A stretch of DNA of 64,000 nucleotides from Clostridioides sp. ES-S-0010-02 (GTDB lineage Bacteria > Bacillota > Clostridia > Peptostreptococcales > Peptostreptococcaceae). The position numbers and the translations under genes were made by a program. Shown piece by piece: positions 1-64,000 of this stretch. The notes beneath the pieces are model-generated. The model saw nothing but the letters and a program-made list of their open reading frames with translations, ran no database searches and was not told where the DNA came from. Position 1 is the stretch's first letter. Each line of letters starts with the position of its first letter. The DNA lies in NCBI GenBank assembly GCA_020641055.1, contig CP067345.1, positions 985,317 to 1,049,316 of the forward strand, given 5' to 3'.

Positions 1-660
1 AGAAATATGGGGTTTAATGGAATACAGGGTTCAACTATGGTAACTTGTCTTGGTACAGCTTTTGCATCTGTGTATAAAGAAACAGATGATGTTACAGCAG
101 TATTTCTAGGAGATGGAACTTTAGGAGAAGGAACTTGCCACGAAAGTCTTAATATGGCAGCAACATGGAAACTTCCTATAATATATTGCCTACTTAATAA
201 TCAATATGCTATATCTACACACTATACAGATTCACATCCTCAAAAAGAATTAAAAACTTGGGGCGAGGGGTATGAGATTCCAAGTTATAGGGTAGATGGA
301 AATGATGTAGAAGCAGTAATTGAGATAGTGGAAATAGCAGCAGATAGGGCAAGAAAAGGTGAAGGACCAACTTTAATAGAATTTCTCACTTATCGCTGGC
401 AAGGTCATTTTGCAGGAGACCCAGCAGCATATAGACCTGAAGAAGAAGTTAAGTATTGGAAAGATAGAGACCCAATCAAGTTAACTAGAAAGATACTTAT
501 TGAAAGAGAAGGTATGTCAGATGAATCACTTAAGCAAATAGAAGAAGAAATAGAGGCTGATGTTCAAGAAATGCTGAGATTCTCATTGGAGAGTCCATCA
601 CCAGATATTAAAGATGCAGTTACACACACATATGTTGATAGAGAGGTGGAGATAAGATAA
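1..660 (+). CDS. acoA: 2-oxoacid (acetoin) dehydrogenase E1 alpha subunit, 5' end cut by window
   Basis: Thiamine-diphosphate-dependent E1 alpha subunit, which with E1 beta decarboxylates a 2-oxoacid or cleaves acetoin and passes the acyl/acetyl group to lipoyl E2. The window opens inside the gene: codons at 1-6 are already in frame before the first ATG at 7. The TPP/Mg2+ motif is clear, GDGTLGEG followed by HESLNMAA and ending at NNQYAIST. The C-terminal part carries the usual RWQGHFAGDP segment. The stop overlaps the acoB start (TAATG at 658-662), so the two subunits are translationally coupled. The acetoin assignment over pyruvate or branched-chain oxoacid rests on similarity and gene order only. 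Confidence 0.85.
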   Translation, partial: RNMGFNGIQGSTMVTCLGTAFASVYKETDDVTAVFLGDGTLGEGTCHESLNMAATWKLPIIYCLLNNQYAISTHYTDSHPQKELKTWGEGYEIPSYRVDGNDVEAVIEIVEIAADRARKGEGPTLIEFLTYRWQGHFAGDPAAYRPEEEVKYWKDRDPIKLTRKILIEREGMSDESLKQIEEEIEADVQEMLRFSLESPSPDIKDAVTHTYVDREVEIR

Positions 661-1637
661 TGGGAAGAAAACTTTCATATGGAATGGCAATAAATGAAGC
701 ACTTCATCAAGCTATGGAAAATGATGATAGAGTTTTTATACTAGGTGAAGATGTAGCTAAAATGGGTGGAGATTTTGGGATTACTAAAGGAATAATGGCT
801 AAGTGGCCAAATAGAATAAAAGATACAGCTTTATCAGAATCAGCTATATTGGGATTATCAAATGGTGCAGCACTTTGTGGACTAAGACCAGTTCCAGAGA
901 TAATGTTTGCAGATTTTTTGGGAGTTTGTTTTGACCAACTTGTAAATAATGCAGCAAAATTAAATTTTATGTTCCAAGGAAAAGCACATTGCCCAATTAC
1001 TGTTCGTGCTGTACAGGGAGGTGGTATACGCTGTGCATATCATCATTCAGTTTGTGCAGAGTCATGGTTTATGAATACACCTGGGCTTGTAGTAGTTTCA
1101 CCAACAACACCTTATGAAGCTAAAGGGATGTTGCTTTCAGCTATAAAAAACGATAATCCTGTATTATTTTTAGAACATAAAATGCTATACAATGTCAAAG
1201 GAGAAGTGCCAGTTGAGCCATATGAAATTCCTCTATATGAAGCTGAGATTGAAAAAACTGGAAGTGATATTACTATAGTAGCTACTCAAATGATGTTAGG
1301 GTTAGCACATAAAGCAGCAAGTCAACTTGAAAAAGAAGGGATTAGTGTAGAGATAATCGACCTTAGAACTGTATTTCCTTATGATAAAAAAACTATAGTA
1401 GAGTCAGTTGCGAAAACTAGTCGATTGGTTATTGCTCAAGAAGGTCCAAGAGTTGGAGGATGGGCAGCTGAAATATCTGCAATGATAAATGAAGATGTAT
1501 TTGAGTATCTAAGTGCACCAATAAAAAGAGTTACATCAATTGATGCTCCAGTAGCATATGCACCAGTTTTAGAGGATTTTGTTTTACCAAAATTAGAAAA
1601 TCTAATTAAGGCTTGTAAGGAAGTTATGCAATATTAG
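660..1637 (+). CDS. acoB: 2-oxoacid (acetoin) dehydrogenase E1 beta subunit
   Basis: 325-residue transketolase-like beta subunit that completes the E1 alpha2beta2 active site. The N-terminal pyrimidine-binding part shows the family blocks EALHQAM, ILGEDVAKMGGDFG and FADFLGVCFDQLVNNAAK. The C-terminal transketolase domain, from about residue 195, includes DITIVATQMM and VEIIDLRTVFPYD. Length is normal for the family (about 325-340). The start overlaps the acoA stop by one base, and an AGGTGG lies just upstream. The E2 gene follows after 17 bases, so acoA-acoB-acoC form one transcript. Confidence 0.9.
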   Translation: MGRKLSYGMAINEALHQAMENDDRVFILGEDVAKMGGDFGITKGIMAKWPNRIKDTALSESAILGLSNGAALCGLRPVPEIMFADFLGVCFDQLVNNAAKLNFMFQGKAHCPITVRAVQGGGIRCAYHHSVCAESWFMNTPGLVVVSPTTPYEAKGMLLSAIKNDNPVLFLEHKMLYNVKGEVPVEPYEIPLYEAEIEKTGSDITIVATQMMLGLAHKAASQLEKEGISVEIIDLRTVFPYDKKTIVESVAKTSRLVIAQEGPRVGGWAAEISAMINEDVFEYLSAPIKRVTSIDAPVAYAPVLEDFVLPKLENLIKACKEVMQY

Positions 1638-1654
1638 TCAGGGGAGGATAAACA

Positions 1655-2920
1655 ATGATTACAGAGGTTAAGATGCCGAAGTTTGGTCTTTCTATGGAGG
1701 AAGGAACAATTGGCACATGGTTGATTGAAGAAGGAAGTGTAGTAAATAAGGGTGATGAAATTTTAGAAGTTGAAACTGACAAGATTACTAATACTGTTGA
1801 AGCACCAGAAAGTGGGGTATTGAGAAAAAAATTTTTTGAAGAGGGCGATATTGCTAATTGTGGAGAACTAATTTGTATAATTGCAGAAGCCAATGAAGAT
1901 ATTAGTGGATTTAATTTGATAGATAAAACTGATAATGAAAAAGAGGTAGATATTTTAAGTTTAGAAAATGCAACTAAGAAAAAAGATTTAAATATAGACA
2001 AAAAAATAACTCCGAGAGCTAAAAAAATAGCTGAGGAAAAAGGAATTAACTATTCAAATATAGAGGGTACAGGAATACATGGTTCAATAACAATTGATGA
2101 TTTGAAAAATTTCATGAACAATAATCCAGTAGAAGAAGTTATGGAAGTCAATCAAAATAAAGTAGTAGAAAAAGAAGTACGGCAAGAAGTTACCAATATT
2201 TCTCAAGTTAATAACATTAAGGTAAATATAGGAGAAAATGATTTGGTAACTAAGATGACACCAATTCAAAATGTAATAGCAAAAAAAATGCATGAGAGTT
2301 TATTGACAACAGCTCAAACTACAATTGCCACTGAATTAGAAATTACTAACTTATCAAAAGTATATAAAGGATTGAAAGAAAAGTATAAAAAAGTAGGAGT
2401 TAAATTAAGTTATACAGCTCTTATAATAAAGGCTGTAGCTGAAGCACTTGAAAATCATCCTAAACTTAGAACACAAATAGTTGATGAAAATCATTTTAAA
2501 GTAAGTAGCGAAATTAATATAGGTGTAGCTGTAGATATTCCAAATGGCTTGGTGGTACCTATAATAAAAAATGCAAATTTAAAAGACTTAAAAACAATAT
2601 GTATTGAACTAAGTGATTTAAGTGATAGAGCTAAAAATAACAAGTTAAATTCTGATGAAATGAGTAATGGAACTATTACTATAACTAACTTAGGGATGTT
2701 TGGAATAACATACTTTACCCCAGTATTAAATACACCAGAAAGTGCAATTTTAGGTATTGGAAGTATAATAGAAAAAGTTCTTGTAAAAGATGGTGCATTT
2801 TACGCTGGTTCAACAATGAATATGAGTTTAACTCATGACCATAGAGTAGTAGACGGAGCTCCTGGAGCACGTTTTCTTCAAGAAGTAACACAAAATCTTT
2901 TAGATTTTAGATGGATGTAA
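1655..2920 (+). CDS. acoC: Dihydrolipoamide acetyltransferase (E2) of acetoin/2-oxoacid dehydrogenase
   Basis: 421-residue E2 core. Residues 1-75 are one lipoyl domain with the lipoylation motif ETDKIT (Lys43). A peripheral-subunit-binding domain (ITPRAKKIAEEKG, about 115-150) would hold E1 or E3. After a charged linker the catalytic acetyltransferase domain runs from about 195 to the end and keeps HDHRVVDG near 394-401. The protein transfers the acyl group from lipoyl-lysine to CoA. The start has a strong GGGGAGG Shine-Dalgarno. The E3 gene is not adjacent; an amidohydrolase and a RibD-like gene lie between. Confidence 0.92.
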   Translation: MITEVKMPKFGLSMEEGTIGTWLIEEGSVVNKGDEILEVETDKITNTVEAPESGVLRKKFFEEGDIANCGELICIIAEANEDISGFNLIDKTDNEKEVDILSLENATKKKDLNIDKKITPRAKKIAEEKGINYSNIEGTGIHGSITIDDLKNFMNNNPVEEVMEVNQNKVVEKEVRQEVTNISQVNNIKVNIGENDLVTKMTPIQNVIAKKMHESLLTTAQTTIATELEITNLSKVYKGLKEKYKKVGVKLSYTALIIKAVAEALENHPKLRTQIVDENHFKVSSEINIGVAVDIPNGLVVPIIKNANLKDLKTICIELSDLSDRAKNNKLNSDEMSNGTITITNLGMFGITYFTPVLNTPESAILGIGSIIEKVLVKDGAFYAGSTMNMSLTHDHRVVDGAPGARFLQEVTQNLLDFRWM

Positions 2921-2961
2921 TTCAGCCAGATTTAAAGTGATTTTATAGTATACCAGTAATC

Positions 2962-3019
2962 TGACAGATAGTTTGTTATGCGTTTCTCGAAAGATTTTTT
3001 CTCTCCAAACTATCTGTCA
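2962..3019. repeat. 14-bp perfect inverted repeat in leader of the amidohydrolase gene
   Basis: TGACAGATAGTTTG at 2962-2975 is the exact reverse complement of CAAACTATCTGTCA at 3006-3019, separated by 30 bases. It sits 40 bases before the amidohydrolase start at 3059. No T-run follows, so it is not a normal intrinsic terminator. It could be an mRNA hairpin controlling expression of the downstream part of the operon, or an operator. Confidence 0.6.
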
Positions 3020-3058
3020 AAATTAAGATATAGCAAAAAATTATATGGAGGTTACTAC

Positions 3059-4456
3059 ATGAGAAAAGTAGATTTGATAATTAAAAACGCTTATCTAATT
3101 TCAATGAATAATGAGAGGGAAATACTAAATGATGCTTGTATAATAATTGAAAAGAACAAGATAATTGATATAGGAAAGAAGAATTTACTAGAAAAATACA
3201 TCTCTGAAAAAATTATAGATGCTAGAGGTAAATTTGTTTTACCTGGATTTATAAGTACTCATTCTCATCTATTTCAGACTTTGCTAAAGGGATTAGGAAG
3301 AGATAAATTATTGTTAGACTGGCTTGATAGCTCTGTTAGAAGAGCTATACATAAAATAGATGAAGAATGTTGCTATTATGCAGCTTTAACAGGATGTATA
3401 GAAGCAATTAGAACAGGTACAACTACTATACTTGACTATATGTACTGTCATGGAAAAGAAGGTCTTGATGATAGTATAATTCAAGCATTTGAAGACTTAG
3501 GAATAAGAGGAATACTTGGTAGAGGATTTACAGATACAAGCAAATTCCCAAAAGAATTTGGTTGTACCTATCATGATACAGAACAAAAGTTTTTTGATGA
3601 TGTCAGAAGATTAGAGAAAAAATATAGAGACCACTCGAGAATAAGTTTAGCATTAGCTCCTGGTATTATATGGGATAACACAGAAGAAGGATACAAAGAA
3701 ATGAGAAATATAGCCAATGAGCTTCATATTCCAATAACTATGCATTTACTTGAGACTAAGGACGATGATAAATACTGTTTAGAAGATAGAGGTATGAAGA
3801 CTGTGCCATATCTTGAAAAAGTAGGAATTTTAGGGCCTGACTTTATTGCAGTCCACTGCATACAAATGTCAGATGAAGATATAGAGTTATTTAAAAAATA
3901 TGATGTTAAAATATCTCATAATCCAGTATCTAATATGGTTCTAGCAGCAGGAGTAGCACCAATTCCAAAGCTTATTGAAAATGGATTGACTATAAGTTTA
4001 GCTTGTGATGGCTCAGCGAGTAATGATACTCAAAATATGTTAGAAGTAATGAAAATGACTACATTATTACAAAAAGTTACTCATAGAGATGCAAAGCTTT
4101 TACCTTCGTCAAGTGTACTGGAAATGGCAACACTTGGAGGAGCAAAATCCATAAATAAATTAGACTGCTTAGGGTCAATAGAGATAGGAAAAAATGCTGA
4201 TATTATAATTTATAATCCATATAAAAGTGCAATTTCTATACCAGTTCACGACCCAATTAGTTCATTAATATATTCATCTACTCCAAATAATATAGAAACT
4301 TCTATTATAGATGGAAAAGTAGTTATGGATAAGAATCAAATAGTTAATATAGATGAAGAAAAAGTAATCTATAAAACTCAAAAAATATCAAGTAAGTTAA
4401 TAGAGGATGTTGGTCTAGGAAATATGCAATGGGGAAAAAGAATTTATGGATTATAA
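3059..4456 (+). CDS. Amidohydrolase-family deaminase/chlorohydrolase (SsnA/AtzB-like)
   Basis: 465-residue metal-dependent hydrolase of the TIM-barrel amidohydrolase superfamily, most like guanine deaminase/SsnA/atrazine-chlorohydrolase proteins. Metal-ligand motifs are visible: STHSHLFQTLLKG (HxH after beta-1), MHLLE, a later VHCIQMS and the Asp in ACDGSASND. The start at 3059 is chosen because ATATGGAGG precedes it; an in-frame ATG at 2978 has no ribosome site and lies inside an inverted repeat. It is followed by a RibD-like reductase 28 bases on. With the nucleobase permease downstream, deamination of a purine- or pterin-like ring is a reasonable guess. The exact substrate is unknown. Confidence 0.8.
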   Translation: MRKVDLIIKNAYLISMNNEREILNDACIIIEKNKIIDIGKKNLLEKYISEKIIDARGKFVLPGFISTHSHLFQTLLKGLGRDKLLLDWLDSSVRRAIHKIDEECCYYAALTGCIEAIRTGTTTILDYMYCHGKEGLDDSIIQAFEDLGIRGILGRGFTDTSKFPKEFGCTYHDTEQKFFDDVRRLEKKYRDHSRISLALAPGIIWDNTEEGYKEMRNIANELHIPITMHLLETKDDDKYCLEDRGMKTVPYLEKVGILGPDFIAVHCIQMSDEDIELFKKYDVKISHNPVSNMVLAAGVAPIPKLIENGLTISLACDGSASNDTQNMLEVMKMTTLLQKVTHRDAKLLPSSSVLEMATLGGAKSINKLDCLGSIEIGKNADIIIYNPYKSAISIPVHDPISSLIYSSTPNNIETSIIDGKVVMDKNQIVNIDEEKVIYKTQKISSKLIEDVGLGNMQWGKRIYGL

Positions 4457-4484
4457 AAAATAATTGAGAGAAGGTGGTCAAAGT

Positions 4485-5492
4485 ATGAATAAGCTTGAGT
4501 TTTTCAATATACCAAAACATAACTTAAAAATAAATTTATTAAATAGAAATGAAAAGATATTAGACAATATAAAAGAAGAATCTAATGAAAATATCTGTAT
4601 ACCAGATGCTTTAGAGTATTATACAGAGTTGTTTTTTCCAAAATCAAAAGATAAAAGACCATATATATTTTCATCTATGGTGCTTTCATCTGATGGAAAA
4701 ATGGCATATGAAGACAATAAAGCAGGCCCTTTAATTGGAAAAAATAATTTTGTTGATCCAGATGGAGCCTTGGCAGATTTTTGGGTTTTAAATGTTCTAA
4801 GAGCATATTCAGATGCTGTAATTATAGGGGCTAGAACGTTGCAAAATGAACCTGGGATAACATGCCATGTATTTGATGAAAGTTTGACACAGCAAAGAAA
4901 AGACTATTTAAATAAAAAATATCAGCCATGTGGAGTAGTAGTTTCTTTTGATGCTAGAGATATTCCATTTGACCATTATACATTTAGAGTTGATAAGAGT
5001 CAGGAATATAAAATGGTTATAGCCACATCTCCAAATGGTTGGGATTATATAAAAGAAAATTCTCCTTTAAAACACATATGTATAGGGAGTTTTAATTCAA
5101 TTAAGGATGTTGATGATTATAAATTTGAAGAATTATACAAAGATTTTGATGTTTGTCCTGTAATTGTTACTGGTAAAGATAGTACTCCAGACTCTAAGAT
5201 ATTACTTTATGTACTTAAAAATCTAGGGATAGAAAAAATGTGTATCGAATCTCCTTCATACTGTACTCACCTAATTGAAAATGAATTATTAGACGAATAT
5301 TTTATGAATTATTCCATGGTATTTGTTGGTGGAAAAATGACTCCAGGCTGTACAACAGCTTATAGCCATTTAGAACATCCACATTCGGAACTATTGATAG
5401 TAGGAATGCATAGAAATAATTTTATTTTTACACGTCAGAAACTTTGCTATGGTATTAAAAATAAAGTAGATTTAACAAGCTATAAATATTGA
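4485..5492 (+). CDS. RibD C-terminal-domain (DHFR-like) reductase
   Basis: 335-residue protein whose central part resembles the reductase half of RibD. RPYIFSSMVLSSDGKMAY and RAYSDAVIIGARTLQNEPG are the conserved NADPH/substrate blocks, and FVGGKMTPG stands near the C-terminus. There is no RibD deaminase domain, so it is unlikely to be the housekeeping riboflavin enzyme. The ATG at 4485 follows AAGGTGG; an in-frame TTG at 4464 lies upstream of that ribosome site and is rejected. It lies 28 bases after the amidohydrolase and 58 before lpd, suggesting a pair acting on one heterocyclic substrate. The function is inferred from fold only. Confidence 0.7.
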   Translation: MNKLEFFNIPKHNLKINLLNRNEKILDNIKEESNENICIPDALEYYTELFFPKSKDKRPYIFSSMVLSSDGKMAYEDNKAGPLIGKNNFVDPDGALADFWVLNVLRAYSDAVIIGARTLQNEPGITCHVFDESLTQQRKDYLNKKYQPCGVVVSFDARDIPFDHYTFRVDKSQEYKMVIATSPNGWDYIKENSPLKHICIGSFNSIKDVDDYKFEELYKDFDVCPVIVTGKDSTPDSKILLYVLKNLGIEKMCIESPSYCTHLIENELLDEYFMNYSMVFVGGKMTPGCTTAYSHLEHPHSELLIVGMHRNNFIFTRQKLCYGIKNKVDLTSYKY

Positions 5493-5550
5493 TACTAAAA
5501 TTTTAATTATAGATATTAATATCTATAACTTAAAAGGAGGAAAAATAAAT

Positions 5551-6951
5551 ATGAACGCTGATTTAATCGTAATTGGTGGTGGTCCAGGTGGGTATGTTGC
5601 AGCGATTCGAGGAGCTCAACTGGGGTTAAAAGTTATAATTGTAGAAAAGAATGAATTTGGAGGTACTTGTCTAAATACAGGTTGTATTCCTACAAAGACA
5701 CTATTTAAAGATGCACAGGTTTTAAATTATTTTAATTATGCTGAAGAATATGGGATAAAAGTTGATGAATATAAATTAGACTTGGAAAAAGTTCAGAAAA
5801 GAAAGAAACATATAGTTAAGACCTTAACTAGTGGTGTAAAAGGATTATTAAAAGCAAATAAAGTGACTGTAGAAAAGGGAGAAGCAAAGTTAATAAGTAA
5901 GGATTCTGTAGAGATAAAATTAGAAGGTGGCTCAAAGAAGATAATTAAAGGAAAAAATATTTTAATTGCATCTGGTTCAAAATCTTCTAAGCCTCCTATT
6001 AAAGGGATTGATTTGGAGGGAGTAATAACAAGTAAAGAAGCTTTAGAAATAACTAAGTTGCCTCAGAAATTAGTAATAATTGGAGGAGGAGTTATAGGAA
6101 TTGAGTTTGCAGGAATTTTAAATGAATTTGGTTCAGATGTAACTATAGTTGAGTTCTTGAATAATATAATTCCTATGGTTGATAATGAGGTATCTAGTAG
6201 GTTAACTAAACTACTTAATAAAAGGGGGATTAAAATACTACTTTCATCAAAAGTAGAAGAAATATCTAAGAGTGATAAAGAACTAGTAGTAGATATAAAT
6301 CAGAATGGAGAAAAAACAAAGATTGCTTGTAATAATGTACTTGTATCTACAGGAAGAGAGTTAGATGTAGATGGACTAAATCTAGATAATTTAGGCATCA
6401 AATATGATAAAAAGGGAATAAAAGTCGATGAAAATTACTGTACATCTGTACCAGGTATTTATGCAATTGGAGATGTAATTGGAGGAATAATGCTTGCACA
6501 TGTTGCATCTGAAGAAGGCAAAGTAGTTGTTGAACGAATTGTAGGGGAAAAAACAAGTGTAGATTATGACTTAGTACCAAATTCCATTTTTACTTTTCCA
6601 GAGGTATCTACAGTTGGATTGTCTGAAGAAGAAGCCAAAAATAAAAACTTAGACTATGTCGTTGGTAAATTTCAGTTTTCTGGTAATGGAAAAGCTCTTA
6701 CAATGAATGATTCAGATGGTATGGTTAAGGTAATTGCTTCAAAAGATAAGACTACAATATATGGGGTTCATATCATAGGTCCTAATGCTAGTGATTTAAT
6801 TCATGAAGCTGTAATTGCAATGAAAGCAATGTTGACAGTTGAAGAAGTTGCAAGTACTATGCATGGACATCCAACCTTATCAGAAGCTTTTGCAGAAGCT
6901 ACTATGGGAATAGTAGGTAAAGCAATACATGTACCTCCTGCTAGAAGGTAG
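5551..6951 (+). CDS. acoL: Dihydrolipoyl dehydrogenase (E3)
   Basis: 466-residue FAD flavoprotein that reoxidises dihydrolipoyl-E2 with NAD+. Visible features in order: FAD-binding GGGPGG (9-14), redox disulfide in GGTCLNTGCIP (Cys40 and Cys45), NAD-binding GGGVIGIEF near 180, FAD motif YAIGDV near 305, and the C-terminal His-Glu pair in HGHPTLSEAFAEA near 440. It has no N-terminal lipoyl domain, unlike some clostridial E3 proteins. A strong AAAAGGAGG precedes the start. It completes the dehydrogenase complex begun by acoABC. Confidence 0.93.
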   Translation: MNADLIVIGGGPGGYVAAIRGAQLGLKVIIVEKNEFGGTCLNTGCIPTKTLFKDAQVLNYFNYAEEYGIKVDEYKLDLEKVQKRKKHIVKTLTSGVKGLLKANKVTVEKGEAKLISKDSVEIKLEGGSKKIIKGKNILIASGSKSSKPPIKGIDLEGVITSKEALEITKLPQKLVIIGGGVIGIEFAGILNEFGSDVTIVEFLNNIIPMVDNEVSSRLTKLLNKRGIKILLSSKVEEISKSDKELVVDINQNGEKTKIACNNVLVSTGRELDVDGLNLDNLGIKYDKKGIKVDENYCTSVPGIYAIGDVIGGIMLAHVASEEGKVVVERIVGEKTSVDYDLVPNSIFTFPEVSTVGLSEEEAKNKNLDYVVGKFQFSGNGKALTMNDSDGMVKVIASKDKTTIYGVHIIGPNASDLIHEAVIAMKAMLTVEEVASTMHGHPTLSEAFAEATMGIVGKAIHVPPARR

Positions 6952-7070
6952 TCTTGCAAGAAGTAAAAATGAAGAGTGGTTATATGCAAGAATATTATGT
7001 TGAAAGTACTTAAATGTAAAAAGCATTTAAATAAAAAAGTAGTCAAATATTAAAGAGGGAAGTATATAAT

Positions 7071-7418
7071 ATGAAATTAAAATCATTTGAAAGACCTTTA
7101 TTTATTGAAGAGCTAACTTTTAGGATAGATACTAAATTAATAGAAAAGTACTTACAATTAGATTATGAGATTTGGATTAAAGGTCTAGAATTATTAGAAG
7201 GATTTGCTGGTTCTGAGATATGGATTAGTGAAAGTAATCCAGGAGAAATAACATCAATAATATATTGGACAGATTACAAGTACTATAAAAATATTGATAA
7301 AGATTGGCTAAGTGATAGAAAGAAAAGAATGTCTGAATTAATGGGAGAAGGAAATTTAGAGTTTGTAAGAGCAGAGCATGATGTCAATAAAAAGTATAAA
7401 CTTAGAGAATATAAATAA
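7071..7418 (+). CDS. Small ABM-like (TIGR03792-type) protein
   Basis: 115-residue acidic cytosolic protein. The pattern of an aromatic-rich first strand, a helix ending in LELLEGFAGSEIW, then IIYWTDYKYYKNI resembles the TIGR03792 family of dimeric alpha/beta-barrel (antibiotic-monooxygenase-like) proteins. That placement is from memory of the motif and moderately uncertain. A GAGGGAAG site precedes the ATG. It sits between lpd and the nucleobase permease and probably belongs to the same cluster. No catalytic residues can be named. Confidence 0.55.
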   Translation: MKLKSFERPLFIEELTFRIDTKLIEKYLQLDYEIWIKGLELLEGFAGSEIWISESNPGEITSIIYWTDYKYYKNIDKDWLSDRKKRMSELMGEGNLEFVRAEHDVNKKYKLREYK

Positions 7419-7581
7419 TAAGATTAAGTGCACTAAACAACTATACATAAATAATATTTTAGTTAAAATAAATATCATTTAAGTTAAGAATTAACTAGAT
7501 TAAGATGTGTATAGCTCAAAATTAATTGTTAATAAATTCATGGTCGTAAAGAAAAATAAAATTTATGGGAGGATTTATTTT

Positions 7582-8925
7582 ATGAAAGAGCACGATACAT
7601 CAAAATTTCATCTAGAGGGAAAACCGCCTTTTAAGGAAGCTTTACCTTTAGGATTACAGCATTTTGTTTCAATGATAGCTGGTAATATGGTTCCAGCTAT
7701 GCTTATATCGAATATAGTAGGGCTTGATAAACAGATGTCAACTATGCTTATGCAAGGTGCTATGTTGGTAGCTGGAATAGCAACTTTACTACAATTGTAC
7801 TCAATACCACTATTTAAAGGGCATAGGCTTGGTTCAAAGCTTCCTGTAATAATGGGAACAAATTATGTGTTTTTAGGTGCATGTCTTTCAGTAGCTGGAA
7901 AATATGGGCTTAAAGCTCTTTTTGGAGCTCAAATTGGAGGGGCAATAGTAGTGTTTTTTATAGCCTTTGGAATTAAGAAGATAAGACATTTATTTACTCC
8001 AATTATAGCAGGTACAATGATTGCCTGTATGGGTATTAGTCTATTTCCAACCGCTGTAAAAAATTTAGCTGGGGGAGAAGGCTCAGCCACATTTGGAGAA
8101 CCTATAAATTTCGCAATAGGACTTATAGTTGTTGTAGTCATAATTTTGCTTATGAAATTTGGCAAGGGTTTGGTTCAAGATGCTGCAATTTTAATAGGTA
8201 TAATATTTGGTTATTTAGTATCACTTGCATTTGGATTGGTTGATTTTTCTGCAATTCAAGGGACATCAATACTTTCTTTTCCAAAGCCATTGGTATTTGG
8301 TCTAGAATTTAGACTTGATTTGATATTAATGTTTGCCATTTTATTTATGGTAGCTATAGCTGATATGATGGGAGCAGCAACAATTGCTACAATGGGAGCT
8401 ATGAATAGAGAGGTTACAGATAAAGAATTAGAGTCTGCTACAATGGGAAATGCATTAACATCTATAATTGCATCTGTATTTAGTTCAATACCAACAGGAG
8501 TATTTGGTCAAAATGCTGCAATCGTAGCTATAAATAAAGTTACTAGTAGATTTGTATTGTCAATTACAGGAGTAGTATTAATTTTAGTTGGATTTTCGCC
8601 ATTATTGGGTGCAATAATAACTACTATACCTTCATGCATAATAGGAGGGGTCGCTTTAATCGTATTTTCATCAATTGCTATGGCTGGTTATGATATGATA
8701 AGTCAATGTGGATTTACGTCAGATAACAATCTTATAGCAGGAGTTTCAATTACCTTAAGTATAGGTATAACTTCAGTTCCTCAGACTTTAGAAAAGTTTC
8801 CAGAGATTATTAGAACCTTAGTTGGAAATTCTTGTATAGTATCAGTATTTATTGTAGCAATGATAATTAAATATATATTATCAATAAAATCGAATAAGTC
8901 TAATGATATAAACATAGAGGCTTAA
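7582..8925 (+). CDS. NCS2-family xanthine/uracil permease
   Basis: 447-residue inner-membrane permease with about 12-14 hydrophobic segments. The family start pattern LPLGLQHFVSMIAGN and the TM3 region GTNYVFLG are clear, and the conserved TM8 acidic block FAILFMVAIADMMGA, a later Asn/Gln segment (TGVFGQNAA) and a final IPSCIIGG are all typical of nucleobase:cation symporter-2. The start at 7582 follows GGGAGGA; an in-frame GTG at 7507 is upstream without a site. Substrate cannot be read from sequence, but the flanking deaminase and reductases point to a purine-like base. Confidence 0.88.
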   Translation: MKEHDTSKFHLEGKPPFKEALPLGLQHFVSMIAGNMVPAMLISNIVGLDKQMSTMLMQGAMLVAGIATLLQLYSIPLFKGHRLGSKLPVIMGTNYVFLGACLSVAGKYGLKALFGAQIGGAIVVFFIAFGIKKIRHLFTPIIAGTMIACMGISLFPTAVKNLAGGEGSATFGEPINFAIGLIVVVVIILLMKFGKGLVQDAAILIGIIFGYLVSLAFGLVDFSAIQGTSILSFPKPLVFGLEFRLDLILMFAILFMVAIADMMGAATIATMGAMNREVTDKELESATMGNALTSIIASVFSSIPTGVFGQNAAIVAINKVTSRFVLSITGVVLILVGFSPLLGAIITTIPSCIIGGVALIVFSSIAMAGYDMISQCGFTSDNNLIAGVSITLSIGITSVPQTLEKFPEIIRTLVGNSCIVSVFIVAMIIKYILSIKSNKSNDINIEA

Positions 8926-8950
8926 ATTAAAATTTGTGGGAGGTATAGTT

Positions 8951-9625
8951 ATGGCTAAGATACTAGGAATATGTGGAAGTCCAAGAAAAGGAGCAACTGA
9001 ATATGCAATACTACAAGCTTTAGAGGAAGCTAAAGAAATACCAGGAATAGAAACTGACTTTTGGACTGTAAGAGGAAAAAATATAGGTCCATGTATACAT
9101 TGTGATGCTTGTATGAGAAAAGCAGAAAAATGTACTATACAAGATGATATGGGCGAACTAGAAAAAAAATTGCTAGAAGCAGATGGATTTATAATAGGTT
9201 CTCCTGTTTATGATATGGGAATAACTGCTCAATTGACTGCTGTGTTAAATAGATTAAGACATATGTATTTAGTACATGGATGTAATTTGCAAAATAAAGT
9301 AGGAGCTGCTATAACTACTGGTGGAACTAGATATGGTGGACAAGAAATGGCCAGATTACCAATAATAAATTTCTTTTTAATGCATGAGGTATTGGTAACA
9401 GGAGGACTTATTGGAGGATACACTGGTGCTAGTATTTGGAGTAAAGATGCAAAAGAACAAGGTGCAAAAGATGATGAAGTAGGCATGAATACGATAAAAA
9501 GACTTGGGAGAGGTCTAGCAGAAGCTGTTAAAATATCTAAATATGGTCTTGAAAAATGGAATATTGAAAAAGAAGAATTAGGAATAACAAGTGAAACTGA
9601 AAAAAGTCCTGTAAAAGACCACTAA
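8951..9625 (+). CDS. Iron-sulfur flavoprotein (NADPH-dependent FMN reductase fold)
   Basis: 224-residue flavodoxin-like protein. The N-terminal FMN phosphate loop GSPRKGATEY is followed at about residues 50-64 by a compact cysteine motif, C-x2-C-x2-C-x6-C (CIHCDACMRKAEKC), like archaeal/clostridial Isf proteins that bind a 4Fe-4S cluster. It therefore looks like an electron-transfer protein rather than a simple azoreductase. The ATG at 8951 follows GGGAGGT, 25 bases after the permease; an in-frame GTG at 8936 is discounted. A strong terminator follows, marking the end of the cluster. Confidence 0.8.
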   Translation: MAKILGICGSPRKGATEYAILQALEEAKEIPGIETDFWTVRGKNIGPCIHCDACMRKAEKCTIQDDMGELEKKLLEADGFIIGSPVYDMGITAQLTAVLNRLRHMYLVHGCNLQNKVGAAITTGGTRYGGQEMARLPIINFFLMHEVLVTGGLIGGYTGASIWSKDAKEQGAKDDEVGMNTIKRLGRGLAEAVKISKYGLEKWNIEKEELGITSETEKSPVKDH

Positions 9626-9658
9626 AATTTATATTGACCATACGTAAAATTTAATTAG

Positions 9659-9710
9659 CCCCTCTTAATATATGATACAACCCATCATAAATATTAAGAG
9701 GGGTAATTTT
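9659..9710 (+). terminator. Intrinsic terminator after the Isf gene
   Basis: CCCCTCTTAATA (9659-9670) pairs exactly with TATTAAGAGGGG (9692-9703), with further TATGAT/ATCATA pairing inside. A short T-rich tract follows. It closes the aco-permease-flavoprotein region. Confidence 0.8.
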
Positions 9711-9855
9711 GTATTTAAAATTATTTGTAATAAAATAAGATATATTAATAAATATGATAGAATATATATTATAAATTAAATTTTATAAATATAAGGGGGG
9801 AACTTTGAGTTCTTATAAATTTCTTATGTTATAAGATTATAAGGGCCAATATTTT

Positions 9856-11145
9856 ATGCGGGAGTTATTAAATGTAACACTTATAATAGTACTTGTTTTA
9901 ATAAATGCATTTTTTGTAGCTTGTGAATTTGCTATGGTAAAGCTTCGTAGTTCTAGGATAGATACTATGATAGCTGAAGGTAATAATAATGCTAAAAGGT
10001 GTAAAATAATAAAAGATAATCTAAATTCATATCTTTCTGCATGTCAACTTGGGATAACACTTTGTTCACTTGCACTAGGATGGATGGGAGAATCTACAGT
10101 TAAAGAGTTAATATTGCCAATAATAAGTATATTTAATCTTAGTGAAAGTGTTATATATACAATATCAATTTCTATTTCCTTTTTAATTATAACAATGGTA
10201 GAAGTTGTAATAGGGGAGCTTGTTCCTAAAGCCTTAGCACTTTACAATACAGAGAGAATAATGCTAAGTACATCTTTTTTGTTGATTGGATTTTATAAAT
10301 TGACATATCCAATAATATACTTTTTTAATCTAAGCACTGATTTATTTCTTAAGCCATTTGGATATTCACAAGCAGATGAAGTTGATGAGCCACATACAGG
10401 TGATGAAATAAGATTATTAGTTGAAGAAAGCTATAAAAGTGGGCTTATAGATGAATCAGAGCAAAGATTAGTTGACAATATTTTTGAATTTGAAGAAAAG
10501 AAAATTAGAGAGATAATGGTACCTAGAACTGATATGATTTGTATATATGAAAGTGACTCGGAGGAAAAGATATTATCTATTTTGAGAGATGAAGGTGTTA
10601 CTAGGTATCCAGTATGTAAGAAAAATAAAGATGATATATTAGGATTTGTACATATAAGAGATTTGTATAATCAAAAAATAAACAGAAATAAAATTGAACT
10701 AGGAGAAATACTTAGAGATATTATATATATATCAGAAAATTGTACTATAGATAAGGCTCTTGAGAAATTAAGAAAAGAAAAACTCCAACTTGCTATAGTG
10801 GTAGATGAATATGGTGGTACATCTGGTGTAGTAACAATTGAAGATATACTGGAAGAGATAGTAGGAGAAATTCAAGATGAATTTGATAAAGAAGAAACTC
10901 ATATTAAGAAAATAGGAACAAGTTCTTACTTAGTTGATGGAACTGAATCAATCAATGATATCAATAAATACTTTGGGCTTGATATAGAACATGATGGATT
11001 TGATAGTATAGGTGGTTGGATATCCTATATGCTTGGTTCAAACATTAAAGTAAATCAAAGTGTAACTTTTGAAAATTACAATTTTACTATATTAGAATTG
11101 GATAAATTGAGGGTTGTAAAATTAATCATAAAAAGTGTAATATAA
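9856..11145 (+). CDS. CNNM/CorC-family membrane protein with CBS pair (hemolysin-like)
   Basis: 429-residue protein with the usual three-part layout: a DUF21/CNNM transmembrane domain (about 1-185, four hydrophobic segments starting LIIVLVLINAFFVACEFAMV), a CBS pair (about 205-330; MVPRTDM, RYPVCKKN, VVDEYGG) and a CorC/HlyC C-terminal domain (about 345-429). Relatives are linked to Mg2+ or Co2+ transport and membrane integrity; the old name hemolysin is not evidence of cytolysis. The predicted start lacks a classic Shine-Dalgarno (AAGGGCC only), and an unused AAGGGGGG lies about 55 bases upstream. Confidence 0.88.
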   Translation: MRELLNVTLIIVLVLINAFFVACEFAMVKLRSSRIDTMIAEGNNNAKRCKIIKDNLNSYLSACQLGITLCSLALGWMGESTVKELILPIISIFNLSESVIYTISISISFLIITMVEVVIGELVPKALALYNTERIMLSTSFLLIGFYKLTYPIIYFFNLSTDLFLKPFGYSQADEVDEPHTGDEIRLLVEESYKSGLIDESEQRLVDNIFEFEEKKIREIMVPRTDMICIYESDSEEKILSILRDEGVTRYPVCKKNKDDILGFVHIRDLYNQKINRNKIELGEILRDIIYISENCTIDKALEKLRKEKLQLAIVVDEYGGTSGVVTIEDILEEIVGEIQDEFDKEETHIKKIGTSSYLVDGTESINDINKYFGLDIEHDGFDSIGGWISYMLGSNIKVNQSVTFENYNFTILELDKLRVVKLIIKSVI

Positions 11146-11173
11146 TTATATCAAAAAATATTGGAGGAATTGT

Positions 11174-11854
11174 ATGCAAAAAGTAGAAGGAATTATTTTT
11201 GATATGGATGGAGTTTTGTTTGATTCAGAGAGAATCTCTCTTGAATTTTGGATAGAGACATTTGAAAAGTATGGATACACTATGACTAAAGAAATATATA
11301 CATCTGTTATGGGAAGGAATCGTAAAGGGATAATAGAAGGTCTTACTAAGATATATGATAGCTCTGTGCCGATATTAGATTTGTATGATGAGAAAACTAA
11401 AAATATGATTGAATTTATGGATAGAGAAGGAGCTCCTATCAAATTAGGAGTTAATGAATTAATATCTTTTTTAAAGAAAAATGGGTATAAAATGGCAGTT
11501 GCAACCTCTACAAAGCGAGAAAGAGCAGTTAAAAGATTAGCCAAAGCAAATTTAAAAGAATACTTTGATGCTATAGTTTGTGGAGATGATGTTGTAAACT
11601 CTAAGCCAAATCCAGAAATATTCTTAAAGGCAGCCAAAAAGATAAATGTTAATCCCGAAAATTGCATTGTTATAGAGGATTCCCCTATGGGAGTAGAGGC
11701 TGCTTATAATGGGGGTATAAAATGTATAAATGTACCTGACTTAAAAGAACCAGATGAACAAATTAAAGCACAATCACATAAGATACTTGAAAATTTATTA
11801 GAAGTTAGAGAATACCTAAAAAGTTTAGAATCTAAAGAATGTTGTAGCCTATAA
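11174..11854 (+). CDS. HAD-superfamily phosphatase / beta-phosphoglucomutase-like
   Basis: 226-residue HAD hydrolase. Motif I is FDMDGVLFDSE (nucleophile Asp10), motif II is VATST, and motifs III/IV end with SKPNPEIFLKAA and VIEDSPMGVEAA. A helical cap lies between residues 17 and 85, as in beta-phosphoglucomutase-like enzymes. It hydrolyses or isomerises a small phosphorylated metabolite that cannot be named. It follows the CBS gene by 28 bases with a TTGGAGG site. The C-terminal Cys-Cys pair is not part of the fold. Confidence 0.85.
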   Translation: MQKVEGIIFDMDGVLFDSERISLEFWIETFEKYGYTMTKEIYTSVMGRNRKGIIEGLTKIYDSSVPILDLYDEKTKNMIEFMDREGAPIKLGVNELISFLKKNGYKMAVATSTKRERAVKRLAKANLKEYFDAIVCGDDVVNSKPNPEIFLKAAKKINVNPENCIVIEDSPMGVEAAYNGGIKCINVPDLKEPDEQIKAQSHKILENLLEVREYLKSLESKECCSL

Positions 11855-11865
11855 TATGAAATATT

Positions 11866-11899
11866 AAATCAAAGAATTTAAATTTAATTTCTTTGATTT
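11866..11899. repeat. 11-bp inverted repeat, possible weak terminator
   Basis: AAATCAAAGAA (11866-11876) pairs with TTCTTTGATTT (11889-11899) around a 12-base loop. The following AGAATAAATCC is not a T-run, so termination would be inefficient and read-through to the next gene at 11956 is likely. Confidence 0.5.
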
Positions 11900-11955
11900 A
11901 GAATAAATCCATGAATATGAGAAAAAATAATTATAAACAATTAGGAGGAATATTC

Positions 11956-12489
11956 ATGGATAGTGTAGGTTCTCTATTATATTTTTTATTTAATTTTTTC
12001 TTGTATGGTTTTATAGGTTGGATAATTGAAAATTTATATAGTTATTTTACTCAAGGTCATTTTCAAGAAGATGGATTTTTGAATGGTCCGTTTAAACCAA
12101 TGTATGCAATTGCAATGTCTATTATAATAGAAGTCTCAAGGTTTATTGACCCAAATAATATATTTGCATTGCTTTTACTATGTTTAGTAGTGCCAACAAC
12201 AGTAGAGTACATCACAGGCATAATTATGAAGGTATATTTTAATAAGGTATATTGGGATTATTCAGACTATAAGTACAATAATAGAGGAATAATATGTTTA
12301 AAATTTTCTATGTACTGGACTATATTGACTTTTGTTGGAGTAAGGTATCTTCAAGTGTATGTAGTTGATAATTTATATAGTTTAATAATACCTTATTGGC
12401 CAATTATAGTAACTGTATTATTGATAGCATTGTTTGTGGATGAAATTTTTACTATAAAATTCCTGAGAGGAAATAGAGATATAATATAA
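11956..12489 (+). CDS. Putative ABC-transporter type IV (PF06541-like) membrane protein
   Basis: 177-residue integral membrane protein with about five hydrophobic segments. The start FLFNFFLYGFIGWIIENLY and the FLNGPFKPMYAIA motif are typical of the small family annotated as putative ABC transporter permease (PF06541), for which no function is established. The ATG at 11956 follows TTAGGAGGAA; the in-frame ATG at 11911 has no site. A conserved-looking VYWDYSDYKYNNRGIICL loop faces one side of the membrane. No ATPase gene is nearby, so transport is unproven. Confidence 0.6.
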   Translation: MDSVGSLLYFLFNFFLYGFIGWIIENLYSYFTQGHFQEDGFLNGPFKPMYAIAMSIIIEVSRFIDPNNIFALLLLCLVVPTTVEYITGIIMKVYFNKVYWDYSDYKYNNRGIICLKFSMYWTILTFVGVRYLQVYVVDNLYSLIIPYWPIIVTVLLIALFVDEIFTIKFLRGNRDII

Positions 12490-12523
12490 CTTTAGAAGTA
12501 TAAGGTAAGTTTAGATTGTAGTT

Positions 12524-12577
12524 AAAAGAAAGCTATGCTAAAATGGTGAAATCATTTAAAGTTGGCTTTCTTTTTTA
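12524..12577 (+). terminator. Intrinsic terminator
   Basis: AAAAGAAAGC (12524-12533) pairs with GCTTTCTTTT (12565-12574), and the T-tract continues to 12577. It separates the PF06541-like gene from the oxidoreductase pair. Confidence 0.75.
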
Positions 12578-12684
12578 TTTGATGAAGTTAACATTCTAAT
12601 AAGTTTCAAAAGTTTATATAGAGTATTATTTATTATATGGTATTACTTATTTAAAATAAATTATAAAGAATGAGGAGTGTTTGA

Positions 12685-13704
12685 ATGGTGAGTAAAATAA
12701 GATTTTGTATTATTGGTACAAGTAATATATCAAAACTATTTTTAAGAGCTGCATCTAGGATTGAAGAGTTTGAACTAGTTGCTGTATATTCAAGAGATTT
12801 AGAAAAAGCTAAGGAATTTGGAAAGATGCATGGGGCAAGTCTGTTTTTTGACGATTTAGAAACCATGGCTAAATCAGATGGTATAGATGCTATATACATA
12901 GCTTCTCCAAACGCAATGCATTCAAAACAAGCTATTACCTGTCTAAAACACAAAAAACATGTGTTGTGTGAAAAATCATTAGCATCTAACTTAGAGGAAG
13001 TAAAATTAATGATAAAGGTTGCAAGAGACAATAATGTATTGCTTATGGAAGCTATGAGAATTACATGTGTTCCAAATTTTAAAGCAGTTAAAGAAAATTT
13101 ACATAAGATAGGTAAAATAAGAAGATTTTTTGGAAGCTATTGTCAGTATTCTTCAAGATATGATAAATATAAAAATGGAATTATAGAAAATGCATTTAAA
13201 AAAGAACTGTCAAATGGTTCATTGATGGATATTGGAGTGTACTGCATACACCCTATGATAAATCTATTTGGTGCTCCAAAATGTGTAAAATCATTTTCTC
13301 ATATGCTTCAAACTGGAGTAGATGGAGAAGGTTTGGCTATATTCCAATATGATGGTATGGATGCAGTAGTTCAGTATTCTAAAATAGCTGATTCTTACAT
13401 ACCATCTGAGATACAAGGAGAAAAGGGAAGTATAATAATCGAAAAACTTAATTTGTTTGAAAGGGTGGTTATTAGATATAAAGATGGAACTGAAGAAGAT
13501 ATATCTATTTTAAAGGAAAAAGAAGAAGAGAAACCTAGAGAAATAGAAGGAATATATCATGAACTTATTGAGTTTATAACTCTTATAAATAATAATAAAA
13601 TAGAGTCTGGTATAAACTCACATGAAAATTCAAAGATAGTAATGGGAATTATGGATGAGATAAGAAGACAAGGAAAGATTGTCTATCCAGCTGACAGTCT
13701 GTAA
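12685..13704 (+). CDS. Gfo/Idh/MocA-family oxidoreductase
   Basis: 339-residue NAD(P)-dependent dehydrogenase. The N-terminal Rossmann fold begins IRFCIIGTSNISKLF, and the family signature CEKSLASN (EKP-like) lies near residue 95. The C-terminal alpha/beta domain holds GSLMDIGVYCIHPM with the catalytic His. It probably oxidises or reduces a sugar or inositol derivative. A GAGGAG site precedes the start. A second family member follows 36 bases after its stop, so the pair is co-transcribed. Confidence 0.85.
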   Translation: MVSKIRFCIIGTSNISKLFLRAASRIEEFELVAVYSRDLEKAKEFGKMHGASLFFDDLETMAKSDGIDAIYIASPNAMHSKQAITCLKHKKHVLCEKSLASNLEEVKLMIKVARDNNVLLMEAMRITCVPNFKAVKENLHKIGKIRRFFGSYCQYSSRYDKYKNGIIENAFKKELSNGSLMDIGVYCIHPMINLFGAPKCVKSFSHMLQTGVDGEGLAIFQYDGMDAVVQYSKIADSYIPSEIQGEKGSIIIEKLNLFERVVIRYKDGTEEDISILKEKEEEKPREIEGIYHELIEFITLINNNKIESGINSHENSKIVMGIMDEIRRQGKIVYPADSL

Positions 13705-13740
13705 TTTATTTAAAAATATATAGGATATGAGGTGGTAAAT

Positions 13741-14712
13741 ATGGAGAATATAAATTGGGCTATATTGGGTCCTGGAACTATTGCATCAGAATTTGCACAA
13801 GCTATGAGTGAGGTGAATTGTAAAGTGTATGCTGTTGCTTCAAGAAGTCTTGAAAGAGCAAAAAACTTTGCAAATAAGTTTGATATAGAAAATGTGTATG
13901 ATGATTATGATAAAATGCTAGAGAATAAGAATATAGATGTAGTGTATATATCTACTCCACATTGCAATCACTATGAATATATAATGAAAAGTCTAAAAAA
14001 TGGTAAACATGTGTTGTGTGAAAAAGCTATAACAGTAAATGGAAGTCAACTAACTGATATTATAACTTTAGCTATTGAAAAGAACTTAATAGTAGCAGAG
14101 GCGATGACTATTTATTATATGCCTTTATATAAAAAATTAAAGGAGATAGTAGAGTCTGGAAGTTTGGGAAAAATTAAAATGATACAAGTATCCTTTGGAA
14201 GTTGCAAGGATTATGATGTTAATAATAGATTTTTTAGTCAAGATTTAGCTGGTGGGGCATTGCTTGATATTGGTACATATGCACTTTCATTTGCTAGGTA
14301 CTTTATGTCATCTCAACCGAATGAAATTTTAACAACTGTTAAGAAATTTGAAACAGGTGTGGATGAACAATCTGGAATAATTTTAAAGAATTCTGAGAAT
14401 GAGATGGCTGTAATATCATTAACTATGAGAGCTAAGATGCCAAAAAGAGGTATTCTTGCATGTGAATTAGGATTTATAACTGTAGAAAATTTCCCAAGAG
14501 CATCAAAAGCTACAATAACTTATACAGATGGTGGAAGAATTGAAACTCTAGAATATGGTGATACAGAAAAAGCTTTAAAGTATGAAATTGAATATGTCAA
14601 TAATTGTATATTAAATAAAACAAAAGCCAATACTCTAGAATCATCTATAGATGTCATGAATTTAATGGATGAAATAAGAAAGCAATGGGGATTAAGATAT
14701 ACTTTTGAGTAA
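13741..14712 (+). CDS. Gfo/Idh/MocA-family oxidoreductase, second copy
   Basis: 323-residue paralogue of the upstream gene, with Rossmann motif WAILGPGTIASEFA, CEKAITVN signature and AGGALLDIGTYALSF in the C-terminal domain. It has a Tyr-Ala-Leu-Ser where the first copy has Tyr-Cys-Ile-His, so the histidine at that position is missing and substrate handling should differ. The ATG at 13741 follows AGGTGG; the GTG at 13732 is part of the ribosome site. A strong terminator at 14772 ends the unit before dlt. Confidence 0.85.
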   Translation: MENINWAILGPGTIASEFAQAMSEVNCKVYAVASRSLERAKNFANKFDIENVYDDYDKMLENKNIDVVYISTPHCNHYEYIMKSLKNGKHVLCEKAITVNGSQLTDIITLAIEKNLIVAEAMTIYYMPLYKKLKEIVESGSLGKIKMIQVSFGSCKDYDVNNRFFSQDLAGGALLDIGTYALSFARYFMSSQPNEILTTVKKFETGVDEQSGIILKNSENEMAVISLTMRAKMPKRGILACELGFITVENFPRASKATITYTDGGRIETLEYGDTEKALKYEIEYVNNCILNKTKANTLESSIDVMNLMDEIRKQWGLRYTFE

Positions 14713-14771
14713 ATTTAATTTTAAAATAAGTTAAATTGTATACACAATTAAGTATTAAAATGTCAAATTAT

Positions 14772-14829
14772 AAAAAGAAGAAAATCACTAAAAAGATTCC
14801 TTTTTCAGTGATTTTCTTCTTTTTTTTTA
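14772..14829 (+). terminator. Intrinsic terminator before the dlt operon
   Basis: AAGAAGAAAATCACT around 14776-14789 pairs with AGTGATTTTCTTCTT ending near 14821, followed by an unbroken T-tract to 14828. It isolates dlt from the oxidoreductase genes. Confidence 0.85.
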
Positions 14830-14954
14830 CAAATTTGTAACAGAATAAAAAAAAGTTTTGGAGATTTTATTACAATTTTGTAGTTGAATATATACATTAA
14901 AACTAATATGATTAATAATAACATAAATTTGAATATTTTTAGAGGAGAGAAAAT

Positions 14955-16145
14955 ATGAGAAAATTGATATACTTTATTACACCATTTATAATAGGCGTAG
15001 TATTTTTATTTGGGTTAGACAAATTTCTTGATTCTAAAACTGATGAACTTTTGAGGGAGAAAAATCTACTTCCAATTATGGATGATACTTTAAGTGATAT
15101 AAAGGATAAAGGTGTTACAGCAAATAATCATTTTTTGAGAGAAAAAGATATTATGATTTTGGGGTCATCAGAACTTAGTAATTCAACAAAACAACATCCA
15201 AAGTACTATTTTAATACAGATAGGAGCAAAAACAAAGTATTTGCAATTGGTAGAGCTTATACTCAGACATTACAAGATGCTGCAGTGTTAGGAAGTATGA
15301 ATCCTAATATTGATAATAAGAAGGTTGTCTTGTTAATTTCTATGCAATGGTTTATGGAAAAAGATGGAGTCACAAGTCACCATTACCAGTCTAGGTTTTC
15401 ACCAATACAATTTTATCGTTTTTTAGATAATCCAAAGATATCTAAACAAAATAAGATTGAATATATAAAAAAATCAAGTAAGCTTTTATGGGGTAGTGAC
15501 GAATATAAGGCAGAAGCATTGTATGCCAAGCTATATGAACCTAAGACAGTGTATGAGAAAGCTGAGAAGGTGTTATTAGAGCCTTATTTTCAAGGGAGAA
15601 AATACTGTATAGAGCTTAAAGAAAAAGGGATACTGTATAAGAAATTAATTAGGCTAGATAAACACAAAAAAGAAGGAAGAAAAAAACCTATAAATTGGTC
15701 ACATGAGAAAAAGAAAGCTATTGAAGATGCTAAGAAGAGAGTAGGTAACAATCCTCTAAACATTGACAAGTATTATTACAATGAGCATTTTAAAGATGGT
15801 CTAGAGCAATATAGAGGAAGAGACAAGGGCATAGACTTAGTAACATCTAAGGAATTTGAAAGTTATAAGCTTTTATTAAATGTATGCAAGGACTTAGATA
15901 TTAAACCAGTTGTTGTACTAATTCCAAGTATGGGCAAATTCTATGATTTAACTGGTATCTCTGAGAAAGAAAGAAATCAGTTTTATGATAAGGCACAGAA
16001 TATAGCAGAAAGTAAAGGCTTTGAAGTTATGAATCTTAAAGATAAAGGTAAAGAGAAATATTATTTAAGAGATGTAATGCATCTTGGAACGAAAGGATGG
16101 GTAGATGTCTGTGAGAGATTATTTAAAATATTTAAAGAGCAATAA
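14955..16145 (+). CDS. dltD: D-alanyl-lipoteichoic acid biosynthesis protein DltD
   Basis: 396-residue membrane-anchored SGNH-like thioesterase that completes transfer of D-alanine to teichoic acid outside the cell. One N-terminal membrane segment (IYFITPFIIGVVFLFG, 5-20) anchors an extracytoplasmic domain. Catalytic blocks are GSSELSNS (Ser) and DVMHLGTKGW (Asp/His) near the C-terminus. An AGAGGAGAG site precedes the start. In this operon dltD comes first, the order known for C. difficile, unlike dltABCD of Bacillus. The published C. difficile operon is reported to be controlled by sigma-V in response to lysozyme; I could not confirm its promoter by eye. Confidence 0.93.
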   Translation: MRKLIYFITPFIIGVVFLFGLDKFLDSKTDELLREKNLLPIMDDTLSDIKDKGVTANNHFLREKDIMILGSSELSNSTKQHPKYYFNTDRSKNKVFAIGRAYTQTLQDAAVLGSMNPNIDNKKVVLLISMQWFMEKDGVTSHHYQSRFSPIQFYRFLDNPKISKQNKIEYIKKSSKLLWGSDEYKAEALYAKLYEPKTVYEKAEKVLLEPYFQGRKYCIELKEKGILYKKLIRLDKHKKEGRKKPINWSHEKKKAIEDAKKRVGNNPLNIDKYYYNEHFKDGLEQYRGRDKGIDLVTSKEFESYKLLLNVCKDLDIKPVVVLIPSMGKFYDLTGISEKERNQFYDKAQNIAESKGFEVMNLKDKGKEKYYLRDVMHLGTKGWVDVCERLFKIFKEQ

Positions 16146-16251
16146 AGAATTAGTAACTAGTATTTGTTTAACTATGATTATAATATTGGCAATAGGTGTT
16201 TTAACATTTACACCATTTAAAGAGTTGCCATTTATTTATAATGGATTTTAA
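16105..16251 (+). CDS. dltX: D-alanylation small membrane protein DltX
   Basis: 48-residue ORF starting at an ATG inside the 3' end of dltD (overlap 41 bases) and ending 15 bases before dltA. It has one membrane helix (SICLTMIIILAIGVLTF) and ends ELPFIYNGF, matching the FIYNEF-type tail that defines DltX (PF12459, formerly DUF3687). DltX is required with DltB and DltD for D-alanine transfer across the membrane. In Firmicutes it usually sits just before dltA, as here. Easily missed because of its length and overlap. The ATG follows GGATGGGTAG, a weak ribosome site, consistent with coupling to dltD. Confidence 0.88.
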   Translation: MSVRDYLKYLKSNKELVTSICLTMIIILAIGVLTFTPFKELPFIYNGF

Positions 16252-16265
16252 AGGAGAATTTTTAT

Positions 16266-17780
16266 ATGAAAATTATTGAAGGAATAAAAAAATATTCAAA
16301 TACAAATAGAATAGCATTGACATGTAATGGAGATAAACTTTCTTATAAAGATTTAAATGAGTATTCAGATGCTATATCAGTTTTTCTAAAAAATGTATAC
16401 AAAGAAGAAGATACTCCTATAGTAATCTATGGTAATAAAGAAAATATGATAATGGCATGTATGATAGGAGCTTTAAAATCAGGTAGAGCATATGTTCCTC
16501 TTGATATTAGTTTTCCACTAGATAGAGTTTTTGAAGTTACTAAGGAAGTAAAGCCAAAAGTATTATTTAACTTTAGTGATGAAAAAGACTTTGGAGATAT
16601 CAATGTAATTGATAAGAATAAATTAAATGATATAATAAGTGAGTATAAAGGAAAGTCATTACATAAAGAAAACTGGGTAAAAGGTGACGAGAATGCATAT
16701 ATACTATTTACATCAGGTAGTACTGGAAAGCCAAAAGGGGTTCAAATAAGTTCAAATAACTTAGATAGTTTTGTAGATTGGATAAGTCCTTATTTAAATA
16801 TAGATGGAAGTGAAAAAGTAATAATGAATCAAGCAGCATATTCTTTTGACCTTTCAGTGACAACAATATATCCTGGTCTTGTTCATGGAGCTACATTATT
16901 TTCAATATCAAAAGATGTACTAGCTGATTATAAAGAGCTATTCAAACAATTTGGCGAATCTAATATTGCAGTATGGGTATCAACACCTTCTTTTGCAGGT
17001 GTATGTGTAACAGAAAAAGAGTTTAATAGTAAGATGCTTCCTAAACTTGAATCCATGATATTTATAGGAGAAGCACTTTCAAAAAATCTTACTAAAGAAC
17101 TTATGAGTAGATTTCCAAATACAAGAGTTATCAATGGATATGGACCAACTGAAGCTACTGTTGGCGTAAGTGTAAATGATATGACTCAAGAAGCTATAGA
17201 TGATGAAAAGAGCCTTCCAGTTGGATATCCTATGCAAAATTGTAAAATAAAAATACTTGATGAAAATGGAAATGAACTGAAAGAAAATGAAAAAGGTGAG
17301 ATTATAATAGTTGGACCATCAGTTTCAAAAGGTTACTTTAATAATAAAGAGAAGACTGAAGAAGTATTTTTCTATGATGAAATAGATAGTGTAAAGTGGC
17401 GAGCTTATAAAACTGGTGATATGGGATATCTCTTAGATGGAAATATATACTATTGTGGAAGAAAAGATTTTCAAATTAAGTTAAATGGATTTAGGATTGA
17501 AATAGAAGATATAGAAAATAATTTGAGAAAAGTTCATAATGTAAAAAACGCAGTAGTTTTACCAATATATAAGGATGAAAAAATTGCTTATTTAAAAGGT
17601 ATTGTTGAGTTAAATGAGAAGAATGATTTAGGTAATATCAAAAATGGGATGATGATAAAAAAGGAACTAGGAAAGTATATACCTTCGTATATGATTCCAA
17701 GAAATATTGCAATAATTTCTGAGTTTCCAACAAATATCAATGGTAAAATAGACAGAAAGAAACTTATGGAGGAAATTTAA
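16266..17780 (+). CDS. dltA: D-alanine--D-alanyl carrier protein ligase DltA
   Basis: 504-residue adenylate-forming enzyme that activates D-alanine with ATP and loads it on the DltC phosphopantetheine arm. The A3 phosphate loop FTSGSTGKPKGVQIS (near 150), NGYGPTEATVG (A5, near 300), TGDMG (A7), the hinge GRKDFQIKLNGFRIE and catalytic Lys in NGKIDRKKL (A10) are all present. AAAGGAG precedes the ATG. The stop overlaps the dltB start (TAATG), as in other dlt operons. Cytosolic. Confidence 0.96.
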   Translation: MKIIEGIKKYSNTNRIALTCNGDKLSYKDLNEYSDAISVFLKNVYKEEDTPIVIYGNKENMIMACMIGALKSGRAYVPLDISFPLDRVFEVTKEVKPKVLFNFSDEKDFGDINVIDKNKLNDIISEYKGKSLHKENWVKGDENAYILFTSGSTGKPKGVQISSNNLDSFVDWISPYLNIDGSEKVIMNQAAYSFDLSVTTIYPGLVHGATLFSISKDVLADYKELFKQFGESNIAVWVSTPSFAGVCVTEKEFNSKMLPKLESMIFIGEALSKNLTKELMSRFPNTRVINGYGPTEATVGVSVNDMTQEAIDDEKSLPVGYPMQNCKIKILDENGNELKENEKGEIIIVGPSVSKGYFNNKEKTEEVFFYDEIDSVKWRAYKTGDMGYLLDGNIYYCGRKDFQIKLNGFRIEIEDIENNLRKVHNVKNAVVLPIYKDEKIAYLKGIVELNEKNDLGNIKNGMMIKKELGKYIPSYMIPRNIAIISEFPTNINGKIDRKKLMEEI

Positions 17781-18928
17781 TGATTTTTTCACAGTATGGA
17801 GATTATTTTTATCTTTACATATTATTATTAACATCAATACCAGCAGTGATTTTAGGTTTAATGGGTAAAAATATAAAGTATTATGGTATGTTGGCAAGTT
17901 TATTTATGATATTTTTGATTGTAGGAATAGATGTTCAGTTTAAATACTTGTTGATATTTATCATTTTAGAAGTAATAATAGTCAAAGGATACGAATATGT
18001 AAGAAGAAAAACTAAAAACAAATATATCTATTGGGGATTTTTGTCTGCATCAATGCTTCCGATAATAATTAATAAAATATCTCCAGTTACATCTTTTGGA
18101 TTGATTGGATTTATTGGAATATCATACTTAAATTTCAGGGCTATACAAATGGTTATTGAAATTTATGATGGTGCTATAAAAGAAGTTAAGATTTCAGATA
18201 TGCTTTATTTTATGTTGTTTTTTCCAACACTGAGTTCTGGTCCTATTGACAGGTCAAGACGATTTGAACAGGATTTAGAGAAGAAAATATCTAGAAAAGA
18301 GTATCTAGAAGAATACTTATTGCCTGGAATAAAAAACATTGTTATGGGAGTAGGTTATAAGTTTGTTATAGCATTTTTGATAAATACATATTGGGTGTCA
18401 ATAATACCTAAAGATATGAGGTTTATAAACATTTTAAGTTATATGTATGCATATAGTTTATACCTGTTCTTTGATTTTGCAGGATACAGTTTATTTGCTA
18501 TAGGTACAGGATATATATTTGGAATAAAAGTACCTATAAACTTTGATAAACCATTTATAAGTAAAGATATGAAAGAGTTTTGGACAAGATGGCATATAAG
18601 TCTTTCAAGATGGTTTGGAGATTATATTTTTTCAAGATTTGTTATGTCTTCAATGAGAAAGAAAAGATTTAAGAAAAGAACTACTGCTGCTCATGTAGCT
18701 CAGATGATAACAATGATAACAATGGGATTTTGGCATGGACTAACTTGGTTTTACATTACTTATGGTGTGTATCAAGGCTTAGCACTTGTCTTAACTGATA
18801 TATATCAGAGAAAATCTAAATTTTATAAGAAACATAAAAAAGAAAAATGGTTTGAGAGAGTTCAAATTTTCATTACATTCCATATTGTATGTTTTGGATT
18901 ATTGATATTCTCAGGATATTTAGCTTAA
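17780..18928 (+). CDS. dltB: D-alanyl transfer membrane protein DltB (MBOAT)
   Basis: 382-residue MBOAT-family membrane protein that takes D-alanine from DltC and moves it to the outer face. About ten membrane segments are visible. The MBOAT signature is present: FWTRWHISLSRWF (near 270) and the catalytic histidine in MGFWHGLTWFY (near 318). It overlaps dltA by one base and is followed 18 bases later by dltC. Length is normal for the family. Confidence 0.96.
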   Translation: MIFSQYGDYFYLYILLLTSIPAVILGLMGKNIKYYGMLASLFMIFLIVGIDVQFKYLLIFIILEVIIVKGYEYVRRKTKNKYIYWGFLSASMLPIIINKISPVTSFGLIGFIGISYLNFRAIQMVIEIYDGAIKEVKISDMLYFMLFFPTLSSGPIDRSRRFEQDLEKKISRKEYLEEYLLPGIKNIVMGVGYKFVIAFLINTYWVSIIPKDMRFINILSYMYAYSLYLFFDFAGYSLFAIGTGYIFGIKVPINFDKPFISKDMKEFWTRWHISLSRWFGDYIFSRFVMSSMRKKRFKKRTTAAHVAQMITMITMGFWHGLTWFYITYGVYQGLALVLTDIYQRKSKFYKKHKKEKWFERVQIFITFHIVCFGLLIFSGYLA

Positions 18929-18946
18929 TTTTAAGGAGGCAAATTT

Positions 18947-19177
18947 ATGCAGGAAACAGTTATAGAAATATTTGAAGATGTATTAGGAACTGATGAGATA
19001 AGAGATGATTTAGACCTTAACTTATTTGAAACAGAGCTTTTAGACTCATTAGCTATAATTGAAGTTTTACTTGAGATTGAAAATAGACTTGGAATAGAAC
19101 TTCAACCAACTGATTTAGAAAGAAAAGACATGTCTACTGTAAATAATTTAGTAAAATTCTTAGAAACAAGAAAATAA
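18947..19177 (+). CDS. dltC: D-alanyl carrier protein DltC
   Basis: 76-residue acyl-carrier protein. The 4'-phosphopantetheine attachment site is Ser34 in LLDSLAIIEVL. The fold is four-helix and acidic, with the usual length. AAGGAGG precedes the start. It is the last gene of the operon; a terminator lies about 50 bases after its stop. Confidence 0.96.
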   Translation: MQETVIEIFEDVLGTDEIRDDLDLNLFETELLDSLAIIEVLLEIENRLGIELQPTDLERKDMSTVNNLVKFLETRK

Positions 19178-19485
19178 ATTAATAACTAAACGTTTAATTA
19201 TTAATTTACATAATAAAAGATTATAAAGTCCATCTAATATTGATATTTGATGGATTTTTTTATTGTAAAGAGATATAACTTAGTTGTATAAATAATAAAA
19301 TAGTGAAAAGTTTAAGGTATGAATGAAAGATTGCATGCTATATAAATTAATAGTAATATCTATTGTAAGATATACTATATTAAATTGAGTGAAATATCTT
19401 TTGTCATATATTAGAATTACTTTATGAGCTTAGATGTTAATTATAATCTTATAAAAGTAGAATACATATTTAGGAGGAGAACTTA
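19178..19485. other. Intergenic region between dltC and the DeoR gene
   Basis: Contains the dlt terminator (19226-19262), then about 220 bases of AT-rich sequence with no convincing ORF or RNA motif. The DeoR ribosome site TAGGAGGAG is at the end. Confidence 0.6.
19226..19262 (+). terminator. dlt operon terminator
   Basis: TCCATC (19229-19234) pairs with GATGGA (19249-19254), extended by weaker flanking A-T pairs, and a seven-T tract follows. Confidence 0.7.
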
Positions 19486-20271
19486 ATGTCTTTAAATTCA
19501 ATAGATAGAAAAAAAGAAATATTAGAACTGCTAGATGCAAAAGGAAAGGTGAATACTAAAGAATTAGTAAAAAAACTAGAAGTATCATCGGAAACAATAA
19601 GAAGGTATTTGGAAGAATTAGAAAGTGAAAATAAGTTAAAAAAGGTTTATGGTGGTGCTGTAAAAATAAATTATGGAGTAATTGAGCCAGAACATATAAA
19701 AAGAAATAGCACTAATTTAGAAAAGAAACAAAGTATTGCTAAGTATGCAGCTAAATTTGTGAATGATAATGAATCAATTGTAATAGATGAAGGGACTACT
19801 AATTTACAAATTGTGGATTACATAGTTTCTATAAAAAATCTAAAGGTTATCACCAGTTCTTATCCTGTGCTATCAAAGTTGATTTCATATGAAAACCAAG
19901 GCGTATTTGATGGAGAAGTTATATTCATTGGTGGTAAAGTAAATTTAAAACATCAAAGAACAGCATGTCAGATGTCAATAGATGCTATGAAAAACTTATA
20001 TGTAGATAAAGCATTTATATCTAGTGAAGGTATAATTGACAGCTTTGGAATTAGTAGCATAGACCAAAGTAAAGCTTTATTGTCAAAAGAGTATATAAGA
20101 AATTCAAAGGAAAGTTTTGTATTATGTGATAGTTCTAAGATAGGAATTGTAAGTATGTACAAGATAGCTGATTTGAATGAATTAGATTTTGTTATTTGTG
20201 ATGCAGAACCTCCAAATGAATGGAGAGATAAATTAAATGAATCAAATATAACATGGATAGAAGCAAAATAG
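19486..20271 (+). CDS. DeoR-family transcriptional regulator
   Basis: 261-residue regulator. The N-terminal winged helix (6-60) has the DeoR pattern RKKEILELLDAKGKVNTKELVKKLEVSSETIRRYLEEL read in segments, followed by KKVYGGAV. The C-terminal DeoRC sensor domain includes IVIDEGTTNLQI and VDKAFISSEGI, and ends with FVLCDSSKIG, so it probably senses a phosphorylated metabolite. It stands 257 bases before phnXW in the same direction with AAAAAC repeats between, making it the likely regulator of phosphonate use. TAGGAGGAG precedes the ATG. Confidence 0.88.
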   Translation: MSLNSIDRKKEILELLDAKGKVNTKELVKKLEVSSETIRRYLEELESENKLKKVYGGAVKINYGVIEPEHIKRNSTNLEKKQSIAKYAAKFVNDNESIVIDEGTTNLQIVDYIVSIKNLKVITSSYPVLSKLISYENQGVFDGEVIFIGGKVNLKHQRTACQMSIDAMKNLYVDKAFISSEGIIDSFGISSIDQSKALLSKEYIRNSKESFVLCDSSKIGIVSMYKIADLNELDFVICDAEPPNEWRDKLNESNITWIEAK

Positions 20272-20378
20272 AAATGATAAATTTATAAAATTTAACCAAT
20301 TCATAGATTTAACCTAAAAAGAAGATTACAAATTTTAATTTTTTGTATAGAGTTTTAATGTGATTTTTATATTGAAAA

Positions 20379-20490
20379 CTAAAAACAAGTAAAAACAACT
20401 AAAAACATAAATTTAATATACATTTAACCTAAATATGATGTATAATTAACATGAAAAAGTTATACTTTAAAAGTAAAAACAAGTAAAAAC
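20379..20490 (+). promoter_or_regulatory. Phased AAAAAC operator repeats around the phnXW promoter
   Basis: Upstream cluster: CTAAAAAC, GTAAAAAC and CTAAAAAC begin at 20379, 20389 and 20399, an exact 10-bp period. Downstream cluster: GTAAAAAC at 20473 and 20483, again 10 bp apart. A TATAAT (20441-20446) lies between the clusters, with no good -35. Repeats on one helix face flanking a promoter suggest cooperative binding, most likely by the DeoR protein encoded just upstream. Confidence 0.7.
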
Positions 20491-20528
20491 ACAAAAATTC
20501 TAAATGAGAATCTATGGAGGTTATAAAT

Positions 20529-22439
20529 ATGAAAAAGTTATATGGAGAAAAAATAAAGGCAGTAGTATTTGACTGGGCTGGAACAACAGTAGATTATGGA
20601 TGTTTTGCACCTCTTAATGTATTTATAGAGATATTTAAAAGAAGAGGTATAGATGTAACAATGGAAGAAGCAAGAAAACCTATGGGAAAATTAAAAATAG
20701 ATCATATAAGAGAAATGTGCGAAATGGATAGAATAAAAAATATTTGGGCAGAGAATTTTGTAGGATTTCCAACAGAGGAAGATGTAAACAAACTTTATGC
20801 TGAATTTGAACCTATGTTATTTGAAACTCTAGAAGAGTATACAACTCCAATTCCTCATGTTGTTGAAACTATTGAGAGATTAAGACAAAATGGATTAAAA
20901 ATAGGTTCTACAACAGGTTATACAAGAGAAATGATGAATATAGTTGAACCAAATGCAGCTAAAAAGGGATATTCACCAGATTTTCTTGTAACTCCATCAG
21001 AAGTATCTCAAGGAAGACCATATCCTTGGATGTGTTATAAAAACGCTGAAGCTTTGGGAGTATCTCCAATGAGTGCTATGGTAAAAGTTGGAGATACATT
21101 AAGTGATGTAAAAGAAGGTGTAAATGCTGGAATGTGGAGTGTTGCTGTAATAAAAGGTTCAAGTGAATTAGGACTTACACAAGAAGAAGTAGAAAATATG
21201 GATAAAGAAGAATTAAAAGTTAAGATGGAAGCAGTTTCAAAGAAATTTAAAGAAGCAGGAGCGCATTTTGTTATAGAAACTATGGCTGAATTAGAAGATG
21301 TTTTAGTAAAAATAGAAAATGAAACAATTAAGTCAGATTTTGTACCAGAAAATGATTACATATTACTTACACCAGGACCATTATCTACTACTAAATCAGT
21401 AAGAGCATCTATGTTAAAAGATTGGTGTACATGGGATGTTGAATATAATGATTTGGTACAAGATGTTAGAAGAAGACTAGTATCTTTAGCTACAAAAAAT
21501 ACAGAAAAATACACAAGTGTATTAATGCAAGGTAGTGGTACTTTCTCAGTGGAAGCTACAATAGGAAGCACTATCCCAAAGAATGGTAAACTTCTTGTAA
21601 TTGCAAATGGAGCATATGGGAAGAGAATGAAGGACATATGCAGTTATTTAAATATAGAATATGTTGACTGTACATTTAGTGATGTAGAAGCAGTTGACTT
21701 AAACAGAGTGGAAAATTTATTGAAAGAAAATAAAGATATTACACATATATCAATGGTTCATTGTGAAACTACTACAGGTAGATTAAATCCTATACAAGAT
21801 ATAGGTAAGATTGCAAAAAAATATAATAAAGTTTACATAGTTGATGCAATGAGTAGTTTTGGTGGAATTAAAATTGATGTTGAAGACTTTAATATAGATT
21901 TTTTAGTGAGTAGCTCTAATAAATGTATACAAGGAGTACCAGGATTTGGTTTTATAATAGCTAACAGAGAAGAATTAGCTAAATGCAAAGGAATTGCTAA
22001 ATCTTTATCTCTTGATGTATACGCTCAATGGGAAACTATGGAAAATAATAATGGTAAATGGAGATTTACTTCTCCTACACATGTTGTAAGAGCTTTTTAT
22101 CAAGCATTACTAGAGCTAGAGGAAGAAGGTTCTGTTGAAAAAAGATATGCTAGATATAAAGAAAATCAATTTACAATATCTTCGAGATTAAAATCTCTAG
22201 GGTTTGATACATTGGTGAATGATGATGCTCAGTCACCTGTAATAACAACTTTCCTATATCCTAAGAATGCAAAATTTGAATTTATGGAATTCTACACTTA
22301 TCTAAAAGAAAATGGATTTGTTATTTATCCAGGTAAATTGACTGATGTAGATACATTCAGAATAGGAAGTATAGGAGAAGTTTATCCAAAAGATATGGAT
22401 AGATTAGCTGAGGTAATCGAGAAATTTATCAACATGTAG
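20529..22439 (+). CDS. phnXW: Fused phosphonoacetaldehyde hydrolase / 2-aminoethylphosphonate transaminase
   Basis: 636-residue bifunctional protein. Residues 1-265 are PhnX, a HAD hydrolase with nucleophile Asp in [11 protein letters not shown] and the Schiff-base lysine block [13 protein letters not shown]; it splits phosphonoacetaldehyde to acetaldehyde and phosphate. Residues 275-636 are PhnW, a PLP aminotransferase beginning [12 protein letters not shown], with [11 protein letters not shown] and the PLP lysine in [14 protein letters not shown]; it makes phosphonoacetaldehyde from 2-aminoethylphosphonate and pyruvate. Fusion puts the reactive aldehyde intermediate between two active sites. 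ATG 20529 follows ATGGAGG; ATG 20514 is rejected. No phosphonate transporter is adjacent. Confidence 0.95.
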
Positions 22440-22500
22440 ATTATATAAGTTCATTGATAGGTTATAAAGTTTAGAGACAAGTATATGTAAATAGTTAAAT

Positions 22501-22579
22501 AATAGAGGGTATTTTATTTGAATTGGAAATCTAAGAAAGATTCATAGTTCATATAAAATATTTCCTCTATTATTTTTTT
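22501..22579 (+). terminator. Terminator after phnXW
   Basis: AATAGAGG (22501-22508) pairs with CCTCTATT (22564-22571), and TATTTTAT (22510-22517) with ATAAAATA (22553-22560). A T-tract follows. Confidence 0.8.
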
Positions 22580-22625
22580 GTCTGTCTTTAAAGGAGGATT
22601 GTTTTATTCATCGAGATTATTATAC

Positions 22626-22654
22626 TTGACAACGTAACAATGTTTTGTTATATT
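22626..22654 (+). promoter_or_regulatory. SigA-type promoter with internal palindrome, bactofilin operon
   Basis: TTGACA (22626-22631), 17-base spacer, TATATT (22649-22654). The spacer holds an inverted repeat, TAACAA (22635-22640) and TTGTTA (22645-22650), overlapping the -10, so a repressor could bind there. Confidence 0.75.
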
Positions 22655-22693
22655 ATATTCAAGAACAAAATAAGTTATTGAAAGGAAATCATT

Positions 22694-23536
22694 ATGGATG
22701 GAGAATTACGTTCGCTAAATTTTAATGGAATGGGAAAATGTAAAGGTGGAATTTTTGATGAAGTTAATATAGCAGGTACAGGAAAAATAGATGGAAATAT
22801 AAAATGTAATAAATTTGATTCTTCAGGTTCAGCAAAAGTGATTGGAACAACAGAATGTAATGAGTTTTTTACAGCAGGATTGAGTAAAATTGAAGGAAAT
22901 ATATTGGCATCACAAGTGACAATATTTGGACTTCTTAAGTGTACTGGAGACATAAATTCAAGTAAAGTTAAATCTGGAGGAATTATCAATGTTGGAGGAA
23001 ACTTAAAGTCAGATATTATTAGCGGAGAAGGATGTCTAAAAATCAATAAGAGCGTAGAATGCGAAAGTGTTGACTTAAGTGGAATTTTGGATTGTAATGG
23101 ATTTTTAAATTGTGAAGAACTCAAGATAAGTTTGCATGGAACTTCTAATCTAAACGAAGTTGGTGCATGTAGTGTAAATATAAAAAAGGGACATGGCGAT
23201 TATTGTAAAAGCTTTTATAGAGCCGAAAAAAAGAGTGGAGATTTTGAAAAGGCATCTTCTAATCTTAGAAATCTAGGTCTACTGTCAGTTAAAAAATATA
23301 CAGAAAGTAGATTATTAGCAAATGTTATAGAAGCAGATGAAATCAGCTTAGAAAATAGTGAAGTTAAAATTGTAAGAGGTAAAAATATTAACATAGGCAA
23401 AGGTTGTTATATAGAGAGTTTGGAGTACAGTGAAAATATAGATATTGATGAAAGCTCAATAGTTGTTGAAATAAAGAATGTAAATGGAAAAGTAAATCTA
23501 AATAATGAAAAAGTAAATCTAAATAAAGATAAGTAA
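22694..23536 (+). CDS. Bactofilin-like polymer-forming protein A
   Basis: 280-residue cytosolic protein made of short beta-solenoid repeats rich in Gly/Lys/Asn (GTGKIDGNIKCNKFDSSGSA, ISGEGCLKINKSVECESV), the pattern of bactofilins/DUF583 such as Bacillus YhbE and YhbF. It probably polymerises into a filament scaffold. The C-terminus has a short tandem duplication, KVNLNNEKVNLNKDK. It is followed 39 bases later by a paralogue and then a YhbD homologue, the same three families as in the Bacillus yhbDEF cluster. GAAAGGAAA precedes the ATG. Confidence 0.75.
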   Translation: MDGELRSLNFNGMGKCKGGIFDEVNIAGTGKIDGNIKCNKFDSSGSAKVIGTTECNEFFTAGLSKIEGNILASQVTIFGLLKCTGDINSSKVKSGGIINVGGNLKSDIISGEGCLKINKSVECESVDLSGILDCNGFLNCEELKISLHGTSNLNEVGACSVNIKKGHGDYCKSFYRAEKKSGDFEKASSNLRNLGLLSVKKYTESRLLANVIEADEISLENSEVKIVRGKNINIGKGCYIESLEYSENIDIDESSIVVEIKNVNGKVNLNNEKVNLNKDK

Positions 23537-23575
23537 TATTTAGGCTTAAAATAAAATTTAAAATGAGGTAATGAT

Positions 23576-24346
23576 ATGGAAAATGGAACTATAAAAATAC
23601 TTGGAGAAGGATTTATCAATAGTGGAGAATATGAAAGTATAAAAATTATGGGAAGTGCTAGGTCAAAAGGAAATGTAAAATGTAATGAAGTAAATGTATT
23701 TGGAAATGTAAAGTTTGATGGAGATATTAGTATAAAAAACTTTGTAGTAAATGGAAAAGCTACTATAAAAGGGAGTCTTAAAGCTGAACGTGTAAGGGTT
23801 AATGGGCAACTTAGTATAGATGGAGATGCAGAAATAGATGACTTGATTATAACTGCTCAACAGAAAATTAATGGAAATTTAAAGTGTAATAATGTTACAG
23901 TAAAAGGTCAATTAATTGTAAGTGAAAGTATTTATGCACAGGATATAAAAGTTTATGGTGAAATGAGAAATAAAGAAAATATAGAATGTGAAGATATAAA
24001 GGTTCACGGAGCAATAAAATGTGATGGTCTTTTAAATGGAGAAAACATATATATCTATTCAGGAGGAGGTTCTTATTGTAAGGAGATAGGAGCAACTAAT
24101 ATAGAAATAGGTAGAAGTAAAGATATTTTTACATTTGGGATTAAATTTATTAACATTTTTTCAGGCAAATTTAAATGCAATTTGATAGAGGGAGATTCTA
24201 TTGAATTAGAAGATGTTTCAATAAAGGATATACGAGGAAAAAGCATATCCTTAGTAAGCAATTGTGATGTTGAAAATATTGAATACAGTGACAAGTTGTT
24301 AGTTTCAGATAATTCGAGTGTAAAAAATAGTACAAAGGTGGGCTAG
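23576..24346 (+). CDS. Bactofilin-like polymer-forming protein B
   Basis: 256-residue paralogue of the upstream protein, with the same solenoid repeats (SARSKGNVKCNEVNVFGNVK, then KATIKGSLKAERVRVNGQLS and EMRNKENIECEDIKVHGAI). Both proteins end in a similar module containing an IRGKSI/VRGKNI and a final IEYSD/LEYSE segment, so they derive from one ancestor. They may co-polymerise. The start follows GAGGTAATG. The gene ends eight bases before the YhbD-like start. Confidence 0.75.
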   Translation: MENGTIKILGEGFINSGEYESIKIMGSARSKGNVKCNEVNVFGNVKFDGDISIKNFVVNGKATIKGSLKAERVRVNGQLSIDGDAEIDDLIITAQQKINGNLKCNNVTVKGQLIVSESIYAQDIKVYGEMRNKENIECEDIKVHGAIKCDGLLNGENIYIYSGGGSYCKEIGATNIEIGRSKDIFTFGIKFINIFSGKFKCNLIEGDSIELEDVSIKDIRGKSISLVSNCDVENIEYSDKLLVSDNSSVKNSTKVG

Positions 24347-24353
24347 AAAAATT

Positions 24354-24974
24354 ATGGAAGAATTGATATCTAAGAAAGATTTATTAAGCAAAACTAATAT
24401 ATCTTATGGGCAGCTATATAGATGGAAAAGAAAAAATATAATACCAGAAGAATGGTTTATAAAAAAATCAGCTTTTACAGGTCAAGAGACGTTTTTTCCA
24501 AGAGATAAAATACTAGAGAGAATAGAGTTAATACTATCTATGAAAGAAGATACATCTCTTGATGATATTGCAAACATGTTTACAAAAAAAGATACCAATA
24601 AAGAGTTTGACATTGACTTTATTTTAGAGAAAGAAGCTATATGTAATTACACAAAAGAAATATTTCAAAATTTATATAAAAAAGAACAGAGTATAGGCAA
24701 AAAGGAATTGCTTATATTGAGTATAATAGAGAAATTTTTAGTTAAATCCACAATAACATTTGAAGAATTAAAATTAATAGTAAATATAATAGAAGAAAAT
24801 TTTAAATCAATATACAATGAAAATGGAAGAATTTATTTGTTTAGGAAGTTTGGTGTTCCATTTGTAATAGGATGCTTGGATTATAAACAAGTAAAATTTG
24901 AAAAGGATGTAGTTAAAATTGTTGAAATTGACTTAATGAAAGAAATAAATGATATAAGTATTAAGTTATCATAG
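24354..24974 (+). CDS. YhbD-like protein (DUF4004), MerR-type N-terminus
   Basis: 206-residue protein whose first 70 residues (SKKDLLSKTNISYGQLYRWK followed by RKNIIPEEWFIKKSAF and TGQETFFPRDKIL) closely match B. subtilis YhbD as I remember it. The N-terminus looks like a MerR-type helix-turn-helix; the rest is helical. It is the third gene of the bactofilin operon (7-base gap) and may regulate or link the filament proteins. A distant AAAGGTGGG is the only ribosome site. The function in any organism is not well established. Confidence 0.7.
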   Translation: MEELISKKDLLSKTNISYGQLYRWKRKNIIPEEWFIKKSAFTGQETFFPRDKILERIELILSMKEDTSLDDIANMFTKKDTNKEFDIDFILEKEAICNYTKEIFQNLYKKEQSIGKKELLILSIIEKFLVKSTITFEELKLIVNIIEENFKSIYNENGRIYLFRKFGVPFVIGCLDYKQVKFEKDVVKIVEIDLMKEINDISIKLS

Positions 24975-25030
24975 TAAGTTGTTGTAGATTACTTATTATG
25001 TAGGAGAAGAGTTAGGATTTAAGTATGTGG

Positions 25031-25063
25031 AAAACGCACACTAATGCAAAAGTGTGCGTTTTT
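25031..25063 (+). terminator. Terminator after the bactofilin operon
   Basis: AAAACGCACACT (25031-25042) pairs with AGTGTGCGTTTT (25051-25062) around an eight-base loop, followed by TTATTTTT. Strong GC stem. Confidence 0.88.
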
Positions 25064-25118
25064 ATTTTTCTATAAATTTTCTTAAATACTACATTTTTTT
25101 GAGAGTTTAAATATCCTA

Positions 25119-25168
25119 TTGACTATAGTCCTAATTAGTACTATACTAAAATAGTACTGATTAGTACT
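25119..25168 (+). promoter_or_regulatory. MarR/MATE promoter with overlapping operator palindromes
   Basis: TTGACT (25119-25124), 17 bases, TATACT (25142-25147). AGTACTAT (25137-25144) is the exact reverse complement of ATAGTACT (25151-25158), and a further TTAGTACT follows at 25161-25168. The palindrome covers the -10 and start site, fitting repression by the MarR protein it precedes. Confidence 0.75.
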
Positions 25169-25188
25169 TTTATATTGGGAGGGATATT

Positions 25189-25623
25189 ATGGAAATTCGT
25201 GAACAAATTAAACTTGTAAATGCTGTTTTAAGTGGAACTTTAGATTTATACAGGGTATGGGCTAAAAAACATGATTTAAATTATAATGCATTAGTTATCT
25301 TATATACTTTAGATGAGTATAAGGTATGTACGCAAAAGCAAATTTGTGAGTGGTGGGCTTTACCTAAACAGACGGTACATGGGATTTTGATGGAATTTGA
25401 AAAGAAGGGATATATTACTATTTCGTCTAATTCTGAAAATAAAAGAGAGCGTCTGGTTTCTTTTACAAAGAGTGGAAAACAATTTACTGATTCAATATTA
25501 GAACCACTTCATAGCATGGAAGAAAAGGCTATTGAAAAATTAGGAGATGAAAAATGGAATCAACTTATTGCTTGTAATACTGCATACTATGAATTGTTAA
25601 AGGAGGAAATTAAAAATGGATAA
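25189..25623 (+). CDS. MarR-family regulator of the adjacent MATE pump
   Basis: 144-residue winged-helix regulator. The DNA-binding part includes CTQKQICEWWALPKQTVHG and a wing with SENKRERLVSFTKSG. It begins after TTGGGAGGG and overlaps the MATE gene by eight bases. The palindromes over its promoter suggest autorepression released by a drug-like ligand. Codon use is less AGA-biased than in neighbours (CGT occurs), and together with the MATE gene it may be a transferred module. Confidence 0.88.
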   Translation: MEIREQIKLVNAVLSGTLDLYRVWAKKHDLNYNALVILYTLDEYKVCTQKQICEWWALPKQTVHGILMEFEKKGYITISSNSENKRERLVSFTKSGKQFTDSILEPLHSMEEKAIEKLGDEKWNQLIACNTAYYELLKEEIKNG

Positions 25624-26947
25624 TGTATTAGCTAAAAAATTTACATTTACTTCTTTACTATCTTTTGCAATTCCTAATGTTATTATGATGATTAGTTTAT
25701 CTATGTACATTATTGTTGATGGTATGTTTATTTCTCGTTTGCTTGGTACAATAGCATTATCATCTACGAATATGGTATATCCAGCTATCAGTTTTGAAAT
25801 GGCTGTAGCAATCATGGTTGCAACAGGTGGAAGTGCTATAGTTGCTAGAAAGATGGGGGAAGGAAAACAAGAGGAAGCAAGAAAAAATTTGAGTTTCTTA
25901 ATCATTGTAGAAATATTGATTGGTATTTTTATTGCTATTATTGGAAACTTGTTTATTGATGAAATTATTTTGTTTTTAGGTGCAAGTTCAATACAAGCTC
26001 CTTTGTGTATTACTTATGCTAAAATACTTTTTAGCTTTGCACCTGCATTTTTTCTTCAAACAGCATTTCAGACTTTTCTGGTTACTTCTGGTAAACCAAC
26101 ACTTGGTCTGATTGTTACGTTGTTAGCTGGAGTTGTGAATATTGTGCTGGATTATATCTTTATGGTTCCATTGAATATGGGTATTGCTGGTGCAGCGATT
26201 GCAACTGGATTAGGTTATTGTATTCCTGCAATTGTAGGTTTAGCCTATTTCTTTTTTGCAAGAAATAATCCTCTGCACTTTGTAAAACCAGAACTAAATT
26301 GGAATGTGCTTTTTCGTTCTTGTACAAATGGGTCATCGGAAATGGTAACAAACTTAGCAAATGCTGTAACAACATTTATGTTTAACTATACTTTTTTGCA
26401 ATATTATGGTGAAAATGGTGTTGCTTCTATAACAATTATCCTGTATTTCCAATACATCTTTACAGCTATTTATTTTGGCTATTCCAATGGAATAGCTCCA
26501 ATTATCAGTTTTAAATATGGACATGGTGATAAAAAGCAACTACAAGATATATTTAAGAACAGTATATTATTTTTGATTATTAGTTCAATAGTATCGAATA
26601 TTTTAATTCATTTGACTATAACAAAGTCATTGACTATTTTTACTTCAATTAACAGTGATGTTTACAATATTACACTTTATGGTTTTTCCTTCTATTCTCT
26701 AGCTTTTGTGATTATGGGATTTGGTATTTTTTCTTCTGCAATGTTTACAGCATTTTCTGATGGGAAAACATCAGCTATTATATCCTTTTCTAGAACGTTT
26801 ATTTTTATTTTAGGTGCTATTCTTATTCTTCCAAATATATTTGGAGAAATAGGAGTTTGGATAGCTGTCCCTGTTGCAGAATTTTTAGGATTATTTATTT
26901 CTCTTTTATTTTTGATTAGAAAAAAACATTATGGCTATTGTAAATAA
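25616..26947 (+). CDS. MATE-family efflux transporter
   Basis: 443-residue membrane protein with twelve predicted helices and two related halves (MATE/NorM-DinF superfamily). The start FTFTSLLSFAIPNVIMMIS and VDGMFISRLLGTIALSS are typical of the Na+/H+-drug antiporters called MepA-like. GSAIVARKMGEG and SNGIAPIISFKYGHGD form the matching loops in each half. An AAGGAGG lies inside the marR 3' end, so translation is coupled. The substrate is not predictable. Confidence 0.9.
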   Translation: MDNVLAKKFTFTSLLSFAIPNVIMMISLSMYIIVDGMFISRLLGTIALSSTNMVYPAISFEMAVAIMVATGGSAIVARKMGEGKQEEARKNLSFLIIVEILIGIFIAIIGNLFIDEIILFLGASSIQAPLCITYAKILFSFAPAFFLQTAFQTFLVTSGKPTLGLIVTLLAGVVNIVLDYIFMVPLNMGIAGAAIATGLGYCIPAIVGLAYFFFARNNPLHFVKPELNWNVLFRSCTNGSSEMVTNLANAVTTFMFNYTFLQYYGENGVASITIILYFQYIFTAIYFGYSNGIAPIISFKYGHGDKKQLQDIFKNSILFLIISSIVSNILIHLTITKSLTIFTSINSDVYNITLYGFSFYSLAFVIMGFGIFSSAMFTAFSDGKTSAIISFSRTFIFILGAILILPNIFGEIGVWIAVPVAEFLGLFISLLFLIRKKHYGYCK

Positions 26948-27002
26948 AACCTTAATTAAGGTCAATCCTATTACTCATACTACAACAGATAAGAATGTAA
27001 AA

Positions 27003-27125
27003 AGCAAGTTGTAAAATAAGATAGAAGTATACCCCAACAATACGAAACATATTGTTACAATATGTGGTGTAGGATATAAATTCAATGACAAATTGAAACA
27101 GCAAAAGGAGAAGTGCCATTTTTAA
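27003..27125 (+). pseudogene. Remnant of an OmpR/PhoB-type response-regulator C-terminus
   Basis: In one frame from 27003 the translation reads SKL-stop-NKIEVYPNNTKHIVTI and then CGVGYKFNDKLKQ, ending at TAA 27123-27125. This matches the end of the winged-helix domain of OmpR-family regulators (RKKIE-dPsNPkyIvTvrGVGYKF). A stop codon (27012-27014) stands where Arg is expected. No receiver domain or start is present, so only the last 40 codons survive. It follows the MATE gene by 55 bases and suggests a deletion when that module arrived or decayed. Confidence 0.65.
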
Positions 27126-27150
27126 TAATTGCACTTCTCTTTATTTTTAT
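27106..27150 (+). terminator. Terminator after the MATE/remnant segment
   Basis: GAGAAGTGC (27108-27116) pairs with GCACTTCTC (27131-27139), followed by TTTATTTTTATT. About 190 bases of featureless AT-rich sequence follow up to the rubrerythrin gene end. Confidence 0.8.
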
Positions 27151-27342
27151 TGTATCAAAGTCTTTGATAAATATTAAATAAGTGGTAAAATTAGTTCTCA
27201 AGTTTTTTTATACTTTTAGAATACTGTATTTAATGGATAATATCATTTTTATAATATAATTTCATATTAGAATAATCTAATATTTATAAAACTAGATAGT
27301 ATCAATATAATAAATTGCTTAAATACAGTAGATTATTTTTAC

Positions 27343-27930
27343 TTATTCAAATAATGAATTTTTAAAGTCCAAGAAATATCCTTGTGGATGAAGACAAACA
27401 GGGCAAGCTTTTGGAGCTTCTTTACCAATATGAATATGTCCACAGTTTGTACATATCCATTGGATATCTTCATTTCTTCTAAATAAAGTACCTTCTTCTA
27501 AATCAGTAGCATATCTACCAAATCTATCACCATGAACTTTTTCTATTTCAGCTATATTTTCAAATAATTTAGCTATAGCTTCAAAACCTTCTTCACGTGC
27601 TGTTTTTCCAAAGTTTTTATATACATCATCCCACTCTTGAAGCTCATTATGTTGTGCAGCTTTAAGATGTTGAGCTGTTTTATCATATAAATCTACAGGA
27701 TATGCTCCTGATATACTTATATTTTCTCCAGCAAATTCTTTTAATTTAGTAAAAAATTGTTTTGCATGTGACTTTTCTTGGTCAGCAGTATAATTAAATA
27801 AAGATTCTATTATATATAATCCTTCTTTTTTTGCTACAGATGCAGAAATATTATATCTATTTCTAGCCTGGCTTTCACCTGCAAAAGCTCTCAATAAATT
27901 TTCTTTAGTTTTACTGTCTTTTAAATTCAT
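27343..27930 (-). CDS. rbr: Rubrerythrin
   Basis: 195-residue non-haem iron peroxidase that reduces H2O2 in anaerobes. The N-terminal ferritin-like four-helix domain has the di-iron ligands in FAGESQARNRY, TADQEKSHAKQF, REEGFEA and AEIEKVHGDRF. The C-terminal rubredoxin-like domain has CTNCG and CPVCLHPQGYF, four cysteines for one iron. ATG 27930 follows GAGAGG; an in-frame ATG at 27951 would add seven residues and lacks a site. Monocistronic. Confidence 0.95.
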   Translation of the reverse strand: MNLKDSKTKENLLRAFAGESQARNRYNISASVAKKEGLYIIESLFNYTADQEKSHAKQFFTKLKEFAGENISISGAYPVDLYDKTAQHLKAAQHNELQEWDDVYKNFGKTAREEGFEAIAKLFENIAEIEKVHGDRFGRYATDLEEGTLFRRNEDIQWICTNCGHIHIGKEAPKACPVCLHPQGYFLDFKNSLFE

Positions 27931-28016
27931 ATTATACCTCTCTATTAACAATAAATTTTTACAATATTTGATTCTTTTTATTTATTATTCCAAAACTAGA
28001 TATAATTATGCTCAAT

Positions 28017-28454
28017 TTAGTCAGCATTTTTGAAATTATTATTGATTTTTTTTAAAATTCTAAGAAATTCTTGCTTTTCCTTTTCTGTGATATTACAGTA
28101 GGCTGTTTCTTTAACTTGTGATGAAATACTATTGAATGTATCCTCTATTAGCATTGCTTTCTTTGTAAGTTTTATATATGTAATACGTTTGTCATTGTCA
28201 CTCTTTTGTCTTTCTATATATCCTAGACTTATAAGTTTATTAACTAATACTGTAACAGTAGATTTGTCTTTTCCTATTTTAGTTGCAATTTCTTTCATTG
28301 TAAGTATTCCATTATTTTCATAAAGTGCAGTGAGTATATTTCCATGTGTAGGCAACAATTCATTTAAACCGTTTTTATTGAGTTTATTTTCAATGAATTT
28401 AAGCATATTAGCTTTTGTCTTACTTATAAAATGTATAATATATTTATCTTCCAT
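28017..28454 (-). CDS. MarR-family regulator divergent from yhdH-like gene
   Basis: 145-residue winged-helix regulator. ILTALYENNGILTMKEIA, GKDKSTVTVLVNKLISLGY and RQKSDNDKRITYIKLT give the full helix-turn-helix and wing. A GGAG site precedes the ATG. It is divergent from a quinone-oxidoreductase-like gene; two near-identical palindromes lie in the 120-base gap over a consensus promoter for that gene. It therefore probably represses itself and the oxidoreductase and responds to an electrophile or oxidant. Confidence 0.88.
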   Translation of the reverse strand: MEDKYIIHFISKTKANMLKFIENKLNKNGLNELLPTHGNILTALYENNGILTMKEIATKIGKDKSTVTVLVNKLISLGYIERQKSDNDKRITYIKLTKKAMLIEDTFNSISSQVKETAYCNITEKEKQEFLRILKKINNNFKNAD

Positions 28455-28503
28455 AAATTAATCTCCAATCTTTAAATTATTTGAGGTACTTTGAAATAAA
28501 AAG

Positions 28504-28555
28504 TAGTTTGACATAAAACTATTTTTCAACTATAATTAGTTTAACATAAAACTAA
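28504..28555 (+). promoter_or_regulatory. Consensus promoter embedded in two MarR-type operators
   Basis: TTGACA (28508-28513) and TATAAT (28531-28536) are spaced 17 bases, a perfect consensus. Palindrome one, TAGTTTGACATAAAACTA (28504-28521), covers the -35; palindrome two, TTAGTTTAACATAAAACTAA (28536-28555), covers the start site. Their centres are 33 bases apart, about three helical turns, so two dimers would sit on the same face. Confidence 0.85.
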
Positions 28556-28574
28556 ATGTATTGGGAGGAAATTT

Positions 28575-29570
28575 ATGAGTAAAAATTTTAAATCACTATA
28601 TATTACAGAAGAAGAGGGACGTTTTAAGAGAAATATAATCGAAAGAGATATAGATGAACTACCAGAAGGAGATGTTCTGATAAAAGTAAAATATTCTTCA
28701 CTAAATTATAAGGATGCACTTTCAGCAAATGGAAATAAGGGTGTAACTAGAAAATATCCTCATACTCCAGGAATAGATGCATCTGGTGTAGTAGAATTTA
28801 GTAGTTGTGATGATTTTAAAGTTGGAGATGAAGTTTTGGTAACAGGTTATGATTTAGGAATGAACACCTCTGGAGGGTTTTCAGAATATATAAGAGTTCC
28901 TTCTAATTGGGTTGTCAAACTTCCAACTAATCTTTCTCTAAAAGAAGCAATGGATTATGGTACAGCAGGATTTACAGCAGCTTTATCTGTATATAAATTT
29001 GTAAATACTGTAGACAAAGATATGGGAGATGTACTAGTTACTGGTGGTACTGGAGGAGTTGCTGTGATTGCAACTAAAATATTAGTTAAATTGGGATATT
29101 CAGTTGCAGTTTCAACAGGAAAATTGGAAGAACAAAAAGACACATTATTAAAACTAGGTGTTAAAGATGTTATACATAGATCAGAAGTAGATGATAATTC
29201 AGGGAGACCTCTACTTAGACCAAGATGGGCTGGAGTAATAGATACAGTAGGAGGAAATACTTTATCAACAGCAATAAAGACAACTAATTATTGTGGAGCA
29301 GTTACAACATGTGGTAATGCAGGTGGAATTGATTTTACAAGTTCAGTATATCCATTTATATTAAAAGGTGTTACTTTATATGGTATAGATTCTGTAGATT
29401 GCCCAATGAATTTGAGATTAAAAATATGGGACTTATTGTCAAATGAATGGAAGCTAGAAGATTTAGATGACATGGTAACTGTAGTATCATTAAATGAATT
29501 GAGTAAAAGCATAGATTCAATAATAGAAGGAAAGCATGTAGGAAGAACAGTAGTTGATTTAGGATTGTAG
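28575..29570 (+). CDS. YhdH/AcuI-family quinone oxidoreductase (acrylyl-CoA reductase-like)
   Basis: 331-residue zinc-free MDR protein. Start SSLNYKDALSANGNKG, substrate block HTPGIDASGVVEF, AMDYGTAGFTAALSVY and the NADPH loop VTGGTGGVAVIATKILVKLG are characteristic of YhdH/AcuI. The family reduces acrylyl-CoA or activated quinone/enone substrates. TTGGGAGG precedes the ATG. Control by the divergent MarR fits a role in electrophile detoxification, though this is inference. Confidence 0.9.
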   Translation: MSKNFKSLYITEEEGRFKRNIIERDIDELPEGDVLIKVKYSSLNYKDALSANGNKGVTRKYPHTPGIDASGVVEFSSCDDFKVGDEVLVTGYDLGMNTSGGFSEYIRVPSNWVVKLPTNLSLKEAMDYGTAGFTAALSVYKFVNTVDKDMGDVLVTGGTGGVAVIATKILVKLGYSVAVSTGKLEEQKDTLLKLGVKDVIHRSEVDDNSGRPLLRPRWAGVIDTVGGNTLSTAIKTTNYCGAVTTCGNAGGIDFTSSVYPFILKGVTLYGIDSVDCPMNLRLKIWDLLSNEWKLEDLDDMVTVVSLNELSKSIDSIIEGKHVGRTVVDLGL

Positions 29571-29679
29571 TGAAGGTTAGGTTTATAGTTAAGTTAACTG
29601 ATTCTGAATATATAATTGGTTCTTAATATATAGTTAAGTAAGTTTTAATGTAAAACTATAACATCAAATCATAAAATAA

Positions 29680-29730
29680 AAAATGAGATACCTTAAAATT
29701 ATTTTATTTAAGAGTATCTCATTTTGATTT
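29680..29730. terminator. Bidirectional terminator between yhdH-like and nitrilase genes
   Basis: AAAATGAGATAC (29680-29691) pairs with GTATCTCATTTT (29714-29725). A-rich sequence on the left and T-rich on the right let it work for both convergent genes. Confidence 0.8.
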
Positions 29731-29769
29731 TTATGTAAAAAGTTTATGTAAAGATTTTGGATAAAAAGA

Positions 29770-30696
29770 CTATTCGTGAACAATTAATTCAAATACATCA
29801 GGTCTTGAATAGTGACCCTCTGAATCAAAATCTAGTCTACTAAGAACTATTTGTTCTAAATCTAAATCAGCTATTAATATTTCTTCTTTATTGAAAATAG
29901 GGCCTGCTACATATTTTCCAAAAGGGTCAACTATGCAACTTCCACCTGGACACATAATCTCTGGTTCTGCATCAAGTTCTTTATAATAGTTAAGGTCAGT
30001 TGGGTACATATTTTTTTCAACATATTGATTGCATCCAATAACAAAGCATCTTCCTTCTAAAGCGATATGCTTCATAGTTGATTGCCACTCTTCTCTTGAA
30101 TCAGCAGTAGGGGCTATATAAAGTTTTACACCTTTAGCATAAAGAGCTGTTCTAGCTAGTGGCATGTAGTTTTCCCAGCAAATTAATGAACCCATTTTCC
30201 CATATGGAGTATCAACAACTGTAAGAGTACTTCCATCACCTTCACCCCAAATGCATCTTTCTGTTCCTGTAGGTTTAAGTTTTCTATGTTTACCAATAAG
30301 TTTACCTTCTGGTGAGAAAAATAAGTTTGTACAATAAAGAGTGCAATTTATATCGTTTCCATCTCTTTCTGTTATTCCCATTGATAGATATACTCCTGCT
30401 TCTTGGGCTGCTTTTCCTAATAAATCTGTTGTAGCACTAGGTACTGGTACAGAATTATCATAGTATCTTTTCCAATCTTCTCTACCTTTCATTGTTCTAC
30501 TTCCAACAACAAATCCAAATGAAAGTCCTCTTGGATATGCAGGTATAAATGCTTCTGGGAAAACTACTATATTTGCCCCTTTTCTACCAGCTTCTTTAAT
30601 TAATTCTAATGCTTTTTCAACAGTTTTATCTAAGTCCATTATAATTGGTGATGCCTGAACAACAGCAATTCTTACATTTTTATTTTCTTTGTTCAT
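29770..30696 (-). CDS. Nitrilase (aliphatic nitrilase/cyanide hydratase group)
   Basis: 308-residue C-N hydrolase. The catalytic triad is present: Glu in FPEAFIPAYPRG (near 48), Lys in HRKLKPTGTER (near 138) and Cys in LICWENYMPLARTALY (near 170). The CWEN signature separates true nitrilases from amidases (usually CxD). It would hydrolyse a nitrile to the acid and ammonia. AGGAGG precedes the ATG. It is divergent from a YtcJ-type amidohydrolase across a 398-base gap. The natural substrate in an anaerobe is unclear. Confidence 0.9.
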   Translation of the reverse strand: MNKENKNVRIAVVQASPIIMDLDKTVEKALELIKEAGRKGANIVVFPEAFIPAYPRGLSFGFVVGSRTMKGREDWKRYYDNSVPVPSATTDLLGKAAQEAGVYLSMGITERDGNDINCTLYCTNLFFSPEGKLIGKHRKLKPTGTERCIWGEGDGSTLTVVDTPYGKMGSLICWENYMPLARTALYAKGVKLYIAPTADSREEWQSTMKHIALEGRCFVIGCNQYVEKNMYPTDLNYYKELDAEPEIMCPGGSCIVDPFGKYVAGPIFNKEEILIADLDLEQIVLSRLDFDSEGHYSRPDVFELIVHE

Positions 30697-31094
30697 AAAA
30701 ACCTCCTAAAAAATATTTGAATTTGTTGATTTGAACAGATTACATCAGGTTTTATTTGAGAAAAAAGTATCTTATCTTGTAAATAATGATGTAACTGTAT
30801 ATTTAAAATGATACATCATGATTTAGCAAATTACAATTATACAAAAAAATAATTCATATTAAGTACTTTTTTTTATTAACATATAATATTAATTTTTCAC
30901 ATCAATATTATGACTATTAAATTATAATATTTGTAATGAATAGTATTTATTTCTTGGCGAACAATAATTAAAAATGAGATTTTTATATATTAATATTAGT
31001 TAATATTAAAAAAAATAAGCTTAATGAAATACGAATAATTAATTATAAAATACTAAAATAAATTTATCAAAATAGACAATTTAAGGAGAACTTT
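30697..31094. other. Long AT-rich divergent intergenic region
   Basis: 398 bases with no plausible ORF. It must hold the promoters for the nitrilase (minus) and amidohydrolase (plus). TTAATATTA-G-TTAATATTAA at about 30990-31009 is a repeated, nearly self-complementary element near the plus-strand gene. No RNA motif was recognised. Confidence 0.5.
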
Positions 31095-32693
31095 ATGAAA
31101 GAAAAAATTTATTATAATGGAAATATCCTTACAATGGAAGATTCAATATGTGGAGATGCTATTCTTATAAAAGATAAAATAATAAAAAAAATAGGAACTA
31201 AAGAAGAAATTCTAGCTTTAAAAAATAATGAAACAGAAGTCATAGATTTGCAGGGTAAAACATTGATGCCTTCCTTTATAGATTCACACAGTCATTTGAC
31301 AGCTTTTGCTACTACTCTAAGATTAGTTCCTTTAGAAGATGCAACTAGCTTTAAAGATATAGTAAAGAAAATACAAGATTTTAAAGATTCAAATGATATA
31401 AAAAAGGGTGAATGGATAATTGGTTTTTCGTATGATAACAATTTTTTAGAAGAAAATATTCATCCAGATAAAGATTTATTAGATAGTGCATCTTTAGAAA
31501 ATCCAATACTAATTTCACATGCTTCTGGTCACATGGGAGTTGCAAATACTTTAGGATTAAAAAAATTAGGTGTTACTCATGAAACACAAGACCCAGAAGG
31601 AGGGCATATAGGCAGAGTCAAAGGGAGTAAAGAGCCAAATGGATACTTGGAGGAAAATGCCTTTTTTAAAGTATCATCTAAAATAAAACAACCATCATTA
31701 GATGAAGTTTGTAATCTAATTGAAAAAGTACAAGATATTTATTTAAGTTATGGTATTACAACAGCACAAGAGGGATTAATGGCAGATAATCAATTTAATC
31801 TCTTAAAACTAATGTCAAATCAAAATAGACTAAAAATAGATATTGTAGGATATGTAGATTTAAAAAATAGTAAATCTGTAAAAGATGATAATAAAAATTT
31901 TGTAAAGAAATATGTAAATAGATTTAAAATAGGAGGATATAAGATATTTTTAGATGGTTCTCCTCAAGGAAAGACAGCATGGTTAACGAAACCATATGAA
32001 AATTCAGAAGATGGTTATCGTGGGTATTCTATATATAAAGATGAGGAAGTAGAGAAATTTATAAACATTTCAGTAGAAGAAAAAATGCAACTTTTAACTC
32101 ATTGTAATGGGGATGCAGCGGCAGACCAGTTGATAAACTTATTTGAAAAAGTTATAACAGGAAAAAATATTAAAGATAATATGAGACCTGTGATGATACA
32201 TGCTCAAACTGTAAGAGAAGACCAAATTGATGAAATGGAAAAAATAAACATGATACCCTCATACTTTGTAGCTCACACATACTATTGGGGAGATATTCAT
32301 ATTAAAAACCTTGGGGAAGATAGAGCATTTAAGATTAGTCCAATTAAAACAACTATAGAAAAAGGTTTAATTTATACTTTACATCAAGATACACCTGTAA
32401 TAGCACCTAATATGCTTGAAACAATATGGTGTGCGGTTAATAGAATTACAAAAAAAGGAGTATTGATAGGTGAAAATGAAAAAATAAGCCCATTAGAAGC
32501 TTTAAAAGGTGTTACTATAAATGCAGCATATCAATATTTTGAAGAAGATAAAAAGGGTTCAATCAAAGAAGGCAAGCTAGCTAATTTAATAGTACTAGAT
32601 GAAAATCCACTTACTGTTGACTCTCTTAAAATAAAAGATATTAAAGTTTTACAAACAATAGTAGAAGGGGAAGTATTATATTCATTAAAATAG
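31095..32693 (+). CDS. YtcJ-type amidohydrolase (amidohydrolase_3)
   Basis: 532-residue metallo-hydrolase. FIDSHSHLTAFATTLRL carries the first metal histidines. GKTAWLTKPYENSEDGYRG, THCNGDAAADQ, MIHAQTVREDQ and LHQDTPVIAPN follow in the order seen in YtcJ/exoenzyme-regulatory-type proteins. No signal peptide is present, so it is cytosolic. AAGGAG precedes the start. Such proteins are usually promiscuous amide or imide hydrolases with unknown substrates. Its neighbour nitrilase also acts on C-N bonds, so a shared nitrogen-scavenging role is possible. Confidence 0.85.
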   Translation: MKEKIYYNGNILTMEDSICGDAILIKDKIIKKIGTKEEILALKNNETEVIDLQGKTLMPSFIDSHSHLTAFATTLRLVPLEDATSFKDIVKKIQDFKDSNDIKKGEWIIGFSYDNNFLEENIHPDKDLLDSASLENPILISHASGHMGVANTLGLKKLGVTHETQDPEGGHIGRVKGSKEPNGYLEENAFFKVSSKIKQPSLDEVCNLIEKVQDIYLSYGITTAQEGLMADNQFNLLKLMSNQNRLKIDIVGYVDLKNSKSVKDDNKNFVKKYVNRFKIGGYKIFLDGSPQGKTAWLTKPYENSEDGYRGYSIYKDEEVEKFINISVEEKMQLLTHCNGDAAADQLINLFEKVITGKNIKDNMRPVMIHAQTVREDQIDEMEKINMIPSYFVAHTYYWGDIHIKNLGEDRAFKISPIKTTIEKGLIYTLHQDTPVIAPNMLETIWCAVNRITKKGVLIGENEKISPLEALKGVTINAAYQYFEEDKKGSIKEGKLANLIVLDENPLTVDSLKIKDIKVLQTIVEGEVLYSLK

Positions 32694-32771
32694 ATATGAA
32701 TTATATTCTTTTAAATATTATGTAAAAGTATTGTATAAAAAATATTATGTAAAAATAAAATCTAATAAAAT

Positions 32772-32858
32772 AGGTAGAGTTAAATAATATTATATGTGAC
32801 TGAAGGGCTAGCTTATTAGGTCTAAAGGTTAATTGCCATAATTTTATTAATTCTACCT
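32772..32858. repeat. Long-armed inverted repeat between convergent genes
   Basis: Twelve bases at 32772-32783 (AGGTAGAGTTAA) pair with 32847-32858 (TTAATTCTACCT) with one G-U, enclosing 63 bases. It lies between the YtcJ-type gene and the XRE-cupin gene, which converge. It may act as a terminator for either gene or be a remnant of a small element. Confidence 0.45.
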
Positions 32859-32873
32859 TGAAAATTTGTGTTT

Positions 32874-33416
32874 TTAGGACACAACTATGTAGATTACCTT
32901 ACTTTCAACTTCACTTGGATTTCCCCATTTATGTCTCATACCAAAAGGTATTTTTACACTATCACCTTCATTTAATTCAAATATATCATCTTCCAAACTA
33001 AGTTCAACACTTCCTTTAAGTATATAAGCAACTTCGTCTCCAGCATGCCCATTTTTTTCTTTACAGTAAGACTTAGGAGACAAATTCATAATGGCAAATT
33101 CGAATTTATTAAATGGATTATTGGATAACATTTCATATAAAATATTTTCTGATTCTGGAAAAATTACTATTTTTCTAAGATTGTTTCTTACAATTAATTC
33201 TGAATCATCAATAGAAGGAACGAAAAAAGTAATTAATGGTACATTTAAAGCATTTGAAATTGATTTTAAAAAATTTATGGATGGATTTACGCTTCCTTTT
33301 TCTATTTGACTAATTAAAGAAGGTGTAACTTTAATTAATTTAGATAAATCTTTTATACTAATGTTCTGTTTTTTTCTACATAAAGTCAATTTTTTACCTA
33401 TACTTGAATTACTCAT
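32874..33416 (-). CDS. XRE-family regulator with C-terminal cupin sensor
   Basis: 180-residue two-domain regulator. Residues 8-62 form an XRE helix-turn-helix (LCRKKQNISIKDLSKLIKVT, SLISQIEKGSVNPSI). Residues 108-178 form a cupin (HAGDEVAYILKGSVELSLED, GDSVKIPFGMRHKWGNPS). The MerR/PuuR-like architecture senses a small molecule in the cupin. AGGAGG precedes the ATG. It is divergent from serS and shares with it a gap that also contains the conserved 35-bp element, so it may help control the downstream serine-related genes. Confidence 0.88.
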   Translation of the reverse strand: MSNSSIGKKLTLCRKKQNISIKDLSKLIKVTPSLISQIEKGSVNPSINFLKSISNALNVPLITFFVPSIDDSELIVRNNLRKIVIFPESENILYEMLSNNPFNKFEFAIMNLSPKSYCKEKNGHAGDEVAYILKGSVELSLEDDIFELNEGDSVKIPFGMRHKWGNPSEVESKVIYIVVS

Positions 33417-33786
33417 TAAAATCCTCCTATTCTAACATCTGACAAAGAATATATAAAGAATTATATCATAAGGTAAAAAAATTTATATGAAAATTGATAA
33501 TTATATAAGATTGATAAAAAAAAAGTCAAAATAGATAATTGATTGCTAAAATTAGCATAATTATAATGAAAGTAAAAGTAAGATTAATGATGAAAAATTA
33601 AATTATATTAATTTAATTAAATATAATTTGACAATGTGTAAAAAAGTGAGTAAAATATAACTAAATAAAAATAATAGGTTCGGATAAGACAGAAAAAGAT
33701 TTCTTAACCTTAAGCAAATATACTATTATCAAAGTTAACTGAGATTAAGAGATAACATCCAATCTTAAAGTATTGAGGAGGAAAAA
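33417..33786. other. Divergent control region of XRE-cupin and serS genes
   Basis: Contains the 35-bp element at 33511-33545 and a promoter just downstream of it. The rest of the serS leader (about 33575-33786) is AT-rich with a small hairpin potential (AGATTAAGA near 33742 with TCTTAA near 33763). No T-box consensus (AGGGTGG...) was found, so tRNA-sensing control is not supported. Confidence 0.55.
33511..33567 (+). promoter_or_regulatory. Conserved 35-bp element plus promoter, serS copy
   Basis: The element at 33511-33545 has core AAAGTCAAAATAGATAATTG. It matches the copy before ykvI at 32 of 35 positions, all differences being A/T swaps. A promoter TTGATT (33539-33544), 17 bases, TATAAT (33562-33567) overlaps its 3' end, so the element sits in the activator position. 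Confidence 0.75.
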
Positions 33787-35058
33787 ATGCTTGATATAAA
33801 AAGAATAAGAGAAAACTTAGATTGTATAAAAAAAGCAATGGAAAGAAGAGGTGAAAAAGCCTTTAATCTTGATGAAGTAGTTAAGTTAGATGATGAAAGA
33901 AGAAAAATTCTTCAAGAAGTTGAGGTTATGAAAAACGAATTAAATACTGCATCTAAAAATATACCAAATCTTATAAAAGAAGGTAAAGATGTAGAAAATG
34001 AAAAAATTAAGCTAAAAGAGTTATCTGACAAGATTAAAGTTATAGACCAAAACCTTAAAGATGTAGAGGAAAAAATGGAATACTTGTTAATGAGAATTCC
34101 AAATGTACCACATTCAGAAGTACCACAAGGGGAAACCGATGAAGATAATGTTGAGGTGAGAACTTGGGGTAAGACGTCTAATTTTGATTTTGAATCTAAA
34201 GCTCATTGGGAAATAGGGACTGAGTTAGGTATACTTGATTTTGAAACAGCTGGTAAAATAACTGGTTCAAGATTCACTCTTTATAAGGGATTAGGAGCTA
34301 GATTAGAAAGGGCATTATTAAATTTTTATCTAGATACAAATACAACAGTAAATGGATACACAGAAATTATTCCACCATTTATGGCAAATAGAAATAGTTT
34401 TTTGGGTACAGGACAACTACCTAAGTTTGAAGAGGATATGTTCAAAATAGAAGGATTAGATTACTTTTTAATTCCAACATCAGAAGTTCCTTTAACTAAT
34501 ATACATGCTAATGAAATACTTAAATTTGAGCAACTACCAATAAATTATACAGCATATACTCCTTGTTTTAGGTCAGAAGCTGGTTCTGCTGGAAGGGATA
34601 CAAGAGGTTTGGTAAGACAACATCAATTTAATAAAGTAGAAATGGTAAAAATAGTAGCTCCAGAAGAATCTTACAATGAATTAGAAAAATTAACTAATAA
34701 TGCTGAGACTATGCTACAATTATTAAATTTACCATATAGAGTAGTAAAAATATGTACAGGTGACTTAGGATTTACAGCTTCTTTTAAATATGATGTAGAA
34801 GTTTGGATGCCAAGTTATAACAGATATGTTGAAATTTCATCTTGTTCAAACTGTGAAGATTTTCAAGCTAGAAGAGCTGGAATAAGATTTAAAAGAGACA
34901 AAAATTCTAAAGCTGAATATGCACATACATTAAATGGTTCTGGACTGGCTATTGGAAGAAGTGTAGCAGCTATATTGGAAAATTACCAACAAGCAGATGG
35001 CTCTGTAATAGTTCCAGAAGCTTTAAGACCATATATGGGTGTTTCTGTTATTAAATAA
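33787..35058 (+). CDS. serS: Seryl-tRNA synthetase
   Basis: 423-residue class II synthetase. Residues 1-105 are the coiled-coil tRNA arm. Motif 2 is [20 protein letters not shown] and motif 3 is [27 protein letters not shown] marks the serine site. All are intact, so it should be active. Its position next to a two-component system, a transporter and an SHMT-like gene, and its dedicated activator-type promoter, suggest an accessory copy rather than the housekeeping gene; that needs the rest of the genome. GAGGAGG precedes the ATG. Confidence 0.93.
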
Positions 35059-35127
35059 CAATTAAAATATATATTTTTAAATAATAAAGTAAGCTATAAA
35101 TAATTAAAAAATAATAATTAATATAAT

Positions 35128-35196
35128 AATGTGTACAAACTAATGAATATTGATATAGTATAGCTATCATATGAAAGAGTATGTGCACATTTTTAT
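35128..35196 (+). terminator. Terminator after serS
   Basis: AATGTGTACA (35128-35137) pairs with TGTGCACATT (35182-35191), one G-U, with a T-tract after. The loop holds a second small palindrome. Confidence 0.7.
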
Positions 35197-35256
35197 TTGA
35201 TAATTTATTTAAGGGTAAATGAATATAAATAATCTATAAACAGAAAGGGTTTTTTT

Positions 35257-36750
35257 ATGAAGATTCAAAATACTGAGTGGGGATATATTGAATGGAAACA
35301 TACTTATGATGAGAATAACCCAAAACAAGCTATGAATATATATATTGCAGTTACTATGCCAGGTAAAAAACATTTTAATCATGTTCATTATGGTCAAGAA
35401 CAGATGATATATATTTTAGAAGGAGAAGGGTTATATATTATAAATGGAGTTTGGAAGCCATTTTCGCAAGGTATGATTTTTTACATAGAATCTGGTAGCA
35501 CACATGAGTCTATAAATACAGGAGATGGACCAATAAAAGAACTTATTGTTTCAAATAATGTAGGAAATATAGGAGAAAGTGAAGTTATAGAAATCAATCC
35601 TAATAGTGATTTAAAAAAGACCTTAATAAATTATAGTGAAAGTACTTTAAATTTATATGCAGCAGTAGAATCAATTCGTGGTCAGTTTATTGATCCATTT
35701 AAAATTCCACTGATTATATATGATGATTCTTGGAACATAGTTTTAAAAAATCCATATTTTCCATTATTTTGTTTTGAAAAGTGTAACCCTATGAAGTTTC
35801 CTAAAAATTGCGATTGTATGAATCAAAAAAGTAGCAATCAATTCATATGTAAGTATGGGATAACTATATATAATATTCCAATATTATACAAGAACAATAG
35901 TATTGGAGTTATTCGAGGAGGATATGTATTGTTATCTGATTTAAATCTAGATACTACTCATAGTAATTTATATGATATTCCAGAAGGTGCTGCTAGGAGC
36001 ATAAAAAGATTATTAAAGCAAATATCTAAAAACATAATAAATTTTTGTTCATTTAATGATATAAGAAAAGATTTACAAGAGAAAGAACAAACTATTGCAA
36101 GAACATATCACTATGGAGAACAACTTGAAATGAATCTAAAGGTAGCACAGGATACAGTTACTAATTTGAGAATAAATCATCATTTTTTATTTAATACTTT
36201 AAATTCAATGGCAAGTATAGCACTTGATGATGGTTGCTATGATTTATATAGTGCAATAATAGATTTGTCTAAAATGTTTAGATATACAATGAGGTCGGAT
36301 TTAAGGTTTGTAGAATTAGAAGCTGAAATATTATATATTAAAAATTATTTAAATTTGCAAAAGTTACGTTATGGTAATGCATTAAAAGTTGAATATGTTA
36401 TTCCAAAAGAGTTATATAAGATTTCTGTACCTTTCAATTTTATTCAACCTATTGTAGAGAATGCTTTTACACATGGTTTTAGAGATATTGATAAAGAAAA
36501 GCAAATTAAAATAGTTGCAAGTGTAGATTGTCAGTATGCTGTTATAAAAATCTGTAATAATGGAACTATTTTGGATGAAGGTACTATTGAAAAAGTGAAA
36601 ACAGGTATTCATAGTAATAATGGTCATGGTCTATCTTTAATATATACAAAGTTCACATCTGCTTATGGAAGTGATTTTGAGATGAATATTAAATCAAATA
36701 GTAAAGAAGGTACTTATATAACTATTAAAATCCCTCTTGAAAATGAATAA
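35257..36750 (+). CDS. Cupin-PocR-like-LytS/YesM-type histidine kinase
   Basis: 497-residue soluble sensor kinase with no membrane segment. Residues 25-95 are a cupin with metal ligands His42, His44, Glu48 and His83 (HVHYGQE, STHESIN). Residues about 135-240 resemble a PocR-type sensory domain with several cysteines (CFEKC, CDC). After a short coiled coil, a His_kinase (LytS) domain has INHHFLFNTLNSM (His308/309), and an HATPase ends with VENAFTHGFRD. An AraC-type response regulator follows 128 bases later. A cytosolic small-molecule sensor is indicated. The ribosome site is weak (AAAGGG). Confidence 0.85.
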   Translation: MKIQNTEWGYIEWKHTYDENNPKQAMNIYIAVTMPGKKHFNHVHYGQEQMIYILEGEGLYIINGVWKPFSQGMIFYIESGSTHESINTGDGPIKELIVSNNVGNIGESEVIEINPNSDLKKTLINYSESTLNLYAAVESIRGQFIDPFKIPLIIYDDSWNIVLKNPYFPLFCFEKCNPMKFPKNCDCMNQKSSNQFICKYGITIYNIPILYKNNSIGVIRGGYVLLSDLNLDTTHSNLYDIPEGAARSIKRLLKQISKNIINFCSFNDIRKDLQEKEQTIARTYHYGEQLEMNLKVAQDTVTNLRINHHFLFNTLNSMASIALDDGCYDLYSAIIDLSKMFRYTMRSDLRFVELEAEILYIKNYLNLQKLRYGNALKVEYVIPKELYKISVPFNFIQPIVENAFTHGFRDIDKEKQIKIVASVDCQYAVIKICNNGTILDEGTIEKVKTGIHSNNGHGLSLIYTKFTSAYGSDFEMNIKSNSKEGTYITIKIPLENE

Positions 36751-36878
36751 AGAATATGTATAAAACTTAGATAAAATTAATAAGTTTTATCAGTATAAAG
36801 AAATATATTAGATGTTTCTATATTATTTTTTACATCTTACTTTTTTGTACATCATTAAGCTAAAAGGGAGGAATTCTC

Positions 36879-37577
36879 ATGAGAAGAGCACTAATAATAG
36901 ATGATGAAGAAGCTGTTTTAAAAATAATAACACATTTTATAGAGATGAAAGATATGCCAATAGAAATTGTTGGGAGAGCAACTTCTGGTGACGAAGCAGT
37001 AGAAAAGATAATTAGTTTAGAGCCAGATATAGTATTTATAGACATTCAGATGCCGATATATAATGGGTTGGAAGTAATAGAAAGAACATCTCACATATCT
37101 AAAAAAATAAAATTTGTAGTAATAACTGCCTTTGATTATTTTGAATATGCCCAAAAAGCTTTAAGATTAAATGTAAAAGATATACTTCTTAAACCACTAG
37201 ACTTGAAGGAGTTTACTAGGTCTGTAGAAAAGATTATTGGTTATCAGTATACTAGCAATGATTTGTTAAATGAAATACTAGAGTATATAAATTTAAATTA
37301 TAGTGAGGATTTAAAATTAAATGATTGTGCTAAATTATTTTTAACTAATCCATCCAATATATCTAGGATTTTTAAAAGTAATTTGAATACTACCTTTATA
37401 TCATATTTAAATCATATACGAATAGAAAAATCTATAGAATTGCTTGAAAATACAAAAAAAAGTATAAATGAGATTGCGGAAATAGTTGGATATAACAGTC
37501 TAAATAACTTTTATAAGAATTTTAAGATAGAAAAAGGGATGACACCCAAAGTTTATAAATTGAATATTAAAAATTGA
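36879..37577 (+). CDS. AraC/YesN-type response regulator
   Basis: 232-residue regulator. The receiver domain (1-120) has the acidic pocket in IIDDEEAV, the phosphoacceptor Asp55 in FIDIQMP and the conserved Lys in LLKPLDL. The C-terminal AraC helix-turn-helix pair (about 130-232) has LKLNDCAKLFLTNPSNISR and the second motif SINEIAEIVGYNSLNNFYK. It pairs with the preceding LytS-type kinase. The conserved 35-bp element ahead of serS and ykvI, placed just upstream of the -35, is a good candidate binding site. GGGAGG precedes the start. Confidence 0.9.
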   Translation: MRRALIIDDEEAVLKIITHFIEMKDMPIEIVGRATSGDEAVEKIISLEPDIVFIDIQMPIYNGLEVIERTSHISKKIKFVVITAFDYFEYAQKALRLNVKDILLKPLDLKEFTRSVEKIIGYQYTSNDLLNEILEYINLNYSEDLKLNDCAKLFLTNPSNISRIFKSNLNTTFISYLNHIRIEKSIELLENTKKSINEIAEIVGYNSLNNFYKNFKIEKGMTPKVYKLNIKN

Positions 37578-37579
37578 AA

Positions 37580-37636
37580 TTGATAAATAAAAAGTCAATA
37601 TAGATAATTGTTTGAAAATGTCTGGATAAGTATACT
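37580..37636 (+). promoter_or_regulatory. Conserved 35-bp element plus promoter, ykvI copy
   Basis: Element at 37580-37614 (core AAAGTCAATATAGATAATTG), followed by TTGTTT (37608-37613), 17 bases, TATACT (37631-37636). Element-to-minus-10 spacing is identical to the serS copy. Confidence 0.75.
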
Positions 37637-37653
37637 TTAATTAATAACAAAAA

Positions 37654-37667
37654 TTAAAGCGCTTTAA
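37654..37667. promoter_or_regulatory. 14-bp palindrome near the ykvI start site
   Basis: TTAAAGCGCTTTAA is a perfect palindrome about 18 bases after the -10. It resembles a loose CcpA cre-like site but lacks the full consensus, so it could be a site for the XRE-cupin or another repressor. Confidence 0.45.
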
Positions 37668-37862
37668 ACATATTTAATAACATTGAACCTTATAAAAGAT
37701 GTACCTATATATATAAAAAAATATATATAAATAAAAATTAAAAAATATACAAAATAAAAAAAGTGAATTAAATATTATTCCAAAAAGACAGAATATTCAT
37801 TTAAATTCGCTGTAAATTTATATTTGTTAAAGAAGGTAACTTTATAATGGAGGTAAGTTGAT

Positions 37863-38951
37863 ATGTCAGACAAAGTAAATATTAAAAATGTTATCTGTAT
37901 TGCAGGTGCTTATTTAGCAACAGCAATAGGTTCAGGATTTGCGACTGGTCAAGAAATACTCCAATTTTTTGCATCCCAAGGATATATGGGATTGATTGGA
38001 GCATTAATATCGATGGTACTATTCTCATTTCTTGGTGTTGAAGTCATAACAAGGGGGAGAGAGTTAAAACTTAAAGAGCCAACAAGAATTTACACTTTTT
38101 ATTGTGGAAAGATTCTAGGAAAATTTTATGAATGGTTTAGTCCAATATTTTTATTTGGAATTCTGATAGTAATGATTTCAGGTGCTGGTTCAACTTTAAC
38201 TGAATATTATGGAATAAATCCTTATTTAGGAAGGGTATTAATGTCTATTGCTACACTAATCACAGTATCCATGGGGCTTGAAAAATTAGTAAATATACTT
38301 GGGCGCATTGGACCAGTAATAGCAGTATTTACTATTGCAGTTGGATTAATAAGTTTATTTAAGCACTTAGATGGATTACCTGTTGTTGGAGAGGCAATGA
38401 AAAATATTGAAGTTACAAAAGCATCAGGAAGCCCAATAGTTTCAGGTGTAATTTACAATACATTAAATATAATTGTAATGATTGTATTTTTAACAGGTAT
38501 GGGAGCTTCTGTTGAAAATAAAAAAGATGCTTTCTGGGGAGGATTATTAGGTGGTGTAGTTTTTATGACTGCTGGTATAGTTATGTATCTAGCTATGATT
38601 TCAGATATAGGTAACCTGTATATGAAAGAGATACCATCCCTTTATCTAGCAGATAATATATCTCCTATTGTAGGTGTATGTTTCTCAGTTGCACTTATAT
38701 TAGGTATCTATACAACTGCTGTTCCACTTTTATGGTCTGTGACTAATAGAATTGTTGAAGACAAACACCCTAAATTTAAATTAGTTACAACAGTAGTAGC
38801 TATTTTGGCTTGTATTGGTGGCTTTTTACCATTTGGTAAGCTAGTAAATATTTTATATCCATACACAGGTTATATGGGACTTTTAATTTTAGTTTGCATG
38901 GTATATAGGGCAATTACATGTAGAGAAAAATCAACTCAAAGTCAGGAATAA
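37863..38951 (+). CDS. YkvI-family transporter (APC superfamily)
   Basis: 362-residue membrane protein with about ten helices. The start VICIAGAYLATAIGSGFATG, with a glycine-rich unwound TM1, and QEILQFF followed by VEVITRGREL are typical of the YkvI family, related to amino-acid/cation transporters of the LeuT fold. No substrate is established for the family; here an amino acid or its analogue is likely from neighbouring serS and SHMT-like genes. It carries its own copy of the 35-bp element. ATGGAGG precedes the start. Confidence 0.8.
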   Translation: MSDKVNIKNVICIAGAYLATAIGSGFATGQEILQFFASQGYMGLIGALISMVLFSFLGVEVITRGRELKLKEPTRIYTFYCGKILGKFYEWFSPIFLFGILIVMISGAGSTLTEYYGINPYLGRVLMSIATLITVSMGLEKLVNILGRIGPVIAVFTIAVGLISLFKHLDGLPVVGEAMKNIEVTKASGSPIVSGVIYNTLNIIVMIVFLTGMGASVENKKDAFWGGLLGGVVFMTAGIVMYLAMISDIGNLYMKEIPSLYLADNISPIVGVCFSVALILGIYTTAVPLLWSVTNRIVEDKHPKFKLVTTVVAILACIGGFLPFGKLVNILYPYTGYMGLLILVCMVYRAITCREKSTQSQE

Positions 38952-39007
38952 ATATAGTTAGGGTAATTGATAGTTGAGAAAATTTCTTATTGTAATACAA
39001 ATTATAA

Positions 39008-39052
39008 AAAAGTCAAAATAGTTAAATAAATTGCAAATTTTGATAATATAAT
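39008..39052 (+). promoter_or_regulatory. Partial copy of the conserved element before the SHMT-like gene
   Basis: AAAAGTCAAAATAG at 39008-39021 is identical to the core of the serS copy, then diverges (TTAAATAAATTG). A TATAAT follows at 39047-39052, 26 bases from the core versus 28 in the other two copies, with no clear -35. Confidence 0.6.
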
Positions 39053-39131
39053 TAATTAAAATATTATAGTAGAATATAAATAAAAATTAATTAAATTTAT
39101 AAAAATAATTAAATTAAGAAGAGGTGTTATT

Positions 39132-40388
39132 ATGTTAAAAACAACAAGAATTTCAGACCCAGAGTTATACGAAATTGTAGCTGGTGAATTGGTTAGACAA
39201 GAGCATAATATCGAGATGATAGCTTCTGAAAGTACAGCACCAACAGAAGTACTTGAATTAAGTGGATGTGTATTTACAAATAAAACAGAAGAGGGTTATC
39301 CAGGAGCACGTTTCCAAGCAGGTTCTGAAGAAGCAGATAAACTTGAAAATCTAGCAATAAAACGTGCAAAAGAAATATTTGGAGCAGAACATGTAAATGT
39401 ACAGCCTTACTCAGGTTCTACAGCTAACTATTGTGTATATTCAGCAATATTAAAGCCAAATGATACTGTTTTAAGTATGCGTCTTGACCAAGGGGGACAC
39501 TTAACACATGGTAGTACAGTAAACTTCTTACATGATATTTATAAATATGAATTTTATGGTGTAGATTCAAATACTGGTCGTATAGATTATGATGCTCTTG
39601 AAGCGAAGGCAAAAGAGTGTAAACCAAAACTTATAATTGCAGGGGCAAGTTCATATCCAAGATTGATAGATTATGAAAGAATATCAAATGTTGCAAAAGA
39701 AGTAGGAGCTTATTTTATGGTAGATATGGCTCATGTTGCAGGTTTGGTGGCAGCAAAAGTAATACCTAGTCCTGTACCTTATGCAGATTTTGTTTCTTCA
39801 TCTACAACAAAAACTTTCTGTGGACCAAGAAGTGGTATTGTGCTTTGTAAAGCTGAACATGCAAAGAAACTTGATAAAGGTGTTTTCCCAGGAACATTAG
39901 GTTCTATACATCTTAACACAGTTGCAGCGAAAACGTTTTCGCTATTGTATTTAGGGACAGATGAGTTTCGTAAAATAATGGAGCAAGTAGTAGTAAATGC
40001 TAAAACTTTGGCAGCTGAACTTATTTCTCACGGATTTAGTATAGTAAGTGGTGGAACTGATAATCATATAGTAATGGTTGATTTAAGAAGTAAAAATTTG
40101 ACAGGAAAGCAGTTTGAAAAGGCTCTTGAATATGTAGGAATAACGGTTAATAAAAATGTTATACCTGATGACCCACAATCACCATTTGTAACTAGTGGCG
40201 TTCGTATCGGTCTTACATCAATATCTCAAAGAGGTCTTAAAGAAAAAGAAGTTGTGCAAATAGCAGGAATAATGAATAAGGTAGCAGAAAATATTGATAA
40301 TAAAGAAGTATTAGATGAATGTAGGGTAGAAGCTCAGGAACTTATAGCTAAATTCCCATTATATCCAGAAGGATATTTTGAAGATTAA
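39132..40388 (+). CDS. Divergent serine hydroxymethyltransferase-like PLP enzyme
   Basis: 418-residue fold-type I PLP enzyme that aligns along its whole length with GlyA. The PLP lysine is Lys227 in SSTTKTFCGPRSG, and PLP-contact blocks YSGSTANY, GGHLTHGS and DMAHVAGLVAA are kept. Compared from memory with E. coli GlyA, the His before the lysine is Thr, the active-site Tyr in NKYAEGYPG is Thr, RYYGG is RFQAG, and FPGGQGGP is FPGTLGSI. These changes touch catalysis and folate use, so it may be an aldolase on a substituted serine or threonine, not a housekeeping enzyme. AGAGGTG precedes the ATG. Confidence 0.85.
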   Translation: MLKTTRISDPELYEIVAGELVRQEHNIEMIASESTAPTEVLELSGCVFTNKTEEGYPGARFQAGSEEADKLENLAIKRAKEIFGAEHVNVQPYSGSTANYCVYSAILKPNDTVLSMRLDQGGHLTHGSTVNFLHDIYKYEFYGVDSNTGRIDYDALEAKAKECKPKLIIAGASSYPRLIDYERISNVAKEVGAYFMVDMAHVAGLVAAKVIPSPVPYADFVSSSTTKTFCGPRSGIVLCKAEHAKKLDKGVFPGTLGSIHLNTVAAKTFSLLYLGTDEFRKIMEQVVVNAKTLAAELISHGFSIVSGGTDNHIVMVDLRSKNLTGKQFEKALEYVGITVNKNVIPDDPQSPFVTSGVRIGLTSISQRGLKEKEVVQIAGIMNKVAENIDNKEVLDECRVEAQELIAKFPLYPEGYFED

Positions 40389-40744
40389 GTATATTGATTT
40401 ATATAGCTCACAACCTATAAAGCCTATAACATAAAACCCAATAATATATAATTATTATAAGGAGATGCCTCAAAATAAAACTTTGAATCATCTCCTTTTT
40501 TTGTAGAAAAATAGAAAATGGAATTTCTAAGAACTCCTAATCTATGTAATAATTTAAATGAAAGTTTATTTAAAATCTTAAAAAACTGTGAACCATTGAT
40601 ATAAGAGGAAAATAGGTATGTTATTGCCAACAATGGACAGCAGTATAGTCTATTTAATACTTATGATACACAAATGTAGATCTCATTGTGGAAAGCCTCA
40701 CTTGTGTGTTATAATGTTGTAAAAAATAAATTTGGAGTAATGCC
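40389..40744. other. Intergenic region before the c-di-GMP gene cluster
   Basis: Holds the terminator at 40459-40502, then about 240 bases with a possible promoter for the next operon (TTGTGG 40686-40691, 18 bases, TATAAT 40710-40715). A 34-codon ORF at 40618-40722 with a GAGG site overlaps that promoter; it is cysteine-rich near its end (HKCRSHCGKPHLC) but unsupported. Confidence 0.5.
40459..40502 (+). terminator. Terminator after the SHMT-like gene
   Basis: AAGGAGATG (from 40459) pairs with CATCTCCTT (ending near 40497), with a T-tract to 40502. Confidence 0.85.
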
Positions 40745-42346
40745 ATGATTGAAAACTACGTTTTGTGTGAAATTGAGGAATTAAAGAGAAAAATACATGA
40801 AAACATTAATGTGAACGATGATGTTATTTGTGGGATTTGTGATAAACTGATTTCGATTTCAAAAGAAAGTAAAGATTGGCAAAGTGTGGCTTTTGGACAT
40901 GTATGGCGTGCCGATTATTATTTCTATGTGGAATCAAATATGAAATGCGTATCAAAAGAGTTGGAGTATGCACAAGAGTATATTAATGAAAAGAATCCAA
41001 GTGAATTATTAGAAAAATTTTATGCACTGTGTAGTTTACTTTCTTTAAATTCATATGATAAACAGTCTGCATTTAGATACACTTTAAAAGCATTGGATGT
41101 TTCTGAAAGATTAGACATCAGACATCGCATTGGTATAAATTATGGGAATATTAGTGCTTATTATTTGGACTATGAATTATATGATGAAGCACTGTTCTAT
41201 TTAGATAAATCAATGGAAGTATTGCGTTCTTTGCCAGATACGAAGCCACGTTTTCTGCGAATGCTGTTAATTAATTTCATTAATATATATTTAAAATTAG
41301 GTAAGCTTGAATTGATGAAATCAACTATTGAAGAATTGAGTTTACTTCCCTTCGAAGAGAAAGATTTAAAAATATATGTTGATTATGCATATTTGCTTTA
41401 TTATGCAGAGATACAGAATCAAGAAAAAAGTTTATATTATCTACAGGAAATGCAGAATGATGGACTTATGACTTTTCCAAATCGTGTTTATCTCATAGAA
41501 TTTTTGATGAATGCATTAGAAGCAATGATATCTATCAAAAACAAAGTAAAATCAAGTGAATTATTACAATCCTTACAAGAGCTAATAAAAGAAGATGAAC
41601 CAGAGCCTTTATTGAAATTATGTAAATTGAATATTAAGTATTCACAGAAATTTGAGACAAAAAAAGAATTATATTACCATTACCACGAGTATTATGATTT
41701 ATATTTAAAAGCACAGAATCAAGTAAATCTATTAAAAGTAGAAGGTTTACGTGCAAAAATTGAATTGAATGACACTTATACTAAGTATACTCAATCAAAA
41801 AAAGTATTAGAAGAATTATATGACCTTGTAAATTATGATGAATTGACTAATGTATACAATCGTTATTATTTTAATATTAAGCAAGATGAAATTCTCAATA
41901 GTAATAGATATACTAATATTGGTCTTGCAATATTTGATATTGATTACTTTAAAGAATACAATGATTATTATGGTCATTTGGAAGGTGATGAAATATTAAA
42001 ACAAGTAGCAAGTGGCTTGAAAGAAAAGGCAAATGAACAAATGGCAGTCTTTCGCTATGGTGGTGATGAATTTGTTTGTCTTAGCTGGGATTTGAATTTT
42101 GAACAAATGGCTGAATATGTTAATCAAGTAAAAGAAGCAATAAAAGAAAAAAGTCTTGAACATATACATTCACGATGTGAAAAAATAATAACATTGTCAA
42201 TTGGATATGGTAATAAGACAGTTTCAACTAAAGTTGATGTACTTAATTTATTTGATGAAGTAGATAAAGCACTATATGATGTAAAGAATAATGGTAGAAA
42301 TAATGCTAAATCAATAATTGCTATGGAAGAGGTGCATAATGAATAA
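40745..42346 (+). CDS. Cytosolic TPR-like diguanylate cyclase 1
   Basis: 533-residue protein with no membrane segment. Residues 1-340 are helical repeats of TPR type (for example GINYGNISAYYLDYELYDEA). Residues 365-530 are a GGDEF domain beginning YDELTNVYNRYYF, with the active-site motif GGDEF at 439-443, so it should make c-di-GMP from two GTP. The inhibitory RxxD I-site normally five residues before GGDEF is absent (the region reads LKEKANEQM), so product inhibition may be lost. Its stop overlaps the next, similar gene. TTTGGAG precedes the ATG. Confidence 0.88.
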   Translation: MIENYVLCEIEELKRKIHENINVNDDVICGICDKLISISKESKDWQSVAFGHVWRADYYFYVESNMKCVSKELEYAQEYINEKNPSELLEKFYALCSLLSLNSYDKQSAFRYTLKALDVSERLDIRHRIGINYGNISAYYLDYELYDEALFYLDKSMEVLRSLPDTKPRFLRMLLINFINIYLKLGKLELMKSTIEELSLLPFEEKDLKIYVDYAYLLYYAEIQNQEKSLYYLQEMQNDGLMTFPNRVYLIEFLMNALEAMISIKNKVKSSELLQSLQELIKEDEPEPLLKLCKLNIKYSQKFETKKELYYHYHEYYDLYLKAQNQVNLLKVEGLRAKIELNDTYTKYTQSKKVLEELYDLVNYDELTNVYNRYYFNIKQDEILNSNRYTNIGLAIFDIDYFKEYNDYYGHLEGDEILKQVASGLKEKANEQMAVFRYGGDEFVCLSWDLNFEQMAEYVNQVKEAIKEKSLEHIHSRCEKIITLSIGYGNKTVSTKVDVLNLFDEVDKALYDVKNNGRNNAKSIIAMEEVHNE

Positions 42347-43928
42347 CTATAATGTAGCACTTGAACAAATTCAATTGCTGATTGATCGAATTCAGTGTCG
42401 TTTTGAGCATAATTCTAGGTTTAATAAACACGATTGTGATAGGTTACTAATGATATCAGAACAGTTAAACTACTTCTATGGACAAGCATTGGCTCATGTG
42501 TATTTGGCACAATATTTTCAAATGAAATGGGATGTAGATGCTTATAATTTTCATTCAGAGAAGGCAAGAGAAATTGCTGAGAATAAAAATTATTTTGATG
42601 TTTTAATTGAATATTTTAAAATAGAGGGCTTGCGAAATGTTACTATTTGTGACGAAATAGCAGCTCTTACTATATATTTAGAAGGAATCCAAATTGCTTA
42701 TAAAATTAAAGATAAAAAATCATGTGCTATTTTCTATAACAATATTGCTGATATATTTTACACAAGTGGTGTATATAAAATTGCAGAGCAATTCTATACA
42801 AAAGCATTAGATGTTATAAAAGATATTCCTATAAAAAGTGTGCTTTTTTATTACAAGTCTATACTTGTGAATCTATTACACCTTTCTTGTGTTCAAGGAG
42901 AATTAGATAAAGCCCTGAAGTATCATGAAAAATGTTTAAGAGTAAAATGTGAAGTTGGCATTTTACCTTTATTATTTATGGAAGGAGAAATACGTCTTTT
43001 ATTATTAGAAAATAAGGAAACAGAAGCGTTACATAAAATAGATAGTTTGATAAATAAGTTGATTAAAAATAAGGAAGAAGCGTTTTTACTGAAATCCATT
43101 TATTTATATTTAATGGAATTTTTGCTTTTGTTGAAAAGAGAAGAAGATGCAGCATGGTGCTTAAACCAATTAGACACATTGTATAAAAATACGAATCAAA
43201 ATATAATGATACAAATTCAAAAATTACATGTTCAATATTCAATTCTATTTGGGCATGAAACTGATGAACTTTATGAAACTTTTTATGAAACCATATTAAA
43301 AGGAGAAATGGACAGTAAGATATCAATGGGCGAAAGCTTCAAAAGTCTTATTTCTCTCTATGAAAGAGAAAAAGAACAGAATCTTATGTTGGAAAAGCAA
43401 GTTAGTCTACAAACAGTAGCAGATATAGATGAACTTACAAAAATTTATAATCGAAGATACTGTAGTAAACTTATAAGTAAATTAATCCAAGATGATGAGG
43501 TTTTATCCATTGGATATGTTATGGTTGATATCGATTTTTTCAAAGAATATAATGATTACTATGGTCATTTAAAAGGTGATGAGGCAATAAAAGAAGTTAC
43601 TACTTTATTAAAGAAGAACTTACCAAACAATGCTTTTGCTGCACGATATGGAGGAGATGAATTCACCTGTATATTTGTTGATAGAAGTGATGATGAAATT
43701 ATTACATTTGTTGAATCAGTTCAAAAAGAGCTGAGAGACAAAAATATTGTACATTTAAAAAGTAAAAATTCCAAACAGCTCACTTTATCTTTTGGGATAT
43801 ATAATGAGATACATATGCATGGTTGTGATGAATTAACTCTTATTAAAAATGCTGATTTAGCCTTATACCAATCCAAAAATAAGGGAAGAAATGTATATAC
43901 AATTTATAAACAAAGGAGCCAATCGTAA
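42339..43928 (+). CDS. Cytosolic TPR-like diguanylate cyclase 2
   Basis: 529-residue paralogue of the preceding protein, with N-terminal TPR-like repeats (FYNNIADIFYTSGVYKIAEQ) and a C-terminal GGDEF domain (DIDELTKIYNRRYC; GGDEF at 438-442). It too lacks an RxxD I-site. ATG 42339 follows GAAGAGGTG and overlaps the upstream gene by eight bases; an earlier in-frame start at 42318 lacks a site. The stop overlaps the EAL gene (TAATG). Tandem paralogues with different sensor halves suggest two ligands or a heterodimer. Confidence 0.87.
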   Translation: MNNYNVALEQIQLLIDRIQCRFEHNSRFNKHDCDRLLMISEQLNYFYGQALAHVYLAQYFQMKWDVDAYNFHSEKAREIAENKNYFDVLIEYFKIEGLRNVTICDEIAALTIYLEGIQIAYKIKDKKSCAIFYNNIADIFYTSGVYKIAEQFYTKALDVIKDIPIKSVLFYYKSILVNLLHLSCVQGELDKALKYHEKCLRVKCEVGILPLLFMEGEIRLLLLENKETEALHKIDSLINKLIKNKEEAFLLKSIYLYLMEFLLLLKREEDAAWCLNQLDTLYKNTNQNIMIQIQKLHVQYSILFGHETDELYETFYETILKGEMDSKISMGESFKSLISLYEREKEQNLMLEKQVSLQTVADIDELTKIYNRRYCSKLISKLIQDDEVLSIGYVMVDIDFFKEYNDYYGHLKGDEAIKEVTTLLKKNLPNNAFAARYGGDEFTCIFVDRSDDEIITFVESVQKELRDKNIVHLKSKNSKQLTLSFGIYNEIHMHGCDELTLIKNADLALYQSKNKGRNVYTIYKQRSQS

Positions 43929-45217
43929 TGGAAACGGAAAATAATAGCACCTTAAAGCGTGATATGTATGATACTTCATATATTTTGGAAAAATATTGTA
44001 AGATAAAAGGTAGTGATGAAAGATATGCTTTAATACACTTGAACATTAAAAATTTTCGCTATTTTAATACAAAGTATGGAAGTAAAGCAGGTGATGAAAT
44101 CCTGACATTGGTTTTTCAAAAAATAACCACATTTTTAGAAGAAAGGGAGTACGCTGCATATTTATATGCGGATAACTTTGCTTTTTTAGTAAGGTGTGAT
44201 GATTCTAACTATCTTATATATGAACGATTGATACCACTAATTGACATATTATATCGTATAGATGATGAGCGGATTTATAGAAATCTTTTTATGTCTATGG
44301 GTATTTATGTGATTATTAACCCAGAAGTCTCATTTTATGATGCACTAAATTATGCGAATTTGTGTAGGAAAGAAAGTGAAGCTTTACTTAATAGAAGTTC
44401 TTGTATAGAACTTTATGGTGATTCTTTTTATAATAGTTATATGGACCGTATGAAACTGGAAATAGAGACAGCAGATGCATATAAAGGTTATGAATTTGTC
44501 ACGTACTTACAGCCCAAAATCAGTCTAATAAATGGAAAGGTTATAGGTGCAGAGGCATTACTTCGTTGGTTTGATAAAGATGGAAACAGCATCCCATTAT
44601 ATAAATTTCTGCCTATTTTAAACCAAAATGGCTACATTAAATTAATTGATATTGATACTTTTGAACAAATGTGTCAGTACTTGGATACAAGAATAAAAAA
44701 CAATCAGAAAGTTGTGCCAATTAGTTTTAATATTTCAAAGTCACATTTTTATGACCCAGGGATTGTTCAAAATTACATTGATGTGTTTGAAAAATATGAT
44801 ATTCCGAAGCACTATATTGAAATTGAATTTATGGAATCAATTTCTTTAAATGATACTGAACGTTTAAAAAAAGTAGTATCTGATTTCAAAGAATATGGGT
44901 TTACATGTTCACTAGATGATTTTGGAGATGGTTATTCTTCTTTTAATGTATTACTTAATGCTCATTTTGATATTATCAAGATGGACCGTCAGTTTTTTTT
45001 AAATAACTTAAATGGCAATAGTAGTTTAGTAATAAAGACTATTATAGATTTAATTCATTCTTTAAATATGAAAGTAATTGCTGAAGGCGTAGAATCTAAA
45101 GAACATATAGAGTCTTTAAAAGAGTATAGATGTGATATGGTTCAAGGTTATTATTATTATAAACCTATGTCAATTGATTCATTTAATATGATATTGGATG
45201 TGCAGGATGATTGTTAG
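43928..45217 (+). CDS. Degenerate-GGDEF/EAL c-di-GMP phosphodiesterase
   Basis: 429-residue soluble protein. The N-terminal half is a GGDEF fold whose motif has decayed to ADNFAF, so it is not a cyclase; it may bind GTP as a regulator. The EAL domain (about 175-429) keeps EALLRW (Glu209), the Asn in SFNISKSHF, Glu in EIEFMES, the DDFGDG pair, Lys in IIKMDRQFF, Glu in AEGVES and Gln in VQGYYY. All residues for metal binding and c-di-GMP hydrolysis are present. It is coupled to two cyclases and followed after 36 bases by oppA. Confidence 0.9.
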   Translation: METENNSTLKRDMYDTSYILEKYCKIKGSDERYALIHLNIKNFRYFNTKYGSKAGDEILTLVFQKITTFLEEREYAAYLYADNFAFLVRCDDSNYLIYERLIPLIDILYRIDDERIYRNLFMSMGIYVIINPEVSFYDALNYANLCRKESEALLNRSSCIELYGDSFYNSYMDRMKLEIETADAYKGYEFVTYLQPKISLINGKVIGAEALLRWFDKDGNSIPLYKFLPILNQNGYIKLIDIDTFEQMCQYLDTRIKNNQKVVPISFNISKSHFYDPGIVQNYIDVFEKYDIPKHYIEIEFMESISLNDTERLKKVVSDFKEYGFTCSLDDFGDGYSSFNVLLNAHFDIIKMDRQFFLNNLNGNSSLVIKTIIDLIHSLNMKVIAEGVESKEHIESLKEYRCDMVQGYYYYKPMSIDSFNMILDVQDDC

Positions 45218-45253
45218 GAATTATATGAATTAATTATTTAGAGGGAGAAAAAT

Positions 45254-46900
45254 ATGAGATACAAAAAAATTATAACATTATTAGTAGTAGCTATACTTGC
45301 ACTAAATTTGGTGGCATGTTCCACACCTACTCAAGGAGATGCAACAAAAGGCTCAGTTTTTCAGGGGACTCAAGGAAAAGAAATGGTAACGTTAAATGTT
45401 ACATCTGAGCCAACAGAATTGAATCCAATGAGAATGAGTGATACTATTGCACAAAGTATTCTCTATCATTGCATGGCTGGATTCACAAAGTTGAATGAGA
45501 AGGATGAGCCAGTAGCTGATTTAGCAGAACGTTGGGATATAAATGATGCGAACACTATTTATACAATGCATCTAAGAAAGGATGCAAAATGGTCAAATGG
45601 AGACCCAGTAACCGCGAATGATTTTTACTATTCCTGGGTGACACAGATGACGCCTTCTACTGGAAGTATATTTGCTTCGTATATATACAAGAATATTAAA
45701 AATGGAGAAGCATTTTATAAGGGTGAGATTGACGAATCACAACTTGGGTTAAAAGTATTAGATGATTATACATTAGAAATTCAATGGTCTCATCCAATGA
45801 CTAATGGCTTGTTTTATTTGTCACAGCCATATTTTTTGCCAATAAATAAAAAGGCTTATAAGGCAATTGGTGATAAACAGTACGCTAAAGAGGCCGATAA
45901 AATGGTAACAAATGGTGCATATAAAATAACAGAATGGGTTCATGATGACCATATTACAATGGAGAAAGCTGAAGAATATTATAATGCATCAGAAATTAAT
46001 ATTCCTAAAGTTAAGTTGGTTATGATAGGAGATGCAAATACAAGTTTGAATGCATTTACTGCTGGAGAAATTGATCTTTGTAACCTATATAACGAACAAA
46101 TTAAACTCGTGGGAGACAAAAGTAAAGATACTATTCAATCCTATATAGATGGAGGTTCTTGGTATTTAAGCTTTAATACACAAAATGAGTATCTTTCTAA
46201 CATAAACCTAAGAAAAGCACTTGCCTATTCTATTGATGTACAAAGTCTACTTAATAATGTAATTAATGATGGTTCTATAGCAGCCAATGGTCTTGTACCA
46301 GGTGTTATAAAAGGTGTTGATGGTAAAAGTTATGCAGAAAAACGTGGTAGCTTATTTAAGTATGACAAAGATAAGGCAAGGGAATTCCTTGATAAGGCAC
46401 TTCAAGAACTTGGGATAGAAAAGAAAGATATTAAACTTGTATTTTGGACATCAGATACAACATATAATCAGAATCAGGCTGCCTACTTGCAACAACAATG
46501 GAAAGAAAATCTTGGACTGGATGTAGAACTGAAATCTACAGCAGTCAAAGCTTTGTCTGAAGCAAAAAGAAATGGTGATTATAGTTTTGCAGTGGATGCT
46601 TGGGGTCCTTCTGAGAATGATGCAATTACATTTTTGGAGAACTATACAACAGAAAATATGAACAATTATGGAAAGTATTCCAATCCAAAGTATGATAAGT
46701 TGATTGAGGATTCAACTCATGAGAGTGATTCTAAAAAGCGTCAAGAGATACTGATACAGGCAGAAAAAATTCTAATGGATGATATGGTTATAGGACCGAT
46801 GTATTTTACATGTACTACTTATGCAGTTTCTGACAAACTAGTTGGTCTAGTACGTACACCATTTCAATTCTTTAACGTTTTAAATGCACATATTAAGTAA
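45254..46900 (+). CDS. Oligopeptide-binding lipoprotein OppA-type
   Basis: 548-residue extracellular solute-binding protein. The signal peptide ends in a lipobox, LNLVACSTP, with Cys22 lipidated. Family block MHLRKDAKWSNGDPVTANDF followed by YYSWVTQM and the late SFAVDAWGPSENDAITFL are typical of OppA/DppE proteins (SBP family 5). It captures peptides for the permease encoded next. GAGGGAG precedes the start. Codon use (CGT, CGC present) is like that of the preceding c-di-GMP genes and unlike the AGA-rich regions around, so they may have arrived together. Confidence 0.92.
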   Translation: MRYKKIITLLVVAILALNLVACSTPTQGDATKGSVFQGTQGKEMVTLNVTSEPTELNPMRMSDTIAQSILYHCMAGFTKLNEKDEPVADLAERWDINDANTIYTMHLRKDAKWSNGDPVTANDFYYSWVTQMTPSTGSIFASYIYKNIKNGEAFYKGEIDESQLGLKVLDDYTLEIQWSHPMTNGLFYLSQPYFLPINKKAYKAIGDKQYAKEADKMVTNGAYKITEWVHDDHITMEKAEEYYNASEINIPKVKLVMIGDANTSLNAFTAGEIDLCNLYNEQIKLVGDKSKDTIQSYIDGGSWYLSFNTQNEYLSNINLRKALAYSIDVQSLLNNVINDGSIAANGLVPGVIKGVDGKSYAEKRGSLFKYDKDKAREFLDKALQELGIEKKDIKLVFWTSDTTYNQNQAAYLQQQWKENLGLDVELKSTAVKALSEAKRNGDYSFAVDAWGPSENDAITFLENYTTENMNNYGKYSNPKYDKLIEDSTHESDSKKRQEILIQAEKILMDDMVIGPMYFTCTTYAVSDKLVGLVRTPFQFFNVLNAHIK

Positions 46901-46927
46901 ATAAAAAACATGACAGGAGCAGACAAG

Positions 46928-47884
46928 ATGTCTTTACAAATGAGGTATATCGCTAAGCGACTTATTTATGCGGTACTTACTGTATGGGTTTTGATTTCCA
47001 TTACATTTTTACTGATGCAGATGCTTCCAGGAGACCCTTTTTCTGGACTTAAGGTAATTAATTCTGAGATAAAAGCTTCTTTAGCCACAAAATATGGTCT
47101 AGATAAACCTGTATTAGAGCAGTACAGAATATATGTGAATAATTTGATACATGGAGATTTTGGTTCTTCAATTGTTTCTGGTCGTCAAGTCACAGATATT
47201 ATAGCCCAGGCATTCCCAGTTTCTTTAGAACTGGGAATACGGGCTTTGATTTTTGCAATCATTTTGGGATTTTTGTCAGGTATTATAGCTGCTTTGAAGC
47301 ATAGGACAAAGTGGGACACATTGATGATGATTTTGGTGCTTCTTGGGGTGTCTGTTCCATCATTTATTATTGGTGCTTTGTTGCAGTATTTTTTTGGAAT
47401 TGTGTTGTTTCAATTTACTGGTATCCATTTTTTTGCAATTATAGGATGGGGGAGTGAAAATAGCAAGATTTTACCTGCATTTGCGCTAGCTTTTGGCTCT
47501 ATGGCAAGTATTGGAAGATTAATGCGCTCTAGTATGCTTGATGTACTTGGGCAGGATTATATTCGTACAGCAAAAGTGAAAGGAATCAAGAAAAAAGATA
47601 TTATCCTTCATCATTGTCTACGCAATGCATTAATGCCAGTGATAACAGTTCTTGGTCCTATGACAGCAGTTCTGTTGACTGGGACATTTGCTGTAGAATA
47701 TGTATTTTCTATTCCAGGTCTTGGAAAATACTTTGTGGACTCAGTACAGGCCAATGACTATCCAGTGATTATAGGAACAACATTATTTTTTGGTATGTTT
47801 CTTGTGTTGTGTAATCTAATCGTGGATATTTTGAACAGCTGTATAGACCCTCGCGTGAGATTAGGAGGTGAGGAAAATAGATAG
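46928..47884 (+). CDS. Peptide ABC transporter permease OppB-type
   Basis: 318-residue inner-membrane permease with six helices. The N-terminal block RYIAKRLIYAVLTVWVLISI and the EAA-type loop GQDYIRTAKVKGIKKKDIIL, which meets the ATPases, are clear. The start at 46928 follows CAGGAGC; an in-frame ATG at 46910 is upstream of the site. The 3' end overlaps the annotated oppC start. Confidence 0.9.
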   Translation: MSLQMRYIAKRLIYAVLTVWVLISITFLLMQMLPGDPFSGLKVINSEIKASLATKYGLDKPVLEQYRIYVNNLIHGDFGSSIVSGRQVTDIIAQAFPVSLELGIRALIFAIILGFLSGIIAALKHRTKWDTLMMILVLLGVSVPSFIIGALLQYFFGIVLFQFTGIHFFAIIGWGSENSKILPAFALAFGSMASIGRLMRSSMLDVLGQDYIRTAKVKGIKKKDIILHHCLRNALMPVITVLGPMTAVLLTGTFAVEYVFSIPGLGKYFVDSVQANDYPVIIGTTLFFGMFLVLCNLIVDILNSCIDPRVRLGGEENR

Positions 47885-48863
47885 TAGTAAAAGAGTACTT
47901 GTTCATGAAGATTTTTCATCTATTGATGGCTGTAATTCAGATATGACTAATAACGAACAGGTGTATCCCTCTATGAGTTTTGCAAGGGAGACCATATCCA
48001 TACTACGCCACAATAAAATTGCAGTAGTATCATTTATAATGATACTTATTCTTATGATAGGTTCAGTATTTTTTCCAATATTTTGTAATTTTGATTTTTC
48101 ATCTCAGAATGTGGCATATGCAAATAACCCCTTTTTTAGTAAAGATATGAGTAGTGGTTTTACTCATATCTTTGGTACAGATAATCTTGGGCGTGATATT
48201 TTTGTACGTATCTGGTATGGGACACGAGTATCACTTCTAGTAGCAGGGGTGGTAGCTATTATAGACTGCATAGTAGGAGTAGTATATGGTAGTATTTCTG
48301 GATATATAGGTGGTATGGTTGACAATGTAATGATGCGTACATTGGAAATCATTAGTGGAATTCCATACCTTGTTGTTGTTCTTTTACTTATGGCAGTGCT
48401 TCCACAGGGAATTGGAACTTTGATTATTGCCTATACCCTTGTAGGATGGACTAGTATGGCACGATTGGTAAGAGGACAGGTGGTTTCTCTTATGGGGAGA
48501 GAATTTATAATTGCTGCAAAAATTATGGGAGCAAGTATGGGACGGATTATTTTCTTCCACTTAATTCCTAATATGTTAGGTATTATAATTGTACACATGA
48601 CATTGAGCATCCCAGGAATTATATTTACAGAAGCATTCTTATCAATGTTGGGAATGGGAGTTCCACCACCATATCCATCATTGGGAATTATGGCAAATGA
48701 AGGTGTTGCTGTTTTTCAGACTTATCCAGCAAGGCTTGTAGTGCCAGGATTATTTATTTGTCTGATAATGCTTTCTTTCAATCTCTTGGGAGACCAACTT
48801 CAAGATGCTCTAAATCCTAGATTAAGGAGGTCTGCTTATTATGGACGACATTCTAAGAATTAA
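47868..48863 (+). CDS. Peptide ABC transporter permease OppC-type
   Basis: Up to 331 residues; about 60 residues precede the first membrane helix (KIAVVSFIMILILMIGSVFF). The EAA loop MGREFIIAAKIMGASMGRII and a final PSLGIMANEGV block are typical of OppC. Start choice is uncertain: GTG 47868 lies directly against the TTAGGAG site with no spacing, while in-frame ATG 47943 has a normal codon but a poor site. The true start may lie between. It overlaps oppD by 23 bases. Confidence 0.85.
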   Translation: MRKIDSSKRVLVHEDFSSIDGCNSDMTNNEQVYPSMSFARETISILRHNKIAVVSFIMILILMIGSVFFPIFCNFDFSSQNVAYANNPFFSKDMSSGFTHIFGTDNLGRDIFVRIWYGTRVSLLVAGVVAIIDCIVGVVYGSISGYIGGMVDNVMMRTLEIISGIPYLVVVLLLMAVLPQGIGTLIIAYTLVGWTSMARLVRGQVVSLMGREFIIAAKIMGASMGRIIFFHLIPNMLGIIIVHMTLSIPGIIFTEAFLSMLGMGVPPPYPSLGIMANEGVAVFQTYPARLVVPGLFICLIMLSFNLLGDQLQDALNPRLRRSAYYGRHSKN

Positions 48864-49845
48864 GGAATTAAATGTATCTTTTGATATGTACGAAGGAACA
48901 GTAAATGCAGTTCGAGGTGTATCACTTTCCATGAACAGTGGCGAGATTCTTGCGTTAGTGGGTGAAAGTGGTTGTGGTAAAAGTGTAATGGCACAGTCAA
49001 TTTTGCAACTAAATCCTTCACCACCAGCTAAAATTATGGCTGAGGAATTGAAACTTCTCAATTTTGATATTTTGAATGCATCAGAAAAAGAGATGGAACG
49101 AATAAGAGGTACTTTAGCAAGTATGATTTTTCAAGACCCTTTGACCTGTTTGAATCCTACAATGAAAATAGGTAAGCAGATTACAGAGTCACTATATAGA
49201 AAAGAGAAAATGTCATCATCTGATTGTAAGAAAGAGGCAGTTAGATTACTTGAAATGGTACAGATACCAAATGCTGAACTACAAGCAGAACAGTACCCTC
49301 ATCAATTTTCAGGAGGTATGCAACAACGTGTAATGATTGCTATGGCTTTGGCATGCAATCCTAAACTACTTATTGCAGACGAACCAACAACAGCTCTTGA
49401 TGTTACTACACAACTGCAAATCTTGAAATTGATTGCTAAAATTAGAAAAGAGATGGGAACAGCTGTACTTTTGATTACTCATGATTTTGGTGTTGTAGCA
49501 AACTTGGCAGACCGTGTAGCAGTGATGTATGCTGGAAAAATTGTGGAAGAAAGTGGTGTGAAAGAACTTTTTAATAGAGCAACACACCCATATACACAGG
49601 CACTGTTAAGAACACTTCCTACATCAGGTGGTATAGGGGAACGCATATCTATATTGGGAAGTCCACCAAACTTATCTGATTTGCCAGTCGGTTGTTCTTT
49701 TTCAAAGAGGTGTCCATATTGTATGAAGATTTGTTTGAGAGAAGAGCCACCTTTATTTGAGGTTTCAAATAGTCACAGTGCTTCTTGTTGGCGTCTGCAT
49801 GAAAGTTTTCCAAAGGAGGAATTGGATGATGGAAAAATTACTTGA
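48841..49845 (+). CDS. Peptide ABC transporter ATPase OppD-type
   Basis: 334-residue ATPase with Walker [10 protein letters not shown]-loop FQDP, signature FSGGMQQRV, Walker [13 protein letters not shown] and switch His in LITHDFG. The C-terminal oligopeptide-transporter domain includes the cysteine cluster [14 protein letters not shown], common in this subfamily. GGAGG lies inside the oppC 3' end. It forms a heterodimer with OppF. Confidence 0.94.
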
Positions 49846-50809
49846 ATTAAATAATGTATCCAAGAGCTTCCCTCTAGGAAGAAAGCGCAAAAATATTGCT
49901 GTCAATCATGTGAACCTAACTATTTATAAAGGTGAAACTCTAGGGCTTGTTGGAGAATCTGGTTGTGGAAAATCAACTCTTGCAAGAGTTATTATGGGTG
50001 TATATCCATCAAGCGAAGGTGAAATATTATTTCAAGGCAAAAAGTTAGAACTACATAGACAAAGTAGAAGAAAGGCATTTGCACAACATACACAAATGAT
50101 ATTTCAGGACCCATATATGTCTTTAGACCCACATATGACAGTAGAATCTATTATTGCAGAAAATTTGAAGGTTCATGGGATGTTGGATAAAAATACAAGA
50201 ACACAAAAAGTATATGAATTGTTAGAAATGACTGGGCTTTTGAGAGAACACGCAGGACGTTTCCCACATGAGTTTTCAGGAGGGCAAAGACAAAGAATTA
50301 GTATTGCACGTGCACTCGTGGTTCAGCCAGATTTTATTATATGTGATGAACCAGTGTCAGCACTGGATAATTCTATTCAGAGTCAGATTATAAATCTTTT
50401 ATATAAGTTAAAGATGGAGCTTGGTCTTACTTATCTATTTATTTCACATGACTTAAGCATGGTACGTTATATTTCTGATAGGATTGCTGTGATGTATGCT
50501 GGTAGAATCGTGGAAATTGGAAATGCTGAGGCGGTTTACAATACACCTTTACATCCATATACACAGATGCTTTTGCGTGCAGTTTTGACTCCAAATCCGA
50601 ATAGCAGAAATATACTACATGAAGAAGTAGATGTACAAGACGAAGTCAAAATTTTTTCGAATTCTGAAAAAGGATGTCCTTTTGTGGAGCGTTGTCCAGT
50701 ATCAGCAGAATATTGTAGAAAAGAAATGCCTGAATTATTTGAACATAAACAGAATCATCTAGTTGCTTGCTATATGGCAAGTGAAGGATTTAGCTATTAT
50801 AAAAAGTAA
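49826..50809 (+). CDS. Peptide ABC transporter ATPase OppF-type
   Basis: 327-residue ATPase with [41 protein letters not shown] and SHDLSMV, and the oligopeptide C-terminal domain with GCPFVERCPVSAEYC. The ATG at 49826 follows AAAGGAGGA and overlaps oppD by 20 bases. An upstream in-frame ATG at 49757 lies within oppD and would add 23 residues. Last gene of the operon; terminator at 50946. Confidence 0.94.
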   Translation: MMEKLLELNNVSKSFPLGRKRKNIAVNHVNLTIYKGETLGLVGESGCGKSTLARVIMGVYPSSEGEILFQGKKLELHRQSRRKAFAQHTQMIFQDPYMSLDPHMTVESIIAENLKVHGMLDKNTRTQKVYELLEMTGLLREHAGRFPHEFSGGQRQRISIARALVVQPDFIICDEPVSALDNSIQSQIINLLYKLKMELGLTYLFISHDLSMVRYISDRIAVMYAGRIVEIGNAEAVYNTPLHPYTQMLLRAVLTPNPNSRNILHEEVDVQDEVKIFSNSEKGCPFVERCPVSAEYCRKEMPELFEHKQNHLVACYMASEGFSYYKK

Positions 50810-50945
50810 TTTTTTAGTGTAATGATAAATTAATTTTATTTAAAATACATATGCTTTACCTCTTGTACTCAAATTTCTTAAATATTAAAATCTAGAATAT
50901 TAATTAAAAAAGAAGTAGTAAAAAATAGCTTATAAAAATTCAACA

Positions 50946-51009
50946 GAGGAGTTGAACTTAAAATTTGATTAGAAAAAAATCAATTTTGAGACAACTCCTT
51001 ATTTTTTTT
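50946..51009 (+). terminator. Terminator after the opp operon
   Basis: AGGAGTTG (50947-50954) pairs with CAACTCCT near 50992-50999, and inner AAATTGATT-type pairing lengthens the stem. A nine-base T-tract follows. Confidence 0.85.
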
Positions 51010-51077
51010 GAAAAGTAATATACAAGCTATCATAAGCATATAATTCTCTATAGATAATTAACAAGGGGGATAAAGTT

Positions 51078-53852
51078 ATGAGGTATTATAATAAACCTAC
51101 CAAAGAAGTCTTAAAATACTTAAAGACAAATCCAGAAGTTGGACTTGCTGATAATGAGGTAGAAGAGAGGAAGCTTAGATATGGATTAAATGAATTTACG
51201 ATAAAAGAAGGACGAACATTTTGGGACGAGTTGGGGGAAAGTCTGACAGAACCTATGATATTAATTCTTATAGGAGCAGCAGTAATAAGCTCATTTGTGG
51301 GAGAATTGCATGATGCATTAGGTATTTTAGGAGCTATCTTTATTGGTATTTCCATAGGTATAATAACTGAAGGGAAATCTAAAAAAGCTGCTCATGCTCT
51401 ATCAAAATTAACAGAGAATATAGAGGTAAAGGTACTTAGAAATGGAAAGATAGTTAAAATATCAAAAAATGATTTAGTACCAGGAGATATTGTATATATA
51501 GAAACAGGAGATATGATACCAGCAGATGGAAGGCTTATACAATCTATAAATCTAAAGCTTAGAGAAGATATGTTAACAGGCGAATCTGATGATGTAGCTA
51601 AAAATGCTGATGCTATATTAGATATGGAGGTAGTTTATTCTAAAACAGAAATAATTGAACAAGATACAATACCCGCAAAACAAATCAATATGGTATTTGG
51701 GGGAACTCTTGTAGCATATGGTAGAGGGATAATGGTTGTTACTCATATTGGTGATAAGACAGAGATGGGTAAGATAGCACAGAACTTATCAAATGATGAC
51801 CAGCAAACTCCACTTCAAATTAAATTAGGTAAGTTAGGTGCTAAAATAGCAGGTATATCAGGTGTAATAGCTACATTATTATGTATGTTTATGATTATAC
51901 AAATGCAAAGAAGAGGTATGCTAATTTTGGATACAAGCAGTATTTTATCTTTTTTACAATCATTAGAGCCTGCTAAAAATGCATATATGGTTTGTATTGC
52001 TTTAATAGTTGCAACAGTACCAGAAGGTTTACCAACTATGATAAATATTACTTTAGCCATAACAATGCAAAAGATGGCAAAGATAAATGCATTAGTAACA
52101 AAGAAAGAAGCCTGTGAAACTATAGGTTCTGTCTCTGTAATATGTTCTGATAAGACAGGTACTTTGACACAAAATAAGATGATGGTAGAAGTAGCATATG
52201 TTGATGGTAAGTATATAAGTAGTGGAGAATATCAAAGTAATAGTTATTTTGAACAAAACTGTATAGTGAATTCAACAGCTGATATAGAAAAGGAAGATAA
52301 TTCATTTAAATATATTGGAAGTGCAACAGAGTGTGCATTACTTTTATATCATAACGATAAAAATTATAATGAAATGAGAAAACAAACTTATTTAATATCA
52401 CAAATCCCCTTTAGTTCAGAAGAAAAGAAAATGTCAACATTAATTCGTCAAGAGGATTCAGATATACTACTTTCAAAAGGAGCTCCAGAAGTATTATTAA
52501 AGAAATGTTCTTATGTACAACAAGGAAAAAGTATTGTCCCAATAACTCCTAAAATAGAAAAAGGTATTCTCGATGAAATTAAAAAACTACAAATTAAATC
52601 TATGAGAACATTGGGGTTTGCTTATAAAAAGATGACTAAATCTAGAACAGAAGTTGCAATAACTTCAGAAGGAGAATTGAATTTAATCGGAAATCCAAGA
52701 GGGTATGAGAAGGAAGAAAATTTAGTATTTAGTGGCTTTGTAGGAATAGTAGACCCATTGAGAGCAGGTGTTAAAGAGTCTATTGATAAGGCATTTAATG
52801 CAGGTGTAGATGTAAAAATGCTTACAGGGGATAATATCAATACAGCAACTGCTATTGGAGATGAATTAGGATTATTGAATGATGGTAAAAAGGCAGTTGA
52901 AGCAACCTATATAGATGTACTGACAGATGAAGAGTTAAGAGAAGAAATAAAAGGAATATCTATTGTCGCAAGAAGTAAACCAGATACAAAGATGAGAATA
53001 GTTTCTGCACTTCAAAAAAGTGGTGAGGTTGTAGCCGTAACAGGTGATGGTATAAATGATGCTCCAGCTCTTAGTCAAGCAGATGTTGGTATCGCTATGG
53101 GAATCTCAGGTACAGAAGTATCTAAAAATGCAGCAGATATAATATTGACTGATGATAGTTTTAGTACAATAGTAGAGGGAATAAAATGGGGAAGAGGTAT
53201 TTATGAAAACTTCCAAAGATTTATACAGTTCCAGCTTACTGTAAATATAGTAGCATTTATAATTGCTATAATATCTCAACTTACTGGTAAAGATATGCCA
53301 TTTACTACAATACAATTATTATGGGTAAATATAATAATGGATGGTCCTCCAGCTCTTGCATTAGGATTAGAACCTGTTAGAGATTATGTATTGAAAAGAA
53401 AGCCAATAAATAGACATTCTGGAATAATAGCTAGGTCTATGTCTGTTAATATTATTATAAATGCTATACTTATGATTACAATTGTATTTACACAATCAGC
53501 TTTTAATATATTGGGAGCAACTCCAGAAGAACAAGGTACAGTTATATTTTCATTATTTGCATTCAGTGCTCTTTTTAATGCATTAAATTGTAGAGAATTT
53601 GGATTAAACAGTACAATACCAAATCTATTTAAAAATAAATTAGCATTACAAGTAATAGTTGTGACAGGGGTGATTCAAATAATATTTACCCAAGTATTCC
53701 AAAGTTTCTTCAATTCAGTGTCACTAGGGTTTGATATGTGGATAAAGATAATATTATTCGCATCGACTATTCTATTGTCAAATGAATTTGTAAAATTACT
53801 TCTTAGAACAGTAAAAAATAGTAAGAAAGTAAATCTTAATAATAAAAATTAG
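51078..53852 (+). CDS. P-type Ca2+-transporting ATPase (SPCA/PMR1-like)
   Basis: 924-residue P2-type ATPase. In order: actuator TGESDDVAK, TM4 VPEGLP (Ca2+ ligand Glu), phosphorylation motif SDKTGTLTQNKM, nucleotide domain, TGDGINDAPAL, then TM6 LLWVNIIMDGPPALALG. The NIIMDGPP block matches SPCA/PMR1 pumps rather than SERCA (NLVTDGLP), which fits one Ca2+ per cycle and possible Mn2+ transport. All catalytic residues are present. It is transcribed alone; AAGGGGG precedes the start. Confidence 0.9.
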   Translation: MRYYNKPTKEVLKYLKTNPEVGLADNEVEERKLRYGLNEFTIKEGRTFWDELGESLTEPMILILIGAAVISSFVGELHDALGILGAIFIGISIGIITEGKSKKAAHALSKLTENIEVKVLRNGKIVKISKNDLVPGDIVYIETGDMIPADGRLIQSINLKLREDMLTGESDDVAKNADAILDMEVVYSKTEIIEQDTIPAKQINMVFGGTLVAYGRGIMVVTHIGDKTEMGKIAQNLSNDDQQTPLQIKLGKLGAKIAGISGVIATLLCMFMIIQMQRRGMLILDTSSILSFLQSLEPAKNAYMVCIALIVATVPEGLPTMINITLAITMQKMAKINALVTKKEACETIGSVSVICSDKTGTLTQNKMMVEVAYVDGKYISSGEYQSNSYFEQNCIVNSTADIEKEDNSFKYIGSATECALLLYHNDKNYNEMRKQTYLISQIPFSSEEKKMSTLIRQEDSDILLSKGAPEVLLKKCSYVQQGKSIVPITPKIEKGILDEIKKLQIKSMRTLGFAYKKMTKSRTEVAITSEGELNLIGNPRGYEKEENLVFSGFVGIVDPLRAGVKESIDKAFNAGVDVKMLTGDNINTATAIGDELGLLNDGKKAVEATYIDVLTDEELREEIKGISIVARSKPDTKMRIVSALQKSGEVVAVTGDGINDAPALSQADVGIAMGISGTEVSKNAADIILTDDSFSTIVEGIKWGRGIYENFQRFIQFQLTVNIVAFIIAIISQLTGKDMPFTTIQLLWVNIIMDGPPALALGLEPVRDYVLKRKPINRHSGIIARSMSVNIIINAILMITIVFTQSAFNILGATPEEQGTVIFSLFAFSALFNALNCREFGLNSTIPNLFKNKLALQVIVVTGVIQIIFTQVFQSFFNSVSLGFDMWIKIILFASTILLSNEFVKLLLRTVKNSKKVNLNNKN

Positions 53853-54349
53853 ATTATAAAATTTCGCAAAATCGTATTAATACTACGCTTTTGCGGTTTT
53901 ATTTGTTTTTGTGTAAGTGATTTCAAAATACTATTTATCACTTTTTTGTATGGTACATTATTATACTTAAAAAGATGATTGACCATTAAAATATGGTATT
54001 TAGCAAAATATTCGTGAGATTTAAAGATTATTATTGCTACTAATTTACTGCCATTAAATGAGTCCTGATATGATGTAAAGAGTCTTGAAGATATAAACTG
54101 ATAAACAACATAATTTTAAAAGTATTTGATATGAAATAATGATATATAATCTTTTAATGGTAAAGAGTTTCTTTACCAATGTCGCAATATTTATTTTGTC
54201 TGATATAATGGTTAAAGAACATTAACGAAACATATTGAGGAGAACTAAAAGAGTAAAAATACAAATAAAAAGTATATCTGAGTATTTAAGTAAGTTAAAA
54301 ATATGTATGGGTTTAAAAATAGGAATTTTATAAAGGAGTTGCTAAAATT
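53853..54349. other. 500-base intergenic region
   Basis: Starts with the ATPase terminator. GGTAAAG-AGTTT-CTTTACC (54159-54177) is a short perfect hairpin or operator just upstream of a TATAAT at 54204-54209 that lacks a good -35. A stranded AGGAG near 54240 is not followed by a start codon. No convincing gene. Confidence 0.5.
53862..53906 (+). terminator. Terminator after the Ca2+ ATPase gene
   Basis: CGCAAAATCGTA (53865-53876) pairs with TACGCTTTTGCG (53884-53895) with one mismatch, followed by GTTTTATTTG. Confidence 0.8.
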
Positions 54350-55102
54350 ATGATTGTATATTTTTCTGGGACTGGTAATAGTGAATATGTAGCAAAAAGA
54401 ATGGGTAAAGAGCTTCAGAATGAAGTATTGAATATATTTGAAAAAATTCGAACTAGGGATTATTCTCATTTAGCATCTGAAAGACCATGGGTTATCGTTG
54501 TACCAACTTATGCATGGCGTATTCCACGTATTGTGCATGAATGGTTGATGAAAACAGAACTTAGTGGAAATAAGAATATTTATTTTGTAATGACCTGTGG
54601 GGCTGATATTGGCAATTCAGGCACATACTTGAAGAAATTGTGTAAAGCAAAAGGGATGAATTACAGAGGATGTGCTTCTGTAGTCATGCCAGAAAACTAT
54701 ATTGCGCTTTTTAGTACACCAAGTAAAGAAGAAGCTCTAGTAACGATTGAACAAGCTGAGCAGAAAATATCATCTACAATACAATGTATTAGAACTGATA
54801 TAGCATTCCCAGAATCGAAAGCAACATTTAAGGCTAAATTCAGTAGTGGATTGGTCAATAATATATTTTATCCAGTATTTGTTCATTCTAAAAAATTTTA
54901 TGTGACAGATGCTTGTGTTTCTTGCAAGAAATGTGAAAATGTATGTCCACTTGGAAATATACACCTTAATGATGGAAAGCCAAACTGGGGAAATCATTGC
55001 ACTCATTGCATGGCTTGTATATGTCGATGTCCAAAAGAAGCTATTGAATATGGCGAACATAGCAAGGGGATGGCACGTTATATTTGCCCAAAGGAAATAT
55101 AA
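54350..55102 (+). CDS. EFR1-type flavodoxin-ferredoxin fusion 1
   Basis: 250-residue electron-transfer protein. The N-terminal flavodoxin-like domain begins VYFSGTGNSEYVAKRMG (FMN loop). From about residue 187 two 4Fe-4S motifs follow: CVSCKKCENVCP and CTHCMACICRCP. This is the EFR1 family layout. It could accept electrons from ferredoxin or flavin donors; partners are unknown. AAAGGAG precedes the start. It converges on a paralogue 183 bases away. Confidence 0.87.
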   Translation: MIVYFSGTGNSEYVAKRMGKELQNEVLNIFEKIRTRDYSHLASERPWVIVVPTYAWRIPRIVHEWLMKTELSGNKNIYFVMTCGADIGNSGTYLKKLCKAKGMNYRGCASVVMPENYIALFSTPSKEEALVTIEQAEQKISSTIQCIRTDIAFPESKATFKAKFSSGLVNNIFYPVFVHSKKFYVTDACVSCKKCENVCPLGNIHLNDGKPNWGNHCTHCMACICRCPKEAIEYGEHSKGMARYICPKEI

Positions 55103-55199
55103 AAATAAATGACTTAAATTAATCCTGATGTATTTTGATGAGGGTGCTTTAAAAGCAATCATTATATAACATAGATTTTATTTAATGGAGTATTAACTT

Positions 55200-55236
55200 A
55201 AAAGACAGTTGATAAATAGTCAGCTGTCTTTTTTTA
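55200..55236. terminator. Terminator between the two EFR1-type genes
   Basis: AAAGACAG (about 55200-55208) pairs with CTGTCTTT ending near 55231, with a T-tract. It serves the plus-strand gene and perhaps both. Confidence 0.75.
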
Positions 55237-55285
55237 ATCAATTAAATTAATTAGTCATCATAATTAAATTATAATGAAACTTGTA

Positions 55286-56047
55286 TTATAGATATTTTTC
55301 AATTTTACTTTGTTCAATTACACGTTTACCTAATAAGGTAATTGCCTGTTTTGGGCAATTATTAACACAGCGATAACACATAGTACATTGATTTCCTGGT
55401 ATAGCAACACCATTTTTCACAACAATATTTTTCAAGCAACATAGGCTTACACATTTTCCACAGCCAATACATTTATCAGCACTTATTTTTAATTTGTCTG
55501 AATAGTATTTTGTTTTATTAATAAAATATAACCTTTGTCCAAATAAACCTGCTATATGATGAAAAATTCCGATTCCATCTTGTGGTGGAGTTCCATCTTG
55601 TATTTTTCTTACAGCATGCTTTATTTTTTGTTCTGCATTTGTTATGAGTTTCTTGTTGCTTTCTAAAGTCTTTTTTAATGCCTTTTCATCAGCAATGCTA
55701 TCAGGCATTTTTAAATGTAAACCTCCAATAGTGACTGCACCATATTTTTTAAGCAAACGAGCTAAGATACCTGCTCTATCTCCACTGAATAACCCCATTG
55801 TTGTAATAATAAAAACTCGCTTGTCTTTCCATAAATTTTGATGATTGATTATAAAGTCCTTTAATATTTTAGGTATGTTGCTGTATTGTGTAGGATAGCT
55901 AAATACAATATCTTTATGCTGACTAATTTGATGTAACAATTGCTTATCTTCAATAGAAAATGCCTTTGATGTCATATCATATTCCTGCAAAAACTTTTCT
56001 ATACAATATTTTGAATTGCCTGTTCCACTGAAATATATTCCTAACAT
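55286..56047 (-). CDS. EFR1-type flavodoxin-ferredoxin fusion 2
   Basis: 253-residue paralogue on the opposite strand. Flavodoxin part starts IYFSGTGNSKYCIEKFL, and the ferredoxin part has CIGCGKCVSLCC and CTMCYRCVNNCP. In the first cluster the usual Cys-Pro is Cys-Cys. GGAGAAA precedes the ATG. The two proteins differ enough (GLFSGDRAGILARLLKKYG here against GADIGNSGTYLKKLCKAKG) that the duplication is old or the genes came separately. Confidence 0.86.
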   Translation of the reverse strand: MLGIYFSGTGNSKYCIEKFLQEYDMTSKAFSIEDKQLLHQISQHKDIVFSYPTQYSNIPKILKDFIINHQNLWKDKRVFIITTMGLFSGDRAGILARLLKKYGAVTIGGLHLKMPDSIADEKALKKTLESNKKLITNAEQKIKHAVRKIQDGTPPQDGIGIFHHIAGLFGQRLYFINKTKYYSDKLKISADKCIGCGKCVSLCCLKNIVVKNGVAIPGNQCTMCYRCVNNCPKQAITLLGKRVIEQSKIEKYL

Positions 56048-56528
56048 AATTTTTCTCCAAATTTTAATTTATTGACTTATTTGTTTTATTCTACCATGAG
56101 TATATTTAAAAGTCATTTTTTATGTTTTGAATAGATATTTGAGTAAAAATTATGTGAATTAATTTTGATATGTAGAAAATAGAGTATTTTTTATTGATTT
56201 AAAAATGTTGTTAATAAAGAATTTTTTATTTTACTTAGATATAAATTAATATAAAAAATCTGCTATAAATATGTTGGTTTGATTATAAATAAGATATTTC
56301 TATGCTACTTAATAAATAAAAGTTGTCAATTAAGATGCATATAAATAACTAGTATTATGAAAAATATAATAGAGAATTTGTTTGTGATATTATTTTATAT
56401 TTATATGAGTAGAAAGTGACTATAGGTTATAATAGTAGAAAGCTTAATAAGTGAATGTTAAGGAATAAATGCAATTAATAAAAATTTAAAAATTTTATCT
56501 AAAGGGATATATAGAAAGGAAAATATTT
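56048..56528. other. 480-base AT-rich intergenic region
   Basis: Divergent promoters for the EFR1-type gene (minus) and the lipoprotein gene (plus) must lie here. A TATAAT at 56428-56433 faces the lipoprotein gene but has no good -35. No ORF, riboswitch or repeat was recognised. Confidence 0.5.
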
Positions 56529-58148
56529 ATGAAGTTTAAAAGGTGGGTCAGTATAATTTTATCTATAATAGTTATAAGTTCTCTTCTTGTGGGTTGCACA
56601 AATAAATCTAATTCGGATACAGTATCAAATGAAAAAATATCATATGAAATAAATTCAACAAAAAATAGCAATAATAAGGTTGAAACTAATAAATTTAATT
56701 TAGGAACATCAGAAATGGTTATAAGAGGTAAATCTATACCATTTAATATGGAAGGAATAATATCAGTACCTGAAAATATAAAAGAAAAAGCACCTGTAGT
56801 ATTAATCTTTCATGGACAACATGGAGATGGAGAAAATGATTTTGAAGATGGATTTAAATATCTTACTGAGGCTTTGGCAAAAAATGGTATAATAGGAGTA
56901 TCTATTGATACCTCAGTAAATTATACTTTTAAGTATGGAGAACCAGTGGAAAATGAAAGAATAACTTATTTAGCTCAAACATATATACAAACTTTTAAAG
57001 ACATAAACGAAGGTAAGAAAAATGGATTTGGGTTATACCTCAAAGATAAAGTTGATTTAAATAGAATTGGTCTTATAGGACATTCTGTAGCAGGTTCAGG
57101 GGTAATTAAAATAGCAGAAGACCAAATACAAAAAGGATTCAAAGGGATAAAAGGAATTATATCACTTACACCAGCGTATAATAGTCCGATAGAAAAGTTT
57201 CCTGATATACCAACAGCAATAATAGTTTCAGAGTATGATGGAGATGTTGTTCATAGTGGAGATGATATTTTTTATGATATATCTTTAGATAAAAATAGAA
57301 AAAGCCCATTGGGTCTAACTTATCTAGTGGGAGGAAATCATAATGCATACAACTCAGTTTTAGGAGAAAAAGAGTTTTCTAAGCCACAGACTACTAATGG
57401 AACTTATCCTGAGAAATTAGGACAAGAAGAACATAGAGATTTTTTCTCTAATTATGCAGTTGACTATATGAAATCTATTTTTGAGTTTGATAGTAGTGAA
57501 TCACCTATCTTCAATAAAAAAGGATTGCCTTATAAAATGTATGGATATCAGACTTTAAATAAAGTTAAATATAGTGAATCTGTAGAATTATTCAATAAAA
57601 AGACATTTAAAAATATAAGTTCAAGTAATGTTGATATAAAAGAATTGGTTGAATCAGAGAGATTGAATAAAGATACTGCAAAAATATTTATCAATACTGG
57701 AGTGAATGAAGATTTAGACTTGTTACAAGTTGATTGGAAATCTGAAAGTGGAAAAATAGAACTACCTTTAAATAATAATAACTTAGGAGCTTATTCTGCA
57801 CTAAAGTTTAGATGGGCATTAAACTCTCCTAGTAAATTAAATAATAAAGATAATGTAGTTTCTTTCAAACTTAGCTTAGTTGATTCTAAGGGAAAAGAAA
57901 GCAGTATCATTGTAGAAAATGATAAAGTATCTGCTATGAAGTATTTTGAAGGAGAAGTTATAAAAGATGAATATGTAGAAGGGAAGTTTATGGAATTCTG
58001 GTCAAGATATACTCCAATAAGTGATACAGTAATACCACTTGAAAAATTTAGAAATATAAATTTATCTAATATAAAGAATGTTACAATTGAATTTGAAAGT
58101 CCAGAAACTGGTTCAATTATGTTAAATAAAATAGTTGGTATAAAATAA
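56529..58148 (+). CDS. Lipoprotein alpha/beta hydrolase with C-terminal extension
   Basis: 539-residue surface lipoprotein: the signal peptide ends LLVGCTNKS with lipidated Cys23. Residues about 60-330 form an alpha/beta hydrolase (VVLIFHGQHGDGEND oxyanion region, nucleophile Ser in GLIGHSVAGSG, acid in VSEYDGDV, His in GGNHNAY). The C-terminal 200 residues have no recognised domain; their beta-rich look suggests carbohydrate or wall binding. The substrate is probably an ester on a surface polymer or extracellular compound. AGAAAGGAAA precedes the start. Monocistronic. Confidence 0.8.
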   Translation: MKFKRWVSIILSIIVISSLLVGCTNKSNSDTVSNEKISYEINSTKNSNNKVETNKFNLGTSEMVIRGKSIPFNMEGIISVPENIKEKAPVVLIFHGQHGDGENDFEDGFKYLTEALAKNGIIGVSIDTSVNYTFKYGEPVENERITYLAQTYIQTFKDINEGKKNGFGLYLKDKVDLNRIGLIGHSVAGSGVIKIAEDQIQKGFKGIKGIISLTPAYNSPIEKFPDIPTAIIVSEYDGDVVHSGDDIFYDISLDKNRKSPLGLTYLVGGNHNAYNSVLGEKEFSKPQTTNGTYPEKLGQEEHRDFFSNYAVDYMKSIFEFDSSESPIFNKKGLPYKMYGYQTLNKVKYSESVELFNKKTFKNISSSNVDIKELVESERLNKDTAKIFINTGVNEDLDLLQVDWKSESGKIELPLNNNNLGAYSALKFRWALNSPSKLNNKDNVVSFKLSLVDSKGKESSIIVENDKVSAMKYFEGEVIKDEYVEGKFMEFWSRYTPISDTVIPLEKFRNINLSNIKNVTIEFESPETGSIMLNKIVGIK

Positions 58149-58154
58149 TAAAAG

Positions 58155-58197
58155 TGGTTCTAGATAAAAGTATAAAGTATCTAGAACCAATTTTATT
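58155..58197 (+). terminator. Terminator after the lipoprotein hydrolase
   Basis: TGGTTCTAGATA (58155-58166) pairs with TATCTAGAACCA (58178-58189), followed by ATTTTATT. Confidence 0.85.
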
Positions 58198-58382
58198 AGA
58201 CATTATTAATTTTAGTCAGAGATATAAAACTACTTCATATTAACTATAAGAAAAGAAAATTAAGAATATTTTACTGATATAGAACAAGTTTAAAGAAATT
58301 TTATATCTAAATTGTGTTATCATGAGTAAAGATATCAAGTTTCGAGTTTATTAATAAAATAAAAGACAGGGAGGTAAGTTTC

Positions 58383-59561
58383 ATGTTCTCAAAAATCCTA
58401 GTCAAAACATTTATCAAAGATAGTGAGAATGTTCAAGATAAAGTTGTTAGAAATAAGTATGGTTATGTAGCAGGAATAGTAGGCATAATATCTAATCTAG
58501 TTTTATTTATAGTAAAGGTTTCTATAGGTATACTTACATCAAGTATAGCTATAATGGCTGATGCGTTTAATAATCTTTCTGATATGGCATCTTCAGCAAT
58601 AACTATGATAGGGTTTAAACTAGCAAGTAAACCAGCTGACAAAGAACATCCTTTTGGGCATGGTAGAATAGAATATCTATCAGCATTAATAGTAGCTTTT
58701 ATGGTTATGTTGGTTGGACTTCAATTTGTGAAATCGTCTATAGAAAGAATAACAAATCCAGTTCCTATAAAGTTTGAATTAGTACCACTGATACTTTTAA
58801 TTGCATCTATAATGGTTAAAATATGGTTGAGTCGCTTTAATAAATTTATGGGAAATAAAATTAATTCATCAGCATTAAAAGCAGTGTCATTGGATGCTTT
58901 GGGAGATGTATTTACATCAAGTTGTGTAGTTATATCTTTTATTTTGGCTAGATTTACTGATTTACCTATAGATGGATATGTAGGTATTGTAGTATCATTA
59001 GTAATACTTTATGCAGGATTTTCTCTTGTAAAAGATACTATAAATCCTCTTCTTGGGGAAGCTCCAGATGAAGAAATGGTCAAATCTATTTTAGAATTAT
59101 TATTATCTTATGAACATATAATAGGTACACATGATTTAATAATCCATAATTATGGAGTTGGAAGATGCATTGCATCTATACATGCAGAAATTCCAGCGAA
59201 TATAGATATAATGGAAATTCATGAAATTATAGATACTGCTGAGAGAGAAATATCTGAAAAGTTGGATATATATTTGGTAATTCATATGGACCCTATATGC
59301 CTTGATGATGAAGAGGTTATATCATCAAAAAGAGAACTTGAAGAAATACTTAAGAAAAACAGCCTTATAAAATCTATGCATGATTTTAGGATAGTTGGAA
59401 AAGGAAGTAAGAAGAATTTAGTCTTTGATATAGTAGTTAATCCTTCTGAATTTTCTAAAGGTATGTCAGAAGAAGATCTAAAAGCAGATATAACAAAACT
59501 AGTTAAGGAGATGAATCCTGATTATAATTGTGTAATTGTTGTAGACAAGGATTTTATTTAA
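58383..59561 (+). CDS. Cation diffusion facilitator, Mn2+-type
   Basis: 392-residue exporter with six helices and a cytosolic C-terminal domain longer than usual. The TM2 metal motif is NNLSD (NxxxD, in MADAFNNLSD) and the TM5 motif is DALGD (DxxxD). Zinc CDFs normally have HxxxD in TM5; the N/D-D/D set is the one I associate with Mn2+ exporters such as MntE. HPFGHGRIEYL is the family signature. The C-terminus has the usual cytosolic domain plus a second ferredoxin-like segment. GGGAGG precedes the ATG. Confidence 0.87.
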   Translation: MFSKILVKTFIKDSENVQDKVVRNKYGYVAGIVGIISNLVLFIVKVSIGILTSSIAIMADAFNNLSDMASSAITMIGFKLASKPADKEHPFGHGRIEYLSALIVAFMVMLVGLQFVKSSIERITNPVPIKFELVPLILLIASIMVKIWLSRFNKFMGNKINSSALKAVSLDALGDVFTSSCVVISFILARFTDLPIDGYVGIVVSLVILYAGFSLVKDTINPLLGEAPDEEMVKSILELLLSYEHIIGTHDLIIHNYGVGRCIASIHAEIPANIDIMEIHEIIDTAEREISEKLDIYLVIHMDPICLDDEEVISSKRELEEILKKNSLIKSMHDFRIVGKGSKKNLVFDIVVNPSEFSKGMSEEDLKADITKLVKEMNPDYNCVIVVDKDFI

Positions 59562-59599
59562 TGATGATAAAAAAATAAAGGAAAAAAATGTAAAAAATA

Positions 59600-59628
59600 T
59601 AGACAATAAAACATAGACATAATATAAT
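59600..59628 (+). promoter_or_regulatory. Promoter of the c-di-GMP-II/adhesin transcript
   Basis: TAGACA (59600-59605), 17 bases, TATAAT (59623-59628). The same hexamers and spacing stand before the protease gene. Confidence 0.8.
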
Positions 59629-59684
59629 GGATATATAACTGTATTTAATTTGAATATAATAATTTTTAATTATTTTTATAAAAA

Positions 59685-59794
59685 AATTATAGAGACGTTG
59701 AAGTATATCCTATTACTGGGCACCTTATGGGTATACAGAGTCAATGGTGCAACCGGCTATGAATATAAATTTTATTTATTTCATAGCTTTTTTT
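59685..59794 (+). promoter_or_regulatory. Class II c-di-GMP riboswitch with terminator (on-type)
   Basis: The aptamer core shows GGGCAC (59719-59724) and GGTGCAACCGGCTATG, as in the C. acetobutylicum class II aptamer. P1 forms between TTATAG (59687-59692) and CTATGAA (59757-59763). The same CTATGAA is the left arm of a terminator (GCTATGAA 59756-59763 with TTCATAGC 59780-59787, then T7). Ligand-stabilised P1 therefore blocks the terminator, so c-di-GMP should turn the adhesin on. This agrees with published work on the C. difficile CD2831 locus. Confidence 0.93.
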
Positions 59795-59883
59795 GTATAG
59801 TTTTTTGATAAAAAAAGTTAAATTATATTGGGTATTTATGGAATTTTACAAGAGTGTAAATAGATTAGAGGGGAGCAATCTAT

Positions 59884-62784
59884 ATGAAGAAAGGAAATAA
59901 AAAGGCATTATTAATCAGTTTAATTATGATTTTAAGTATGATAGTTACTACAATATATCCATCTGTATCTTATGCATCAGAATTAGAAGGCAGTGGGTCT
60001 ATACAAAGCAATTCAAATAATTTACCAACTGGAGATGGAAAACAAGAAGAAAATAAGAAACCAGAACAGACTCCAGAGGGAGATAAGCAAGAAGAAAATA
60101 AGAAACCAGAACAGACTCCAGAAGGGGATAAACAAGAAGAAAATAAGAAGCCAGAGGAAACTCCAGAAGGAGATAAGCAAGAAGAAAATAAGAAGCCAGA
60201 GCAAACTCCAGAAGGGGATAAACAAGAGGAAAATAAGAAGCCAGAACAGACTCCAGAAGGAGATAAGCAAGAAGAAAATAAGAAGCCAGAGCAAACTCCA
60301 GAAGGAGAGAAACCAGAAGAAAACAAGAAACCAGAACAAACTTCGATAGAGGATGAAAATTTACTTAAGACTTTAGAAGAAGAACTTAATGAAGATAATG
60401 AAGACCACGGATTTATCGTAAAAATTAATAATGATGCAATAGAAACAGAGTCAATGAAAAAAATTACATTTAATTTAACTTATACTCCAACATCAAAAGG
60501 GATAAAAGCAGGTGACTCAATAACTTTTAAGGTTCCAGATGTATTTAATAAAGTTAATTTAGATTATACAAGTGAATGTTTTGATAAAACAGAGAGTAAT
60601 GGAGAGTATACGCTTACATTTAGAGAATTACCTAATGGTCAAAGTGTAATGCAAGGAAAAATTGGATTAGAAGCATATGTGAATAAAGTTAATGAAGAAA
60701 CAAGTGCCAAAATTCATATTGAAACTACTGGAAAGATAGAAAGTGGAAATGGAGATGTGGATATAGAAATAAAACCTGGCGATAAAGAAGACATTGAAGA
60801 AGCTAAAGGAACACTTAAGAAGCTTGTTGAAGGAAGAGAGTCAACTACTGTATTTATGCCAGTTAAAAATAAAGATGTAAATTATACTATACAAGTAAAT
60901 GAAAAAGAAGAAGAATTAAAAGATATTACTTTATATGACGAACTCCCTGAAGGAATGACATTAATAAAAGATTCTGTAAGTATAGTAGCAAGCAATGGAA
61001 AAGAAGTAAGTGATTTTAATATTGAACAAGGTGAAAATTCTATTTCAGTTACTTTTGGAGATATAGATAAAGCGTATACTGTTAAGTATAAGGCTAGAAT
61101 TAGTGATGAAAATGCAAAACATGGTAACAAATATAAGAATATAGCTAGATTAGAATCTGCAGGTAATAAAGTTCAAGAAGATGATGCTATTGTAAGTATA
61201 TTTGATAGAGGAAATGATTATCTTTTGACTAAGGGGCATTCAGGAGCAACAAATATTACTCAAGTAGGTCAAGTAATCAACTATCAGATTTCAATAAATG
61301 ATGATAAATCACCAGTAAGTAATGTGGTTATAACAGATAATATACCAGAAGGTATGAGATTAACTACTGCTGGAGAAGCTGGGCATGATTTTAGAGTTGT
61401 AGAAGTTCCAATGAATGGTGGCTGGACTCCTTGGAGTAAAGAAAAAATTGCAAATAATATTTCATATAAAACAGAAGAAAAAAGAAATGAAAGTGGGCAA
61501 GTAGAAAAAGTTATAACTGGATTTACAATTAATCTTAGTGAAGAAGAAGTAGAATCAAAGTTCTTTATAGCATATACATTAAAAGTTATTAGTATTGAAG
61601 ATAGTTATACAAATAGAGCTGTTCTTGATGCGAATAATAGTCAAGTAGATAAAAGAGATGAGATAAGTTTTAAGAAGAACTCTGGATTAATAAGTGCCAA
61701 AAAAGAGGTTGATAAAAAGGTATTAGATGGAAATGATAACCAAATAGTTAAGTATAAAATAAACATGTCAACTTATGGTGTTTATGATGCAGGGCAAGTA
61801 AATATTTTAGATGAAGTAAATCCAACATTAAAAATATCTAATATAAAATACTCTGATAATCTTGAACTTAAAAAAGAAGCTGAAGATGGAAAAAATACTA
61901 TAAGATTAGTAAATAAATATGAATTTAAGCAAATAAAAGAAGGTGAACCTGTACAAGGTTGGGTTACATTTGATGCAGATTTTACAGATGTAAAAGTAGG
62001 GGAGACTATACAAAATGTAGCTCAGATTAATGGTTCAAGTCCTCCTGGTGTAGAAACTACTAAACAAGGATATGCTTTTGAAGCTAAGAAGGTAGATAGT
62101 TCAGATAAAAGTGCTCTTGAAGGTGCAAAATTTAATTTGGAAAATACCTTTGGAATAGTAGTAGTTAAGGATTTAGTTAGTAATGAAGATGGTATAATTG
62201 AATCTAGTGTCAAAAATCCAGGAACATATTATTTAGTGGAGACAATGGCTCCAAGTGGATATGAAAAATTAAAGGGTAAAATAAAGGTGGAAATTGATAG
62301 AAAAAATATTGGTAAAATTGTTGATATTGGGAATATAGAAAATGTAAAACAAGAAAATATTCCAGTAAATCCATCAGTACCACCAGGTACAGATGAACCA
62401 ACAGTGAATCCACCAGTGCCACCAAGTACAGATAAGCCAAGTAAACCATCAAGACCATCTGATACAGAGGAAGCAACAATAAATCCACCAATACCACAAT
62501 CAGAAAACGTGGTAAATCCTCCTATACCAGAGGTAGTAAATCCACCAATACCACCATCAGAAGATGTAATAGAAAAGCCTGTTAAACAAATTGTTCCAAT
62601 ACCAGAAGTAGTAAACCCACCAGTGCCACAGGAAAAGAATAATACAGTAAAAGATAATACTGTAGTAAATCCACCAGTGCCACCAAAGACAGGTGATAGT
62701 ACTACAATTACTGTAGAAATACTTTTAGGATTAGGAGCTATTGTAGGACTTATTATATTGAGAAGAAAGAAAAACATCAATTAG
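59884..62784 (+). CDS. Sortase-anchored collagen-binding-like adhesin, PPEP-1 substrate (CD2831-type)
   Basis: 966-residue surface protein. Signal peptide 1-31, then seven tandem 15-residue repeats (GDKQEENKKPEQTPE, about 50-155), then several beta-sandwich domains including a Cna-B/prealbumin-like one (LVETMAPSGYEKLKG near 790). The tail carries protease sites of type (V/I)NPP(V/I)P six times plus one VNPSVP, then the sorting signal PPKTG (933-937), a hydrophobic segment and RRKKNIN. PPKTG fits the C. difficile sortase B preference. The protease encoded next cuts the NPPVP sites and frees the adhesin. Expression depends on the class II riboswitch. Confidence 0.94.
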   Translation: MKKGNKKALLISLIMILSMIVTTIYPSVSYASELEGSGSIQSNSNNLPTGDGKQEENKKPEQTPEGDKQEENKKPEQTPEGDKQEENKKPEETPEGDKQEENKKPEQTPEGDKQEENKKPEQTPEGDKQEENKKPEQTPEGEKPEENKKPEQTSIEDENLLKTLEEELNEDNEDHGFIVKINNDAIETESMKKITFNLTYTPTSKGIKAGDSITFKVPDVFNKVNLDYTSECFDKTESNGEYTLTFRELPNGQSVMQGKIGLEAYVNKVNEETSAKIHIETTGKIESGNGDVDIEIKPGDKEDIEEAKGTLKKLVEGRESTTVFMPVKNKDVNYTIQVNEKEEELKDITLYDELPEGMTLIKDSVSIVASNGKEVSDFNIEQGENSISVTFGDIDKAYTVKYKARISDENAKHGNKYKNIARLESAGNKVQEDDAIVSIFDRGNDYLLTKGHSGATNITQVGQVINYQISINDDKSPVSNVVITDNIPEGMRLTTAGEAGHDFRVVEVPMNGGWTPWSKEKIANNISYKTEEKRNESGQVEKVITGFTINLSEEEVESKFFIAYTLKVISIEDSYTNRAVLDANNSQVDKRDEISFKKNSGLISAKKEVDKKVLDGNDNQIVKYKINMSTYGVYDAGQVNILDEVNPTLKISNIKYSDNLELKKEAEDGKNTIRLVNKYEFKQIKEGEPVQGWVTFDADFTDVKVGETIQNVAQINGSSPPGVETTKQGYAFEAKKVDSSDKSALEGAKFNLENTFGIVVVKDLVSNEDGIIESSVKNPGTYYLVETMAPSGYEKLKGKIKVEIDRKNIGKIVDIGNIENVKQENIPVNPSVPPGTDEPTVNPPVPPSTDKPSKPSRPSDTEEATINPPIPQSENVVNPPIPEVVNPPIPPSEDVIEKPVKQIVPIPEVVNPPVPQEKNNTVKDNTVVNPPVPPKTGDSTTITVEILLGLGAIVGLIILRRKKNIN
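60031..60348 (+). repeat. Seven 45-bp in-frame tandem repeats in the adhesin
   Basis: The unit encodes GDKQEENKKPEQTPE with small changes (EET in one copy, GEKPEENKKPEQTS in the last). Strong DNA similarity between units makes copy number changes by recombination or slippage likely. The region creates long open frames in other reading frames, which are artefacts. Confidence 0.9.
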
Positions 62785-62818
62785 ACCCTAACATTATAAA
62801 AATATAAGTAATATTAAA

Positions 62819-62878
62819 AAATATCTTCTAAAACAATATTTTCAAGTGAGAATATTGTTAGAAGATATTTTTTTTTGG
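62819..62878 (+). terminator. Terminator after the adhesin gene
   Basis: AATATCTTCTAA then ACAATATT (about 62819-62840) pairs with AATATTGTTA and GAAGATATT (62851-62869), followed by eight or more T. Confidence 0.9.
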
Positions 62879-62929
62879 AGTATTATGTAAAAAAACAATC
62901 GTTTTTTAGAAGAAAAATCCAAAAAACTA

Positions 62930-62958
62930 TAGACAAAGAGACAGATATAAGATATAAT
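62930..62958 (+). promoter_or_regulatory. Promoter of the c-di-GMP-I/protease transcript
   Basis: TAGACA (62930-62935), 17 bases, TATAAT (62953-62958), identical in hexamers and spacing to the adhesin promoter. Confidence 0.8.
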
Positions 62959-62974
62959 ATAAATATAAAATTAA

Positions 62975-63110
62975 ACGAGGCAAAACTAGGGAAACCTAGT
63001 CACGCAAAGCTATAGGGGCTAAAGTTTAAATAAACTACGCCAGCCAGTTGCCGAAAAGAGTAAAAATTTCTTTTTGTATATACAAAGATACTCTTGGGTA
63101 TCTTTTTTAT
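62975..63110 (+). promoter_or_regulatory. Class I c-di-GMP (GEMM-I) riboswitch with terminator (off-type)
   Basis: The aptamer runs from GAGGCAAAACTAGGGAAACC to CAGCCAGTTGCCG (about 62976-63053) and keeps TCACGCAAAGC and GGGGCTAAAG, matching GEMM-I. Terminator arms are AAAGATAC (63084-63091) and GTATCTTT (63098-63105) plus T-tract. AAGAGTA (63056-63062) can pair with TACTCTT (63089-63095) and so act as an antiterminator when no ligand is bound. Ligand should favour termination and switch the protease off, as published for zmpI. Confidence 0.92.
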
Positions 63111-63154
63111 TTTGAAATTTATTACTCCCGGCCTAACTCAAAGGAGGGAATAAT

Positions 63155-63817
63155 ATGAAACCAAGTAAAAAATTATTAATCGCTATAATATCAATATTTT
63201 TAATAAGTTCAGTTCCAGTAAGTGCACATGCAGATAGTGCAACTTTAAAAAACAATAAAGAAACACTTAGTGAAATAGTGGTTCTTCCAAATGGAAATTA
63301 CGATAAAAAAGAAGCTAATGCTATGATAAATAGACTTGCTAATATAGATGGAAAATATTTAAATGTATTAAAACAAGATAACTTAAAAATAAAATTATTA
63401 AGTGGAAAATTAACAGATGAAAAAGAATATGCTTATTTAAAAGGTGTAGTTCCTAAAGGATGGGAAAATACTGGTAAAACTTGGGATGATGTTCCTGGTT
63501 TAGGTGGAAGTACAGTAGCTCTTAGAATAGGATTTAGTAACAAAGGTAAAGGTCATGATGCAATAAACTTAGAATTACATGAAACAGCACACGCAGTAGA
63601 CCATCTTGCATTAAATGATATTTCTAAATCAGCACAATTTAAACAAATATTTGCTAAAGAAGGGCGTTCTTTAGGAAATGTAAATTATTTAGGTGTATAT
63701 CCAGAAGAATTCTTTGCTGAGGCATTTGCATATTACTACTTAAATCAAGACACAAATAGTAAATTAAAAGCAGCTTGTCCACAAACTTATAGCTTTTTAC
63801 AAAACTTAGCAAAATAG
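63155..63817 (+). CDS. zmp1: Secreted Pro-Pro endopeptidase PPEP-1 (Zmp1, CD2830-type)
   Basis: 220-residue secreted zinc protease. Signal peptide 1-26 (ending VSAHA). The catalytic HExxH is HETAH (His142, Glu143, His146), and the third ligand Glu185 and supporting residues lie in YPEEFFAEAFAYYY. It is the lethal-factor-like enzyme that cuts between two prolines in VNPPVP sites of the neighbouring adhesin, detaching the bacterium. AAGGAGGG precedes the ATG. Control is by the class I riboswitch, opposite to that of its substrate. Confidence 0.96.
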   Translation: MKPSKKLLIAIISIFLISSVPVSAHADSATLKNNKETLSEIVVLPNGNYDKKEANAMINRLANIDGKYLNVLKQDNLKIKLLSGKLTDEKEYAYLKGVVPKGWENTGKTWDDVPGLGGSTVALRIGFSNKGKGHDAINLELHETAHAVDHLALNDISKSAQFKQIFAKEGRSLGNVNYLGVYPEEFFAEAFAYYYLNQDTNSKLKAACPQTYSFLQNLAK

Positions 63818-63838
63818 AAAATTTATATAAAAAAATTA

Positions 63839-63868
63839 AGAGATGCTAGTATGCTAGCATCTCTTTTA
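63839..63868 (+). terminator. Terminator after the PPEP-1 gene
   Basis: AGAGATGCTAG (63839-63849) pairs perfectly with CTAGCATCTCT (63854-63864) around a TATG loop, followed by TTTTAT. The last 130 bases of the window hold nothing recognisable. Confidence 0.9.
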
Positions 63869-64000
63869 TATTGCGTGAAAAACTAATTAATTTAATCTTA
63901 TGTATATATTTATTACTGACTTTTATATAATGACTCAATATGTTTATTATGAGATTGAGTTATTATTGTAGGTATAATAGAAACTATTGAACCAATCACT

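Follow-up and report, generated by a model that had tools for sequence, protein, structure and literature searches.

Gene content of the locus

A window of 64,000 nucleotides from Clostridioides sp. ES-S-0010-02 was analyzed. It carries a group of six genes and three copies of a short DNA site (Table 1). The six genes had been listed in a first-pass annotation, and Pfam and NCBIfam matches agreed with the identities given there, except for the name YkvI of the transporter. The neighborhood is kept in all eight genomes of the genus (8/8), with some gene losses, and the XRE-cupin gene is present in five of them. A single genomic copy of the gene for seryl-tRNA synthetase (SerRS) or for SHMT would have refuted the system proposed in that annotation; the genome carries two serS genes, and two full SHMT genes plus one weak match to this family.

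Table 1. Genes and promoter sites of the locus, numbered from the first nucleotide of the window.
Feature	Positions	Strand	Basis or details
XRE-cupin regulator	32874-33416	-	Pfam/NCBIfam; divergent from serS2
Site upstream of serS2	33525-33559	+	core GTCAAAATAGATAA at 33525-33538; weaker second half-site at +21 (33546-33559), 8/14 letters; TATAAT (33562-33567) two bases after it
serS2, second seryl-tRNA synthetase	33787-35058	+	serS equivalog, 558 bits (cut-off 302)
Soluble cupin-PocR-His_kinase-HATPase, LytS-type histidine kinase	35257-36750	+	Pfam/NCBIfam
Response regulator, receiver and AraC-type HTH	36879-37577	+	Pfam/NCBIfam
Site upstream of transporter gene	37594-37607	+	core GTCAATATAGATAA; no clear second half-site at +21
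YkvI-type transporter, membrane protein	37863-38951	+	predicted LeuT-like fold, first PDB match AgcS
Site upstream of SHMT2	39012-39046	+	core GTCAAAATAGTTAA at 39012-39025; second half-site GCAAATTTTGATAA at +21 (39033-39046)
SHMT2, alpha-methylserine-hydroxymethyltransferase-like enzyme	39132-40388	+	T52, Q62, T226 for E. coli Y55, Y65, H228

The kinase combines a His_kinase domain (PF06580) with a HATPase domain and forms, with its paired response regulator, a two-component system of the LytS/YesM type. Its histidine H309 is invariant (42/42). The name YkvI found no Pfam or NCBIfam match, but the first PDB match of the predicted structure (mean pLDDT 90) was the Na+/alanine symporter AgcS with alanine bound (TM 0.71, 17% identity), followed by CodB, Nramp and AdiC. 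The predicted fold thus covers a whole superfamily and is silent on the substrate. The genome also encodes a paralogue of the transporter (65% identity), close to a gene for alanine racemase.

The serS2 product is a full-length bacterial SerRS, with the N-terminal arm and the class II core, and it is present in 8/8 genomes of the genus. The ordinary serS has a T-box leader, whereas serS2 has none and bears the shared site instead: no T-box or other known RNA leader reached the gathering score in the window, and a scan of 32.6-41 kb with E up to 5 returned chance-level matches only. No RNA leader was found either in two other loci of the genus and three second-copy loci (L037, L042, L087-L089). 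Eight SerRS positions are fixed in 14/14 type-2 rows and absent from 18 type-1 rows. An active-site change was considered as a mark of resistance and dropped; several of the type-2 letters also occur in Aquifex SerRS, and we therefore make no claim of resistance from these residues. The idea that SerRS2 provides self-resistance to a seryl-type inhibitor is unsupported so far. Four genomes (G057, G058, G049 and G015) carry a type-2 SerRS without an SHMT2-type enzyme.

The substitutions that distinguish SHMT2 from the E. coli enzyme are not found in the other SHMT of the genome, which has Y, Y and H at these positions, the housekeeping GlyA set. Among 55 SHMT2-type rows, in which some genes are counted twice from two records of one genome, T replaces Y55 in 55/55 and T or S replaces H228 in 55/55. 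The Y65 position is likewise changed in 55/55, to Q in 40 rows, as in the window, and to H in 15. Residues K229, E57 and R363 are retained. Two reference plasmid enzymes from TRIS degraders, named mSHMT by their authors, have T, H and T at the three positions. SHMT2 matches both of them at Y55 and H228 and differs from both at Y65, with Q in place of H, so it is described here as mSHMT-like and not as an mSHMT. In the SHMT tree (16 near-duplicate rows omitted), the SHMT2 type and the reference mSHMTs fall on separate branches with 100/100 support, the references grouping with alpha-proteobacterial SHMTs. The resemblance of the active sites is apparently convergent, and the SHMT2 branch may represent a clostridial, independently evolved mSHMT-like enzyme. 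According to published reports, a Y55T change in SHMT raised the acceptance of D-serine (PMC4761611), and E. coli carrying an mSHMT and D-serine dehydratase cluster degrades 2-hydroxymethylserine (PMC10848231).

A site shared by three promoters

Results of the genome scan showed exactly three perfect copies of the 14-bp core in the 4.26-Mb genome, located upstream of serS2, the transporter gene and SHMT2. All three are part of a common 18-mer, and all lie within the locus. Base composition predicts 0.018 perfect 18-mers and 1.15 perfect cores per genome by chance, against the three cores observed. Among the matches listed for the genus, perfect 18-mers occur only at this locus, with three each in five genomes (G004-G007 and G009) and two in G008, where the transporter gene is lost. 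That serS2 has its own regulated promoter, as first annotated, is supported by this site, common to two other promoters of the locus. Loose matches are not enriched genome-wide. In the genome that holds the window, 39 of 42 core matches were one-mismatch sites and the reversed control pattern gave 79; the 18-mer with up to two mismatches gave 24 matches in G000 and the reversed control 44. One-mismatch core sites elsewhere in the genome are therefore background, as are the looser 18-mer matches.

In other genera, the site (at most two mismatches) was found in 26/121 upstream regions of module genes versus 9/312 others (p = 3e-9, a value somewhat flattered because the 14-bp core was picked after looser matches were known). 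Perfect copies were present in 4/121 versus 0/312. An earlier, stricter scan (at most 4/18 mismatches) gave 22/121 versus 8/312. Overall, 21 of 58 loci in other genera carry the site, which stands before SHMT2 and AgcS genes. A repeat at +21 is also frequent: across 29 sites, a mean of 7.66 of 14 letters agreed at this offset. Other offsets averaged 5.35 (sd 0.46), with +28 likewise above average (6.79). The C. difficile contigs L105-L108 were excluded from the enrichment and repeat-offset counts.

The genome scan detected no perfect site upstream of the kinase or regulator gene in Clostridioides, and no terminator-like site was found between the serS2 promoter and these two genes, which may be transcribed by read-through from that promoter. 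As judged from the sequence, there is a strong case for a single regulon of six genes. We infer that the protein bound at the site is the AraC-type regulator and not the XRE-cupin or some other factor. As in YesM/LytS kinases paired with YesN-type AraC regulators, a PF06580 kinase goes with a receiver-AraC HTH protein and the sites tend to a direct repeat spaced by 21 bp. The window kinase differs from that type in being a soluble protein whose sensor domains are a cupin and a PocR domain, and the regulon differs in containing an aminoacyl-tRNA synthetase.

Related loci in other Clostridia

A total of 72 kinase loci were found, of which 65 (L105-L169) were annotated, leaving out the seven weakest (L170-L176). 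Removal of the C. difficile loci L105-L108 and of two loci without a member of the kinase cluster left 59. Within 4.5 kb of the kinase gene, these carry the response regulator (54), SHMT2 (40), AgcS (27) and D-serine ammonia-lyase (18), and formate-THF ligase lies near five of them. In the loci read outside the genus, this kinase family and the site occur with SHMT2, D-serine ammonia-lyase and AgcS, with no adjoining type-2 SerRS; the linkage between kinase and SerRS2 is seen only within the genus. The lyase lies within 4.5 kb in only 14 of the 40 SHMT2-bearing loci; the product common to all of them is therefore not necessarily D-serine. In Clostridioides, no D-serine ammonia-lyase scored above the cut-off (0/8 genomes, weak matches only). 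At L111 a SerRS adjoins D-serine ammonia-lyase and at L134 one lies near the module; these were not counted as support, because each is the sole SerRS found in its genome (E up to 1e-30), with 37-39% identity.

We also read the neighborhoods of 18 of 21 XRE-cupin relatives (at least 38% identity), the other three being those of G004, G006 and the second match of G066. Seven adjoin D-Ser/D-Ala enzymes, four a type-2 SerRS, four SHMT2, one a GntP permease and two neither. The SerRS and SHMT2 neighbors are partly a selection effect, since some genomes had been chosen for SerRS2, SHMT2 or the kinase, while the D-amino-acid enzymes are free of it. No 10-letter intergenic word beat shuffled sequence as a common XRE-cupin operator.

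A candidate regulon for D-serine or alpha-substituted serines

In our view, and with moderate confidence, the locus is a regulon under two-component control that responds to D-serine or to an alpha-substituted serine such as 2-hydroxymethylserine or alpha-methylserine; the ligand, the enzyme activity and the role of SerRS2 are the inferred parts of this reading. The soluble cupin-PocR kinase would bind the compound inside the cell, and the phosphorylated AraC-type regulator would bind the site and switch on the three units. The transporter would import the amino acid, and SHMT2, through its mSHMT-like active site, would cleave an alpha-substituted serine to give a D-amino acid and methylene-THF, or run the reverse reaction. 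In some other Clostridia, D-serine would then be deaminated by D-serine ammonia-lyase; in Clostridioides, without the lyase, the second SerRS would be made when the compound is present. In the simplest view, SerRS2 would sustain the charging of tRNA-Ser for as long as the cell contains D-serine or the analogue, with the XRE-cupin protein as a second, local regulator on the same theme. More tentatively, SerRS2 could be an inducible tolerance isoform beside the T-box-controlled SerRS, accurate or active despite D-serine or an alpha-substituted serine, with SHMT2 as its metabolic partner.

A system for a serine-like compound had been suggested from the gene content. Its co-regulation is supported by the shared site, the conserved linkage and the divergent SHMT, but an antibiotic role is not: the comparative evidence points to D-serine or alpha-substituted serines with catabolism-linked genes (D-serine ammonia-lyase, AgcS). 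Duplicated aminoacyl-tRNA synthetases serve as inhibitor-tolerant copies, for example in albomycin producers, and the separately controlled, full-length second SerRS resembles them. In contrast, no biosynthetic (producer) cluster was seen in the 28.5-45.2 kb of the window examined, and the partners are of D-serine type. SerRS2 could still be a copy that bypasses inhibition of seryl-tRNA synthetase by a compound from gut neighbors, the transporter and SHMT2 removing that compound. A regulated spare SerRS next to import and modification genes, kept in all eight genomes, fits such a role, which we nevertheless consider unlikely given the loci read outside the genus, where the module lacks a type-2 SerRS alongside, and given that no resistance-specific residue was found in a protein sharing several type-2 residues with Aquifex SerRS.

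Ordinary use of L-serine and glycine in one-carbon metabolism, with SHMT2 as a second GlyA and SerRS2 balancing charging as serine pools change, is similarly improbable. The retained catalytic and cofactor residues of SHMT2 and the formate-THF ligase near some kinase loci speak for it, but it is hard to reconcile with the replacement of all three residues in every SHMT2-type row, when none of them is changed in the ordinary SHMT that the same genome encodes, and with the linkage to D-serine ammonia-lyase. A system for D-alanine as a cell-wall or spore-germination amino acid, in which the transporter moves D- or L-alanine and SHMT2 makes or breaks alpha-methylserine, is quite doubtful. The alanine-bound AgcS match, the paralogue near alanine racemase and one XRE-cupin relative adjoining alanine racemase agree with it; the superfamily-wide fold match does not indicate a substrate, and this reading explains neither the second SerRS nor why relatives carry D-serine ammonia-lyase.

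The D-serine or alpha-substituted serine regulon can be compared with TRIS-degradation gene cluster II of Pseudomonas hunanensis Teo1 (plasmid CP131128.1), which encodes mSHMT, DsdA, FolD, PurU and DsdX. In both, an SHMT homologue has T in place of Y55 and of H228, and in that cluster it is linked with a D-serine dehydratase and a transporter. However, the adjoining regulator there is annotated as GltC, a LysR-type protein, the enzyme belongs to another SHMT branch than SHMT2, no SerRS is present among the 12 genes read, and Clostridioides lacks DsdA. The absence of a lyase also separates Clostridioides from D-serine catabolic operons of the dsdXA type, while lyase genes lie near 18/59 related kinase loci. 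Among the matches listed, no earlier report of such a system was found in the open-licence literature, which does not prove its absence.

These results attach a defined DNA site, and a ligand class open to testing, to a regulon found in many Clostridia. They also predict that a branch of alpha-methylserine-type hydroxymethyltransferases arose by convergence in Clostridia, and they suggest why a second seryl-tRNA synthetase may have been retained in Clostridioides. If SerRS2 does tolerate D-serine or its analogues better than SerRS1, the translation machinery itself would act as a regulated defense against amino-acid mimics.

A second serS and SHMT gene in a conserved locus

The genome holding the window consists of one contig of 4,259,110 bases, on which the window spans 985317-1049316. 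The six genes that the first-pass annotation had placed in this locus were recovered with the coordinates and families proposed for them (see table), except that no family model underlay the YkvI label of the transporter. The genome carries two copies of serS and likewise two full SHMT genes, so the proposal of a serine-analogue response system is not refuted by either gene being the sole copy. The ordinary and second seryl-tRNA synthetases (SerRS1 and SerRS2) share 82% identity, and the ordinary SHMT and SHMT2 share 49%. A T-box leader (143 bits) was detected upstream of the ordinary serS; none was found before serS2. Some genomes of the family (G035 C1:2196649, G036 C25:64697, and G020-G022) encode an extra, very different SerRS (38-40% identity) beside the usual one.

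Coordinates of features in the window
Feature	Position	Strand	Remark
XRE-cupin regulator gene	32874-33416	-	
XRE-cupin promoter-like site	33529-33500	-	first hexamer overlaps the site upstream of serS2
serS2	33787-35058		
Kinase gene	35257-36750		
Regulator gene	36879-37577		
Transporter gene	37863-38951		
SHMT2 gene	39132-40388		
GGDEF region	40745-45217		3' of SHMT2; one GGDEF protein (Pfam), two frames GGDEF-like and GGDEF-EAL-like by eye; no perfect site before any of the three
c-di-GMP-II riboswitch	59682-59767		
c-di-GMP-I riboswitch	62969-63055		3 kb from the preceding riboswitch

The gene order amidohydrolase, serS2, kinase, regulator, (transporter), SHMT2 was found in all eight Clostridioides genomes, counting one (G005) whose locus is spread across two contigs; the XRE-cupin gene is present in five and the transporter gene in seven. 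The window kinase is 88-91% identical to kinases on named Clostridioides difficile contigs, which places the genome in Clostridioides. A pair of genes encoding an M20 amidohydrolase and an AbgT-type transporter lies upstream of SHMT2 in five of the eight (L036, L037, L039, L040, L042), gained by insertion or else lost.

Scanning a genome collection (84,980 species by its description) with the kinase alignment yielded 72 loci, of which 65 were annotated. Within 4.5 kb of the kinase, in the 59 non-difficile loci holding a kinase of this cluster, we found the regulator (54), SHMT2 (40), AgcS (27), D-serine ammonia-lyase (18), M20 (12), DUF3100 (10) and formate-THF ligase (5). Recurrent orders were AgcS-SHMT2-kinase-regulator-lyase and kinase-regulator-SHMT2-M20-DUF3100, and the M20 and DUF3100 genes form a pair near the kinase in some relatives. 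A representative lyase scores above threshold in two NCBIfam equivalog models. One SHMT2-type gene (L179, NZ_CP154629.1) comes from Acetoanaerobium noterae, on a 2.6-Mb record filed as a "plasmid"; that size suggests a mislabelled chromosome.

The kinase sensor, the transporter and the shared DNA site

Cupin residues H42, H44, Q49 and H83 are invariant in 42 kinases, as in metal-binding cupins. Among the same kinases, PocR-region cysteines C172 and C176 are kept in 41 and C198 in 42; together with C185, these make up the set at residues 172-198 of the window kinase, possibly a metal or iron-sulphur site. In the kinase model (mean pLDDT 85, pTM 0.61), most of the cupin portion and of the kinase portion is predicted with confidence, and the model's PDB matches are cupins and kinase domains. 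In the transporter model (AlphaFold, mean pLDDT 90) the first helix is broken, as is usual in carriers with a LeuT fold; the first PDB match is AgcS, a sodium/alanine symporter, and other carriers of that superfamily come next. The direction of transport by this YkvI-type carrier, suggested earlier to be import, is putative. The same genome has a paralogue (65%; L249, G000 C1:388740-389798) that adjoins a split transketolase, with a gene for alanine racemase roughly 3 kb away.

The sequence AAAAGTCAAWATAGWTAA is present upstream of serS2, the transporter gene and SHMT2. These are the only three perfect copies of its 14-bp core in the genome, where base composition predicts 1.15 copies of the core and 0.018 of the 18-mer. 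Among the matches listed for other Clostridioides genomes, G004-G007 and G009 have three perfect copies each and G008 two, all at this locus; G010 has all three sites at its locus (L038). In genomes with the M20-AbgT pair, the third site precedes the pair, so that M20, AbgT and SHMT2 seem to form a single unit. A perfect site upstream of the kinase gene is also found in two genomes from a different genus (L047, L048). The site occurs in 21 of 58 named loci of other genera and is enriched there upstream of genes for the kinase, SHMT2, AgcS, D-serine ammonia-lyase and M20 (26/121 versus 9/312). Loose matches genome-wide showed no enrichment, and reversed control patterns gave more of them.

In these loci of other genera, many copies are followed 21 bp on by a second half-site (on average 7.66 of 14 letters agree, versus 5.35 at other offsets; +28 came next with 6.79), the spacing expected for an AraC-type dimer on one helix face. 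Of the three window sites, the one upstream of SHMT2 shows this repeat clearly and the serS2 site shows it weakly; at the transporter gene it is not evident at +21. Upstream of serS2, a TATAAT box begins two bases past the end of the second half-site. The regulator would be the protein binding the site and, given the overlap with the XRE-cupin promoter-like site, could when bound upstream of serS2 also silence this divergent gene.

SHMT2, SerRS2 and a proposed D-amino-acid theme

All 55 SHMT2-type sequences have T at Y55, Q or H at Y65, and T or S at H228 (E. coli numbering); K229, E57 and R363 are kept. Two reference enzymes of TRIS degraders, described by their authors (PMC10848231) as most similar to confirmed alpha-methylserine hydroxymethyltransferases (mSHMTs), carry T, H and T. 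These references group with alpha-proteobacterial SHMTs (100/98), apart from the clostridial SHMT2 branch (100/100), so the positions seem to have changed twice, independently. Since the window SHMT2 has Q rather than H at Y65, we call it mSHMT-like. Y55T widened the donor range of SHMT to D-serine, according to PMC4761611. The pairing of an SHMT-type enzyme with D-serine ammonia-lyase in loci of clostridial relatives is also that of the TRIS cluster. Because of these active-site changes and this linkage, SHMT2 likely converts an alpha-substituted serine and THF to a D-amino acid and methylene-THF. We infer the ligand class of the system; counting against a D-serine reading, the lyase occurs in only 14 of the 40 SHMT2 loci, and Clostridioides lacks it.

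In a tree of 32 SerRS sequences, 14 form a type-2 group (support 100/99): the genus SerRS2, the second copies from G057, G058 and G049, and the sequences from G013, G015 and G065, in which no other SerRS was found. Each of those three second copies adjoins the XRE-cupin gene that, within its genome, best matches the window's. The best match adjoins SHMT2 instead in four genomes (G065, G066, G067, G070), and is divergent from D-serine ammonia-lyase in G034 and G035. Other XRE-cupin genes are divergent from D-ser_dehydrat-domain proteins (assigned by Pfam in L254 and L259, and from location and length in L255 and L260), whose best match is a 3-hydroxy-D-aspartate aldolase model, below cut-off, and a further one from alanine racemase. 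An XRE-cupin paralogue in the window's genome (54%; L256, G000 C1:2488510-2489046) is transcribed divergently from the gene of a GntP-family permease, beyond which lie genes for a solute-binding-domain kinase and a sigma-54 activator. At the G010 locus (L261), the XRE-cupin gene and a 664-aa frame have no permease-sized frame between them. Among 21 matches of at least 38% identity, the 18 neighbourhoods read comprised seven with D-Ser/D-Ala enzymes, four with SerRS, four with SHMT2, one with the GntP permease and two with neither.

The 14 genomes that contribute a type-2 SerRS to the tree all lack a D-serine ammonia-lyase above cut-off, a weak exclusion since few genomes of the family encode the lyase (2 of 17). 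Comparison of SerRS sequences yielded no residue evidence for a tolerance role of SerRS2, and antibiotic self-resistance, the possible role first proposed for it, likewise drew no support from sequence here. The XRE-cupin neighbourhoods suggest a place for SerRS2 within a D-amino-acid theme, most simply as a tolerance copy.
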